Positions 1 to 64,000 of a stretch of DNA of 64,000 nt are shown here, in pieces. The DNA lies in contig NC_036448.1 in assembly GCF_002775205.1 (NCBI RefSeq), forward strand, positions 2,339,498 through 2,403,497, read 5' to 3'. A program made the translations under genes and the position numbers. The stretch's first letter is position 1, and each line of letters starts with the position of its first letter. The notes below the pieces were generated by a model. The model was not told the DNA's origin and ran no database searches. It was given only the letters and a program-made list of their open reading frames with translations. Source of the DNA: Xiphophorus maculatus. Its lineage: Eukaryota; Chordata; Actinopteri; Cyprinodontiformes; Poeciliidae.

Positions 1-594
1 GTTGCAATGCCATTCTGGCATACCTCGGTCCGGGTGAATCCAGTTGCATCTGACGGTCCGTCGTTCTTTGTTTTGCAGAACCCGTATCCAGCAGAGCACT
101 CCAGTCTCGAGGAAGTCATAGTTGTAGATCTCCCAGGTGCGATTCAGAAGGTCGTCCAGAGTGGAGTCGTTCAATCCGAAGGCTCGGCGCTCCACGTACT
201 TTTTCCCGTTGTCTTTGGCGAACAGCCCGGTTCGGTTCTGGACAGATGTGTCGTTATTCCATGGTACAAAAATAGCCGTGGTGCTTGTATTCCAACAATT
301 GAAGTTAGTGTACTTAGAATGTCCGTAGGTGACTCTTGTATGCGTAAGATACCACGGTCCAACTCCGATGAAGTAGAAGATAGTAGCAAGAACAGCAGCA
401 GCAAACAGCAGGGCAAGAAGCGTTAGCAGCCCTTTCAGGCATAGGGTTTTTCTGGTTATCGTAGTCGTTTTCCGTAGCAAGGGTTCGTTAGAGGTTTCCG
501 AGTCGTCGTCGGTGTCAGTAGAGCTGTCTGAATCCGATGTGACATCCAGGCCATTCGGGTCTGTAGGCTTGCGCCTCATGCCGATAGCATCCAT
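1..594 (-). CDS. env: Env-like glycoprotein, N-terminal 198 codons, continues past window edge
   Basis: An open frame runs from an ATG at 594-592 to the window start with no stop. An in-frame second ATG at 579-577 overlaps the stop of Y. Residues 1-50 are hydrophilic and acidic (Ser/Asp/Thr runs). Residues about 51-76 form one strongly hydrophobic segment rich in Leu and Ala, and what follows carries several N-glycosylation sequons (NTS, NDT, NRT, NDS, NRT) and cysteines. This is a cytosolic tail, signal anchor and ectodomain, resembling the long leader of foamy-virus Env more than a short cleaved signal peptide. The name rests on position and topology. The fusion peptide, furin site and C-terminal anchor are outside the window. 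Confidence 0.75.
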   Translation of the reverse strand, partial: MDAIGMRRKPTDPNGLDVTSDSDSSTDTDDDSETSNEPLLRKTTTITRKTLCLKGLLTLLALLFAAAVLATIFYFIGVGPWYLTHTRVTYGHSKYTNFNCWNTSTTAIFVPWNNDTSVQNRTGLFAKDNGKKYVERRAFGLNDSTLDDLLNRTWEIYNYDFLETGVLCWIRVLQNKERRTVRCNWIHPDRGMPEWHCN

Positions 595-1679
595 CCTGGC
601 CAGATTAGTGCTTCCCTGGGATCCGCTGTATCAGGCGTAGTGCAGATTTTTCTCAGAGAGTTGAAGTGGCCCTGGTTGGCAGGGTTCTTTCCAACCCGTC
701 TGGTGGCCCTTCTCTGCTGCAGGGCTGTATATATGGGAGAGGGGTAGGGTAAATCAGGCTCCAACCCCCTCCACACCCACTTCCAGTGGAACACCCTCCA
801 GTAGTCCGGCCTAGGGAATGGGCCTGGGGCGGTTCCGTTTTTCAGCGCCTGGTCTTGCCAGGATTCGTGTTTGTACCCTATTGGGGCAGGTACTGAGATA
901 TAGGTGTACAATGATTGTCCATGCAGAGTTAGTCTAGTGCGGTACCCCCAGGTTGACGGAGTAAAAATCCTCTGGTGTGGTGGATTGGGGTAGACCCTGT
1001 CTATTTCCAATTTTAATGGAAGCCTGGTGTTATTAAATATATAACATTCAGGATTTATTTCCCTCCTTACTATGGTTTTCGCCATACTTGGTGAAGTGGT
1101 CCAAATCATCATGTCATTAAGTGAAATTTCACAATACAGTCCTTGCAGTGGTTCAAGATAATGGGGACCCCACCTAATCCGTAGTTCGATCCCCCATACC
1201 CTGAGATACACTGTATTAAAAATCCAGGGCAGAGATCTTGGGCACATAGGTGAGATTGATGCAACATTAACCGTGTTGTCGGATCCTCTTCCTTTCCAAG
1301 CGGGCGGTGCGGTAGGGATAAATAAATGTGGCTTCATGGCAGGGGGCGTCGTGTATTCTTCACTTTCCCCCACCTCTTTTACGTTTTGGAAATTGGTGGG
1401 TCGGAGATATATGAGAAACTTGAGAAAATAGGCCTCGGTGAGCGGATTGGAAACAGTGAAATCTTCTCTTGGCATATCTAGTAGAATGGAGGTGGTAGGG
1501 AGTTTTAAAAACGGGCCTCTGTCTGATAGTCCCGATGAGACTCCAACCCCCACTTTGAACAATCTAGTCACAAAACACTGTCTCCCCTTTCGCTTTTTGG
1601 TTTTTTGCTGACCTTCAGACTTGACGACTCGTTTTCCTCCTTCCGGTGCGTCCATCAGTCTTGGCTTGTCTTTCTCCAT
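576..1679 (-). CDS. Retroviral accessory protein Y, unknown function
   Basis: I do not recognise this 367-residue protein. The N-terminus is basic (KKRKGRQ near 28-35). The middle is rich in tryptophan, tyrosine and proline with alternating hydrophobic stretches, suggesting a beta-rich globular fold. A tryptophan cluster (HWKWVW) lies near residue 300, followed by an arginine-rich tail. There is no signal peptide or obvious membrane segment. The start overlaps the end of X by 25 nt in another frame. Its stop TGA (578-576) overlaps an env-frame ATG (579-577) as ATGA. The uninterrupted length and tight packing argue for a selected gene. Alternatively X and Y could be two parts of one structural or regulatory function. 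Confidence 0.7.
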   Translation of the reverse strand: MEKDKPRLMDAPEGGKRVVKSEGQQKTKKRKGRQCFVTRLFKVGVGVSSGLSDRGPFLKLPTTSILLDMPREDFTVSNPLTEAYFLKFLIYLRPTNFQNVKEVGESEEYTTPPAMKPHLFIPTAPPAWKGRGSDNTVNVASISPMCPRSLPWIFNTVYLRVWGIELRIRWGPHYLEPLQGLYCEISLNDMMIWTTSPSMAKTIVRREINPECYIFNNTRLPLKLEIDRVYPNPPHQRIFTPSTWGYRTRLTLHGQSLYTYISVPAPIGYKHESWQDQALKNGTAPGPFPRPDYWRVFHWKWVWRGLEPDLPYPSPIYTALQQRRATRRVGKNPANQGHFNSLRKICTTPDTADPREALIWPGWMLSA

Positions 1680-3022
1680 GGAAATGCTGAGGCAAGCTTC
1701 TGCCAGGCGTGAGTTTTGGGTTTCTTCTTGGGAGGCTCCGGCTCCGTACTGGACACGGTGGCGTGAGTCTGCTCGTCTGGTACCACTTTGATGGCTGCTC
1801 CGACTGAGTAGATCCCTTTATAGGGAACGGTGATCATGCGCACTGACAGCTGGACCCGACAGGAGGTGCTAGGATCAGAGGGCGTACTCGCCCTGTGAGC
1901 CACTCCTCCTGGGTGTTGCAAAACTCCATCCCGAAACTGGGATTCCGCTGTCACCCAGTACAGGCAAGACTTCTCCTTTGGTCTCACCGCATTGCTGCCC
2001 CATCCTTCCACCTCTGTGGTGTAGTAATACATATCCGAGCTGCGCACCCCATCTTCTCTTGGTACATCCGGCAGATCCACTATGGGTATCGTGCAGTCAT
2101 TGATGACCTCCAAAATTAGATGTGCCCAGGTGGTTAGTTCCCAGGGGCCTGTCCACCCACCATTAACGGCTTGCTCTCGGGCGTCATCTGGGAGTGCACT
2201 TAGCTCCTCAGCTGATGGTTGGTATGCGTGAGGCCGATGTACCCGGAAGACCACCGGAGAGTGGTTGGCATTCAATGGTGGACATGACAGGGATGCTCTA
2301 GCAGCGTCATATGGCCAGGCGGCTTGAACAGAATCCCACAGGACATCATGGGGCCCTTCTTCCCTCTTCCACACCCATGGGTCCAATTCCTCTGGAGTGT
2401 TCGGAGGGGCGGAAGGTCCTGGTAATATTATCGGTATGGAGCTCCCATAGTTCGGCTGCACTTGCCCATAGGTTCTGTAATATCGCAGCGAGCTGTAAAA
2501 TCTTGTCACTTGCCACCCTTCAGCTGCGCCTGTCAATGTTACCTCTCCACTCTTTAGCTGTTCCTCGCACACAGGGCAGTGGTGTAGCTCATCTCCGTCC
2601 CACGTGCAATAACAAGTTCTTGGTTTTTCCTGGAGCCACCCCCATTGGGTTTCCAACTTAAGTCGGGGCAGGTAACCCACTCGGCAGTTCCCACAGACTG
2701 TATTGTTCAATACCGTGACTGGGGAGACGCGAAGGTGTTGTAGCATCTCTGCGGTAGCCTCCTGGTGTCTTGGCTTCTCACGGCCCGGTCTTTCCCAGAT
2801 AATGGGAAGATGGTGGTCGGCTAAACAAACCGGGCAGCCGCTTTTAGCTTTCCTCCAAACCAGCATCTCTCTGTCTTCCGACAGGACTCCATTTTTGGCC
2901 CAATCCAATTTCTTCAGGGCTCGTCCTGCCCAAATCCCTGAAGGTGTTCTTCTAATTACAACCACCCCTTTCACGGTGGCCAGTCCGAGATAGGGTGGAA
3001 TGGTACATGATTCACTGGCCAT
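1655..3022 (-). CDS. Retroviral accessory protein X, cysteine-rich with basic C-terminus
   Basis: I do not recognise this 455-residue protein. It starts 21 nt after the pol stop and its end overlaps the next ORF by 25 nt. The N-terminal third has paired cysteines: CPVC (63-66) followed by H70-H71, CGNC (110-113), CYC (137-139), and HHCPVC (147-152). This spacing suggests zinc binding, possibly RING- or treble-clef-like. The C-terminus has PPKKKPKT (from residue 430), a nuclear-localisation-type basic cluster. A position between pol and env is that of lentiviral vif/vpr genes; spumavirus accessory genes follow env. Transactivation or counter-defence are possible roles but nothing shows either. 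It is probably expressed from a spliced message. Confidence 0.75.
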   Translation of the reverse strand: MASESCTIPPYLGLATVKGVVVIRRTPSGIWAGRALKKLDWAKNGVLSEDREMLVWRKAKSGCPVCLADHHLPIIWERPGREKPRHQEATAEMLQHLRVSPVTVLNNTVCGNCRVGYLPRLKLETQWGWLQEKPRTCYCTWDGDELHHCPVCEEQLKSGEVTLTGAAEGWQVTRFYSSLRYYRTYGQVQPNYGSSIPIILPGPSAPPNTPEELDPWVWKREEGPHDVLWDSVQAAWPYDAARASLSCPPLNANHSPVVFRVHRPHAYQPSAEELSALPDDAREQAVNGGWTGPWELTTWAHLILEVINDCTIPIVDLPDVPREDGVRSSDMYYYTTEVEGWGSNAVRPKEKSCLYWVTAESQFRDGVLQHPGGVAHRASTPSDPSTSCRVQLSVRMITVPYKGIYSVGAAIKVVPDEQTHATVSSTEPEPPKKKPKTHAWQKLASAFPWRKTSQD

Positions 3023-3043
3023 TTCACCGGCTTCTGTTTCGCT

Positions 3044-6000
3044 TTAGTCAGGAACCGGCTTGAGCTGCTCGACTCCTTGGATCCCTTTTCTTTCCAGCAA
3101 TACTGTGTTCCTATCCAGTACTCTCTTGACGATGTCAGTTGTCTCAAACTTGGGTTTTACTGCTGCATGTACAGGTTGTTCTCTTGCTTTGACCCACACG
3201 CGCTGTCCCTCTCGGAATGGCACTCTGGGCGTCAGCTTCTCCTTTTTGTCGCTGGAGCCCCGCCCCACTTCCTTCGTGGTGAACGGCCGTTGGTTGAGTT
3301 CCATCGCAGGGGCGGGTCTTTCGGCTCTGCTTCTGTCGTTCAGGGCCTGCCCTATTTCCACCGCTTGGGTGCTCCAACTGTTGGTGTTAGCATTTTTAGC
3401 TATCCAGCTCTTCACTAACCCTATGGCTCGTTCCACCACTCCGTTAGCTTGTGGGGTGTAGGGTGGCGAGTAAACTCGCATTACTCCATACTTCTGACAC
3501 CACTGGTCAACCTGTGAATTACGGAAATGAGTCCCATTGTCCGTGCGCAGCTCTTTCGGGATTCCCAGGGCACTGCATACTTGTTCCAGCATGCCGACAA
3601 CGCTATTGCCGTTTGCTTTCCTGGCTGCTTTTGTAGTTACAAACCCCGACATAGAATCCACCAGCACTAAGAGGTACTTCTCACCTCTCCTTCCTGTTAT
3701 CCCCATGGGTCCTGCAACATCCATGCAGACTGAGCCCCAGGGGACCGTGCTTTTGATGGACAACCCATCCATCCGCTGCCCTCGGCGACCTGCGTTGTAT
3801 TGACCACACACTTCACAGTCCCTTAGCACGCGTTGGACTTGTTTCACTGGGATCCAAAGGTCTTGCTCCTCCAGTTCCTTACGGGTAGGTCGCACGCCTG
3901 CATGTCCAAGGGCCTCATGCACGCTCCGCACGACCTCGACCACGTATTCTTCTGGGACCTCCCGTCCTTTGGGAGTTCTGTCCCACTTCTCGGTACCGAC
4001 AAAGACGATCTTCCTTTGTTGGACATAACAGTCCACTTCATCATTCCCACGCCAATGAGCTCCCTCATGCGTGTGTGCTCTTTGGTGCTGCACTTCTATT
4101 TCCAACTGCAGCTTCAGCTCAGCAATCTTTTTCCACAAATCTTTGTGTGCCACTGGCTTGCCCTTTGCTGTCTCGAAACCATTTTCTTCCCAAATGGCCA
4201 AGTCCTCTCTGAGAGCCTGAGCGCAGTAGTAACTGTCGGTTACTAACCTGGCACTTTTGATTTTCCTTTTCACCAGCTCCAGCAATCCTTCCAGTACTGC
4301 CGTCACTTCTCCGGCTTGAGCACTACCCGGGGCCTTTCCTTTCTGGCGGCATTTCTCTTTGCCGTCCTGCTTCAGAATAAATCCCCAGTATGCCGACTGG
4401 TCGGACCCCTTTCTGGATCCATCGGTGTAGATTGTCCATTCCGGTTGTCCTGGCTTCTCAAGTGTTTCTTGTGGTTTTTTCTTACTGGTAGGTTGTGCTG
4501 GCCCAATTTCAAGCTCCGGGTCCAGCAAGATGTCCTCCCATCTTCCCCACCGAGTATTGGTTGCTTTAGTACTTTCCACAGTCCCTTTTCTTAGGTACTT
4601 GTGAACTTGGCTTTGTGTGATGACTTTAACTGGTTGTCCTTGTGCTAAATCTTTCAGCACACCCCAATAGCGGGCTAACACCGCTAGCTCTTTCTCTTCC
4701 TGCGGGTATTTCTTTTCAACAGAAGTTAGGGTGTAACTCCACAGGGTAACTAAGCCTCCATTTTCGTTACTCACTTTGATCATGGCATCGTCATTCTCGC
4801 AGCTGATCTCTGCCACCAGTCTTTCTGACAAACTCCTTGGCTCCAATCTCACAGCTGCTTGAATGGCCCTTCTCAGTTCCTCTAGGTTCTGTTGATTGGC
4901 TGCTGTCCAAACCCAGGGTCTTTTTCCGTCTTTCTCGTCGTCCTCACTTTTCCTCAGGCAGTGGTACAAAGGTTTGGCATATTTCTGATAGTTGGGTACA
5001 TGGTCTCTGACATAGTTGCACAGTCCCAATATTTTCTGCAAGTCATTTTCTGACTGTGGTGGTTGAATGTTCGTCAGCTTTTCTCTGTACCCATCCGAGA
5101 GTCCCAAGTCCGACGTAACTTGGAAACCCAGATAGTTCACTTGGAACTGTCCAAATTGACATTTCTTGAGGTTTAGCTTCAAACCTGCCTTAGTGAGATT
5201 TTCAACCACTTTTTGTAGCCTCTCTAGGTGTTCTTCTTCTGTGTCATCAGCAATAAAAACATCATCAATGTACACAGTAGCACCTACGTCCCCCAGTACT
5301 TCCATCACTGCTGACTGGAACACGTTTGGGGAGTTCTTGTACCCCTGGGGTAACCTTTGCCACACATAGCTCTTGCCTTTGTGGGTGAATGCAGTTTTAC
5401 CTTGCGACTGTCTGGCGAGGCGTAGAGAGAAAAATCCATTGGCTAGGTCGATGCATGACTTGAACTTCTTGACTCGAAGAGTTTTCAACGCTCCTTGTGG
5501 ATTAATTAAACTGGCTCGGTTTGCTATTGTTCTCCGATTCAGGGCTTTGAAGTTGATAACTGGCCTCCAACCCCCTCCAGCCGATTCAGGTTTCTTCACC
5601 GCCTGGATGGGGCTGTTGGTGATCGGGTTGAGCTCCTCTCTGATGATCTCTAGGGCGCCCAGTTCCTTCACGATCTTGTCCATCTCCTCGACTGCTCCTG
5701 GGTTCAACGGGTACTGCCGAACAGGTGGATGAACCCCACCTTCGATGTGATGAACAAACTTTGGGCCCAAATCTCCACAATCGTTCTTGAACCGTGCTAC
5801 CTGTGCTGTAGCGATGATTTTACGTAGCTTCTCTTTCCCAGCCGGGGAGAAGTCACTCTCTTCAAGTTTCTGTTCTGTCACCGTTGGTATGTCGACCGGT
5901 TTGTACCAGTCTTGCTTTTCTGACCCTGCTTGAGTCGGGCCAACTTTCACCAATCTTGCTTTCAAACTTGTCAGCCTTCGCTCCAGTCGGCGATGTGTGC

Positions 6001-6274
6001 CTTTCTTTTTACTGAGTTCGTCTAAGTCTTTTACTGTGAGGAGATTGTAGGGACCTTTCACCCACACTACTCCTTTCCAGGTTCCATATGGCATTTCTTC
6101 TATTTTCCCATTAGCAAACTGAACCTTCAGGTGTCCTGCTGTTTTTAGGTCTTTGCGGGTCATCGACACCTCCGCTCCGGTGTCCACTAGGTAGGGCACT
6201 CCTTCCACTTTAGCGTAGATTTCGTCCCCCTCCCAGTAGGCATTTTCTAAAATGACCCGCGACCTGGACGCCAT
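3044..6274 (-). CDS. pol: Retroviral Pol: protease, reverse transcriptase, RNase H, integrase
   Basis: The protein has 1076 residues. Aspartic protease has DTG at 31-33. Reverse transcriptase has catalytic D276 in IDLANGFF, LPQG at 308-311 and YIDD at 335-338. A degenerate RNase H-like connection (about 455-600, with the TRWGRWEDILLDPE block) precedes the active RNase H, which has D618 (TDGS), E656 and D680. This dual arrangement is typical of true retroviruses. Integrase has the HHCC zinc site H786, H791, C820, C823 and the D852, D912, E948 triad with 35 residues between the last two. No dUTPase is seen. The protease starts right at the N-terminus, so there is no separate pro frame. The ATG shares its first base with the last base of the gag stop; pol is in the -1 frame relative to gag. 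Every catalytic residue I looked for is present. Confidence 0.97.
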   Translation of the reverse strand: MASRSRVILENAYWEGDEIYAKVEGVPYLVDTGAEVSMTRKDLKTAGHLKVQFANGKIEEMPYGTWKGVVWVKGPYNLLTVKDLDELSKKKGTHRRLERRLTSLKARLVKVGPTQAGSEKQDWYKPVDIPTVTEQKLEESDFSPAGKEKLRKIIATAQVARFKNDCGDLGPKFVHHIEGGVHPPVRQYPLNPGAVEEMDKIVKELGALEIIREELNPITNSPIQAVKKPESAGGGWRPVINFKALNRRTIANRASLINPQGALKTLRVKKFKSCIDLANGFFSLRLARQSQGKTAFTHKGKSYVWQRLPQGYKNSPNVFQSAVMEVLGDVGATVYIDDVFIADDTEEEHLERLQKVVENLTKAGLKLNLKKCQFGQFQVNYLGFQVTSDLGLSDGYREKLTNIQPPQSENDLQKILGLCNYVRDHVPNYQKYAKPLYHCLRKSEDDEKDGKRPWVWTAANQQNLEELRRAIQAAVRLEPRSLSERLVAEISCENDDAMIKVSNENGGLVTLWSYTLTSVEKKYPQEEKELAVLARYWGVLKDLAQGQPVKVITQSQVHKYLRKGTVESTKATNTRWGRWEDILLDPELEIGPAQPTSKKKPQETLEKPGQPEWTIYTDGSRKGSDQSAYWGFILKQDGKEKCRQKGKAPGSAQAGEVTAVLEGLLELVKRKIKSARLVTDSYYCAQALREDLAIWEENGFETAKGKPVAHKDLWKKIAELKLQLEIEVQHQRAHTHEGAHWRGNDEVDCYVQQRKIVFVGTEKWDRTPKGREVPEEYVVEVVRSVHEALGHAGVRPTRKELEEQDLWIPVKQVQRVLRDCEVCGQYNAGRRGQRMDGLSIKSTVPWGSVCMDVAGPMGITGRRGEKYLLVLVDSMSGFVTTKAARKANGNSVVGMLEQVCSALGIPKELRTDNGTHFRNSQVDQWCQKYGVMRVYSPPYTPQANGVVERAIGLVKSWIAKNANTNSWSTQAVEIGQALNDRSRAERPAPAMELNQRPFTTKEVGRGSSDKKEKLTPRVPFREGQRVWVKAREQPVHAAVKPKFETTDIVKRVLDRNTVLLERKGIQGVEQLKPVPD

Positions 6275-9200
6275 TACTTTGGTGACCCTCCGGCCCCGGC
6301 TTTACGGGACTCACGGAGGGCCGTCCTCTCTTCTGGGCTCAATTTCCTATACTCCTCATCTGTCAGGAACTGACCTTTTCCTGGCTGGTTTGATGAAGCC
6401 GGAGGGTTGGTCGGTTTCCCTTGTGGTCCTGGTGGTTTCTGCTGGAACGGCCGGTTCCGGAAGTTGGATGGCGGTGCTCCTTGTTGAAACGGTCTGCTCT
6501 GGAAGTTGGATGGCGGTGCTCCTTGCTGGAACGGTCTACCCTGGAAGTTGGATGGTTGTCTGATGTTAACCCTTCCAGGTGGCTTTGCCGGTTGGCTAGC
6601 CTCCTTCTTCCTTTTGTCCTCGTAGTACTGTTGTTCCAGGTCGAATCCTTGCACTGCTACATCCATCTGAGCGACTGTTGTGCTTCTCACTGGCAACTTC
6701 ACGAACACGATCTCTCCTCTGCGTCCTTTTGTCACCTCACGCAGTACTTTCACATATCTCGCAGGGGAAACGGTCTGCTTAAGTGTGTGCCAAAGCGGTT
6801 CCAACCGGCTTCCCTTGTCCAGCCGTCCTCTGGCTCTCTTCACCTGGGACTCTTCATCATCCATGTCCTCCAACACCAGCCTTTCATAGTTGCTCTGTGC
6901 TGAATCTGTTCCAACCATCGGGTCCGAGGTCACGCTGGTCAGCCACAACTTTTTGGCTCCCTCGTGGTTGGTGGTAGACAACACGGTTGGCCAAACATCT
7001 TTCAGATACTCCTCATTGTTTTCGTCTGCGTTTTTACTCCTAATTACCAGCCTTAGATTCTTCAACTCGGCGTAAGCATCCTGTCCCGTATTAGCGGCAG
7101 GTAGCTGAGCCAACGCCCCTAGTGGCCTCACCGGGATCTGTGGTCCTGGCTCCGAAGACGTCGCCTGGGGTTCCTCCTCATCAGCCGACACTTCGTCCAG
7201 CTTCTGTCGAGCCTCCCTGGAGTATTTGAAGGCAGCTTTCTTCAGTCGTCGCAGCATCACATCATACATAATTCCAATGTAGGCATTCCTGAAGTTGGTA
7301 GTCAGGGAATAGTGTGCTGTCAGAGTGGAGCAGGATGGTGTCATCAGGATGTTAGCCCATTCTCCGATTGTTGCTTCCACCTCGAGCTGCACCCGGTCTC
7401 CCAATCTGCTGGCCCATCCTGCCGGGATCTGGTACTCGGTTTGGCCGACTTCTGGTACATACGTACGCCGTCCGTCCTTAGCCTGCACGGGACCCCAGGT
7501 CACGTCTCTTGCCAGTCTCTCAGAAGATCCTTCGATGTCAAAGGTTTCTATTTCTTTCTTCTTACCCCGATGCTGTCCTGTTCGGAGTGTCTTATGCTCG
7601 GCCGGTAGTTGCCTTGGGTCGGAGAAGACGCTGCCGTGATCGCTCTCCTCTTCTTCTTCTCCAGGATGTTCGATCTCCGGTTGCTCCTCTTCGTCCTCCG
7701 AGTCGCTGATGTCTTCATGCTGCTGTTGTCGAAGAGGTTCTCTCCTGGGGGAGTTCAGCGGTCGAATCTTAGCTGGTTTCATCGGTCCTTCTTCTTTCGG
7801 GACCGTCGGCTGCTCATTCTTGACTTTTCCCGCATTGGGTTTTTTCAGTTCACTGCGGCTCTCTTCAAACGAGAACTCCTTAACGTACCTTGCTGCAGAG
7901 AACCCTGGTTCAACAGGTGCCTCCTTTATCTTTATCCTGGGTGGCTGCACGGCCTTGGCTTTTCCTATCTGGGTGGTGTTTAAAACCTCACTTTGGGGAA
8001 TTTTTAAGGGATATTTCTTGATTTCTTGCGATGGATGGCTAATGCGGCATTGCTCCTCCATCTCAGCTGCCAATTTCACCCCTTGCTCAGTGCGGAGTCG
8101 ATGCAGACGGGGGTCAACCACCACCACCACTTCTTTGAACACAAAGAAATGACTGTTGGTCTTGGCTATATTCACCACTCCGTTCTCCGCTATTGATCTG
8201 GCGGTGTCCCTTGGCAGATCCGGCGATCTCAGTCCCTGTACACTCACTATGACTCTTCTCATGCATTCGTTGCTGGCCGCCGCTAAGCCCCGCTCGAGTC
8301 CATGCCACATCTTCTTCCGATATTCCTCCAAACTCTCTCCTTTTCGGTAGACGTCAATCGGGACTAGGATTACAGCACCATAAGGGAGACTATAGCCGTT
8401 CATCAAGACTACTTCTCCCCTTGTCTTTGGGCTACAGGTGGCTTCTAGCAATTTTGAATCCGCTTGGTAATATTGCCCTGCTTGGTCCTCAAGGCTGCGT
8501 CTGAACTTTCGATTGTGGATCTTGTATCTGTCATTGGTGAACACAATCAGTCCGTCACCCTCAAGATCCCATATTCTTCCAATAACCTGATAAATCCGGA
8601 GGCCGGTCTGCAGTCTAAAGTTGCTGGCCCCCGGTGGTATTTCGGCTAATTCTCGGGCCATCCTCCAGGTGTCCGATTTCTGAGTCTTCTTCTTAGGGCG
8701 ACCGGGGTCCCGCTGCTCCTCGTCCGATTCCTCCCTGTCCTCGTCGGAACTGCTGGCCGCTGGGGTCTCCGTAGGTGGTAGTGGATGCCTCCTCTCCGTG
8801 CTGTGGGCTCGGGGATGAAACCCGGGCTCCAGACCTCGTCGCAGGGACCAGTCCCTGGCCGCTTGCTCCAACTGCTCCTCAGTGAGGCCGCCGACGAGCG
8901 CTTCCTCGGGGTCTTCCTCATTGGCTGGTGCAGGTGGGATGTCCTCGTTCCGCGATGGACCTGGTGGAGCTGAGGGACCTCCATCGCTGTCGTCGCTGCT
9001 GTCACCGCCGGCGTTGTCGTCGCTGCCGCCCGTCAGGTCTATCAGATACCTCGGAGGTTGCTTCGTCTGGCGAGTCGGTGTCGTGGTTCTGCTGGGCAGT
9101 CGGGACGGAGGCTCAGCCACCTCCGACCCTGCCTCTTCGAGGGCTCGCTCCTTTTCCTTGCCCTCTTTGTAGGTTGAAAGTCTCTGCATGGCCTCAGCGT

Positions 9201-9729
9201 AGTCTTTGTACTGGTTCACCCCCTTGGCGTTTGGGTCCACCAGGATTCCATCGATGCCCGCCGCCAAGGTAGCTGTTTTTACTACGCGGTCATACTTTTC
9301 GGAGGGGCTGTGGACAATTCGTAGCTCACCATCCGCCCATCCTTCAAGGAGGTCAGCGAACCATTCCAGCCATCCTCTAACCTCCGGCTTCTTAGCCACT
9401 TTCACTGGGCATCTGACGACCCCCAGTCGGTGGCCGTGTCTAAGCTGGGTGCAGTAGTATATCCGTTTTTGCACTATGATTTCCATTGGGCTCCGAGCCA
9501 CGTCCTTGCTCATGGTGAAGTGAGAATCAAAGAACATCTTTTTATTTATCTCAGTCCAGGATTCCAATCCATCACCAAGTAATATCAACATTACAGGAAA
9601 TTGCGATAATGTAGATTTGGAAAGATGGGATTGATGATTCTTCCCATCCCGGCTGATGTTGCTTGCCTCTTGTTCCATTGCTGGCTTTTGTAGGGGCTCC
9701 AGTTCCCCTCTTTCTTCTTCTTCACTCAT
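6274..9729 (-). CDS. gag: Retroviral Gag polyprotein with macro-like domain
   Basis: The protein has 1151 residues, about twice a usual Gag. Residues 1-190 are a folded-looking N-terminal region (matrix position). Residues 200-350 are acidic and disordered, with PPRY (225-228), IDLT (230-233) and PSAP (252-255): two late-budding motif types and a SUMO-interaction-like motif. Residues about 370-545 follow the strand order of a macro domain: GDGLIVFTND, then AGQYYQADSKL, then RGEVVLMNGYSLPYGAVILV, and a final VVVVVDP strand. A second acidic linker precedes a helical region (about 790-1040) in the capsid position. Residues 1059-1097 are three tandem PSNFxxRPFQQ repeats. No CCHC zinc knuckle is present. 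The TAA stop overlaps the pol ATG (TAATG). The ATG at 9729 is chosen as the first after the leader. Gag identity rests on position; the macro domain is an inference from pattern. Confidence 0.85.
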   Translation of the reverse strand: MSEEEERGELEPLQKPAMEQEASNISRDGKNHQSHLSKSTLSQFPVMLILLGDGLESWTEINKKMFFDSHFTMSKDVARSPMEIIVQKRIYYCTQLRHGHRLGVVRCPVKVAKKPEVRGWLEWFADLLEGWADGELRIVHSPSEKYDRVVKTATLAAGIDGILVDPNAKGVNQYKDYAEAMQRLSTYKEGKEKERALEEAGSEVAEPPSRLPSRTTTPTRQTKQPPRYLIDLTGGSDDNAGGDSSDDSDGGPSAPPGPSRNEDIPPAPANEEDPEEALVGGLTEEQLEQAARDWSLRRGLEPGFHPRAHSTERRHPLPPTETPAASSSDEDREESDEEQRDPGRPKKKTQKSDTWRMARELAEIPPGASNFRLQTGLRIYQVIGRIWDLEGDGLIVFTNDRYKIHNRKFRRSLEDQAGQYYQADSKLLEATCSPKTRGEVVLMNGYSLPYGAVILVPIDVYRKGESLEEYRKKMWHGLERGLAAASNECMRRVIVSVQGLRSPDLPRDTARSIAENGVVNIAKTNSHFFVFKEVVVVVDPRLHRLRTEQGVKLAAEMEEQCRISHPSQEIKKYPLKIPQSEVLNTTQIGKAKAVQPPRIKIKEAPVEPGFSAARYVKEFSFEESRSELKKPNAGKVKNEQPTVPKEEGPMKPAKIRPLNSPRREPLRQQQHEDISDSEDEEEQPEIEHPGEEEEESDHGSVFSDPRQLPAEHKTLRTGQHRGKKKEIETFDIEGSSERLARDVTWGPVQAKDGRRTYVPEVGQTEYQIPAGWASRLGDRVQLEVEATIGEWANILMTPSCSTLTAHYSLTTNFRNAYIGIMYDVMLRRLKKAAFKYSREARQKLDEVSADEEEPQATSSEPGPQIPVRPLGALAQLPAANTGQDAYAELKNLRLVIRSKNADENNEEYLKDVWPTVLSTTNHEGAKKLWLTSVTSDPMVGTDSAQSNYERLVLEDMDDEESQVKRARGRLDKGSRLEPLWHTLKQTVSPARYVKVLREVTKGRRGEIVFVKLPVRSTTVAQMDVAVQGFDLEQQYYEDKRKKEASQPAKPPGRVNIRQPSNFQGRPFQQGAPPSNFQSRPFQQGAPPSNFRNRPFQQKPPGPQGKPTNPPASSNQPGKGQFLTDEEYRKLSPEERTALRESRKAGAGGSPK

Positions 9730-10030
9730 AGTTGTCTTTGTCTTTCGAGTCGCCTATCCCCCAAAGCCTCTCTTTGCGCTTTCGAGTAGGGATGGGTCCA
9801 GGCTGTGTTGGCTACTGGCTTCACTGTCTGGATCTGGTCATTCTATCCTCAGTAGAAGCTTTCCCTCACCTGTATGCTATACAGTTACTGCGAGGGTTGT
9901 GACTGATGGCCTTGTCAGTCACCACTAACTCTCTTCCCTAAGAGTTAGAAACCCAAGTGAGCTATTCAGAGTCTCGCATCTGTTTTCACTGACTTGGTGT
10001 CTTTGGGGCCCGCCTACTCAGTTGTGCGCC
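9730..10030 (-). promoter_or_regulatory. Retroviral leader with candidate major splice donor
   Basis: This is the untranslated leader between the primer-binding site and the gag ATG. A strong donor-like sequence, CAG|GTGAGG, occurs on the minus strand with its GT at 9869-9868. It could supply spliced messages for the downstream accessory ORFs and env. The packaging signal probably also lies here but cannot be recognised by eye. Confidence 0.5.
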
Positions 10031-10048
10031 GCCCCACGTTGGGCGCCA
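10031..10048 (-). promoter_or_regulatory. Primer-binding site for tRNA-Lys1,2
   Basis: The minus strand reads TGGCGCCCAACGTGGGGC. This is the exact 18-nt complement of the 3' end of vertebrate tRNA-Lys (CTT), the primer of foamy viruses, visna virus and Mason-Pfizer monkey virus. It directly abuts the LTR end (CCTTCA) and lies about 300 nt upstream of the gag start, as expected for minus-strand DNA priming. Confidence 0.95.
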
Positions 10049-11644
10049 TGAAGGTTATCCTGCAATAGTCAGCCCCGCCCACTCCTCACTACTACCCAGG
10101 GCTGCCTACTGACCAGTTCTCTGTCTAACAGGTCCGGAAAATCTCTGAGACCTGGGTATTACCCTAAAAGTACTCTATAAGAGATAATCTATTTAAACTG
10201 GTGGCGAAAGTGATTCGTCTAGCTCTAACTACCTCCAATCCAGAAGTTATGACCCTTTACAGTTAAGAAACAATCAGCTGAGTAGCCCTCACAGCTGCAT
10301 AATTCCAATAACCACTTCTGTTAACGGTAGCCCACTTTCTAAATCATAACTTGCACTTGGAACCGGCTAGATTATGTTTAGTGACTTAGATGTAAGTCCC
10401 AGGGTCATTATTTACTCTCACCAAAGGAAATTATGAAGCCTCCTATTTACTGGAATCATGTACATTAGTTTTACCTTAATTAAAAGAACTGAACGAAGAT
10501 TAAATGACTCTATTAATTCCAATGTCCACCAACCTCTTTAGAATTTTATAGTATAATTTTATTAAGCAAGCTTAAGCAGGGATATGCGACATACAAATCA
10601 ATAATCAATCGTAAATAATTCAAGAACAGTGTAATAAAATTTACATGTACAATCATACTACCCTGTCCTCTTTTCCCTGACTAAAGTCGCAAGTTCTGAA
10701 ATGGAATTTCAATGAGCAGATTCAACTCATACCCAGACGATGGTGGATCTTTGGCAACAGGAATTTCTAGCATCCTTGGTTGAGGTCTTTGCCTTGTGTG
10801 GAAAAAACCCTCTTTAGAAAAGAAACAAAGCAGAACGGGTCCGAATCCTTTTGCAAAACCCAGTTCCTCATCCCTGAGGGAGCTTTGTCCTTCCTCCAAG
10901 TCTGGTTGCAGAGTTTGTAATTGCTGGGCTGAGACGAGACCGACGATCGAATGAAGAACCAGGGATGGGGCGATGGAACCCAGTCCTTTCTTGGCGGTGT
11001 GAAGTCCGAGCTCTCCCGTGGTTCTGAAGTGCGGTCCGTGGCTCAATCTGCTTCAGCAAGTTGTCTCTCCTTCTGCGCCGTCGGACTGGGAACGGCTGGT
11101 TCCTCTTTTCAGCCCCTTTTTATGCATCTCTCCTCCATGTGTGTGTATGGGGAAATTTGGTCTACGTGACTTGCTTCACATCTGCTATGTATCATGAAAA
11201 AGCCCCCACATTGCCCAACCTATTTCTGCTGACCATAGTGGAAAGTCCCGTACTTCCCCTTTCTCCGTTGCTTCAGCCAAACTCAACACTCCAACCCTCC
11301 TGTGCGCTCTGACCATCTGTTCAGAACTGCTTGCGACATTTCCTGTTTCAGGACTGTACTGTATTCCTCTCTTTTTCTATAACCCACTATTATTTATTAT
11401 AGCTCATTAAACACATTAAATCTGTTGTTAACCTGTTTGAATTAATTTCAAATGATTACAACTTCACATTATCACAAGTTTGATCCTTAGTTAACAATCA
11501 ATCACATCTCTTACTTATTATAATTCATCAACCATAATCTTTCCACAGTTAATTCATTACAGAAATCATTACAGATCACATTTCAGATAATACATTTCAG
11601 AAGGTTATTATGTGATTACTTGTATTCATTTTACTATTCCTTCA
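10049..11644 (-). repeat. Candidate 5' long terminal repeat of the provirus
   Basis: The U5 end is fixed by the adjacent primer-binding site: on the plus strand the LTR starts TGAAGG at 10049. The other end is less certain. I chose 11644 because CCTTCA at 11639-11644 gives a 6-bp terminal inverted repeat of TG...CA type and a length of about 1.6 kb, in the range of foamy-virus LTRs. A CTATAAAA TATA-like box lies near 10542-10549 and a CATAAAAAGG box near 11115-11125 (minus strand). An AATAAA lies near 10557-10562. A 121-codon minus-strand ORF (10681-11046) lies inside. The partner 3' LTR is outside the window, so neither the end nor LTR divergence can be checked here. Confidence 0.6.
10681..11046 (-). 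CDS. Possible 121-codon ORF inside the LTR
   Basis: A minus-strand frame of 121 codons lies within the candidate LTR, about 70 nt downstream of the CATAAAAAGG box. I see no domain. Retroviruses can carry coding sequence in the LTR (MMTV sag; foamy bet runs into U3), but at this length chance is quite possible. Conservation in other copies would decide. Confidence 0.2.
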   Translation of the reverse strand: MSHGPHFRTTGELGLHTAKKGLGSIAPSLVLHSIVGLVSAQQLQTLQPDLEEGQSSLRDEELGFAKGFGPVLLCFFSKEGFFHTRQRPQPRMLEIPVAKDPPSSGYELNLLIEIPFQNLRL

Positions 11645-12754
11645 TATTCAATTTAATTAGCTTTTAATCAAACTACAAGATTACTTATTTTCTCCCAGGC
11701 CTCTATGCACCTTTTCTGCATGCACCCGGAAAGATCTCACACCCTATGCCAGTTTTCTTGACACAAGGAAGTTTGATTTCCCAAGTAAAATTATGTGTAT
11801 TACTTTAAAACTAATGTGCATTTCAGAAGTAAATCAGTGTGGACAAGAAGTAGAAAAAATGCTCTTCTACAAATAAATTCAAAACACTTTAAAAGACAAA
11901 AATTATGAGGTTTTATATACCAGTGTAAACAATTAGAATGATGTTTGCAATTTATATTAAAATGTAATGTTCTATACACAGCAATAAAACATATTTTATA
12001 TTCATGGAGAAAGTCGGATTTTTGGTTTGGAACTATTTCAAATCATCTATTTAACTTTTCCTTCTGATTAGTCTATTGTATGATGTGTCCCTTCTCTGAC
12101 TTTTATTGTTATCTTTGTACTTGTTTGTCTTTTTAGGAAGAATTGAAATTTGTCACGCACTTTGACCTCAGACGCACACTATTGTTTGTGCTTTGATGTA
12201 TGTCTTTTTCTGAATCAGGGATCAGGGTTTCCAGTGCAATCAAATTTATCCAGCACCATAGCTCTGAGTTGGTTCTCTTGACTGCTTTGACAGGTTGCAG
12301 TTGCCTCAAATATAGTAATTTTATGGAGGTAATTTTACTGATGTGACGAGCTGCTTGACTTTAGCAGGAATGAAACCAGTCTGCCTTAATAATGTGCTTG
12401 AGACGCCGTCAAACTTTCCTGAAAGAATTAAGAAATAAACCACTTACCCCTGCCATCTAGTGGCCACAGCTGTATATTGCAATAACACGGACTTTTCTAC
12501 AACATCATGGAAATAATGTGGGGAAATGTTTCATGGTAGTTTACTTTCACATTTTAGATGCATGTGACATGTATGGGTATGTAGGGCATCTTTAATATGT
12601 ACATGTGCCTTTACATGACCAGTTCACAGGACGCTGTGCATGATTAAAGTGCATTAATAGTGTGAATATGATTATAATTACAGACATTCTATGCTGTCTT
12701 CAAAGGATCAGATGTTGAAGAGGCTTATGGTCAGCTATGACTATAATGTTCAGA

Positions 12755-12908
12755 TACACTGTAAAAGAAAAAAAGTCTCTAATTTACAGTATTTATTTTA
12801 TTTATTGACCATATTTATTTATACGGTCAAATCCGGCAACCACAGCTGCTGGTATTTTACCATAAACTAGAGACGTTTTTTGTTTGTTTATTTGTTTTTT
12901 ACAGTGTA
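12755..12908. mobile_element. Short MITE with 12-bp terminal inverted repeats
   Basis: The ends TACACTGTAAAA and TTTTACAGTGTA are perfect inverted repeats. The interior includes GGCAACCACAGCTGCTGGT, which I recognise as similar to an abundant family of short palindromic elements in fish genomes. No coding capacity. Confidence 0.65.
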
Positions 12909-15099
12909 ACTAAAACATTATTTCATTATCATTTACATTTCTGTTGAGGTTTGCTAAAGTGAAATAAATTCCATTGTGTACAGATGAATGAAAACGCTTT
13001 CTGTTCACAATCAACAATTTTGCAGAGGTTTTACCTTAACTGAGTCATCAAGCAGCCAATAACAAGAAATGGGGGCCATGGATCTGCTGTAAGGCTGAAC
13101 ATTTCAACTCTTAGTTGATTATTTAGCCATGTTGAAGTTTACGTTGAAAATGGCACACACATGTTTTTTGTGTGTACACAACCTCTGAACATTTCTTAAT
13201 CAATCAGAAATACATTAGGTTTTTGATGCTCTTTAAGATCCACCCCAGCTTTTAATCTGTCCTGCTCCCATCTTTATCTATTCCCAATATTCTTCTTTGC
13301 CACACTCTCCTCATTGTTCATTCTTCCATGTGATTCATGAACCGTCTGTTACTTTTTCCTCATTTCTGGTAGTACAATCATCTGTCAACCAATCCATGCA
13401 AAATCTTTTGTCTTTGATCGTCTAGTCTGAGATTTTTAACTGTTTGACTTTGGATTAGCATTCATTGTTTGTGAGTGTTTACTTTTGCTTGATTGTTTAG
13501 ATGTGTGTTTATTGGTGTTTTATGTAGGTCCTAGAATTTTTTAAAGTCCAACCTGCAGCTGGGTCTAGAAATTGTCAATTGATTAGAGCACCAATAGATA
13601 GAGCAAATGTTTCTATGTTTATGTTTAATGTGTTGCACTGTGTAATGCTGTGTCACTGTTTACACAAACTAGTCCGAAAAACAGAAGCCAAAGGTAACCA
13701 TTTATCTCTGAGTGTCCAATGCTATATACAGCCTGAGAAGGTCCTCATGTTTCTCAATAAATGTACGAACCACTGAGTCCAGTTGTGAGCAGCACTACTG
13801 GAGGGATTACAGGTGAAACATTAGCCTCCTCGTTCAGCTTTCCTGTGTGAAGAAGTTCCTGCATAAAAATACACATTTAAAATAAATTGGAAACAACAAC
13901 CATGATATCAACTTTTAAGAGGTCGCAAAAGTGGGTCTTATGAGAAGTTTTAAAAACATCCAATGTAAGTAATTTAGTAAGTAATTTCGAGTGTCTTTTA
14001 TGAGTAATCAAAGGCAACAGAAGCCTACGCTAACAGGCCAGCGTTTCAAACCTCGAAAAAGAGATGTAATTTAGGCCTGAACACAGCAAAAGACCACACT
14101 GTAAAATGCAATAAGTGGACTTTACTTTAAAAAAAATAATGCAAATCTAGTTTTGAAAATGTAAAAATGTGCACAATGATTCATCATTGGTCGGTAATCA
14201 GATAACTTGTGAAATTCTATCTGTTTTTCATACTTTAATGATAAGCAGCTCTTTATTTTACAGCGACTTATGGTTTTACTATGGGCATAATTGTGTGTTT
14301 ATATGAAATGCATATTTCATGAAACAGTGAAAAGACATCTCTGGCAGAGTTTTTTGGGGGGGTTTTTTGGCATCCACTTTCACTGTGACACTGATCATCT
14401 CTCCCAAGATGAAAGTCTCTGGGGAGAGTAGTTCTATATAACGTGGTTCCCAGGGGTGTTGTATAGGGGGGGAAAGTTAGGACAACTCCAAGGGCCCCTG
14501 ACCAACAGGGGGTCTGCCACATTGTATTTTATTTTATTTTTCATAGAAATCAAATAAAATGGGGCAATGCCAATTACAAAATTAATCATATTGTGTTTTC
14601 TAAAATTGTTTTATCAGTAAAAATTAAATGTTACCACTCCCAAACCAAAAAGCACACATCCATATTTGCACTGAACCCTCTCCTGGATCTGCATGAAATG
14701 GTTCGTTCCTGCTTAGCGCGCTTGACGGTGACGGTGTTCAGCAGCAGTCAGTAGAAGACAAGACTGTGGTGGTCATTTTGCTATTAAAAAATGTCTGAAA
14801 ATCAGGTTTTCAAAAAAATTGAGAGGTAAGAGAAAGAAAAAGACAAGAGTGTCAATTTGTAACCCAGTTTTTCTCAGAGAGGTGGGTAGACTGTGTGAGA
14901 TTATCGACCATTCAGCATAGTTAGCTTAGCTACAGACTACTGTTTGCCTCCATTTCACTAGCATTTAATGAATTAAGGAAATAAATTCATATATTAAACT
15001 TGTCCCTACCTTTTACCACACTTAACAACAGATGAGTCGGTCAGCAGCAGCTCTAACCCACGTCCCTCCTGACCTGTCCTCTCCTAAGTGAAATTAAAA

Positions 15100-15652
15100 C
15101 TGCAGTATGTAACTTTTTAAAAAATATTTTTTTTGCATATTTGTTAAAACTATCATTATATTGTGACAGTACAGCATGAGAGATTATCTGTGGAAAATCT
15201 ATTTCCTCTGCCTTCTTCCAGTGCTAGAAACAACCAATCAGTGGCAGGAGAGTTTTAGCGCTGTCAATCACAATCTTATGTGGCTGCTCATCCTCCCTCC
15301 CCTTGCTCTGTGCTATGCTGTAACTAGCGCAGCCTGTTGCAAATGCTCAGTCTGGTTAGCATAGTTACCAATGATGGCAGATAAACTGTTTTCCTGTAAT
15401 AAGTTGTTTCTCCCCCATTAGCATATTTAACAGTGAGTGAATGAGGTTGATTGACAGCGCTAAGATCCTCCTACTGGTTCTGATTGGTTGTTTTGGCCGG
15501 AACGTTGCATTGCTTTACCTAGTTCAGGAAGGAGGTGGAGGAGATTGATTGTTTTCACAGATTATTTGTCTCATAACAAACTGGCACGACATGATGACAG
15601 CTTTAACAAATATAGAGAAAACATTTTTTTTAATTAAAGTTGTATACTGCAG
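15100..15652. mobile_element. Non-autonomous element with CTGCAGTATGTAACTTT termini
   Basis: The left end CTGCAGTATGTAACTTT and right end AAAGTTGTATACTGCAG are imperfect inverted repeats about 550 bp apart. The block around GATTGACAGCGCTAAGA (near 15,451) recurs near 43,660, so this is a dispersed family with a partial second copy in the window. No ORF of note. Confidence 0.6.
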
Positions 15653-16599
15653 CTTGAATAAAATGCAACTACATAGCATTTTTTGAGAAGTCTGGATTGC
15701 TTTATGTGTATTTTGCAAGTTGCCTATGACTGTTGCTTGTGGGAAGAGCCATTTAAGTAATAGACAAAATGTAAGCAACCTACTTGCATACTGTATGTGA
15801 ACTGTTGCATATAAAATTTATGAGCAGTAAATATTATCCTAGTATCAGTATTGGACCAAAAAAAGCAAGGCAGTTGCAAGCCTTTAAAATGGTGATGCTT
15901 TTTGTAGGTCAAATACACTCAAAAAATTATAACAGGTCTTTGTTAAAAATGGAATGACCATTATTGTGTTTACACGGGGGGCCCAATCTAAGTTTTTTGT
16001 CATGGGCCCAAGATTCCTGGTGGTGCCCCTGGTAGTTCCTCTGTCTTAAAACATCAGGGTCTGATTAGTCTGGATAATATGGAAGATGACTAGAGTCACT
16101 GAAGAAGAAGAATTCTGACTTTCATCTCAGAATTCTCATGAAGGAGGAGGAAGAATGTTCCAGAACTCCAGCAAACTATTGAAAGAAGTTTATAGAAGCA
16201 ATCCCAAGACCTTTGACCCACGTCATACATTTCAAAGGTAATGGTACCAAATGCTGAGGAAATGTAAAATTCTGATTTGGAAGACATCGATAAATAAATA
16301 TCTGAGATTATTTCTACCATTGTTGTGGTATTTAACAAACAGAAATAATGTTGGTAACTAACTGACCTGAAACAAAAGAAGTTTAGAAGATTTAACGTAA
16401 GACAGTGAGGGGAAAAAGGTATTTTTATTTGATTTATGTAAACTTTTTTTTTTTTCAGCTTTATATTTAACGGTTTGGTGGATTATCACACACATTCAGA
16501 ATATGCGTTTTAAATAAAAAACGGATAATGCAGAGATATAGCAAAGCGATATTCAGACTAGATTGATCTGAGCAATAAATAGAAGATATGTCCCATTTT

Positions 16600-16816
16600 C
16601 TGTATGAACCTGTAGCCCGAGCGCGGTGTCCCCCGGTCTGTGACGTCACGCAGTCACGACTGGTGAGCAGAACTTGCGGCTACATGACATGTTTATGTAC
16701 CTCGCGCTCCTCCCTCTCCTGCCTGACTGCTACGCACACCAGGCTGTCATTCCTACAGTCAGCAGTCATGTATTAACAGCCTCCTGCGGGTTCTGACGGC
16801 CGTCTTCCTTCACGTA
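16600..16816 (+). promoter_or_regulatory. ano8: ano8 promoter/5'UTR with consensus CRE
   Basis: Base composition changes to GC-rich here. A full palindromic cAMP-response element, TGACGTCA, lies at 16641-16648, about 170 bp before the start codon. No TATA box is obvious. The transcription start is not determined. Confidence 0.55.
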
Positions 16817-19800
16817 ATGGAGCTTTTGGGCACCAACACGCAGGCGACGGCTGATGCCGAGTCTGCGGCAGACGGTTGCAGCTGCGCCGCAGACGCCGAC
16901 GGCAGAGACGGGGTAGGGGAGAGGATGGAGAGGACGGAGAGGACGGTGCCCAGCGAGCACCAGGACAGGACCAGCAACCAGCAGCAGCAAACCGCCGGGG
17001 TGTTCGGTGAGTTTCCCACCCCTGAGCTACGTATTTGTGTTTCATGTGATTGACAATGAACATTTACAAGCCACCGTGCCCGGGCTTTGTGAAGCATCAC
17101 TGACGCCGCGACGACTTGGCTGAAGGGTTTTTGGTTTTGCGTGTTTCCCTGTGACGGGCCTGCTGGAACCACAGGTGAATTCAGGAAACATTAGGCATGT
17201 CCTGCTGCTGCATTACTGGTTAACCAGTAAAGAAAGAAGAATATGTTGCAGCTCTCTTTGTCTGGAGAACCGTACAATGAGGATGCATTATGAAATCCTG
17301 CTCTGTTCTTATCTGATTAGTTAGAGTCACTGAAAATGCTTCTGGTTTTATAACCTATATGGGTAACACTTTATTTGACGAGTTGTGAATAATCCTGTCA
17401 TGACACCGTCATAAACATGACATAACACCTGTCATGAACATGAGTAAGTCTTCATGAATATTTATGACTGTTGTCATAAAGTGTCATTTGGTAAATCATG
17501 ACACTTTTAATACACAGTTGACATTATTCAAAATGTGTTTGTTATAACAACTTGACATTAACCAAGAAATCATGATCGGACATAAATTTGTTATAAAAGT
17601 ATTACTGATTAGCAACAATAACTTCTTCAGCAGTAGCATGTATGTTGGATGGGAGCTCACAATTCCTTCCTGTTCCACTGATTGACAGTCACCACCTGGA
17701 TCCTGCTGCCCATTTTTCCATCTTCCAACACATAGAGTTTGAAAATGAAATGTTCACTAACTGCCTAACACATCCCACCCACTAACTGGTGCCATGATAG
17801 GATAAGAAGGCATAAGATTCTGATGGATCCATTCTAACAAAGATGGTTCTGTGTCTAATGTATTCATATTTCAGTAGACAACAGTTCATATTTCATAACA
17901 TTTATGAGCACTGATGCCACTTCTGAATTGATTTGAACTTCATAAGCAGTTGTTGTCACAGGTCCTAGATCTTTTCATATAGCTGTAAGTTTTTTAATGA
18001 TAACTAAAGAGTTGTTCAGTAGGGTTGCACTGATTGCTGTTTTCTGACCGATCACCGATATTTACAAAACCTGACTTGCTAATTCACCTGTTGGCAGATA
18101 CCAATTTCTTTTGTCAAAAAAGTTGCTTAATATTGCAAAAAAAAAAGTTGATAAGATGGCAACGGGGAAGAGGGAAAAGGGGTAACTATTGGTTTTGATT
18201 GATTTTCAAACCTTTATGGAAGTATCAAAGATTGGTGGATAAGATCACCTTCACATGCAACTATCAGCCGATCACCAGTCTCCCAAAATAAAGAAAGTCA
18301 GGGCTGATTTTTGGGTTCCCCCCTTAATAGCTTAGCATTTTTTTCTCTCATTAAGCTGCATATTTACTGCTTATTTAAACAAGGGTTTGTGTTAGAGAAG
18401 CAAATTTCAAGTCAGAAATGTGACTTTCTTGATTTATTTATGTAAAAGCAGATTTACCTAACCTTTTTAGTTTAAATTTCATAAAGCCAAAATAGTTGTT
18501 TTTTAAATGAATATAGACATGACTAACACACGGATGGCTCAGGCTGGGAGGGATAGCACAGACTATGAGTAGATGGGTTTGATCATAAAAAAGTCCAAGC
18601 TCACGCAGACACTGAGAGAGTCACCTTATAATTCAGTGAACAATTAGGAGAGTGGTCAGTCACTGCAGCTACTGCCTCAGCAGGACGGAGTGTGAGCCAC
18701 TGAGAGCCACCAGGCAGCGAAAATGGCTGCAGACCACGTTGACACACGTATTTTGGGATTTCAGCATTTTTTTTTTTTTACACATATTTCTGTGATACAC
18801 TTCAAAACTAACTAACTATATCACATGGATCTAAGGTTTCTGTTTGCAAATACATCAAATATGTGTGAAGAGTTGATATTTAGAGTGTTAATCACTCTTT
18901 TTCACAACTTCTATAATTCTCTCTGACCTACATGTGATCATTACATGTCTTTTCATCCATGACAATCAATCCACAGTTAACTGCACATGCATAGAAGCAT
19001 TGGGAAACCTATGCAAGGTTCAGCTGACTGATAAGCTACAGACTATGTATTGCTTTTCTTCCAAAACCCACCACTATATCAGAGTAAAATCCATATGAGC
19101 AGTACGAGTGTGAGACAAACCAAAAATAACACCACTGATGTTTTTTTTTTGGAGTCAGACTTGAAAAGAGAGTTTGCTTGGGACTGTTTGCACGCCACTC
19201 AGTCTGCAAATTATTTGTCGGTACACAATATTTGCTCAGTCATTCAGCCACAGCAGCAGAGTCTTGCTTAACTGGGATATTTCTGCTATTTTGTCTTAGA
19301 GAAAATTGAAAAAAGGAAGGAGTATAAAAGATTTTTCAGAAGAAATAGCATCAGTAGCTACATTTCCATTACAAATATACGCAAAATTTTGTCAGCATTC
19401 TGCAAATATTGTAAAAAACGCAATTGTGGTGTTTCCATTAAATATGAAATGCAATTAAAATGGGAATACGTTTGTTCAAGCAATAAGGCATTAAAATGCA
19501 TGCAGTGCTTCTATCGTCCAGCTACTTCCTGTCGTCGTCTTCGTGGTTTGTGCCAGCAGTAACATCTGGTTACTCGTGTGATGCGAAAAAAGTGCTTCCA
19601 TTGCAGTTTTGTAAAATAAACCAATAAACCGCTCATCCCAGCGGAAAAAAACTTTTAAGCAAAAAACACGTCTTCAATGAAACACATGAAATGTCAGATT
19701 GGTCAATGGAAGTGCAGCTAGTGGTGAGTGGCAGAACCAGCCAGTCATCTGTGTTCATCGTCACAATGATAAATGCCACCATCTGTCTGGTACATGTTGT

Positions 19801-22800
19801 CTTTCATCAGCACACACTCACTGTTTTAATGTGCTTTATCCTTCCCTGTCAGACTCATATTTTTCTTTCTTTTTCTTAGATAAACTGTTTGGGAAACGAC
19901 TTCTGCTGGCCAGACATTACATCAACTCTCGCAAGTCTTGGTTAAAGATGGTTCCCACACAAAACTGTGACATCCTGATGACTTTTCCAGGTAGACGCTC
20001 TACTCTGACATGTCCTCCATGTTTGTCCTGCGGTGAGGAGAGAAGGCGCTGGGAGCCAGTCAGAGATTTACAGTGAAGTGCTTTGGGGGATATTAAAAGC
20101 TGTCGATTAACAACACTTGTTCTTTCTGCTGTTTCCTTTTAATGGAAGGGCCAGCAATGCGAACTTGAAGCATTTCATTAAGCAACCATACACACATGCA
20201 GTGTGAAGGAGCACATCCTGTTATATGTGTGGTGTTTAAACAGCACGCTGTTTACTTATGGGCAGATAAGTGGCTTAAGTCAACATTTATTATTTCTGTC
20301 TGAATACACAATTGCCACAGTTGTCTCAGGCACCGTTTTTAAAAGGACATTGTGTAAAATAGTTTCTTGTTTTTATTTTCTATGAAAGATGAGGAAATAA
20401 TAGAACTCAGCTTGACTGACCTTTAACCTCCAGTACCACCTATCACCAGTGAGCATAATATTGCTCTTAAAAATGGCTTCTAATCAACCTTACTGTGTAT
20501 GCACTGATTAGAGATTACCACGGACTGTTTTCTTCACACACACATACAACCTGTAAATTTTATCTGCCATTATTTATCTATAATCTATTCCCTAACATTC
20601 TTATATATTCTGTATAATCTGTGCATGTAGCTCCCATATTTATATTTATACACAATATCTATATCTCTTGCTATAACCCCTTACAGTCCATACATACATA
20701 GTCTTGTACATCTGTAAATAAATATTATATCTCGTAGAGCACTTCTGGATAGATGCGAACTACATCTCGTTGCTCGTACTTGTGACAGTGCAATGACAAT
20801 AAAGTTGAATTCTATTCTATTCTATTCTTTCTGGATCAATTGAACAGAATACTGTCTCAAAAATAAAATACTTATATCAAAATAAATCAATTACAGAAAG
20901 ATCCCAAATTTACAGGACTATCAGGTTACAGTTGGAAATGCACATAAAAACCAAAATGAGTCACAATATGTCTGAATTATTCCTTTATAAGAGAGATTCT
21001 AGCTCATTTTGTTCCTTTTTCACAAGTCTCTGTTATAAGTTTTTTTTTTTTGTTTCGTACCTGCCAGTCGTGTGCAACAGTGCCGGCCCCAGAAAACTTT
21101 CATAAGGGTGGCCAGAGTAGACCAGTAAAAATGTTAGAGCGGGACCAAGATTAAATGGCAATATATATATATATCACTATATAAAATTATTCAATAATGG
21201 TAATTTGAACTGGTGTAGATGTAATTCAGATCTCAGTCTATGTAGTATCATAGACTGATATTACAGTCTATGATTACAGCATTTCACTGACTGACATTCA
21301 GGGCACAACCAGTTCAAGCTGAACAGAAAGATAGAGGCAGTCCTAGTCTGTTTGGCGCCCTGGGCTCATGCCGCCTCCGCAAGATGGCACCCTGGACAAC
21401 TGCCCAGGGCGCTCATATCAGAAACCGCCAATGGCCACAACACATTGGCTACTTGAGTAATGACGTACACGGCAGACTCGTGCCCAGCAGTAGAAGGCTG
21501 TGCTAGGTGGTTGGCCTAGGTTACGCTAAGCTCCAATGCGGTAAGTTTTAGCCAAAAATGGAATGACCATTTTTGTAATGCAAATGTGACTGAATGAGCT
21601 TCCGCAAGCAAAGAGAAAGCAGACAAAATATTGATAAGAGAGGAAAGATTAATTTGGTGGTATAGACGTAGTTCAGATCTCTAAGATCTGATAAACTTCA
21701 GGTTTCAGCGTGCTGCACAATGTGCCGGAGAGTCGTGCCAACTAGCAGCAGGAAAACATCAATTTGTTCCACCATGTGAAGCATTTCCTGTTGATAGAAT
21801 ATTCTGGGAGTCAGAAGATGAACCACAATGACGTATAAGCCAACATGTCCCTAAAGCTTCACCCCAGACCCAGACATGTCAAAAGAAAAGCCCATGCTAA
21901 AGGCATGATGTTGTTTACTATGGTGGAAATAAGGGGCTTCAGGAAAATGATGTCAGTCATTGACCACAGATACAAAATCCCTGCCGGTAAGATTTTTCAC
22001 ATACAGCCATACCTGCACTTTATGGTGAAGTTAGAGAAAGGGTGGAGGAGCAACTGAAGTCAGTGTCAATGTTTGTGACCACAACTCAACAACCCAGGAT
22101 CTTAACATATCTGACAGTTGACCATATCGTCCAGTCCATGTGTTATGTCACAGTGTATTACCATGAGCAGGGTCAAATTTGTTAGTGCACACCTACCTGT
22201 ACAGTGATGCTTCAGGAGGTTATTCTGTGGAAGAGAACTTTTACTCATTAAATGATTTCAAGAGTAAGAGATTTTTGAGTATTGCTAACGCTGTTGCTGA
22301 GTTTGCCACAGTAGGGATTCGATCAGAAATCATGCAGTGCACAAGTAGTATTTTATCTGTCTACCGTTATGCATTCTGGGTACAGAATAAATGTAATTTG
22401 AGACGAAATAAACTTCTGCATAAGTAGTCTTTCCCCCTCCCAGCCTCACAATAAGAGCATGTATAAACATCTGACTACTTGAAGAATTCTTAACAGTCGC
22501 TAATCAAAGCTTCAACACAAATTTTAAACTTTATTCAGTTAAATGTTTACAAAACCACAAATTAAATTAGCACTTTTGTATTTATCTGGAAAAATTAATT
22601 TACAGGAAGCATTTTACAAATTAGCAAAAACGCTAAAGGCAGTAAATGACAAATTAGCTCTGCTATTAGCGCATTAGCAGAATAGCGGAAGTGGATCCAC
22701 CACTGAGATTCCACGCAAGAAGAATTGGGCTAAAAACACAACTAGAGCTGAAATTATTAATTGGAATAATTGTCAGAAATTAATTATTGAAATTGTGAAG

Positions 22801-25800
22801 TTAATTTGTTAAATGATTAATCTTTAACTTGAGTAAACAAACTCAAAAAAGGTCATTTGCTGACAGAAGAACACTCTCAGAGCAGTAAGTGAGTCAAAAC
22901 TGTGTAAAAAAATACATTTTCCAATTAAGATCTTCGTTTTTAAATATTCTTTACCCAGAACTCTTCAAGTGGCATAGTTTTAGCTTCACCTGCATTCAGA
23001 CTCTGTAAAAAAAATCCTATTAAGCACCATATGCAAACCAATTATTAATTGGTTTATCCAAAAGATATTCAACAAATTACCAATACACTGCAATAACTGA
23101 TCACACAAAGGATGTGATTTTTAGTTTCAGATCAGCTGATCAACAACTGGTCTAGTCAAGCATCTCTAGAATAGACACAGAAACTTCTACTTTACCACAT
23201 CTGCTTCTGTTTTTGGACAGTAGATAGTTGAAAATATTCTGATGAACTTCAAATGGATGTATTTCTAATTTCCCCAGATACAATAGATGACCACTCTCTG
23301 CTGTGGCTTCTGAATCAAATTCGTGTTGGAATCCCACAGGTCAGCATCCAGGTCCGGCAACATAAACACACCCAGACCCACGCCTTCTTCATCACAACAA
23401 CATTTGAAAAGTAAGACTCAACCTCTTTCACAGGTACAAGAAACTATAGCCTTTTATTTCAGACAGAAATGAAATCTTGCTGTTTTTCCCCCCCAACAGC
23501 CTGCTGCGAGGAGCCGAGCAGATGGGCATGTACAAGACTGTGAAGCCACAGTTTGGTGGTGGCATGCGCCGCTTCTCCTGTGAAGAGGACAACATATATG
23601 AGAACATAGAAAGCGAGCTTTGCTTTTTCACTTCGCAGGTTAGAAGTCAGATTCTTGTTTTCTGTGTCATCTGGTAGTGTTGGAATGTCACTCAGGTCCC
23701 TGTTAAAAAAAACAAAAAATGGATGTACAAATGTACATGTTATTTTATTAAATTCAATAAAACCATGTGTGCCTGTTGTGCTTAGGAACGCCAGAGCATC
23801 ATTAAGTATTGGCTGGATAACCTGCGTGCCAAACACGGGGAAATGCTCCACAACATCCACTTCTTGGAGGGGCAGCCAATAAGTGAGATGCTTTTTATCA
23901 TCCACATTTCCCAGGCTGTTCTGCATCTTCTCATTTCTTTATTTTGGTTTTATCCCTTAATGCAGGGGTTAATGTTCAAAGTGTGGCCTGGGGGCCCATG
24001 TTTGCAGCAGCTAAGCTAATTTTGTGTGGTTCGTGGCTGCAAGCAGTGTATATGTTTTTATGATGTTAAGCACTTTGAACTGCCTTGTTGCTGAAATGTG
24101 CTATTCAAATAAAATTTGATTGATGCACCCAGGACAGGCAAATGATCCAAATGAAAACTTTTTTTTTTCAATTAAAAAAGTAATTTTTTTACAACTGAAA
24201 TTTTCTAAAAATGGAAATATCAAGCAGTTTTCAAAGAAAATCCCAAATCATATTCTTGTTGTTGAAAATAGACAATAAATTGAGTTATTATATTACAACT
24301 GTACAACTTTAATAAGTACAAAACGTTTTTGTCAGTGATTTATATATCCCTTCCTGTCAAAAATTACTACTTTTTGTTTCACTAAAATATCCCCTTTATT
24401 TCAGTTTATTGCTGAGCAGGTAAAAATTTTATGCTCAAATCTATGTTTTTTCCTTATCATATTTATGTGGCACTTTTAACTTGGTGATTTTGGACCAGGA
24501 GCTACAAAAGTTCAGCAAAAAGATGCAACATTGTTAGTCTGCTATAATTTCAGTACCTTTCAAAAGTTTACATACCCCAAAGCTTTTCACATCTTGTCAC
24601 AATGTAACCCAAAAACTTTGATTTATTTCGCTACAATTTTATGTGACAGAAGAACTGACGCATCGAACTGGGAACTCTGGTTTTAGCCCTTGTCTGTACT
24701 TTTAGTTCCAGAACTAATCGCTCGGGGAGTGATCCATCAGATGTTTCCTCTTCATGAACAAAGAATACTCAACCAGCTGATGACTTCGTGGGTCCAGGCT
24801 GTGTGTGAAAGGCAGCCCCTCGGTAAGAAATACTAGAGGATGACACGCCAGAACAATGGAATGCATCATACTGAATAGATTTCTTGAAATCGTGGTCCAC
24901 TTCTGCTAACACAAGGATGGAGCTGTTTAAAGCAAGCTGAATATCCTCAGTGATGTCTAATAAATCATTTCCAGATGACATTTGTGACTACTTTGGAGTG
25001 AAGATCGGCATGTACTTTGCTTGGCTGGGTTTCTACACCAACTCCATGCTCTACCCTGCCGTCATTGGCTTTCTGCTGTGGATACTAGCAGAAGATGACC
25101 AGGTATCCCAAACCTTAAACAGAGAGCTTTTGTATTTCAATTAATGGTGTAAAACTATGGAACAAGTTAAATGAAAAGTCAAAAGAAAGTAAAAATGTAA
25201 TACAATTTAAACAGAAAAATAAGGAGGTCATTTTAACTAGTTATAGAAATATGGATGAGACATAGCACAAATCAGTATATGTAAACTGATGCTAATGCAT
25301 ATGAGTTAACGTCATAAGTTTATTTAAGAGAATAAATACTTAAATTTAAGGTCAAACTAACTGTTATCTGCAGTTGGTCTGACCTTATTGATTGATTTAT
25401 GTGTTGGGATAATAATAATCACTGCATTATTATTTTGTTATACTTATCTTATATTCAGCTTTTATTCCTATGTGCTCATATATTTATTTTACTTATTCTA
25501 TTCATCATATTGTATTAAATGCTATCATTTTTCATTTATTGATTATATTGTTTTTGATTTATAGTTATATTCTTGTTGTTTATTCCACCTTATGTCTCCC
25601 TTTGACCTTATACTTCCAGAATATTGTTTGGTAACATATTGATGGTTGAAGTGAAACATGTACATTGCAGCATTTATAGTAAGTAGAAACATTAAGTTCA
25701 TAAGTTAATTTCCTGTATTAGATGAGGAGCATCTGCAAAGATAAGGAACCGACAGTTCTAGGTGTTTTCTCAGGGTTGAAAACAGCCACCTTACATCTGT

Positions 25801-26549
25801 GCAAAGAGGGTAGACGAGTGAATAGCAAGGTCATTTCCTTTATTAACTAGAGGTCCGATCACCTACACTCTGTATCTTGTGTTTGCATGACCAAAGACTG
25901 GGCATGCAAAGAACATTTTAGCCAGTTTTACTGTAATACATATACTTCTTAAAAAGGCAGCACAGTTTATGAACAGAAATCCATGTTTTTAGTATTTTCT
26001 CTTGTGTGCTGTAGAGTCATCCTCAGATTTTATATTTTCACAGAGAAAAGTTTCAAAAAGTACACATTGAACAAAGAAGGGGAACATCTTGGGTTGGAAT
26101 ATAACTACAAAGCAAAAGTACTAAAGAAAACTGATTGATCCTCCTCACAGCTTTACAATTAAAGTGGCGTAAAGTGACTGACTCAACCTTTTGTCCCCAC
26201 ACAGACCAGCCAGGATATCTGCTGTGTAGTTTTTGCTCTCTTCAATGTCATCTGGGCAACTTTGTTTCTGGAGCGCTGGAAGCGGCGAGAAGCGGAGCTG
26301 GCCTACAGGTGGGGCACCCTGGACACCCCCGTCGAGTCCTTGGAGGAGCCCAGGCCCCAGTTCAGGGTGAGAACTCTTCACAATAAAAGCACAGGCTTCC
26401 TGTAATAATGACCCTGAAAGCTTCTCATGTCTTGGTGATGCTTCCTCTGACAGTCTTCCTCCCAACACAAGGTTAGCCTACAATAGCAGGAAATGGGATT
26501 GGCGGGTCCATGTGCTCTGAGAGCAGCAGAAGAGGCGGGGTCAGTGTGT

Positions 26550-26580
<31 letters not shown>

Positions 26581-29500
26581 GGGGGGGGTTGTTGTTAGGT
26601 TGCATGCCCCCACAGAAAGAAGTTGTGATGGGTAAAGAGGCACACTGGTCACAGGGGGGCAGAGCCTGGCTAGCTCAGTCAGTAGAGCATGAGACTCTTA
26701 ATCTCAGGGTGGTGGGTTAGAGCCCCACTTTGGGTGCTTGCTTTTGTAAACATTCTCTCTGACACTGATTAATTATTGATTAATATTAATTCAATTCCAA
26801 AGTATTTTATTGCTCCCAAAGGGAAATTAAATGTTGGTGTAGATCAGTGGTTCTCAAATGGGGGTACGTGTACCCCTGGGGGTACGTGGAGGTACTGCAG
26901 GGGGTACGTGAAGCTTTTCAAAATATCTTTAAAAAATCAGTAGGCTCCTCATAATAAGTCTTGGGAAAAATTATTTTGTGAAAAGTTCGATAAAATATAA
27001 ATGTGTGTTCATGTACTGAATTTTATATTCAGTATTTAGTTTCAATATCCTTTAAAATAAAACGGTTTGACTGGTTTTATACCTTTCTGGTGGTCACCGT
27101 CTTCTGTTTTCTTTTTTGTTTAACCATGCAATGTTTGCAATATGGATGTATTTGTCAGGTTCACTGATATAAGTTGTTTGGCTTTAATAAATCAGACAGT
27201 GATTTTACAGCACTGTACCCCTTTTTAATTAGTTTTGCCCGTGTCAGGGGGTACTTGACTAAAAATACATTTTTAAGGGGGTACATCACTGAAAAAAGTT
27301 TGAGAACCACTGCTCTAGAGCAACGCATGGAAGGAGCAGAGAGTAGAAACGGTAGAAAGGTACTCAACTTTTTCTACTACTTTTACACGACTTCACAGGC
27401 CCTCGCATACAGGTGCTGGTGCGAGGGCTTTCACAGGCCAGGGCCTTCACATGCCTTCGCATCCAGGTGGCGGTGCGAGGGCCTTCACAGGCCAGGTCCT
27501 TGAAGGATCCCTGGCCTTCACAGGCCCTCGCGCCCACGTGGCGGTGCAAGGGCCTTCACAGGCCAGGTCCATGAAGGATCCCTGGCCTTCACAGTCCCCT
27601 CGCGTCCACGTGGCGGTGCGAGGGCCTTCACAGGTCAGGTCATTCAAGGATCCCTGGCCTTCACAGGCCCTCGCGTCCACGTTCGGTGCGAGGGCCTTCA
27701 CAGGTCAGGTCATTCAAGGATCCCTGGCCTTCACAGGCCCTCGCGTCCACGTTCGGTGCGAGGGCCTTCACAGGCCAGGTCCATGAAGGATCCCTGGCCT
27801 TCACAGGCCCTCGCGTCCACGTTCGGTGCGAGGGCCTTCACAGGCCAGGTCCTTGAAGGATCCCAGGCCTTCACAGGCCCTCGCGTCCACGTTCGGTGCG
27901 AGGGCCTTCACAGGCCTTCACATTACCACGTGGTCGTCTTATTCAAGCACTTCTGAAGGAACAGCCTGCGATGTCATCGATGACATCACGTTCGTTTTGT
28001 CGGTCTGATGTCATCAGTGACAGTCAGGGACGGACGTGATGTCATCGATGACATCGCAGGCTGTTACCTCAGAAAAAATGTTTTTTATACCTCTGTTACA
28101 TGTCTCAGCTGTATTGAAACAGTTGTAACAATTGATGTTTGTTTTGTTTTGTCTCTTCTTCTCCTTTCTTCCGAGTGGGAAGCCTGTAAACAAGAACAGC
28201 TTTAGCGAACGAAGAACGACCGCCGTTTTCTTCCCCAAACTCTGTCTGTTTTATTACAAATTGTCAAAATCATGAAATCATGCAATCATACATTGAACAT
28301 TCCTTTGTGCATTCATGTCCATGTGTCCTTCCGTTGCTCCAAAACAACCATATTCCATCTACTTCAATAAACAACATCAGCCCCTACCAGCTGTGACAGC
28401 ATCCAAGGGCCAAATCAAAACAATTCAACAATCGATTTAAATCTTACAGATTTACATAAAAAGAAAACTATTCCTCAAGTTCAGTGAAATTGTAAGGCTA
28501 CTAATTTCTTTGAATTGTAATAACTCTGAAAAATGTAATCATATTATTAGTTCTATAATTTAATATGGGCATATTTAGAGGACTAGATCTAGCTTAAGCT
28601 AGTACAGTAGAATCAATTACTGGGTAGTAGGGGAAAAGTGGTAACGTCTATAATAAATGTTTGAAACTGATGAGAACTGATTTCCGGTACATGTAACAGA
28701 GTAACTTTAACACTTCCTATCAAAAGATAACACAACCCGTCAGGATACCACCGTAACCTTAATAAGGTTGGGTCGGAGAGTGTATCGAAGTTTAGATACA
28801 TGTAGCAAACTTCTATAACGGCTGTTTTACGACCGTTATAGCTACAAACCGTAATTATGAAACAAAATCACTCTTTTTCCCTCGAACGTCTAAACACGTC
28901 TAGCAAGTAATTACGAAATCAGCACCGAATGAACTTGTAAATTTACATTTTAGCGGGGACAGTTTCCACCAGCTTCACACTGCTAACCTGTAAACAAGAA
29001 CAGCTTTAGCGAACGAAGAACGACCGCCATCTTTTTCCCCAAACTCTGTCTGAGGCGCAAGGGGGAAAGGGGCGGGGCTCCTCACTCTAGGTCTCCTGGT
29101 GAAACGCTGTCTATAATTTGGCTCTAACAAAACTGGAAACATCAGTATGAGACCTGAAAGAGCGTAGGGACACCCTAGATCAGTGGTTCTCAAATGGGGG
29201 TACGTGGAGGTACTGCAGGGGGTACGTGAAGCTTTTCAAAATATCTTTAAAAAATCAGTAGGCTCCTCATAATAAGTCTTAGGAAAAATTATTTTGTGAA
29301 AAGGTCGATAAAATATAAATGTGTGTTCATGCACTGAATTTTATATTCAGTATTTAGTTTCAATATCCTTTAAAATAAAACGGTTTGACTGGTTTTATAC
29401 TTTCCTGGTGGTCATCGTCTTCTGTTTTTCTTTTTTGTTTAACCATGCAATGTTTGCAATATGGATGTATTTGTCAGGTTCACTGATATAAGTTGTTTGG

Positions 29501-32500
29501 CTTTAATAAATCAGACAGTGATTTTACAGCACTGTACCCCTTTTTAATTCCAAAAATGTTTTGCCCGTGTCAGGGGGTACTTGACTAAAAATATATTTTT
29601 AAGGGGGTACATCACTGAAAAAAGTTTGAGAACCACTGGTGTAGATAATGATGGCTGTTGGCAGGAAACAGCTCCTGTAGTGGTCTATATTAAAGCAAAT
29701 TTGAAAAAGCCTCTGACTAAAGACACTGTTTTTCTTAGACAGTCTCATGGTCAGGGTTGTTCATAATGTTTTTTTGTAAAATCCTGCTGAGCAGGATTTG
29801 CATCATCACGGCCAGAGGTTCCACAGTCTTTCCCAACAATCTCATTTCTAATGTGTGCCTGCAGGGTGTGAAGCGGTGCAGTCCCATAACGGGCTGTGAG
29901 GAGTTCTACTACCCCGCCTGGAAGAGAGCCATGTTCAGATGGCTGGTCAGCCTGCCGGTCTGCCTGCTCTGCCTCTGCTTCGTCTTTCTCGCCATGCTCC
30001 TCTGTCTTCAGCTGCAGGTCTCTGTAGGACAGCGCTGTCCACCATGCTAATCAAAACAGCTAATAATGACACAGCTCCACAGCCAAACATAAAGAATCCA
30101 ATATTGCAATAGTATTAAATTTTCAAACAGGTAAAATATACACATTTTATATATATAGTTCTAGTTTTATGACACACATAGCATCATCTAGCCCTTTGAG
30201 ATCTCAAGATGTAACAGCCACTATAAATAAAATGTATTATCTGTCACATTTACACATGCATTTCATCAAGAAATGTATGAATATTTTGTCTTTCCTTTGT
30301 TCTTTTTACATTTCCTCACCTCCTCGTTTTAATTTAAAACATTTCTGCCTCGTTATGCAAATGAGGAGGGCGGTGTCTTAAAACTTCAACTCCTGTCTAT
30401 TGGCTGGTCATGCATTTCTTGATGAAAATGCATGTGTAAGGAAAAGGAAAAACAAAATCTATTACTTTCTGCTTTTTATTTTTAATTATGTCAGTTTTGG
30501 TCCTCCATAGTTTTCATGTCATGACTGGTGAATAACAGCTATGAGACTGTTATTAGTTCTGATTCCATAATAATATTCTTCACTTTGCAGGAAGTGGTGA
30601 TGGAGATTCAGGAGCTGCCTAGTATCACAAGATTCATCCCTAAGATACTTCTGGCCATCACTGTAACTGTATGTGACGAGGTGTATAAGAAGATTGCCTA
30701 CTGGCTTAATGACATGGGTAAGAATCATTTTGTCAAATGACAGAAATCTGTTTGTGTGAATAATAGCCGAGTTCTTTAATAAGAAAGGGAAAGGATGGTG
30801 ACTGACTCTCCATTTCTCCAGCAGAAATAGAAGTAGGAAACAGAATCTCTCTAATTCTTCATGCTTGTTTGTTCTTCCAGAGAACTACAGATTTCAGAGT
30901 GCCTACGAGAACAATTTGATCATCAAGATGGTTTTTGTAAGTTATCCTGTTTTGTTTTGTGGTTTGTTTTTCAGGATAGTTTGGTTTTCTATTTCTTCTT
31001 ATGTCTTCTTGTTCTTCACAGTTTGAATTCATCAATTCTTACCTCAGTCTTTTCTACATTGGATTCTATCTCAAGGACATGGAGCGACTGAAGGAGGTAA
31101 GAACTTTGAAGAAAATTTGAAATTTGAAATCAGTCATACAAAAAAACAATTCAGTAGTTGCTATTTGTTTTGGAATATGAGTCAGTTTTGAGCTTTGGCA
31201 AAACTTTGCCAGCCCTGTAGACTCATTCAATTCAGTTCCGTTTATTTACATAGCGCCAGTTCACAACATATGTCCTCTCCAGGGACTTTACAAAATTGAA
31301 ATTGCAATTAAAAGCAGACTCTGCAACTTCCATCAGTGTCAAAACCCTCTGACTTCAACAGAACTGCTACTGAGCATGTCTTTCTTCTCAGCTTTTTCAA
31401 TGCTTTTGTTTTGAAAATCTGATGACAATTCTTGAATTTTGACATTAAAAATGTGTATGAACTCTGGTGGTAATATTAAATAACATATTAACAAAAACAG
31501 AATCTTATGACCCAGAGAGAATCCATGCATACACAGGGAGAACATACAGAAAGATCACAGGTTGGGATTTGTTGGGATTTTGCTGCAAGTTAATAGTGCT
31601 GCCAACTGTGCAGCCCTGACATTAAATTGATTCTTGAAAAACATAATATTGTCACATTCCTAAAATAATGGCCTGAGTATTGGTGTTTTTTTTTTCCAAA
31701 AGTAATTTTGGGGAGGGTGGGGGGAAGCAAAAAACAGCAACCAGCTCTTTATTGCCAAAAGATGAATTAGGCAAAAAAAAAAATACACTTTTGGCAAAAA
31801 ATATGACTGAAGTCATTATTTTAGGAAGGTGATGATATTCAGACTGACAGAAGCAAGGCTGCCTTGTAGTCAGAGCCATGGTGCCATCTGACCACCAAAC
31901 TCCTACCTTCAGAACCACCATAACACCAAGACTGATTCATATAATATTATTATATTTAAATAATAATAATAATAACTTATTTTGGATTATTTTGGCCAAC
32001 AGTACTTTGTAGCTTTACAGCTTTGTAAACAATCACCATTTGGATAATAGCGTCTTTCAAATGTATGAACACAAACATATGAACAGATATGAACATTCTT
32101 CTAAATATAATAAAAACATGAAGTTGATGGTAAAACCAGGTTGTAACGTCTCCACACTTTGAATCTTTTACTTTCAATTTGTAAATTGCATCCTACCTCT
32201 GACCAAGTGTAAGAACAAAACATGCGACTCTATCTATAGCAGCTGTATCAAGGAAACCACGCAGCTTCCTGTGTGTCTGACTGCACAACCACACAACATC
32301 TAGATATTTCTGCACTGATAGCACACAACACAAAAACAGAAAAGTCTAGTTAAAGTTTCTGCTGTTGGTAGTCATGCAAATAAACAGTACAAAGACAAAT
32401 GGTAAAATGGACTGAACTTATACCACTCAAAGCACTTTACACTTCAGACACACGCACCATGTCATTTTATGTCATTTCATTTTCATAATGATTAATTCCA

Positions 32501-35500
32501 GATGTTTATGTTCATCCACATTAACACTAGTATGAATTTGTGTGTCTATACTTACCCATATACTCATACATACATATACACACGGATGCACACACAATTC
32601 GAACATATAAAAAACTCCTTTAAAAATAAGTTTATGTCAATTGATACATTTACTTTAACTGAATACACACAAAATAAATCTGAAGAGTAAGTACATACTC
32701 AATGTGTACAGATCTATCCATATATCCATAACCTGTATCACACATGACAATACACATAAAACATAAATTCCATTTAATGTCTGAGAAGGTGTAGGAAGAA
32801 GTAACAATGTATTTAATCGTACCCCTTCTCCAATACTCCATAATAACAAACATATACGTACATGCACATATAAAAAAATATATCTTGTATGTAAAGTCTC
32901 TGTTTTCCTTTCAGATGCTTGCTACTCTGTTGATTTTCCGCCAATTCCTGCAAAACATCAAAGAAGTCCTTCAGCCATATCTCTACGAGCAAAGCAAGCT
33001 CGGCGTCTTCACCCCAAAGGTCTTATGGGAGCTCCTACAAGTCATCATTCTCAAGTATGGGCGCCTGGCTCTTGGGAAGGCACAAGCCTCAATGACGTCC
33101 TACTCTTTCTTGAGTCCCAGAGGAATCTCAAAGAGTCACGCTGCGAACTGTATCCAGGAACCGAAGAGAAGAGGAGATCTGAAAGCTGGCTTCAGGCTCT
33201 CAGAGGAGGAGTGGGACATGAACGACAGCATTATGAAGCATCGGAAAGTCAGCTTCACCGAGAAGGTGGACTACAAGAATGTCAAGACGGAGACCCAGGC
33301 TGTGGAGGACAGTTTCCTGGAGGACAGTCCGACGCTGATGGAAGACGGGATGGATCCATCCAGTATTTTTGACAGTTGTGATGAGGACAGTGACTGTGAA
33401 TCGCTGTCTCAGGTAATGTGGTCAGCATTGTTTCTGTCTACTGGTCAGGGTTTCTCAACATCTTAAGGGCCCAGCATTGTTGGGCCAAAGTTGACAATGC
33501 CCAACTAAAGTGTTTGCTTTCACAAACACCCTTCAAGGTCCACAAGACACACTGATCTGAGCTCCTGTGAAGCCCCTCCTACTGCAGTATACGACATGGT
33601 GTTTCATCATATGTGTGGTTTACAACAGTGTAGTAAAACTGCAAACATGGCAAAGAGGAACCACTGTACTCCAAGTTCGATAGAATGATAGAGTACGAAA
33701 TAATGATTGATGAGCTGCAACACCTCATTTTATTTTCCATGTTATTGAAAGCCCAAAAAACCAACAGAAAGTGTGGGTGGGATATTCACACGCTGCCTCA
33801 GGCCAGAACCAGGCAGGAGAAGTTTAGTGTTCACTGAACGTGCTACCTCATGGGCTTAGTCAACCTCAAACTACCCATCCTACCCGCTGGCTGAAAAAAC
33901 TGTTTTTGGATGTTGTGTATTTGGGGCAAACACACCCACAAATTCTGACCAATCTTCATAGGTTTACATGAAGCAGGGGGCATAAGTTCTTTGGGGGGTT
34001 GTGACAGGAAGGGGTGGACGACATGAGGCTGAGAACTAAATGAAGTGATTCTCGTCACCCAACTGCGACAATGAGAACCAATTTCAACACGTTGGCTCGA
34101 CCATGCTAGACCCTTAAGAAATGTGTGAATAAATACACATTAAAGATGTCTCAGTTATTAGCACAGAAGTATTATTTTTAATTTTTCCTTCAGCAGGAGA
34201 CCAAGGAGAACGTTAGTATGTCCTCTTCAAAAGAGTCCGACTCCGTCTGCCAGAGAAGGAATGTAGGCGAGCGGAAAGATGACAAGAAATCTTGGATGGA
34301 TCCACCAGAGGAACCAAAAACCATTGCTTTGACTCAGGCTGAGATAGAGAGTTGTATGCAGACTTATGAGGTAGCATTCCTGATACATGTTTCTCCAAAA
34401 TTATGCCTACTCACAGTTATGTGAACACATTTAAAAAATGTGACTAATATTTTTGTGCTGGGACATTTGATGTGAAAAGGGAACACTTCAAGACTACCAG
34501 GAGATGTTCATTCAGTTCGGCTACGTGGTGCTCTTCTCCTCGGCCTTTCCCCTGGCGGCCATGTGTGCTCTTATCAACAACATCATTGAGATACGAAGTG
34601 ATGCCCTGAAGCTGTGCACCGGCCTCCGGAGACCATTCGGACAGAGAGTGGAGAACATCGGACAGTGGCAGGTTGGTTACTTCCAGCTTGGAATTGTCAA
34701 TAATGTCTTTCGGGCTCCCACCTCAACAGCCTGTAAATTTGTCTGCTTGTTCTCAACAACAGACTGCAATGGAGGCCATGGGCTTGATAGCCATTATAGT
34801 TAACTGTTACCTGATTGGTCAGTGTGGCCAGCTTCAGCGTCTGTTCCCCTGGTTGAGCCCTGAGATGACCATCATCTCCATTGTCTTACTTGAGGTATTT
34901 CCTGCATACTCTCATTAAACCTGAAGATGTTCTGACTAGTGTAGGCTTTATGGTGCTTTATGGTGACTTATTTATCCATCAAAACACAGAATGTGAAAAT
35001 GAATGTCTTGTACTCTGATGTGTTGTGCTCAGTTTGTCCCTTTGTGGTCTTGTGGGTTTTCAGCACTTTGCAATCCTCCTAAAGTACGTCATCCATGTCG
35101 CCATCCCTGATATCCCTGGCTGGGTAGCAGACGAGATGGCCAAGCTAGAGTACCGACGAAGGGAAGCTTTCAAGGTATATCGCTACGTCATAGCTTGAAA
35201 GACCTTCTGCCAACATCAGACCTGCTGTTGGCTGCCGATTGGCCAGTTTGTGTTGCATTGTTGTATATCTGTGTGCACACGTCCCTTGGTTTCTTGTTGT
35301 GTGTTAACCTGAAATGCTCTGTGGTTAAGTCTGTTTTTGGATAGTGGCAGTGCGTGATGTTAGTCAACTCTCTGTATGGTGCTCCTTTTTCAGATACTTT
35401 CAGTTTTTTACTTGTCACACTTCAAAGGACAACAGTGTTAACATCATAGCAAAATAATCAGAGTAACAATTTAAAAAATGTTTTATATGTGATGATGTCA

Positions 35501-36903
35501 CTTAGGGCTGCACAATATATCGCAAATATCTTGTCATCACAATATTGTTGTGCCCATTATTCATATCCCAAATGATTGTTTGGAGTGCAATCATTTTTGG
35601 TTAGTATATTCAGTGTTCTGAACATGATTATGATAAGCACTGTTATTGTGATTATAAAATTTATCAATATTATTGTCATCACAGTATTTTCTAATATTGT
35701 GCAGCCCTAATTTAATTTATTAAGAAAAAAAGCTTGATTTGATTGAGGTTAATTACGGTGCAGTTTGAATACATATGTGAATGCCAAGCGGTCCAAATAC
35801 CACTCCAAAAGCAGGAAGTTCATTACAACACAAGGCATTCTGGGTAAATACAACCAACACAAACATGTTCATCTAGCAGAAATGGAGAAATGACTCCGGG
35901 GTCTTTTACCGAGGACAAAAGAGAAATCCTCCAACCACTAAAATCTGACACCACTCCACTTTTGTTCACATTTTGTGAAGAAGGAAGATGCCCTCAGTGT
36001 CTTCTTCAGAGGTGTTTCCTTCAGTGTTTCTTAGGTGAGGGGTTGAACAGGTTTTCCAAAGGATTTGGTTGGTTTGACACAACACTGTGTGTAAGAGAAC
36101 ACAACAGATGAAAATGGACCAAACGCTGCCTTTTTGGTCCCCTGTCAAACCGAGTCTACCAGACTGTGAAAACACCCTTAGTTTACTGTCGGAATGTAGA
36201 ACACATTGTGGTTCTGTAGAATGTTTCTTTTCCATCACTTTGTCCTAAATGTTTCTCCTTTCAGAAACATGAGCTGCAGGCACAGCAGCACTTCCAGCAG
36301 CAACTCCGGCGCCGCCGGGAGGAGGAGGAGCTTCACCGCCAGGCCGAGCTGCAGGCAGAAGCTCGCCATGAGAGCGACAATAAGGCGGACATGCAGCACC
36401 AGCACCACCACGACAAATCACAGGGCAGCAAGCCTGGCGACAAGCCCAAGAGGCCCAGCTCCCTGCTTGGGAATAATAACGTGATGAAGCTCAAACAGAT
36501 CATTCCTCTCCAAGGGAAGTTCTCCTCTGGGACATCCCGGTCACCAGCTCAGTCCCCGACGGGAGGCGAAGCAAAGCTGCCTGGATTTCTGAAGTTCCTA
36601 AAGTCACCTGAAGTGAAAAAAGAGCCAGCGGCGGCATCTGGAGGAACACCAGGCTCAGCAGTGACGTCTTCTGCTCCCCCTGGTGGACAAGAGAGACCAC
36701 AATCCCCAAACAGAACATTTAGTCCAGGGAAGCTGTTCAGTTTTAGCAAATCAGAGGGTACCGTGGTGTGTGCTAATGGCACACAGCAGCAGAACCAGGC
36801 TACTAACTCTCAACCTAACACAACCACAGAGGAATTACCCTCAAACGAGTCAGATAAAGGAGAATCAAGACTACAGACTGATTTAGAAAACCCAAAGACC
36901 TAA
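16817..36903 (+). CDS. ano8: Anoctamin-8 (TMEM16H), 18 coding exons
   Basis: Exons: 16817-17006, 19880-19990, 23278-23410, 23500-23638, 23786-23882, 24706-24822, 24975-25102, 26205-26366, 29865-30017, 30591-30717, 30881-30936, 31022-31096, 32915-33412, 34194-34370, 34480-34671, 34763-34894, 35064-35174, 36265-36903. All have AG/GT borders and phases join to 1078 codons (human ANO8 is about 1230). Exons 2-6 encode the cytosolic anoctamin dimerisation region. Membrane segments are seen in exons 7, 8, 9, 10, 12, 15, 16 and 17. Exon 13 is a long acidic loop. Exon 18 begins with a charged Q/R/E coiled coil, then a Ser/Pro-rich tail containing NNVMKLKQIIPLQGKF. ANO8 is known as an ER protein tethering ER-plasma membrane junctions and organising Ca2+ signalling complexes; scramblase or channel activity is not established. 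Exon 14 has a tandem CAGCAG acceptor. Confidence 0.96.
17358..17510. repeat. Dispersed fish repeat in ano8 intron 1
   Basis: The segment starts GTAACACTTTATTTGA and contains repeated CATGACA/TGTCATGA motifs on both strands, a pattern I associate with common teleost DNA-transposon-derived repeats. Ends are not defined. Confidence 0.4.
20740..20830 (+). repeat. LINE-like 3' tail with (ATTCT)n in ano8 intron 2
   Basis: The stretch ends GCAATGACAATAAAGTTGAA followed by repeats of ATTCT. This matches the 3' ends of L2/CR1-like fish LINEs with short simple-repeat tails. The body upstream is not recognisable. Confidence 0.5.
24030..24124 (+). repeat. LINE/SINE-like 3' tail in ano8 intron 5
   Basis: The block with AAGCACTTTGAACTGCCTTG, then TGTGCTATTCAAATAAA and TTTGATTGAT, is the characteristic 3' terminus of fish LINE or LINE-tailed SINE families. 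It is truncated at its 5' side. Confidence 0.5.
24552..24655. mobile_element. Degenerate Tc1/mariner terminal fragment in ano8 intron 5
   Basis: The text from GTACCTTTCAAAAGTTTACA through CACATCTTGTCACAATGTAA to ATTTTATGTGACAGA resembles the terminal inverted repeat region of fish Tc1-like elements. Only one end is present. Confidence 0.5.
26547..26588 (+). repeat. (TG)n-(G)n microsatellite in ano8 intron 8
   Basis: A run of TG dinucleotides passes into more than 20 consecutive G residues. Such G runs are error-prone in assembly, so the length is approximate. Confidence 0.9.
26664..26736 (+). pseudogene. tRNA-Lys(CTT)-like pseudogene
   Basis: The 73-nt segment aligns by eye with tRNA-Lys: D arm GCTAGCTCAGTC, anticodon arm GAGACTCTTAATCTC with anticodon CTT, and a T-arm stem. 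Differences from the functional gene damage it: the T loop reads TTAGAG instead of TTCGAG (disrupting the B box), the acceptor stem has a C-T mismatch and several G-T pairs, and the variable loop is altered. It is probably a tRNA pseudogene or the head of a tRNA-Lys-derived SINE. It lies just outside the composite hAT structure. Confidence 0.75.
26845..27312 (+). mobile_element. Non-autonomous hAT element, left copy
   Basis: It starts CAGTGGTTCTCAAATGGGGG and ends TTTGAGAACCACTG, the terminal inverted repeats of hAT/Charlie-like elements. The interior has GGGGGTAC motifs near both ends. This copy has an extra 18-bp GTACCCCTGGGGG-type duplication near its left end compared with the right copy. 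Confidence 0.85.
27375..27925. repeat. About 70-bp-unit minisatellite with palindromic units
   Basis: About eight tandem units carry GCGAGGGCCTTCACAGGCC, a GGATCC core and GGCCTTCACAGGCCCTCGC. The first and last parts of a unit are reverse complements except for the 6-nt TTCACA block, so each unit can fold into a long GC-rich hairpin. Units differ by point changes and 1-2 bp indels (TCCACGTGGCGG versus TCCACGTTCGG). Confidence 0.9.
27961..28064. repeat. 31-bp perfect inverted repeat, 42-bp spacer
   Basis: The arm at 27961-27991 begins ACAGCCTGCGATGTCATCGA. The arm at 28034-28064 is its exact reverse complement. Each arm itself holds the palindrome GATGTCATCGATGACATC and a CRE-like half. It lies just after the minisatellite. 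Confidence 0.9.
28183..29052 (+). repeat. 66-bp direct repeats bracketing 738 bp, with promoter-like motifs
   Basis: The segments at 28183-28248 and 28987-29052 share CCTGTAAACAAGAACAGCTT onwards, differing only in a 6-nt block. The second copy has a YY1-type CGCCATCTTT and is followed by a GC box, GGGGCGGGGC, at 29069-29078. I infer captured promoter DNA. No ORF follows. Confidence 0.6.
29181..29638 (+). mobile_element. Non-autonomous hAT element, right copy
   Basis: It has the same termini and near-identical interior as the left copy, with small indels and a few substitutions. It lies about 220 bp before ano8 exon 9. Confidence 0.85.
31228..31305 (-). repeat. LINE-like 3' tail, antisense, in ano8 intron 12
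   Basis: The minus strand reads through GTGAACTGGCGCTATGTAAA followed by TAAACGGAACTGAATTGAAT, the 3' terminus of common fish LINEs of L2/Rex1 type. Truncated. Confidence 0.55.
35502..35710. mobile_element. hAT-type MITE with 17-bp perfect TIRs in ano8 intron 17
   Basis: The ends TTAGGGCTGCACAATAT and ATATTGTGCAGCCCTAA are exact inverted repeats. This terminus is widespread among short teleost DNA elements. I could not confirm a target duplication, so the insertion may be old. Confidence 0.75.
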
Positions 36904-37470
36904 CAAATGCTCACCCACAGCAACGTCATATTAGGAAGGGAAAAAACTGTATAAATGATCATGCAAAATGTAGAGGCACTGATGCACCCTGGTGTTAAAC
37001 CACAAGGATCACATGCAGCAAGTGTTCACCTTTCACTCTTGATGCAACTCCATAAAGCGTGCCACTGTCTCTGCTTACACTTAATTACCTAACTTCCATG
37101 TATAAACTGTACAGTAAGTGTCACTGATTCTATTGGGGTTCAGCAACAGTGCAGCCTGATCTGAGACAGTACCAGAGACAGAAATGGTCCAGAACCAAGA
37201 CAGTAGAAAGGCAGTTTGTTGGTCAAACTTCCAAGTTGGTGCTGGTACTGGATGCATGTTTCCATGTGCATGCGTGACATGTTCACTGTCTTTTCAGTTG
37301 CAATGCACGTTCAAAGCCATTGGGATTCTTCTGCACTAGGTCAGATATAGTCACTGTGACCATAAAAAAATCTATTTTTACAAACTTTGATTTTCTATGA
37401 ATTTATTTTACTACATAATTTAGTGACTGTAACTATATGAGGCAAATAAATGTCACTCAGTTCAATGTCC
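36904..37470 (+). other. ano8: ano8 3'UTR with polyadenylation signal
   Basis: The stop codon is followed by a non-coding stretch with a consensus AATAAA at 37445-37450, the first such hexamer downstream. The transcript probably ends shortly after. Confidence 0.5.
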
Positions 37471-40400
37471 ATTGGAGAGAAACAGGATAGGAGCTGGTGT
37501 TGCTTTATGAGAGATCATGCTGCTGCTGGGTTCTGATGCCTCCAGGCAGTGGCAACCACAAGGGGGCAAGGGGCAAACTCTGACCTATTGGTTCAGCCAC
37601 CACTGTTTCAACTTACAGTGAGGATGAAAAAAAGAGTACACCCTGTTTGTTCTTGGGTTTAATATATATTAGGACACAATCAAATTTCTCACACTGTTTT
37701 GAACAAAAAGTAAACCATGATGGAAACACTGGTAAAAAAAAAACTAAGTGCACCTGTGGTCCTTTCATGGGACCTTTAGAGGGGCTGTAGCAGCAGTTCA
37801 TTAACTGATTATTATTAACATCGGCACCATCATGCAATTGTTAGTCATGACAGCTCAGTATTTGCTTTTATTCATTTTAAAAAGTTAAACACACAGTGAG
37901 AGATATTTCAAGTCTTAATTTCTTCTAGTTTTGATGATTATGCCTCACAGATCCTGGAAATCCAACATTCAGTGTCTCAGAAAATCAGAATATTGCTTAA
38001 CAGACATGTCAGGCTTCTGAGAACGATGCTGATTTCTATTCCCTTAATATTTGTTCGGGGCTCCTTTTGCATGAATTACTGCATGAATGCAGGGTGGCAT
38101 GGAGGAGGTCAGCCTGTGACCCAGGTAGCTTTGACAGCGGCCTTCAGGTCATCTGCTTGGGTTTTCCACTTAACGGGAAAGCCCAGATATTCTTTACAGG
38201 GTTAAAGGTCAAATTCACACATTTTTGAATGTATTCTTCTTGACAATCATCTCAAAAACTTCAATTATGTTGCTGGCTCACCTTGTTCTAACTCACATTT
38301 TCCTTCCATTCAACTTTCTATGAATATGCCCCAGATTCAGCCCTCTGTGAACCAGCGGCTTCTTCAGCAATCACCTCTTGTAGCCTCGCCTCCTAGTGGA
38401 TGGTGTCTGTCACTGTCTTACGCTCCAGTCAGAATGTTGTGTCTTAATGACAGAGAGGCTCAGGAAACCTCTGCAGGTGTTTTCAGTCAATTAGCTGATT
38501 AAGGTGTGAACCGTGAGTTTTCAGTGTTTAATATCGCCACGATTTTCTTATATTGTGAGACACTAAATTGGAGGTTGTCATTATCTTTAGGACATAATTA
38601 TCAAAAATAGTAGAAATAGAGGCTTGAAAAATGCCAGTGTGTGATGTAGCTATACATGAGTCACTTTCTGAAACAAGTGACAAAAACTATCAAACATTTT
38701 AAAACAAAATGTTTTAAGTGTAAACTGTAATCATGAGAGGAAAACATTTAGAAAAGAAAAGTTGTCTATCTTCACATTAATCACCTTCACAGCATTACAA
38801 AAACACAACCGTTAGACCATAACACACAATACAATGTTTCTCAACACTGTTTTACTACAAGGCCTGCTGAATCATGACGGTGTGAATGAAGGTACATGGT
38901 TTTGTACATTCAAATAAAATTCTAATTGAAATGATTTTTTTAAAAGAACAGATGATTTTTATTGTACCCTGATACATAAAACCCAAGAGCTGAAACAGAG
39001 TATACTTTCTTTCTGTCACGACAGTAGAGGTAAGTAGGAAGAAAGGGGTTTTTTTCCTTGAAAGTTTCTCCAAAGCTTTCTGGTTTTTGTCAGTTACTGT
39101 GTGTCACCATGTACCTTTATACAAACGCTGACAGTGCATATATGCAATAAACTCAGACACATTCCAAACTCGTCATGTGAGAGCTGCAACTGTTCTACTG
39201 AGAGGTTGAAAGAACTGTCCAAGTCAAATATGCTAAATGTCGGTACTCATCATGCCTGAGCAGGTAAACACTCCAGTCCAAACCTCTGAGCAGCAGTTAA
39301 CAAATAAACAAACACCACAAATAATTCTGACAGAAAGATGCATTTTACTGTTCAGAACATGTTCTTGTTACATTGTGACCAAAATCTGCCTTTAAATGCA
39401 ACAGCATAAACAAAGCTAAACAAAGAAGATATTACTTCAAGAAACAAGATACAATACAAAACCATTTGTTGCATTAAAAGGACAAACATAATTTACTGGG
39501 ATTCTGAAGAGAACCAAAGCAAATCTGTTGACAGGAATCCACATCACTCTGAAACACAGTACTGTGTGTATCATGCTGTGGGAACAGGGAAGAAGAATGG
39601 AGCTAAATATATGAGAATCAGGGAAGAAAACCTGCATTACATTTGAGACTGAGGAGGCGCTTCGTCTTCTAGCAGGACCCAAAACATGGAACGGGTTATG
39701 AAAATGGCCCAGTCAAAGTCCAGACCTGGATGTTCAGACTTTATGGTAAGACTTGAAAACTGATGTTCACAGATCAGTTCTCCATCTAGAACAGATCTGT
39801 TATAGAGTTGGAGCTATTATGCAACACAGGAAAAGCTAGCAGATGTAATGCTTTCTGCTGTCATTACAGCGAAGGCTGCAATTACAAATGCACTTCACAC
39901 TTTTCAGATTTATTTCAAAAATACTTATCTATTTCCTTAGATGTCACATTACATTGTGTGCACTATAATGTTTTTCTCTTTAATGAAAAATGCCAATAAA
40001 AAGAAAAATTAATTTGTGGTGACAGCGTGCCAAATTTAAAGGAGTATGAATAATTTTTCAAAGGACTGTTACTCCAACATGCACACTGCAAATATCCAAA
40101 CGCTTGTCAGGAAGTAAGCATTCCAGTCTGAACTTGTTTCTCAATGCACTGAACTCTTTAAAGAGGACTCTTTCCTACCGGTACCTGCTCGGCCCAACTC
40201 AGCCCGGTTTTCAGGATTCTTCTTTAGTGTGTCTGGCACATTTCTAGCATGGACTCACAGGTAGCCTCGCTATTAATATGGATACAAGTTAACTTAAACA
40301 CAGCTGTAGGTATTAACAACATATTGAAGTATTGTTTTAATCTTATTGTTAAAAAATGTACACCATTGGTTGTGAAGCCTCACACAACAGAGCGCTTGAA

Positions 40401-41093
40401 AGCTACAAAATCTACTTCTGGTAACGGAGCTGAATCACCCAATGTGAGTATGAAATCTGCTTCACTAGACACTGACTCATATTTCTTCAATGCGGATTAT
40501 CATTTAAGGCAATAAATCACTAGTTTCTCTGAGGAAACAACTCATTTACTTCATATTGAAGTAAATGAGTTGCAGAAAGCTTTTAATGCAGAAAGCCCAG
40601 AATTAATAAATTATTATAAACCACTGAGAACATTAAAGATGAAACTAGAACGTATTTCAAATGCCTCCTTTCATTACCAATTATGAAAGTGGAAAATACC
40701 TGACTGAGCACAAACCAGAATGATAGCAACATAATCATATGCGTGAATTATTGCATACATAAGCTCTGCAACAATTAGAACTTCACATGCTGTGTACAAA
40801 CGAGACTGTTTAGGAGGAGGAGAAGAAGAACAAAACAAGACTGAGGGCAGAGGAGGTAGAAGTATGGTCATGTTAAGACTCCCACTCCACAGCAGAGACA
40901 TGGAGGCTCGGTAAGTAAAAAAACTCCTGGAGTAAACCTGGAGTCACACTGTGAGGGGCCGTCGGGACAGCTGCGTTCCGAAACCATCAGCACTGTTTAC
41001 CGCACCGCCACGTCTGCAAATGCGCCGCATGTCTGCGTGGATTCTGTTGAAGCAGTCGAGTCTCTGGGAGAACGGAGGAAGCAGCGCGGCTCT
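37471..41093. other. Intergenic DNA between convergent ano8 and dda1
   Basis: No exon is supported. It includes a decayed Tc1-like transposase segment (listed) and a 35-bp near-perfect palindrome at 40538-40572 (16-bp arms CAACTCATTTACTTCA). The dda1 3'UTR must lie at the right end; a weak ATTAAA on the minus strand occurs near 40580. Confidence 0.5.
37960..38485 (-). pseudogene. Decayed Tc1/mariner transposase remnant
   Basis: Segments such as GAATTACTGCATGAATGCAG and CCTAGTGGATGGTGTCTGTC recall a repetitive fish Tc1/mariner element read antisense. The part near 38,190 corresponds on the minus strand to the position of the DLNPIENLW motif but is corrupted. It has many stops and internal deletions. 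Family assignment is by memory of similar repeats. Confidence 0.45.
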
Positions 41094-42357
<1,264 letters not shown>

Positions 42358-42800
42358 TTTTGTCTTCGCGTGTCCACTAGCTTAGCACGCTGAGTGAAAA
42401 CGAGCTAGCAACAAAGCTTTGTTGTTGAGTCGTTTCCTAGAAACCGACTTGTTTACTTGTTAGACAGCTTCTCAGGATGACTAACAGTCATAAACTACAT
42501 CTAATATTACTGTACTACGTCAGCTTTATTATTTAGACGCTTAAAAGTCTGTAAGAAAAAAACCACAAACATTTACTAGAGGTGTCTGCGTAGCTCTCAG
42601 TTCACAACTCCATCTTTGTTGTTGATCCATTTTGAGGGCGGTGACTCTTTAACCTCCACGTCATCTCATTGGTTTCACTGTGAACGAGCTCTGAAGACCG
42701 ATACGATGATTGGCCAAAACGGTGATTACGTAATTTTGCCTTTGAGCCTGTGCGAGTTTCCAGCACTACGTTATATTATGGCAATGCAAACCATAGACAT
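42358..42800 (-). promoter_or_regulatory. dda1: dda1 promoter/5'UTR region
   Basis: This more GC-balanced stretch precedes the dda1 start codon. It holds CCAAT-type motifs on both strands (CTCATTGGTTTCAC near 42,665; GATTGGCCAA near 42,710) and a CGTCA half site. The transcription start is not determined. Confidence 0.4.
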
Positions 42801-43169
42801 ATTAAAGAATGTATTACTTTTATTTGTATTTCTTTATTTTGGCAATAATGAATACAGTTAAAAGTTGCTATTGCTCTGAAAATACTGTATTTTCCCCATT
42901 TTAATCTTTCCGATTTTGGTAATCCAAAGTATCTTGAAATAATACAATTAATACCAAGATTCCATAATTGAAATGTAAAACAAATTAAAATGTCGATTTA
43001 TGAATTTGACGTGTATTTATCAGTTTCTTAAATTATCAACACATTCCAAAACACCCTCTTAGTGAATGAATATCATTTTTGACATTTATTCTGAAGGCAA
43101 TAATATTGTCACAATAGGAAGAAGTAGAATGGCATATTTTAAGTGTTTATTTCTGCTCATTTTGATTCT

Positions 43170-43860
43170 AATAGCTCACAACTGAGAGCTATTAGAATCA
43201 AATAGCTCTCTCAATAGCTCTCCCATTTTTTTCATGGGATACATAAAAAAAAATCATGTATCCCATATGTACCTCTAGTTGTGGTTCCATATGCACAAAT
43301 TACTGCATCAATGCTATTCAAGCGAAAGCTGAGTCGTGTTGCTTTGACACCAGTTCTTCCTTCCAGTCAACTTTTCATTATTATGATTGGATAAAACACT
43401 GTAAAAAGCCAGCTTTTTTTTTTTTTACTGTGACCTTCGAGCAGCAGCATGTAATTTTGTAAAAAAAAAAAAAAAAAAAAGAAGTCAATGTACTAATGGC
43501 AGAGAAACAACTTGCCTTTATAAAAAAATGGTTTATCCGCCGTCATTGGAGGTCATGCTAACTAGCCTTCGCACTGACAGCCAGGGTAGCTACCAGGAAG
43601 AAGGTGCCTCACCCCAGACAACCAGGGCAGGAGGACATGAGAAGAGCCACGTGAGACTTTGATTGACAGCGCTAAGACCCGCCTCCTGACTCTGATTGAT
43701 TGTTTCTAGTTAGCGCTGGGAAAAGGCAGAGCTCAATTATTTTTCAGATTATCAGTCTCAAATCATACTGTCACAAGTTGACAGTTTGAACAAATATGTG
43801 ATAAAAATGTTTTATAAAACAGAAATATTGCAGCCTTAAGTACATTCTTTTCATTGTAGA
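43170..43860. repeat. Hairpin and repeat fragments upstream of dda1
   Basis: GATTCTAATAGCTC and GAGCTATTAGAATC form a 14-bp hairpin near 43,163-43,201. The stretch 43,256-43,440 resembles the Tc1-like remnant at 37,960-38,485 (CACAAATTACTGCATCAATG), with a poly(A) run at about 43,460. The stretch 43,655-43,840 resembles the right part of the element at 15100-15652. Confidence 0.45.
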
Positions 43861-44446
43861 GGGTGACAGTAACTGTCATGAAGACTTGGGGTTTTCATTA
43901 GTTTTAAGGTACAAAACATAAGACTAGCTTTAAGAAATGCTTTTAATACATCACTGTAAAACATGCAACTATTGCTTTATGAATTGAATGAAATAAGTAA
44001 GCTTTTTGATGGAATTTGTACTCATTGAGATGAACTTGTACTTCCAGACAGAATGCCAAACAAATTCTACTAAAACTTTACAGAGAAAAGAGTTCCTCCT
44101 GGTGTCTTCTGGCAAATAAACAAAGTTCTAACAGCTGGAGGGCAGAGCACTGAGAAGGTGTTACACATAACTCCAAACATCACTGGGTTTCACAATAACA
44201 AACCTTATTTTGCTAACTCATTTTATTTTGATACATTTCATAATTGAAACACATTTTACATGTTGTATTTTAGAACAGGACATTTTGACCGGTTGGTGAA
44301 ACTATACGATAGCAGTTCTTGGTTCTGATCAGAGGTCAGAACAGTCATTTTCAAAGTATAACCATTTTATCCAACTACAGACATTTCCAGTGGCATCCTG
44401 AGCACCTCCCAAGACTCCAGGTCCTTCAGATCCTCCATCAAGACCT

Positions 44447-45574
44447 TCAGTGAGAGAGGGATTTCCGTCTCTTCAACATACGCCGCAGGATCACCTCTAT
44501 GCCGCCCCGCGTGCTCATCCTCTTGACCCAACCGTGTGTATTTATCCGTTTTATGTTGTTCGGCTGGTACTCTGTGCCTCTTTTGCGGGTTCGCACCTGC
44601 TGGTGCAGCCAGGGGAGCTGCTGGACCGCATCGCCGCTCTCCACTTGCCAAGGGAGAGGCCCCAGAAGTCGGAAAACCCGAGGTCTCGCAGCTGCGCCGG
44701 ACGCAAACCAGCTGCTGAAGAACCTGAGGTGAGACGTGGTATTTGCTGAGAGATCCGACGTAGGGACGCTGCTGCAGAAGAAGCACAAGTTAAAGTTTAA
44801 TGAGCCTGAATATGAAAACACAATTCAATGTAATGAATTTATCACATCTCATAGGTAGGCTGAGGCCTGTCACGATAACAAATTTAGCTATAAACCAAAA
44901 ATTATTGCGATAAACAATAATATCGTCATTTTGAGACCACTTTCAACTAATATGTTGAATTCCCTGTCAGTCCCTTCAGTTGATCCAAAATGCTGAAGCA
45001 AGAGTTTTGATGAAAATTAAAAACAAAAATCATATGTCCCCGTTTTAGCTTCCCTTCACCGGCTCCCTATTAAATCCAGAATAGAATTAAATATTGTCCC
45101 TCTCACATCTAAATCCTTTAATAGTTAAGCTTCATCGTGCATCAGAGACCTGATTGCTCCCTCTGCTCCTGGGAATTTGCGGTGTATAAATAAACTGAAC
45201 TGAATCATTGACACTTCTACATTAAATAAGAAAACATTAGCAGAGAAAATGGAGCAGCGAAAGCAAACTACAAAACCAAAAGGAGGCACAGAAAAGTTGA
45301 CAGATCCCTGCCAGCTAGTAGTAACAATCACTATTCAGTGTCACTTGGTTGTAGTCTGTGACCATGAGTCAGTGTGAAGCTCGCAGAAGCAGCCTCCCAC
45401 TCCGAGTTAGCATAAATATGGATTGTAGCGAACAGGACCCTAGCCGTTAGCATGTGCGATTAGCGTGGCGTACAAACACTACGGCCTTCCTCCTGTCTGT
45501 CATAGCGAACTGACTTACCTACGTAGGTGGGTTAATCCACGCAGTCGGGAAATAGACGACAAAACGGTGTTCAT
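44447..45574 (-). CDS. mrpl34: Mitochondrial ribosomal protein bL34m, two coding exons
   Basis: Minus-strand exons are 45519-45574 and 44447-44771, joining in phase 2 to 126 codons. Exon 1 starts at ATG 45574 and encodes [18 protein letters not shown], an Arg/Ser/Leu-rich mitochondrial targeting peptide, then a strong donor TAG|GTAAGT. Exon 2 ends with the bL34 signature: [26 protein letters not shown] and [15 protein letters not shown]. The acceptor CTGCAGCAG is a tandem NAGNAG, so a one-residue length variant is possible (44771 or 44768). The protein belongs to the large subunit of the mitochondrial ribosome. The frame beginning upstream in intron 1 (MFSYSG...) is not the real start. An AATAAA on the minus strand at 44222-44227 is a likely polyadenylation signal. 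Confidence 0.95.
44860..45206 (+). pseudogene. Truncated LINE (L2/Rex1 type) ORF2 end and 3' tail in mrpl34 intron
   Basis: Plus-strand reading around 44,980-45,120 gives the end of a reverse-transcriptase ORF of the type QLIQNA...ARVLMK...[15 protein letters not shown], then GCGGTGTATAAATAAACTGA. Frameshifts and a stop are present. A hAT-like terminus (CCTGTCACGATAACAAATTT) lies just upstream at about 44,869. Confidence 0.6.
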
Positions 45575-47300
45575 TCTGAGATTCTTTTCAAACTAACAGG
45601 TTAACTACGTGTGAACGCTGAAAGTCACAGATAGAATGGTACCTCGCAAGAAGGAGCAAGCTGATTGGTTCAGACTTTGACCAAAGGAAATGCTTCTTGC
45701 TGCACTAGGCAGTGGAGTAGAGAGCGAGTGTATGTTAAAAAAAAAAAAAAAGTCGGAGGGTGCGCATGCGCACCATTTGTCTGTCTGTCTGTCTATCTTG
45801 CGCTGTTCATTCGTGGTGCAGATCAATTCTTCTTATTGTTAAAATTAGACTCCAGAAAAGTATTTGACACACACATAACTACAGAACCTACAGGTTTAAG
45901 TCACCCAGGTAAATCAAACTGGTTTTAGGTTTGGCGCTAGTGTGAAAGAATAGTTTGTCTATTTTTGGACACATTCTGACATAAATTAAATAGATGGCAG
46001 CAGCAACTAAAGTTCAAGATCATTTAACCTTTTCACAATTGTGATGTTAAAACTTCCACTTTCAACTGTGTCTTGTTAGGCAAAATTACAAAAATGTTGG
46101 GCACAATCTGAAGGGGCAAAATGGTAGCCTGGTAAAAACCAGCCCCTTGTTCTATGCTATTTGCTATTTGCTTCGTACAGAGGGTCTAAAATGATTCTAA
46201 AATAGCACAGAACATCAACGGCGTCGTTCACAACTTCTCATTATGTTTGCTGATTGATCCAGTATAAATTCTAACTCAAATAAATGGGAGAAAGCCCAGA
46301 CTGTCTGTGAGGCAAGATTATAATCAAGCAAAATTGTGCAGGAAGGCAATGACCAGGCTGGCAAAATAGGCTTTTAAATCCAGAAATGCTATCTTGGACC
46401 AAAACAAAAAGCAGGATCCATAAGGGCACATTTTTTTGTCAAGAGGAAAAAGGGTCTTACTGTGCACTTCCCTGTTCCCACAGCATAATGCTACCATCAC
46501 CATGTTGCACTATGGATGGGTGGTGTTCAGTGTCAGTTTTCTTCTTGCATACAGTCACATTTCACCTATAAGCCATGAGGTTCAGCTTTGGTCTTATCTG
46601 ACCTTCTTTGATGATTGCTGCCCGCTCTATGGCTTTGGTCATAGGCCAGATAAGTTTACAATTAATATTGTCCCATCATGTGAGCTCTTGAGAAAGCCTG
46701 TTTGCTGCCTCTCTTAATAATGTTCTAACACAAGTTGCCATTTTAGGTGGGCATCCTTAGAATTGGTAGAATTGCAGGTGTACCATATTCCCATAGTAGA
46801 CTGAGCGGTGTTCTTTCAGATCTTAAAAACTGGATGCATTGTTTTGTAACCTAAATCTGCTTTGAACTTCTCTGCAGCTTTCTCCCTGACCTGCTTGCTG
46901 GGTACTCATTCTCTAATAAACCCATCGGGCCCTCACAGAAAAGCTGTGTGAAATGCATGCACATGCATCCATTTCTATTTACAAACTCAATCCTGGAGGC
47001 ATCTGGTTGCACTGGATTTTATTTCACGGTGTCAGAATAAAGGAGGCTGCAGGCTAATATACATTACACCTCTGTGATGCAGCAGCTGCAGTGACTCTTT
47101 CATGTACAACATAATGACATGTTTATGGGGGTTTGATAGCGGTTGCAGATTTTAACAGAGACTCACGCATGTCATGTTATGTATGATCATGCATCCCACT
47201 GCTCAGATGATAAAATGGGACCATCTCAGCAGGTTCTGCCTCTGACTACAAGCATTCTGTTATTATTAAACCAGCCTTAGCAACAAGGACAGCAGCCTTC
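45575..47300. other. Divergent intergenic region between mrpl34 and abhd8
   Basis: The mrpl34 promoter probably lies at 45,575-45,700 (inverted CCAAT, TGATTGGTTC near 45,661). The rest has a decayed transposon (listed) and no supported exon. Confidence 0.5.
46430..46940. mobile_element. Decayed Tc1/mariner-like element
   Basis: Segments TTCAGCTTTGGTCTTATCTG, TTTAGGTGGGCATCC, GAATTGCAGGTGTACCATA and TTCTCTGCAGCTTTCTCCCT match by memory a widespread fish DNA-transposon sequence. Many indels; no usable frame. Confidence 0.5.
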
Positions 47301-47683
47301 TCCTATTGGCTTTTTCCCAGCGTTCAGCTGTCCTCTATTAGCCCTCCCCGCTGCCACTCAGCAACGAAAATGCGCGAAGATTGTCCGTGGTGCTGCGGAT
47401 CCAAGGGCAGCAGGGCTGGGTAGGGTTTGGCCCTCATAACGCAGTGGATGCTGAGGGATGGAGGGGGTGCTGAAAAACACTGCCGTTCCTTCTCGCTATG
47501 GAAATCTTATTTGAATGCAACTGGCACAATTTGATGGAGGCATGCTTTACTTCCACTTCGAATCCATTTGTGTCGAGTGACGGCCGCCTGATGAGGCTGG
47601 AAAGCGCCCACAGTTCTGCAGCATCTCCCGTGTAGACGGCCCTTCAGAGCCGGTTACGCACCAGATCGTCAATAATTCTGCAG
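47300..47683 (+). other. abhd8: abhd8 promoter and non-coding exon 1
   Basis: A GC-richer region with inverted CCAAT (CCTATTGGC near 47,303) leads into an exon that ends CTGCAG|GTAAGA, a near-consensus donor with GT at 47684. The first coding exon has a matching acceptor (AAAGCAG, ending 52070) 9 nt before the abhd8 ATG. I infer a spliced 5'UTR. The exon start is unknown. Confidence 0.65.
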
Positions 47684-47885
47684 GTAAGAAATCAGTTTCT
47701 TTTTTTTTTTTGCGAGGCAGGTTTTCACTTTGCATGTACATCTTTTCATCTTTGGTCGGCCGACTGCATCTGTTAATATGGATGCGCAAAATTACGCACA
47801 TCTGTCATATAAACGCACATTCCGCACAGGACTGCAACATATTGTTGATGCGCAAAAAAGAAAAAAGAAACATAATTTTTTTAAA

Positions 47886-47905
47886 ACAACAACAACAACA
47901 ACAAC

Positions 47906-47961
<56 letters not shown>
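47886..47961 (+). repeat. (ACA)n-(TAA)n microsatellite
   Basis: About six ACA units pass into more than 15 TAA units within abhd8 intron 1. Confidence 0.95.
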
Positions 47962-47963
<2 letters not shown>

Positions 47964-48397
47964 TGTTCTCGCTGTTATTTCATGTGTAACAGATTAACAG
48001 CCACATTGTTTTCCTGCAGAACAGCCTGTGATGCTGTGGTATGACTCAATGTTTTGAATTCATTGTGATTCCGCTGCGCCACTTCGGATCGCTTAGTAAA
48101 CAGAAAGTAGGTTAAAATGGTCTCCTCTTACAAAATAGGCCATGCACGTGCATCACTCAGCCCACGCACAGCAGCAGCGATGGCTGAACGCGCACAATGC
48201 GCCAAATTTGTGTAAGTGTTGCGAAAATGGCGGTACGGTTCGAGGGGCAGCCTGCACTGTTCAGAGGTCCGTTAAAAACTGCAGACACATGCAGATCTGG
48301 GTCTGGTTATCGATCAGTAGGTCAGTAGGAGAATCCCTGATTTACATTTCAGCGCAGCTGCTGTGTTTTTCTCCACCATGAGGGAAAATGCAGCTGC

Positions 48398-48662
<265 letters not shown>

Positions 48663-51150
48663 TTTTGAATAATTGCATAATTCTGACTGCATATAAGAAC
48701 TAAGAACACTCTTCTTATCGGAAATGATAGAACTTGTTCAAACTGTTTGGTTTCTTATCTCTGATCCAGCTTTCAGGCACCATCCATAACATCTCACAAG
48801 GTTTGATTTTGGACCAATTCCATTAACTTATTATAAACCTGATTCCAAAACCAGATTTGATGTATTTGTGTTTTGGAACTTTACATTATGTCCAATTTAC
48901 TGCAATCTGATCCAGACTGTCACCATGAAATTATATTGGTTAGGGAGTTCAAGAACAGAGGAACATTCAAAGGTCAAGCAAATATCAGTGTCTCTATCCA
49001 CAGTGAAGCAAATTCAGTATAAGCATGAGGGTAGTGACCAAGGTTCAAAGAGCCTAAAGTTCTATTCAGCCTGTCTCCCACAGAGTAATACTACCCTACC
49101 CATGCTTCACTGCAGGCATGGTTCAGGCTGACATGCTGTGCTAGATTCTTTACAGTCACACATTTTTACAATGGTCAAGGCCATTTCAGAATTTTAATGT
49201 CAGCCTGCTTATCCATTCTAACTTTTTCACTTTCATTATGATACCAATATTGCAGCTTTGAGTATCGGCCAATATCAATATTGACCCAATACAATATCAG
49301 CACAAATCATACATATTTTCATAACTTGCATTGCCGTGTGGAATGTTAGAAAAGGCTTGACCAAGTGGTATTACTCAAGCAGAGAACAATAGTCAACAAT
49401 AATAAGTGTCAGAACAACTGACTCATTTATAATTAACCAGTGGGTTTCTATCCCTCTGTGTGAGGGATAGAAATTCTGGGGCAGACTAAATGCTATGAGA
49501 GTGTTTATATTTGTGATTTCAGATGTAATCTGATATAATTCAATGCTAATTTTTTGGCTGATATCAAACCAATTTTGATATAAATATCGGATCAGGACAC
49601 CCCAAATTCTAAAACATGTTTTTATGAGTGTTTGGGATCCTTGTCCTGGTGGAGCACCCCACTGTCTAAGTTTTAACCATCTAAACCATAAACCATCTAA
49701 ACCATAAACCATCTAAACCCATCTAACACTTTGATTTTAAAAAGTTAGTTTAGACCAAAGTTCAACCCTACCATACATGGGATGATTGTACACCAGTGTG
49801 ATTGTCAACAGTGTGAGTCAAACATCGTTGCCTGGGTGCTGACCAAGAAACTGGCATCAGGTCAAAATGAAGTACGTCAGTAGAAATTAGCATGTGGCTG
49901 AGCTACATGTCTTCTGGAGAAATGTGTGATAGCCCATGTAGTCATTTTAGCATAAATACTGTGCAGTTATTAAAGATAGTGCAGTCCTATCCAAAGTAAA
50001 GAAATCCATAGGTTAATTAAACCCATAGTATTAACAGACTATTTAAAATAAGGAACAATAAAAATGCCAGGTATCGGCAGAAATATGACTTAAAATGAGT
50101 ATATTGTGCAAATACCAGCAGGTATATAAACACTTATTGAGTTTGCACAGAGAAGTGGATCCTGTCAGATTCTTTACCAGCCTCTTCCTGTTCTCATTCC
50201 CAAATCGTTTTGGTTCAAATGTTAGCAACAAAGATGCTTAATTTGAACTCCCTTCAAATTCTTTAAATGCATCAAAGAGTCGAATACTACTATTTTTCTA
50301 GTCTGGACTAGAAACAGAAATAGTTGGAAAACCGTTCTCATTCTCTTATGAGACATGTTGCTCACAGACAAATACACAGTCATGACCCATGACGAGTGTT
50401 TGCTATTTATTTTTGGATTCTGGCTGCGTTAAAAAAGGAGTTATAAATAGAAAACATCCTGGTTCGATTGTCAACAGTCAGTCCTGACTGACACTGAAAC
50501 TCCAAGACAGCAGAAGTATTTTTTTATGGTTTTTGATTAATGTGGATGTTGGAATGCTGCTTTATCATAGAGGTGAGTGCATAACAACACTTGATCTGAT
50601 CTTCATTGGCTCAGCGTTTTGACTCTTTTGGGATGATTAAATTTCATCATGGAGCAGAAGTTGACATTTGGAATCTCCAGTGACAGCTTGTTGAACAGAC
50701 AATGTTGAAATCAAAAACAAAATGAAAGCTTACGTTTTTGTCTATATTAATGATGAGATTTGATTAAAATTCTTAATCGAGTTAATTGGAGGGCCTGTAA
50801 TTAAATAATTGCAATTAATCAAAAACAATACATTGGCAAAAATAAGCAACATTTTCAATTAAAAAATCCTTTTTGAGCTACATTATTGAATAAATAGACA
50901 TATGAGCTCAACAACAAAGATATTTATTGTTTTAATCTGTTATTTAGGTTCTTCAACCATCAGATTGGAGCAAAGTGCTATTCTATCCATTCAGTTTTCC
51001 AGTTTCAGAAAGTCCTGGCTAAATGTCTGACAGCAGAAGGAGGAACAGTTGATTCTGCTCCCTCTTCTCCTTATTGATAACTTTGCATGTTGAAGTTATT
51101 CTATATACCCAGCTTTTATAGTTACACTTACAATGTCAAGCTCATAATTG
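48663..51150. other. abhd8 intron 1, central part
   Basis: No exon is supported. Fragments of hAT-like termini (CGGATCAGGACACCCC near 49,585) and a short ACCATCTAAACCATAA tandem near 49,674-49,722 are seen; otherwise AT-rich unique-looking DNA. Confidence 0.5.
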
Positions 51151-51151
51151 G

Positions 51152-51252
<101 letters not shown>

Positions 51253-52079
51253 TCCAGACACAAAAAAGGTCCATAGTAAAAGGGTAAAACAAGCAAAATA
51301 AGAGAAAAATGAAAATAAACATGACTTTTTATTCACTGAGTCACAAATATATGATGACTCCAATGATTCCACAATCTTGAAGAAAATCTCACTATACTAA
51401 AAGCAGGGTTTACTAAAACTGCAATTATATTATTGCATGACACAGATGATCACATGCATTTGTACATAAGATTCCTGAGCACAGCTGCACATGTGGGTAC
51501 AGCATTATGTACAAACATATGGCTAGCACTAGCACTACTCTACTCGCTTATTTTTTGTATCGTCGGCATAGATGGGCAGTGTATAGTGGAGTACAAAAAG
51601 CTTTAAAAAGAGCTATCTTCACAAAGGATGAACAAATACTAAACGTTCTGATCAGAATATTAGCTTGTGGATACATCATATGATACTGCCTATGAATTAC
51701 TTTATTTTATCTACAACATGACTAGTGCTAAGCTGAACTAGAGCTGAATTAGATTTCAATTTCAAAGTGTCATATTACAAAGTAAAAAAAAGCATTAAGT
51801 CGTATTTGATATATACAGTATTTTTGCAATAAATGAAAGTAACATAGTTACTTGACAAAATGCCGGAAAATACAAAAGGCTGGAAAATACATACAAGTTT
51901 TACAATTCAGTCACATATCAATAAAAGTAAATTTACCTGACTTTACTTTTCACCTGAATATTTAACTCCTTAAAAACAGGCTCCCATGTAAACAGGTAAG
52001 ATTTCATCCTCTGATTCCCATTCCTGACACTTAACTGTAACTTTGCGTATGTGTTGTCTTGTGAAAGCAGAAAGGCACC

Positions 52080-55000
52080 ATGCTGACCAGCATCACTGAC
52101 GGGATCCTGTGTTGCCTGACGGGGAAGACCACCAGCCTGGTCCTGCCTGTGGAGTCTTCAGAGCCCTCCGATGGGTTTGAGTTTGTGGAGGTGAAACCAG
52201 GGAGGGTTCTGCGAGTGCGGCACATCAAACCAGATCGCCAGCGCATGGACACGGAAAAACAAGATGCCGGGAAGAACAAGACAACTGCTGACTATGATAG
52301 CAATAACGATGCCTCTGTTCGGGACTCCATTAATGATGATATTGGCACCAGCGTCCACTGCAAGAGGAAGATCACGGTCTATCGCAATGGCCAGCTGGTG
52401 ATTGAGAACCTCGGCGATGTTTTGCATTCTGAGATCCTGCAGTGTCAGGATGGAGATGTGGAGCCCTGCAGCACCGTGGAGGTGGAGCTCGCTGACTACA
52501 AAGAGATGCCCTCATCTCCTGACCCCAACCCCGTTCCCCCAGATCCATTGCCTTCTGGAGAGCAGAAGCCTGCTCCGCCTCCCCGCCGCCGTCGTCGCAA
52601 GCCTAAACGCACCGTGCTGATTGACTCAACACGGGTCATCTCGAGCTGCAAAGGAACGCATTCGGACGTGGCGCTGTTTTTTGTGCATGGTGTGGGGGGC
52701 TCTCTGGACATTTGGAGCAGCCAGCTGGAGTTCTTCTCCCGGCTGGGCTATGAGGTGATCGCACCTGACCTGGCTGGGCACGGGGCCAGCACTGCTCCGC
52801 AGATCGCAGCGGCTTACACATTTTATGCACTGGCAGAGGACCTTCGGGCCATCTTCAAGAGATATGCTCGGAAACGGAACATTCTCATAGGCCACTCATA
52901 TGGGTGAGTCTGATTCATCAATCATTGGGTCCAGAAGGACTCTGTACTTGCAAAAATAATTAAAATCCAGGTTTCCCCCAGAAAACTTGCTAACCCCAGT
53001 GGTAGGGCCACTCGGCAGTCATTCATCCAGTGGCCCGCTGTGTTTTTGTGTTAAAATCTGTTTACAGTTGACAGGAAATTTGATAATATCACTTGATAAT
53101 TATGTGTTATTGGAAGATTTATATATGAACACCAAAAACGTCTTAAAAAAATGCAAACATTAAAAAAAAGAACTTAAATAAATGCTAAGCCTGCAATGCT
53201 AAGACTGGTGGGGGCACAAGTAAAGCCTGGTGGCCCTCCAGGCTTATAATACACTGGGGGAAACCTTAAAATTATGATGGCCTATAAGGACCATTGTCAA
53301 TAAAAAAATGGAGTTAATTTTCACCAAAACACTCATTTATTTTGAGAATAACCTCAAAGATTTCCTAGAAAAAACAAGAACATTTCTGAGCCCAAGATCT
53401 GTGAATTTCTGAAAAAGAAATTGAGCAATTCTGTGATTAATCTCTGTAATTTTCTAGAAAAACATAAATTTTTTTCCAGCAAATTTTCAGCTTGAAACTC
53501 AAAAATTTCTATGTTTTCTATAGAAAAATTATGACATTTTTGCTTGACAAAAATTATTTGTCAAGCAAATATTTGGCTTTTCAAACTGAAAAATTGAAAC
53601 TATAAATGTTTGGGTTTTTTCTAGCAAATGTTCAACATTTCAGGCTCAGAAATTTCTTTGTTCTTTTTTCTAGAAAATTTAAATTTAATAGAAATTAATC
53701 TAAAAATGTCTGAGTTTAAATGTACTCTTTTTTTCTATCTACAATGACCTTTTTACACAGCTGTGCAAAACTGCTTTTCGAACTGCAATGTACATTTTAC
53801 TGCCATTCTTCAATTAGTCTTTATGTCTCTTCCAGAGTATCATTTTGCACATTCCTTGCCCATGAATATCCTGATCTGGTCCATAAGGTAGTGATGATCA
53901 ATGGAGGGGGCCCTACAGCTCTGGAACCCAGTCTCTGCTCCATCTTTCAGCTTCCATCATGTGTCCTTCACTGCCTTTCACCTTGCCTGGCCTGGAGCTT
54001 TTTGAAGTAAGATCTGTATATGGTTTTGTGTTGTAGAGCAACACCCATTGAAGCAAGAAATATAAAAATTAAAAATAAAAAATCTAATAATATTAAGAAA
54101 TGGTACAAAAAAAGCATGTTTTGACTACTTTTTAATCTTTATAAGATCTTCAAATGTGCAGATTTTTGGTAACATTTCTCCAACTTTCAGAGCTGGATTT
54201 GCTCGCCAAGGTGCAAAAGAGAAGCAGTTGTTGAAGCAGGGCAACGCATTCAATGTGTCTCCGTTTGTCCTGCGGGCAATGATGAGCGGTCAATACTGGC
54301 CCGAGGGCGATGAGGTCTACCATGCCGAGCTCACTGTGCCCATTCTGCTGGTTCACGGCATGTGTGACAAGTTTGTGCCCATGGAGGAGGACCAGCGCAT
54401 GGCAGAGGTACAGTAAAGCTACAGGAAACATATGCCTGTGCAGATATGAGGCTTCCACATTATGACACATTATGAGTGGACGTATCGCAGTCTCATGGTA
54501 TTAGACTACTCACAAAATCATATAATTGATTTATATAATTAACTTTGTGTTATAATACAAAAATGTAATTTAAAATTATTTTAAAATCTTTACTGCCCAT
54601 CTCATAAAAAATTTTCTGCGGACACTCCTGTGTGTCTGTAATTTTTTTTTTTGCATAAATATACTAAAAATTTCCAAAGTGAGAGTGAGACAAATGTGCA
54701 GGAGCCATGTTTAAGCCAACTAGCAGACAGTACACAACAACATGTGGGAGAAGCAGCACTGAATTACTGCACACCTTGGTAATAGACTGTTAGAACTTAA
54801 CTGCAAAATTGAAAAAAAAATATTTGGTTAGATTTTAGTTTATATTTCTTTGCACAAATGTATTAAGTTTTGTACATAAAATAATAGTTAAATTCCAATC
54901 CCATTTTGAGTTGTACTTAACTAAATTAGGTAAATTCTAACAAATGTATTTGTACACTACTTAAATTCATCAATAAATTAAATGAATTAGGCTCTTACTG

Positions 55001-56484
55001 TAGTGCGTGCTACATAAATGGGAATATATCTATATATTTTATTGATCAAATAAAAGTATATACTATTTCCACAATCTTGAGTGTAAAATCAGCAAGATCT
55101 ATTTGAAATTTCTCGGTCCAGATTAATATTCATTAATATAAGCAGTGATAAATGTTCATAGAACAGTGTTATGGATGTGAAGGATCCCCTTGTCAGGAGC
55201 AGACACCTCCGCTGCGTCGTCTTTGGCAGATGACCCAGCGGAGGTGTCTGCTCAGGTCTGCTCAAGAGACAGGTGCCAAACCTGTCTCTTCTTGAGGAAA
55301 TTGTCAGGTTTGTCCTCCATGTCAAAATAAAACAAAATGATGAATGGCAATAAAATGCTACGGCGAATAGAAATAGAATGCGGCATAATGGTGGTTATAA
55401 AATAAGTGTGGGCAACAGGTGGTGGCAGGATTGGTGCAAAAGATTTTAATAATGAATTCCAGAAATTACTTATAAAACTCCTGATTAAGGTGAAAATTAA
55501 CAAAGAAACATGGAGAAAAGACTGACAGAGAGCAACATTTTCTCTCTGTAACATTCACATTAAACTCAATGTGACCAGAAAGCTTAAATGTACTCAGGAG
55601 GGAGTGGAAATCGTAGAGGAACTGGAATAGCTAATTACAGGCAAGTGGATGCAGCTGCGAAAAATAGCAGGTATTGGCAAATGAGGAAATGATTAACAGC
55701 TGGGATGGGAAGCAGAACGGTAGACTGAGGTGAAGTAAACAGAAGGAAAGAGAATGAAAGAATGAACAGTAAGCAGATAAATACAAATCTAAGTAAATAA
55801 ATCCAAAACACAAACAATAAGAGTAACTGAACTAATGCAATGAACTAAAATGACATAAGAAAAACAAACAATGAAAAATGGTCTAAACACAAAATAACTG
55901 AAGCTAAAATTCCAAACACTTTTGCATCATAAGAGTGAAGCTAATAATTTGTACTTATATATATATATATATATATATAAATACATTATATATAGATTAA
56001 TACCGATAATAATAATACTAATAATATTTTGGACAGTATCAAGAAATAATAATAATCAGAATAACAGTAAACTTAACCAACATTTTCAATTAAATTCTGA
56101 TCAAAATGTTAGAATTTGCCCATTATTCATCATTCAATAAATGCAAACAGACTTACTAGCTAATATTTAATACCTTCAACAAAAATCTTCCTATAGAGAA
56201 AAGAAATGACAGCTGGATTTGTGTCTGATCCATTCCAGTTGTAGATATTGACAGGTTTGCATTCCTTCCAACTCTGCTTCCAGATCCTCCTGTTTGCCTT
56301 CCTGAAGGTCATTGAGGAGGGAAGTCACATGGTCATGATGGAGTGTCCTGACACCGTCAACACCCTCCTCCACGAGTTCTTCCTCTGGGAGCCGGACATG
56401 TCCAGAAAGGGAGAGGCCAACCACACCGTTTCTGTCTGTGACACTATCAACATGCTGAAGATCAAAAAGCCTGTGGACAAATAA
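52080..56484 (+). CDS. abhd8: Abhydrolase domain-containing protein 8, four coding exons
   Basis: Exons 52080-52903, 53836-54006, 54191-54407 and 56284-56484 join in phase to 470 codons (human about 439). Residues 1-190 are a variable N-terminus with the conserved start [17 protein letters not shown]-type [16 protein letters not shown] block and a proline-rich, Arg-rich linker. The alpha/beta-hydrolase fold begins near 195: oxyanion loop HGVGG (203-207), nucleophile motif GHSYG (271-275, Ser273) split across the exon 1/2 border, acid D391 in HGMCDKF, and H419 in EGSHMVM. The full catalytic triad is therefore present. The physiological substrate is, to my knowledge, not well established. The ATG is chosen for its match to the family start and its position 9 nt after a 3' splice site. 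Neighbours follow the conserved cluster order. Confidence 0.96.
52969..53266. mobile_element. MITE in abhd8 intron 2
   Basis: The termini AGGTTTCCCCCAG and CTGGGGGAAACCT are inverted repeats (with one base of slack). Flanks TAAAATCC and TAAAATTA share six of eight bases, compatible with an aged 8-bp target duplication of hAT type. Confidence 0.65.
54408..56283. other. abhd8 intron with paired hairpins
   Basis: The last abhd8 intron contains a 17-bp stem (AGCAGACACCTCCGCTG at 55198-55214 with its reverse complement at 55236-55252) and directly after it an 11-bp stem (AAGAGACAGGT at 55264-55274 with its partner at 55280-55290). An (AT)n run lies at 55957-55980. No exon is supported. Confidence 0.6.
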
Positions 56485-57030
56485 CGCTCACAGAAGGCTC
56501 CCTCTGTCACATCACCAAGCGGAAGGCCGTTGTTTTGCATCTATGTGTTAATAAGGCCCCGTGGCTGAGAGCGATTCCAAGGAGGACCATGTCTTCAGGA
56601 TGTGGGTGAACCCTTGTGCTCCGAGATAGAGCAGCGAGGAACATTGGATGAGAGGAAGGGACACAAACACAGTTTCTTTTCCACTTCTGCACCGGTTTGT
56701 GCTCTGCTTGCAAAATGACTTCCTCGGTGCTCAAAAGAACTGCCATTCGTGATCTGTGTGTGAAATGTTTGTGAGGAAAAGTGGACAGCTACTCAACACA
56801 AAAGATTAAACATCTCTGTAATGATGTCTGGAGTTCCTCATGTGGACTCGGTTTTACCTATGAGAAGGATTACGTAATGGTTGAATCCATTTAAGGTTGA
56901 CTGTAAAAGGGAAACTGGCTTTAATAGGGAAAGTCTATGGCAAGAATTGGTAGTATTAATGTGTCATCACATCCAATGATAAATATGATAATACTAATAA
57001 CATACTAAAATAAATCATAATGGACATCTG
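56485..57030 (+). other. abhd8: abhd8 3'UTR
   Basis: Non-coding sequence after the TAA with AATAAA at 57009-57014 as the likely polyadenylation signal; a second AATAAA occurs near 57,294. Confidence 0.45.
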
Positions 57031-60000
57031 TATAAATTAACTGGAAATATAAAATGACAAAGACACAAAAATGTTCCTCAGTTCTATAAAATGTTCTGTT
57101 TTCCCTATCTCAAACATAATTAACAGATACACACTTTACGGCCAACATAAATATTTCTGTTTTTCTTTGAGGTCTGACCCACTATTCTTATTTTCTCGTT
57201 CATTTTCTATAAGGACGACAAAAACAATGTATTGCAGGTTCCAAATGATCTCCATTTATGTTGGGGATCATAAATGATCCCCAGACTGACTTAATAAACT
57301 CATAAAGTTAAATCAGTCAAATCAGCATGCATTTAGAGACTGAAAATTGGAGGACTGATTCGAAAACATATTAATCCGACCTTCAGATCCCCAATCAGAT
57401 CCGATCAAGGGAGAATCGACCAATTCTGTCCTCTGGTCAATTCTAGGTGTGACCTAATGACTAAAACAACTCAAATGCTATTGCATCATTCTTGAATATA
57501 AACAACAGGAGACAATTAATAATTAGTACACTACATTTGGATAAAATGAGTATTGTTTTTCTTTTTCTGAAACAATGCCAATCTGCAGTACAAGCTGTGG
57601 TTGCTTTTTTGACCTGCTTATGTTTAAACAGTGATGAGTGCAAAAATAAGAGTACTTTGCTCTCTATGCCATAATCTTTTTTTTCTTCCTTTTGCTGTGT
57701 GTCAGACTAAACAAAATGTTCCTAAGTGGAAGTTATTCATTCATGGATGTTGTTTGTCTCATAGTGGGACAGGACAGTGCGGGCTAAGCGTTCTCTAACA
57801 TACTCCCTGACGGTACGTATCTGTTGGTTGGATAGTTTACTGTTTTGTGTCGCGGAGGGTGTAAATAGATGAGAAGAAAAAATGGGCCGCCATGATTAAA
57901 TTTATATAAATCCCCCAAAGGAGGACATGCTAGAGGTTAAATATGCATTTTGAGAGAATGCGGATGCAACTTACCTTGTGTTTTATGCAATTTAAGGAAC
58001 CAGAGAGGAAATAGACTGGGGACTGATGTCTCTATAACATTCTATACTATATTCTTTATGGACATTTTTCAAAAACCCCACAAATGCTGCTTGTGTCTCC
58101 TTTGGTGTAAAAGGTGAGTAAAAGTGTGTGGACTACAGGGTGCACATATACTTCCTATTATGCTAAAACTGCATATAGAAATTGTTATACGTGCTAATTT
58201 TTTTTTGTGTGTGTGTGTGATTAACAAGTTTAGTGTTATTGTTACCTTTATTAATGGGAAGGATAACGCTGTATATGCACTGCCTAAATGTAGATGCATA
58301 TAACATAATATAACCAATCAAAAACAGTGGGATTCAATGTATGAATGTGCCTTTTATGGCATGAAATAAAACAGATGTTCAGCATCAAGATGGGTTTCTG
58401 CGTGTTTGTTTGTTTGTTTGGTTTTTTTTTTTTGAAAGAGTTGGAAATATCTGACATCCATCCATATGTAATGGATGTCCAAAATGTGGCCCAGAGGCCA
58501 TTTTATGGCCCCTTCACTGATTCTGTGTGACCCACCAGAACAGGGGATTGATGCAAATAGAGACATTTTTTTCTTTAACTAGAGCAAATAAACCTTTTTT
58601 AACTAGTGACAAATAAAAGATTTTCTACAACAAAAAATATGAAACACAAAGTATTTGTCTTTTAACAACCATGTTTTTAAATTTTTAATAAGTAAGACCA
58701 CATTTATCAGCTGACTTCTACTTAGACTTTAGAGCACTCAAATCTGCTTTCAATTTGGTAAACCTGGCTTAATATAGCAAGCTTTTATGAAGAGAGAGAG
58801 AGGCAATGGGTGAAACTCAACCGAATATTTTTTAATCTGAGCCAAAGCGAATTTATAACCAGGATATTTTTTTTTTAATAAGGTGGAAAAACTCTAAGCT
58901 TTGGATCTACAATGATTTAAACTTCCCTTTCAGACAAAAAACAACACGACAAAACAAAAACTGACTTGTTTGATTAGAATCATTGTGTGCTTAGTTTATT
59001 GTTGAACAATAAAAGAAAAACTACTTTTTTGTGGTTTAAACATTATTTTTGGGGCTGTGAGTCCTTTTGACTTGACAATTTTGACAAATAGGTTGGACAC
59101 CACTGCTGTAAAAGATAAAAAATAATTTACATGTAGCCTCCAAAGTGTGAGATAACTTTCAGAAAATGTCACCATGTTCATTGTGCTCCACATTGACAGG
59201 AGATATGTATAAACCCTTCAAATAAATTAATTGTTTGTCATACTGATAAATAAAGAAAAATCCGACCTTTAATTTATGCACATAAGATTCCATTAAAAAA
59301 ATTATTTTTTAAAATCACCAGGGCACCAATAGGACAACTTTTTGCCTTCCCGCTTTTATATTTTCCCAAGCTGCAGCCGACAGACAAGGAATCTTTGACC
59401 ATTCCTAAGCGCACAATCCCTCTAGATCGAGGTGGCCAAATCTAGTCCTACAGATCTACCATGCTGCAACTTTTAGGTGCCTCCCTTCTCCAACACACCT
59501 GAATTTAATGGCTCATCAGCATCTTTGAGCTCTGCTGGTCATCCTGCATCTAAAAGTTGCAGAATGCTAAATCTCAAGGACTGGACTTTGGCACCTCTGT
59601 TCTGGATCACCTAGAGTCCTGGCTCGTCTCTCATGCTCTCTTCTTCAACAGCTTTCATAGAGAATTTGGTGGGTGCCAGGTGGGTGCTGGGTAACCTGGC
59701 ACCCAGTTACCAGGTGCAGATTTTGGTACTTGGGGAACTATTTTTGTGTTGATTTGGTGCCCCAAACTTGTCAGGCAGGGACTGACAATCTACAGTTCCC
59801 AGGGATTGGAAGAAGCAAGGAGGAGGAGGGAATCAAGTCATGGAGCAGGGCCCCCACCAGAGCACAACTCAGTACCACAGCCGGCCCAAAATAGCCCCAT
59901 AAACAATATGCTACCCTGGACCAGAACATACACTGCTGAGGCACGGCCCAAGTCCCCAACACAAACACAAACACACCAGCTTGTTTCATTTTTTTTTACA

Positions 60001-61300
60001 TTTTGAAGTTCAACTGAACATGAAAATTTTTCCATTGTCTTGAGATTTTATGATGCTTGTAGGTAATGAAGAAACGGAGAGAAATGGAGCCAAGAGGTGA
60101 TCTTAGAAACCACACTCTAAAATGACTTTATTAATTGACCAATGTATAAACATCAGGGCCCATCTCCATGATGGACAGACTATGTGTAATTCTCAGCAAA
60201 CTCTCATTAGGCAGTTAAACATTTTAATATTTAATTTGCAGCAGTTATTTGACTTATTGTAAGCAATAGTAAAATGTTTATCTTTTGCACTTATCGGTCT
60301 AATAATCTGTCTATTATCAATACTTTTATGAATACAATTAAAAATAATCCACAGGCTGATTTTTCTATTGCAAAATTTATTTATCTTTTAATGAATCTTT
60401 GTTGGTACACATAATCTCACTTAAATACAGAATCAATACAAAGAAATTAGTATTTAAAGTGTAACTAACCCCTAACTCAGCTTTTTTTTCTGCTGTTAAA
60501 CTATCTAAGTAGGTTATTTAGTGCATGTCTTTACCTTTTTGTGCATTTCTTGACATTTTTGTGTAAATGTCTTTGGTTCTGCATTATTTTCGCCTTCGGT
60601 TGAGCAGCTGGTTTATCCTATTTGTTTAAATAAGAGTACTCTGCTATTACTACACAAATATGTTGATGTTGTTAGTGGCACTGGCGGAGATTTAATAGGT
60701 CGCTCAAAATGTTTGGAATATAGTGATGAACAAAAAGAAAGAAATGTCAGTGAAATGGGGATTATTTGCAATAGATAGCCATTGCAATATACAGTGATTA
60801 CACTATAATTACACAATTTTGTGGTATTTTGCAGCCTTATTTTCAACAAAATTTACCAAAATACAATAATATTCAAAACTGTGATTTAATTTACACTTTA
60901 GAATCATGACATTAAATTTTCATATTACATTCCATTTCCATGAAACTTGTCATGGCTACGTATAAACGGGAAACCATATACTTAGTCTATGTGGCGAAAA
61001 AAAAACCCCCATAAAACTGTAAGGTAATTTCTTTCTTTTTTAATTTTTATATAGCTAGTTAATTAGTACTTATGCTATAAAAAAATAAAAATTCTAGTTC
61101 AGGAGTTTAAAGTAAAACTTGCTAGTGGGCTCGTTCTTTTCCTAAATAATGACTAATACACTTTTTCAAAGTATATAATTTGGCTTCTGTTATGACTATG
61201 TTGGTGTCATAGATCCTTTAACCAACAAAAAATGCTCCTCTTTTTGTTTAAAGTGCATCAAATTAACTTATAACTTAATTCGTGAGTAAACTTCTACATA
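57031..61300. other. Intergenic DNA downstream of abhd8
   Basis: No coding exon is recognised. Apart from the MITE at 59429-59598 it has a repeat-like block about 58,480-59,110 (AATGTGGCCCAGAGGCCATT at one side, GGTTGGACACCACTGC at the other) and many poly(A)/poly(T) runs. Confidence 0.5.
59429..59598. mobile_element. Palindromic MITE
   Basis: The left part GAGGTGGCCAAATCTAGTCC and the right part GGACTGGACTTTGGCACCTC are imperfect inverted repeats, with the internal pair CAACTTTTAG and CTAAAAGTTG. This resembles a widespread fish non-coding element. Confidence 0.6.
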
Positions 61301-61540
61301 AAGCTGCTGTAAAGCTAAGCCATGAAACTCGCCATCTGATTGGCTGAGCGTGTCCCGTGCGTCTTGTGGTAAACAACTTACGAGATGCGTGTTCATGCGT
61401 AGAGGTGGTAATGGAGGACTGTGATGTTCTGTTAGTTAGTTAGCAGGCTATCTTCTCTGTGGTATGCTATTCGTCCTTTTGGTTAACTATAATTTATTTG
61501 CTCCATAAAGGACAGAGTTCGGTCATATCTAGAGCAGGAG
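61300..61540 (+). other. Candidate promoter and 5' exon of an unidentified plus-strand gene
   Basis: A CCAAT-type motif (TGATTGGCTGAGCG near 61,338) and a CpG-containing stretch lead to AGCAGGAG|GTATGT, a good donor with GT at 61541. No long frame runs through it, so the exon would be 5'UTR. At the far right, TCTCTTTTCAATGTGCAG at 63978-63995 is a good acceptor, leaving 5 bases of a possible next exon in the window. Confidence 0.4.
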
Positions 61541-62693
61541 GTATGTATCTACACGTCGACGTCGCTTGGATGCAGAACGTGAACTACTGAACTCAAAATG
61601 CTAATCCGGTGGATATAGTCTGTTAGCCATAGGAGCTGCTGTGAAGCTAATGGTGTTGCTATTGGTCGGGGTGCAGGCCATGCCCTGGTATAGATACAGA
61701 ATTTGCATGCCAGTTGCAATATTTCGGCTCAGACATTCGTACAAACGGAAGGTTAATATAAGTTCATTTTTAAACTACCAAGAGAATGCTAAAGCTAAGT
61801 CTGCCCAAGATGCATGCAAATGTTTCTATGGGATGTAACATCTGATACTTAGCGTAGCCACATCCCATTTCGGGCTTAATGGGGTTAGAGTTCTTAATAC
61901 ACGCTGCCTTTCCCAGCCTGTTTATTGTTGTTTGCAAAGTTAACGCTTTGGTTGACATTGCCATATTTCCAGTATCCGCTGAATAAGACTTGCTATCATT
62001 TCTAACTTTATATTCTGCTTTGCCACACAGTCGTTAACTGATATAGCTTGTTTCATTAGCACGGTAGCTAGCCACATTTCGGAGAGATTTAAAGAGACCA
62101 GTTTTTAACCAATCAGGAGCGATTATTTCTGTGCGCGGAAGCATACAGGCTGAATTCATGCTAGCTTCAAAGTAACGTGGAACATGAAATACTGGTATGT
62201 CAACCGGCTACATGTTGGATCCTAAAAAATAGTTTATGTCAGAGAATAATTGATTAAGGAGAGATGGGTCTATCGACATTTGAACGCCTGTTCAGAATAT
62301 GTATATTTTTAAAAATGCTATTAATGGGTTAGAGTTGGGGTTGTTTGAAAATGTAAATATTAAAAATCAGATAATTTTTGTATAAAAAAAATATTTTTTT
62401 AAGATGTTACTAGAAACTTGTCAGTTGTTTTCAAATAGATCACAATTGTCTGACAATTTTAAATAGTCTTTTTTTCTTAAATAAAAAGAAAATGTCTTGC
62501 TTGTCTTTTCATGACAACAGAATTATATATCACTCAGGTTTTTAATATACGATTTCTAGTCCTTTGTTTTCTCAGACAAACAATATTATTAAATAGTAAA
62601 TCAGATTCCTGTACTAGCTTGGTGCCTTGTCATGGTCATCTCCCTTCTGTTAACCATATCAATATTTCAAATCAATCGTGCTTTTATAATAGA

Positions 62694-62771
62694 CAGAGGC
62701 TGAAAGGTCAAATGATCAAACAGGGCAACTCTGTTTGATCATTTGATCATTTTATCTGTTTGCAGCCTCTG
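62694..62771. repeat. Nested hairpin
   Basis: CAAATGATCAAACAG at 62709-62723 pairs perfectly with CTGTTTGATCATTTG at 62731-62745 around a 7-nt loop. An outer pair, CAGAGGCTG (62694-62702) and CAGCCTCTG (62763-62771), encloses it. It could be a MITE remnant or a transcribed hairpin. Confidence 0.8.
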
Positions 62772-63190
62772 TTCAGGCTTTATGGTACTTGCTTTAAGTT
62801 TTGCTCTCTTGCTCAGCATCCTGAGTTAACCACATACAAGCCTCAAAATTGTTAAAAGTATTTTAGTTTAATTTTAAAGAACTTCTTACATCTTTGTTCT
62901 TGAAAATGTCTATGTTTAAGGCTCAATAAAGAGTGTAGTTGTTACTGGGATCATGATCAGAGAAAGATCAGATTTATGAGTTTTTGACTGGCCAGTGGAG
63001 CTAAAAATCTTCTGATTACAGTCAGTAACTGATGATACGTCTTATAAAATATTCAACAGAATATTAACGGAACCGCACAGCATTCTGGGAGATGTAGACA
63101 GAGGAAAGGCTTTAGCCGCTCAATCTCTCAGTGCCAGCAAAGCTGGGTTGGCAGCATCAACTAATTCAATCGCTCTTTGGTTGCCTAGCG

Positions 63191-63489
63191 CAGTGGTTCT
63201 CAAACTTTTTTCAGTGATGTACCCCCTTAAAAATATAATTTTAGTCAAGTACCCCCTGACACGGGCAAAACATTTTTGGAATAAAAAAGAGGTACAGTGC
63301 TGTAAATACCCTGTAAATACTGAATATAAAATTCAGTGTATGAACACACATTTATATTTTATCGAACTTTTTACAAAATAATTTTTCCCAAGACTTATTA
63401 TGAGGAGCCTACTGATTTTTTAAAGATATTTTGAAAAGCTTCACGTACCCCCTGCAGTATCTCCACGTACCCCCATTTGAGAACCACTG
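63191..63489 (-). mobile_element. Non-autonomous hAT element, third copy, internally deleted
   Basis: This is an inverted-orientation relative of the intron-8 elements, 299 bp long through internal deletion. It is flanked by a perfect 8-bp target-site duplication, GCCTAGCG (63183-63190 and 63490-63497). This confirms element boundaries and the 8-bp duplication for the family. Confidence 0.9.
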
Positions 63490-64000
63490 GCCTAGCGACA
63501 ACCTGTTGAGTAACTTGCGCAGCAGCAGTTTCAGGTTTTGCCACTGTGCCTCATAACTGCACAACATGCAGTTAAGAGGCAAATAAAAAACAACAGTGTG
63601 AAGAAAACTGCTGATAGAACAGGAACGCTACCAGTTTGGCAGTATATTGGATATTTTAAATTTAAAAAACAAATCAATAATTATTAATATTGACTGTTAT
63701 GAAAACCTTGTATCGTGATAAGCTTTCCATCCATTTCGTCCAGTCATACTTGTAAGATATTTCTTTCCCATTTCAGGTGTATTTAGGTATTTACACTAGA
63801 AACTAAACAAAAATGCATTGTAAGATTTTCTTTGCAGTGTTTACATTGTATCAAAGTGTCAGATCTTCAATGTTGTCCAATGAAAAGATAGAATAGAATA
63901 TTTACAAAATTATATGAGGTGTAATAACTTTTACAAGACACTTTAAATTGCTACTTGTGCTAAAAGAAAAAGAAATCTCTCTTTTCAATGTGCAGGAGCC

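Follow-up and report, generated by a model that had tools for sequence, protein, structure and literature searches.

Macro domains have a classic place in the conflict between hosts and viruses, although those in question lie in non-structural proteins of RNA viruses. In a 64,000-nucleotide stretch of the Xiphophorus maculatus genome (the window), a first-pass annotation had placed a macro-like domain with altered glycine loops inside a retroviral Gag, at residues 370-545, and had proposed a built-in counter-defence or ADP-ribose-reader module. These residues correspond exactly to window positions 8622-8095, and the motifs quoted from them are present. The locus raises the question of why viruses retain macro folds once the ADP-ribose loops are lost. 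Here, we examined the element that carries this Gag, the evidence for macro homology, and the fate of the former ligand pocket.

The minus strand of the window was found by its ORF map to contain most of one provirus (Table 1). The best PDB matches of its Pol were five chains (Pr125Pol, peptidase A9 and protease/RT/RNase H; E 2e-83 to 1e-67), which we take to be foamy-virus Pol, and the next-best match had an E-value of 9e-36. By these matches its Pol is of the foamy type, and we class the element as a foamy-like endogenous provirus. Its 5' LTR and 3' LTR (C6:2334230-2335945) show 1 mismatch in 1716 bp, and the provirus, 17,032 bp long when summed from coordinates, is therefore young. The order and sizes of the ORFs follow the gag-pol-acc3-acc4-env arrangement described for AciFLERV and other foamy-like endogenous retroviruses (ERVs) of ray-finned fishes, in which acc3 and acc4 encode 465 and 334 aa (PMC5512871), as compared with 455 and 367 aa here; the foamy-like Pol is a further shared feature. 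A foamy ERV of a swordtail, ERV-F.1-Xeve-chr-15, is similar in length; it is described as 17 kb long and as having three or more ORFs beyond the usual set (PMC12642411). With Pfam, no family scored above its cut-off in the parts of Gag outside the macro-derived domain, in the 367-aa ORF or in the env piece within the window, and the 455-aa ORF had sub-threshold matches only. The N-terminal half of this last ORF is rich in Cys and His (CPVC, CGNC, CYC, HHCPVC) and looks zinc-binding. It was also observed that the pol ATG shares one base with the gag stop (position 6274), a layout that would fit expression of pol through re-initiation or from a message of its own.

Table 1. Features of the provirus and of the macro-derived domain (window positions)
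Feature	Position	Strand	Description
env start (by position)	1..594	-	Continues beyond the window edge; hydrophobic stretch near the N-terminus
367-aa ORF	576..1679	-	Position of acc4 (PMC5512871)
455-aa ORF	1655..3022	-	Same place as acc3 in foamy-like ERVs of ray-finned fishes (gene order, PMC5512871)
pol ORF	3044..6274	-	1076 aa; RT-RNase H-integrase (Pfam models)
gag ORF	6274..9729	-	1151 aa, uninterrupted; tail basic and rich in PPG/GRPFQQ
Macro-derived domain	8032..8634	-	Gag residues ~366-566; Pfam, hhalign, AF2/Foldseek
QGLRSPDLP	8212..8238	-	Residues 498-506; approximate position of macro loop 2 (S-S/T-G-x-F/Y-G-F/Y-P)
RGEVVLMNGYSLPYGAVILVPI	8356..8421	-	Residues 437-458; position of the macro GEA-T-GY-LPA-YVIH strands; hhalign, Pfam profile 17-100
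FTNDRYKIHN	8512..8541	-	Residues 397-406; NAAN position and start of glycine loop 1
5' LTR	10049..11764	-	1716 bp

In a Pfam scan of the whole Gag, Macro (PF01661; gathering cut-off 22 bits, profile length 118) was the sole family at E ≤ 1, with 12 bits (E 0.21), and the excised domain of the window copy reached 16.5 bits (E 0.0083), which is below the cut-off. Macro was the top family in all 11 homologous pieces scanned, which comprised the window copy, six of the 11 outside proteins and four of the 20 copy stretches. One of these pieces, from Ilyodon furcidens (P0008, 165 aa), exceeded the cut-off with 22.7 bits over positions 17-65 of the 118 in the profile. When the Macro profile was searched against the 704-Mb host genome, 33 matches were obtained, one of which was a Gag copy (20.9 bits, profile 16-117 of 118).

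Profile-profile comparison separated the domain from the controls. Against a profile built from seven host macro exons and Escherichia coli YmdB, the domain scored 38.9 and 41.8 in hhalign, as compared with best scores of 21.0 and 22.9 in two sets of 200 column shuffles (400 in total). Gag windows outside the domain or barely touching it scored at most 18.9, and two windows overlapping it scored 32.5 and 24.4. When the better of the two scores was taken, five of the six macro sequences occupied ranks 1-5 of 40, above all 34 E. coli controls, and the host macro exons outscored YmdB, the sole other macro sequence in the comparison. The hhalign match covers Gag residues ~348-454, i.e. the N-terminal ~100 residues of the domain, and shows no macro signal in the C-terminal half. 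The Pfam match spans residues 412-495 in the window copy and extends to ~513 in copy L015; residues 514-566 were assigned to the domain by predicted secondary structure alone. A sequence search of PDB returned nothing for the window piece, and profiles A4 and A6 gave zero and six hits, respectively, none of them to a macro domain. In IMG/VR, searches with the domain, YmdB and an RT piece each gave seven pattern matches, none of which was confirmed, and nothing was found in the phage records searched.

The AlphaFold (AF2) model of the domain, built from sequences of this family only, was of low confidence (pLDDT 42) and has the predicted alpha/beta/alpha sandwich of macro domains. In a Foldseek search of PDB with it, all of the best 50 rows were macro-domain chains, and for VIA this was the case for 40 of the best 50, other alpha/beta folds being also present among the VIA rows. 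In a viral structure library the model had no hit at E ≤ 0.001; among the 50 best rows, six are annotated as a macro domain or an ADP-ribose hydrolase and many lack a name. Thus, the presence of a macro-like domain within this retroviral Gag, as claimed from the sequence in the first-pass annotation, is supported by profile and profile-profile evidence and by fold evidence from a low-confidence model.

The domain is also widespread, both in the host and in related fishes. A search of the 704-Mb host genome with 176 aa of the domain gave at least 86 matches; by our tally by eye of the match table, at least 81 of them cover at least 175 of the 176 residues, 75 of these 81 near-full-length copies sit in stop-free open frames of at least 1000 aa, and 11 copies, including that of the window, are identical in protein sequence across the domain. 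Outside homologues were detected in Gambusia, Poecilia and Xiphophorus as well as in Crenichthys, Ilyodon and Ataeniobius. Ilyodon is a goodeid (order Cyprinodontiformes), and the remaining genera are poeciliids and goodeids. Judged from a common upstream linker, the goodeid fragments are likely to belong to Gag genes. For eight of the 81 copies, each of which was compared with the window copy so that the pairs are not independent, dN/dS in the domain was 0.18-0.28 in all eight pairs, as compared with 0.32-0.48 in the Gag N-terminal region, 0.42-1.06 in the linker preceding the domain, 0.18-0.37 in the linker following it, 0.07-0.15 in the Gag C-terminal part and 0-0.12 in the tail. The domain is under purifying selection, less strict than that on the Gag C-terminal part. 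Within single pairs of copies among loci L061-L068, dS changes sharply from one part of gag to another (L063: N-terminal part 0.48, tail 0.05), which suggests recombinant lineages.

In macro domains, an Asp contacts the adenine of ADP-ribose, the NAAN Asn contacts the distal ribose and the glycine loops hold the diphosphate. The hhalign alignment runs without gaps for 38 residues (P366-K403) through the NAAN site. In it, the adenine Asp is matched by R385, the VDAVV Asp by D392 and the final NAAN Asn by N399. I404 falls in a one-residue gap, beyond which H405 pairs with the His of host macro L031 and R407-K408 with the L031 glycine pair, the loop 1 sequence HIGGL being matched by HNRKF. In loop 2, whose register was inferred from the Pfam match of copy L015 to profile 16-117, G499 is present and the S-G-x-F-G pattern is gone.

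We then counted residues at these sites in a 21-row alignment of hand-picked rows, in which 13-19 sequences were readable per site (18 at loop 1 and 13 at loop 2). Position 385 is variable (n = 18; E in six, G in five, R in three, D in three and S in one; the window copy has R), and the three sequences with D are those of Crenichthys, Ilyodon and Ataeniobius. Position 399 is N in 16 of 19 sequences and D in the other three. F397-T398 and K403-I404-H405-N406 are invariant (19/19), and a glycine pair at 407-408 was found in none of 18 sequences, a single G occurring in one at position 407. KIHN is one of several invariant motifs, because 61 of the 232 columns are invariant across the alignment. 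As far as the alignment goes, the invariant KIHN motif replaces loop 1; among the features of an ADP-ribose binder, the window copy keeps the distal-ribose Asn and lacks the loop 1 and loop 2 patterns and the adenine Asp. The alteration of the glycine loops therefore holds among the relatives as well, and their absence across the sampled sequences suggests that the loss preceded the divergence of these lineages. The idea of a counter-defence or ADP-ribose-reader module did not find support, the pattern that holds the diphosphate being absent.

What the data show directly is the macro similarity beyond controls, the many copies with open frames and the purifying selection. On balance, we lean towards a macro domain that was captured and then remodelled into a binding module of Gag that does not hydrolyse. 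In this reading, the capture, probably of a host-type macro domain given the higher scores of the host exons, would have taken place in a foamy-like retrovirus of cyprinodontiform fishes, with the domain placed in frame midway along Gag. Canonical ADP-ribose binding and hydrolysis were probably lost, because the glycine loops that grip the diphosphate appear to have been replaced. With the ligand-binding loops changed, the domain probably works as another kind of binding module. In the least certain step, which we infer, the fold would have been kept as a basic binding module, its predicted pI being 9.3, with the invariant FT and KIHN at the old pocket; its ligand may be RNA or a partner protein, bound in the course of assembly or of nuclear or chromatin steps. 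It is most likely, in our inference, that the domain acts as a non-hydrolysing binder of RNA or protein.

Several other explanations were considered. The fold might be a purely structural spacer that makes Gag larger or stiffer without binding anything. The loss of the ligand loops, the two acidic and probably flexible linkers that flank the domain (predicted pI 4.3 and 5.5) and the scatter of the 61 invariant columns across it would fit such a role; however, the invariance of KIHN and FT at the former ligand site in all 19 sequences would be odd for a spacer, and we regard this explanation as unlikely. Alternatively, a working ADP-ribose reader or eraser with altered loops could counter PARP-based immunity, as in alphaviruses and coronaviruses. 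This possibility could draw on the macro similarity seen by Pfam and hhalign, the closer resemblance to host macro exons than to YmdB, the purifying selection and the ribose-side Asn retained in 16 of 19 sequences, but it seems quite improbable given the R407-K408 in place of the loop 1 glycine pair, with no pair and one single G at 407 among 18 sequences, the missing loop 2 pattern and the Arg in place of the adenine Asp in the window copy. A chance resemblance of some generic alpha/beta sandwich, for which the sub-threshold Pfam score of the window copy, the low-confidence models, the other alpha/beta folds among the VIA rows and the silent C-terminal half in hhalign could be cited, is very improbable in view of the outscored shuffle and E. 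coli controls, the relative above the Pfam threshold, the 38 gap-free residues through the NAAN site and the 50 macro-domain rows out of 50.

A further reading, which we consider speculative and doubtful, is that a recently active vertebrate foamy-like virus carries a host-type macro domain in Gag, and hence in many copies per particle, whose remodelled pocket would recognise an ADP-ribosylated host protein, PAR or viral RNA and thereby shape innate sensing or integration.

Compared with the macro family (PF01661; macroH2A, MACROD2, PARP9/PARP14), the Gag domain shares the strand and helix order, the profile similarity, the predicted fold and the VDAVVNAAN and GY-LP-YVI positions, and differs in that it lacks the glycine-loop patterns and the adenine Asp and sits inside a retroviral Gag. 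The macrodomains of alphaviruses, coronaviruses and rubella virus are likewise virus-encoded macro folds within polyproteins; they belong to non-structural proteins and have mostly kept ADP-ribose binding, whereas the domain described here is part of structural Gag. Loss of macrodomain activity has a precedent, as described for host macro-PARPs and some alphaviruses (PMC10221186). A 2016 review, citing Basta 2009, mentions that some epsilon-like fish ERVs have additional CNPase or macro domain ORFs (PMC4977317); macro domains are thus known from fish retroelements, but by the description in that review as additional ORFs. The phrase "macro domain" does not occur in PMC5512871 or PMC12642411, and among the matches listed in literature searches for macro domain with Gag, foamy virus and fish ERVs, none described a macro domain inside Gag. 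A macro domain conserved in Gag, in an element whose LTRs are almost identical and whose gag is open in dozens of copies, offers a retroviral study system for the persistence of macro folds without the ADP-ribose loops.

Such a domain may also be present in a second retroviral Gag and may not be confined to fishes: the Gag-domain model matched the Gag of a Rhinella marina endogenous retrovirus (BFVD A0A2U9K508) in Foldseek, although this match is weak (TMq 0.39, prob 0.63, E 0.078), stands 26th in rank and comes from a model of low confidence. A second macro domain in the Gag of the window, at residues ~45-195 (window 9145-9597, minus strand), was provisionally rejected, its hhalign scores of 14.5-16.6 being within the shuffle range (maxima 24.8 for A4 and 21.0 for A7, 100 shuffles each). 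No Pfam family scored above its cut-off in these residues; strands and helices seemingly alternate there, which suggests a further alpha/beta domain. Elsewhere in the window, a repeat of six overlapping copies, spaced mostly at 70 bp, was observed at positions 27401-27963, together with a duplication of ~450 bp in total and a spacing of 2.3 kb at positions 26877-29645.
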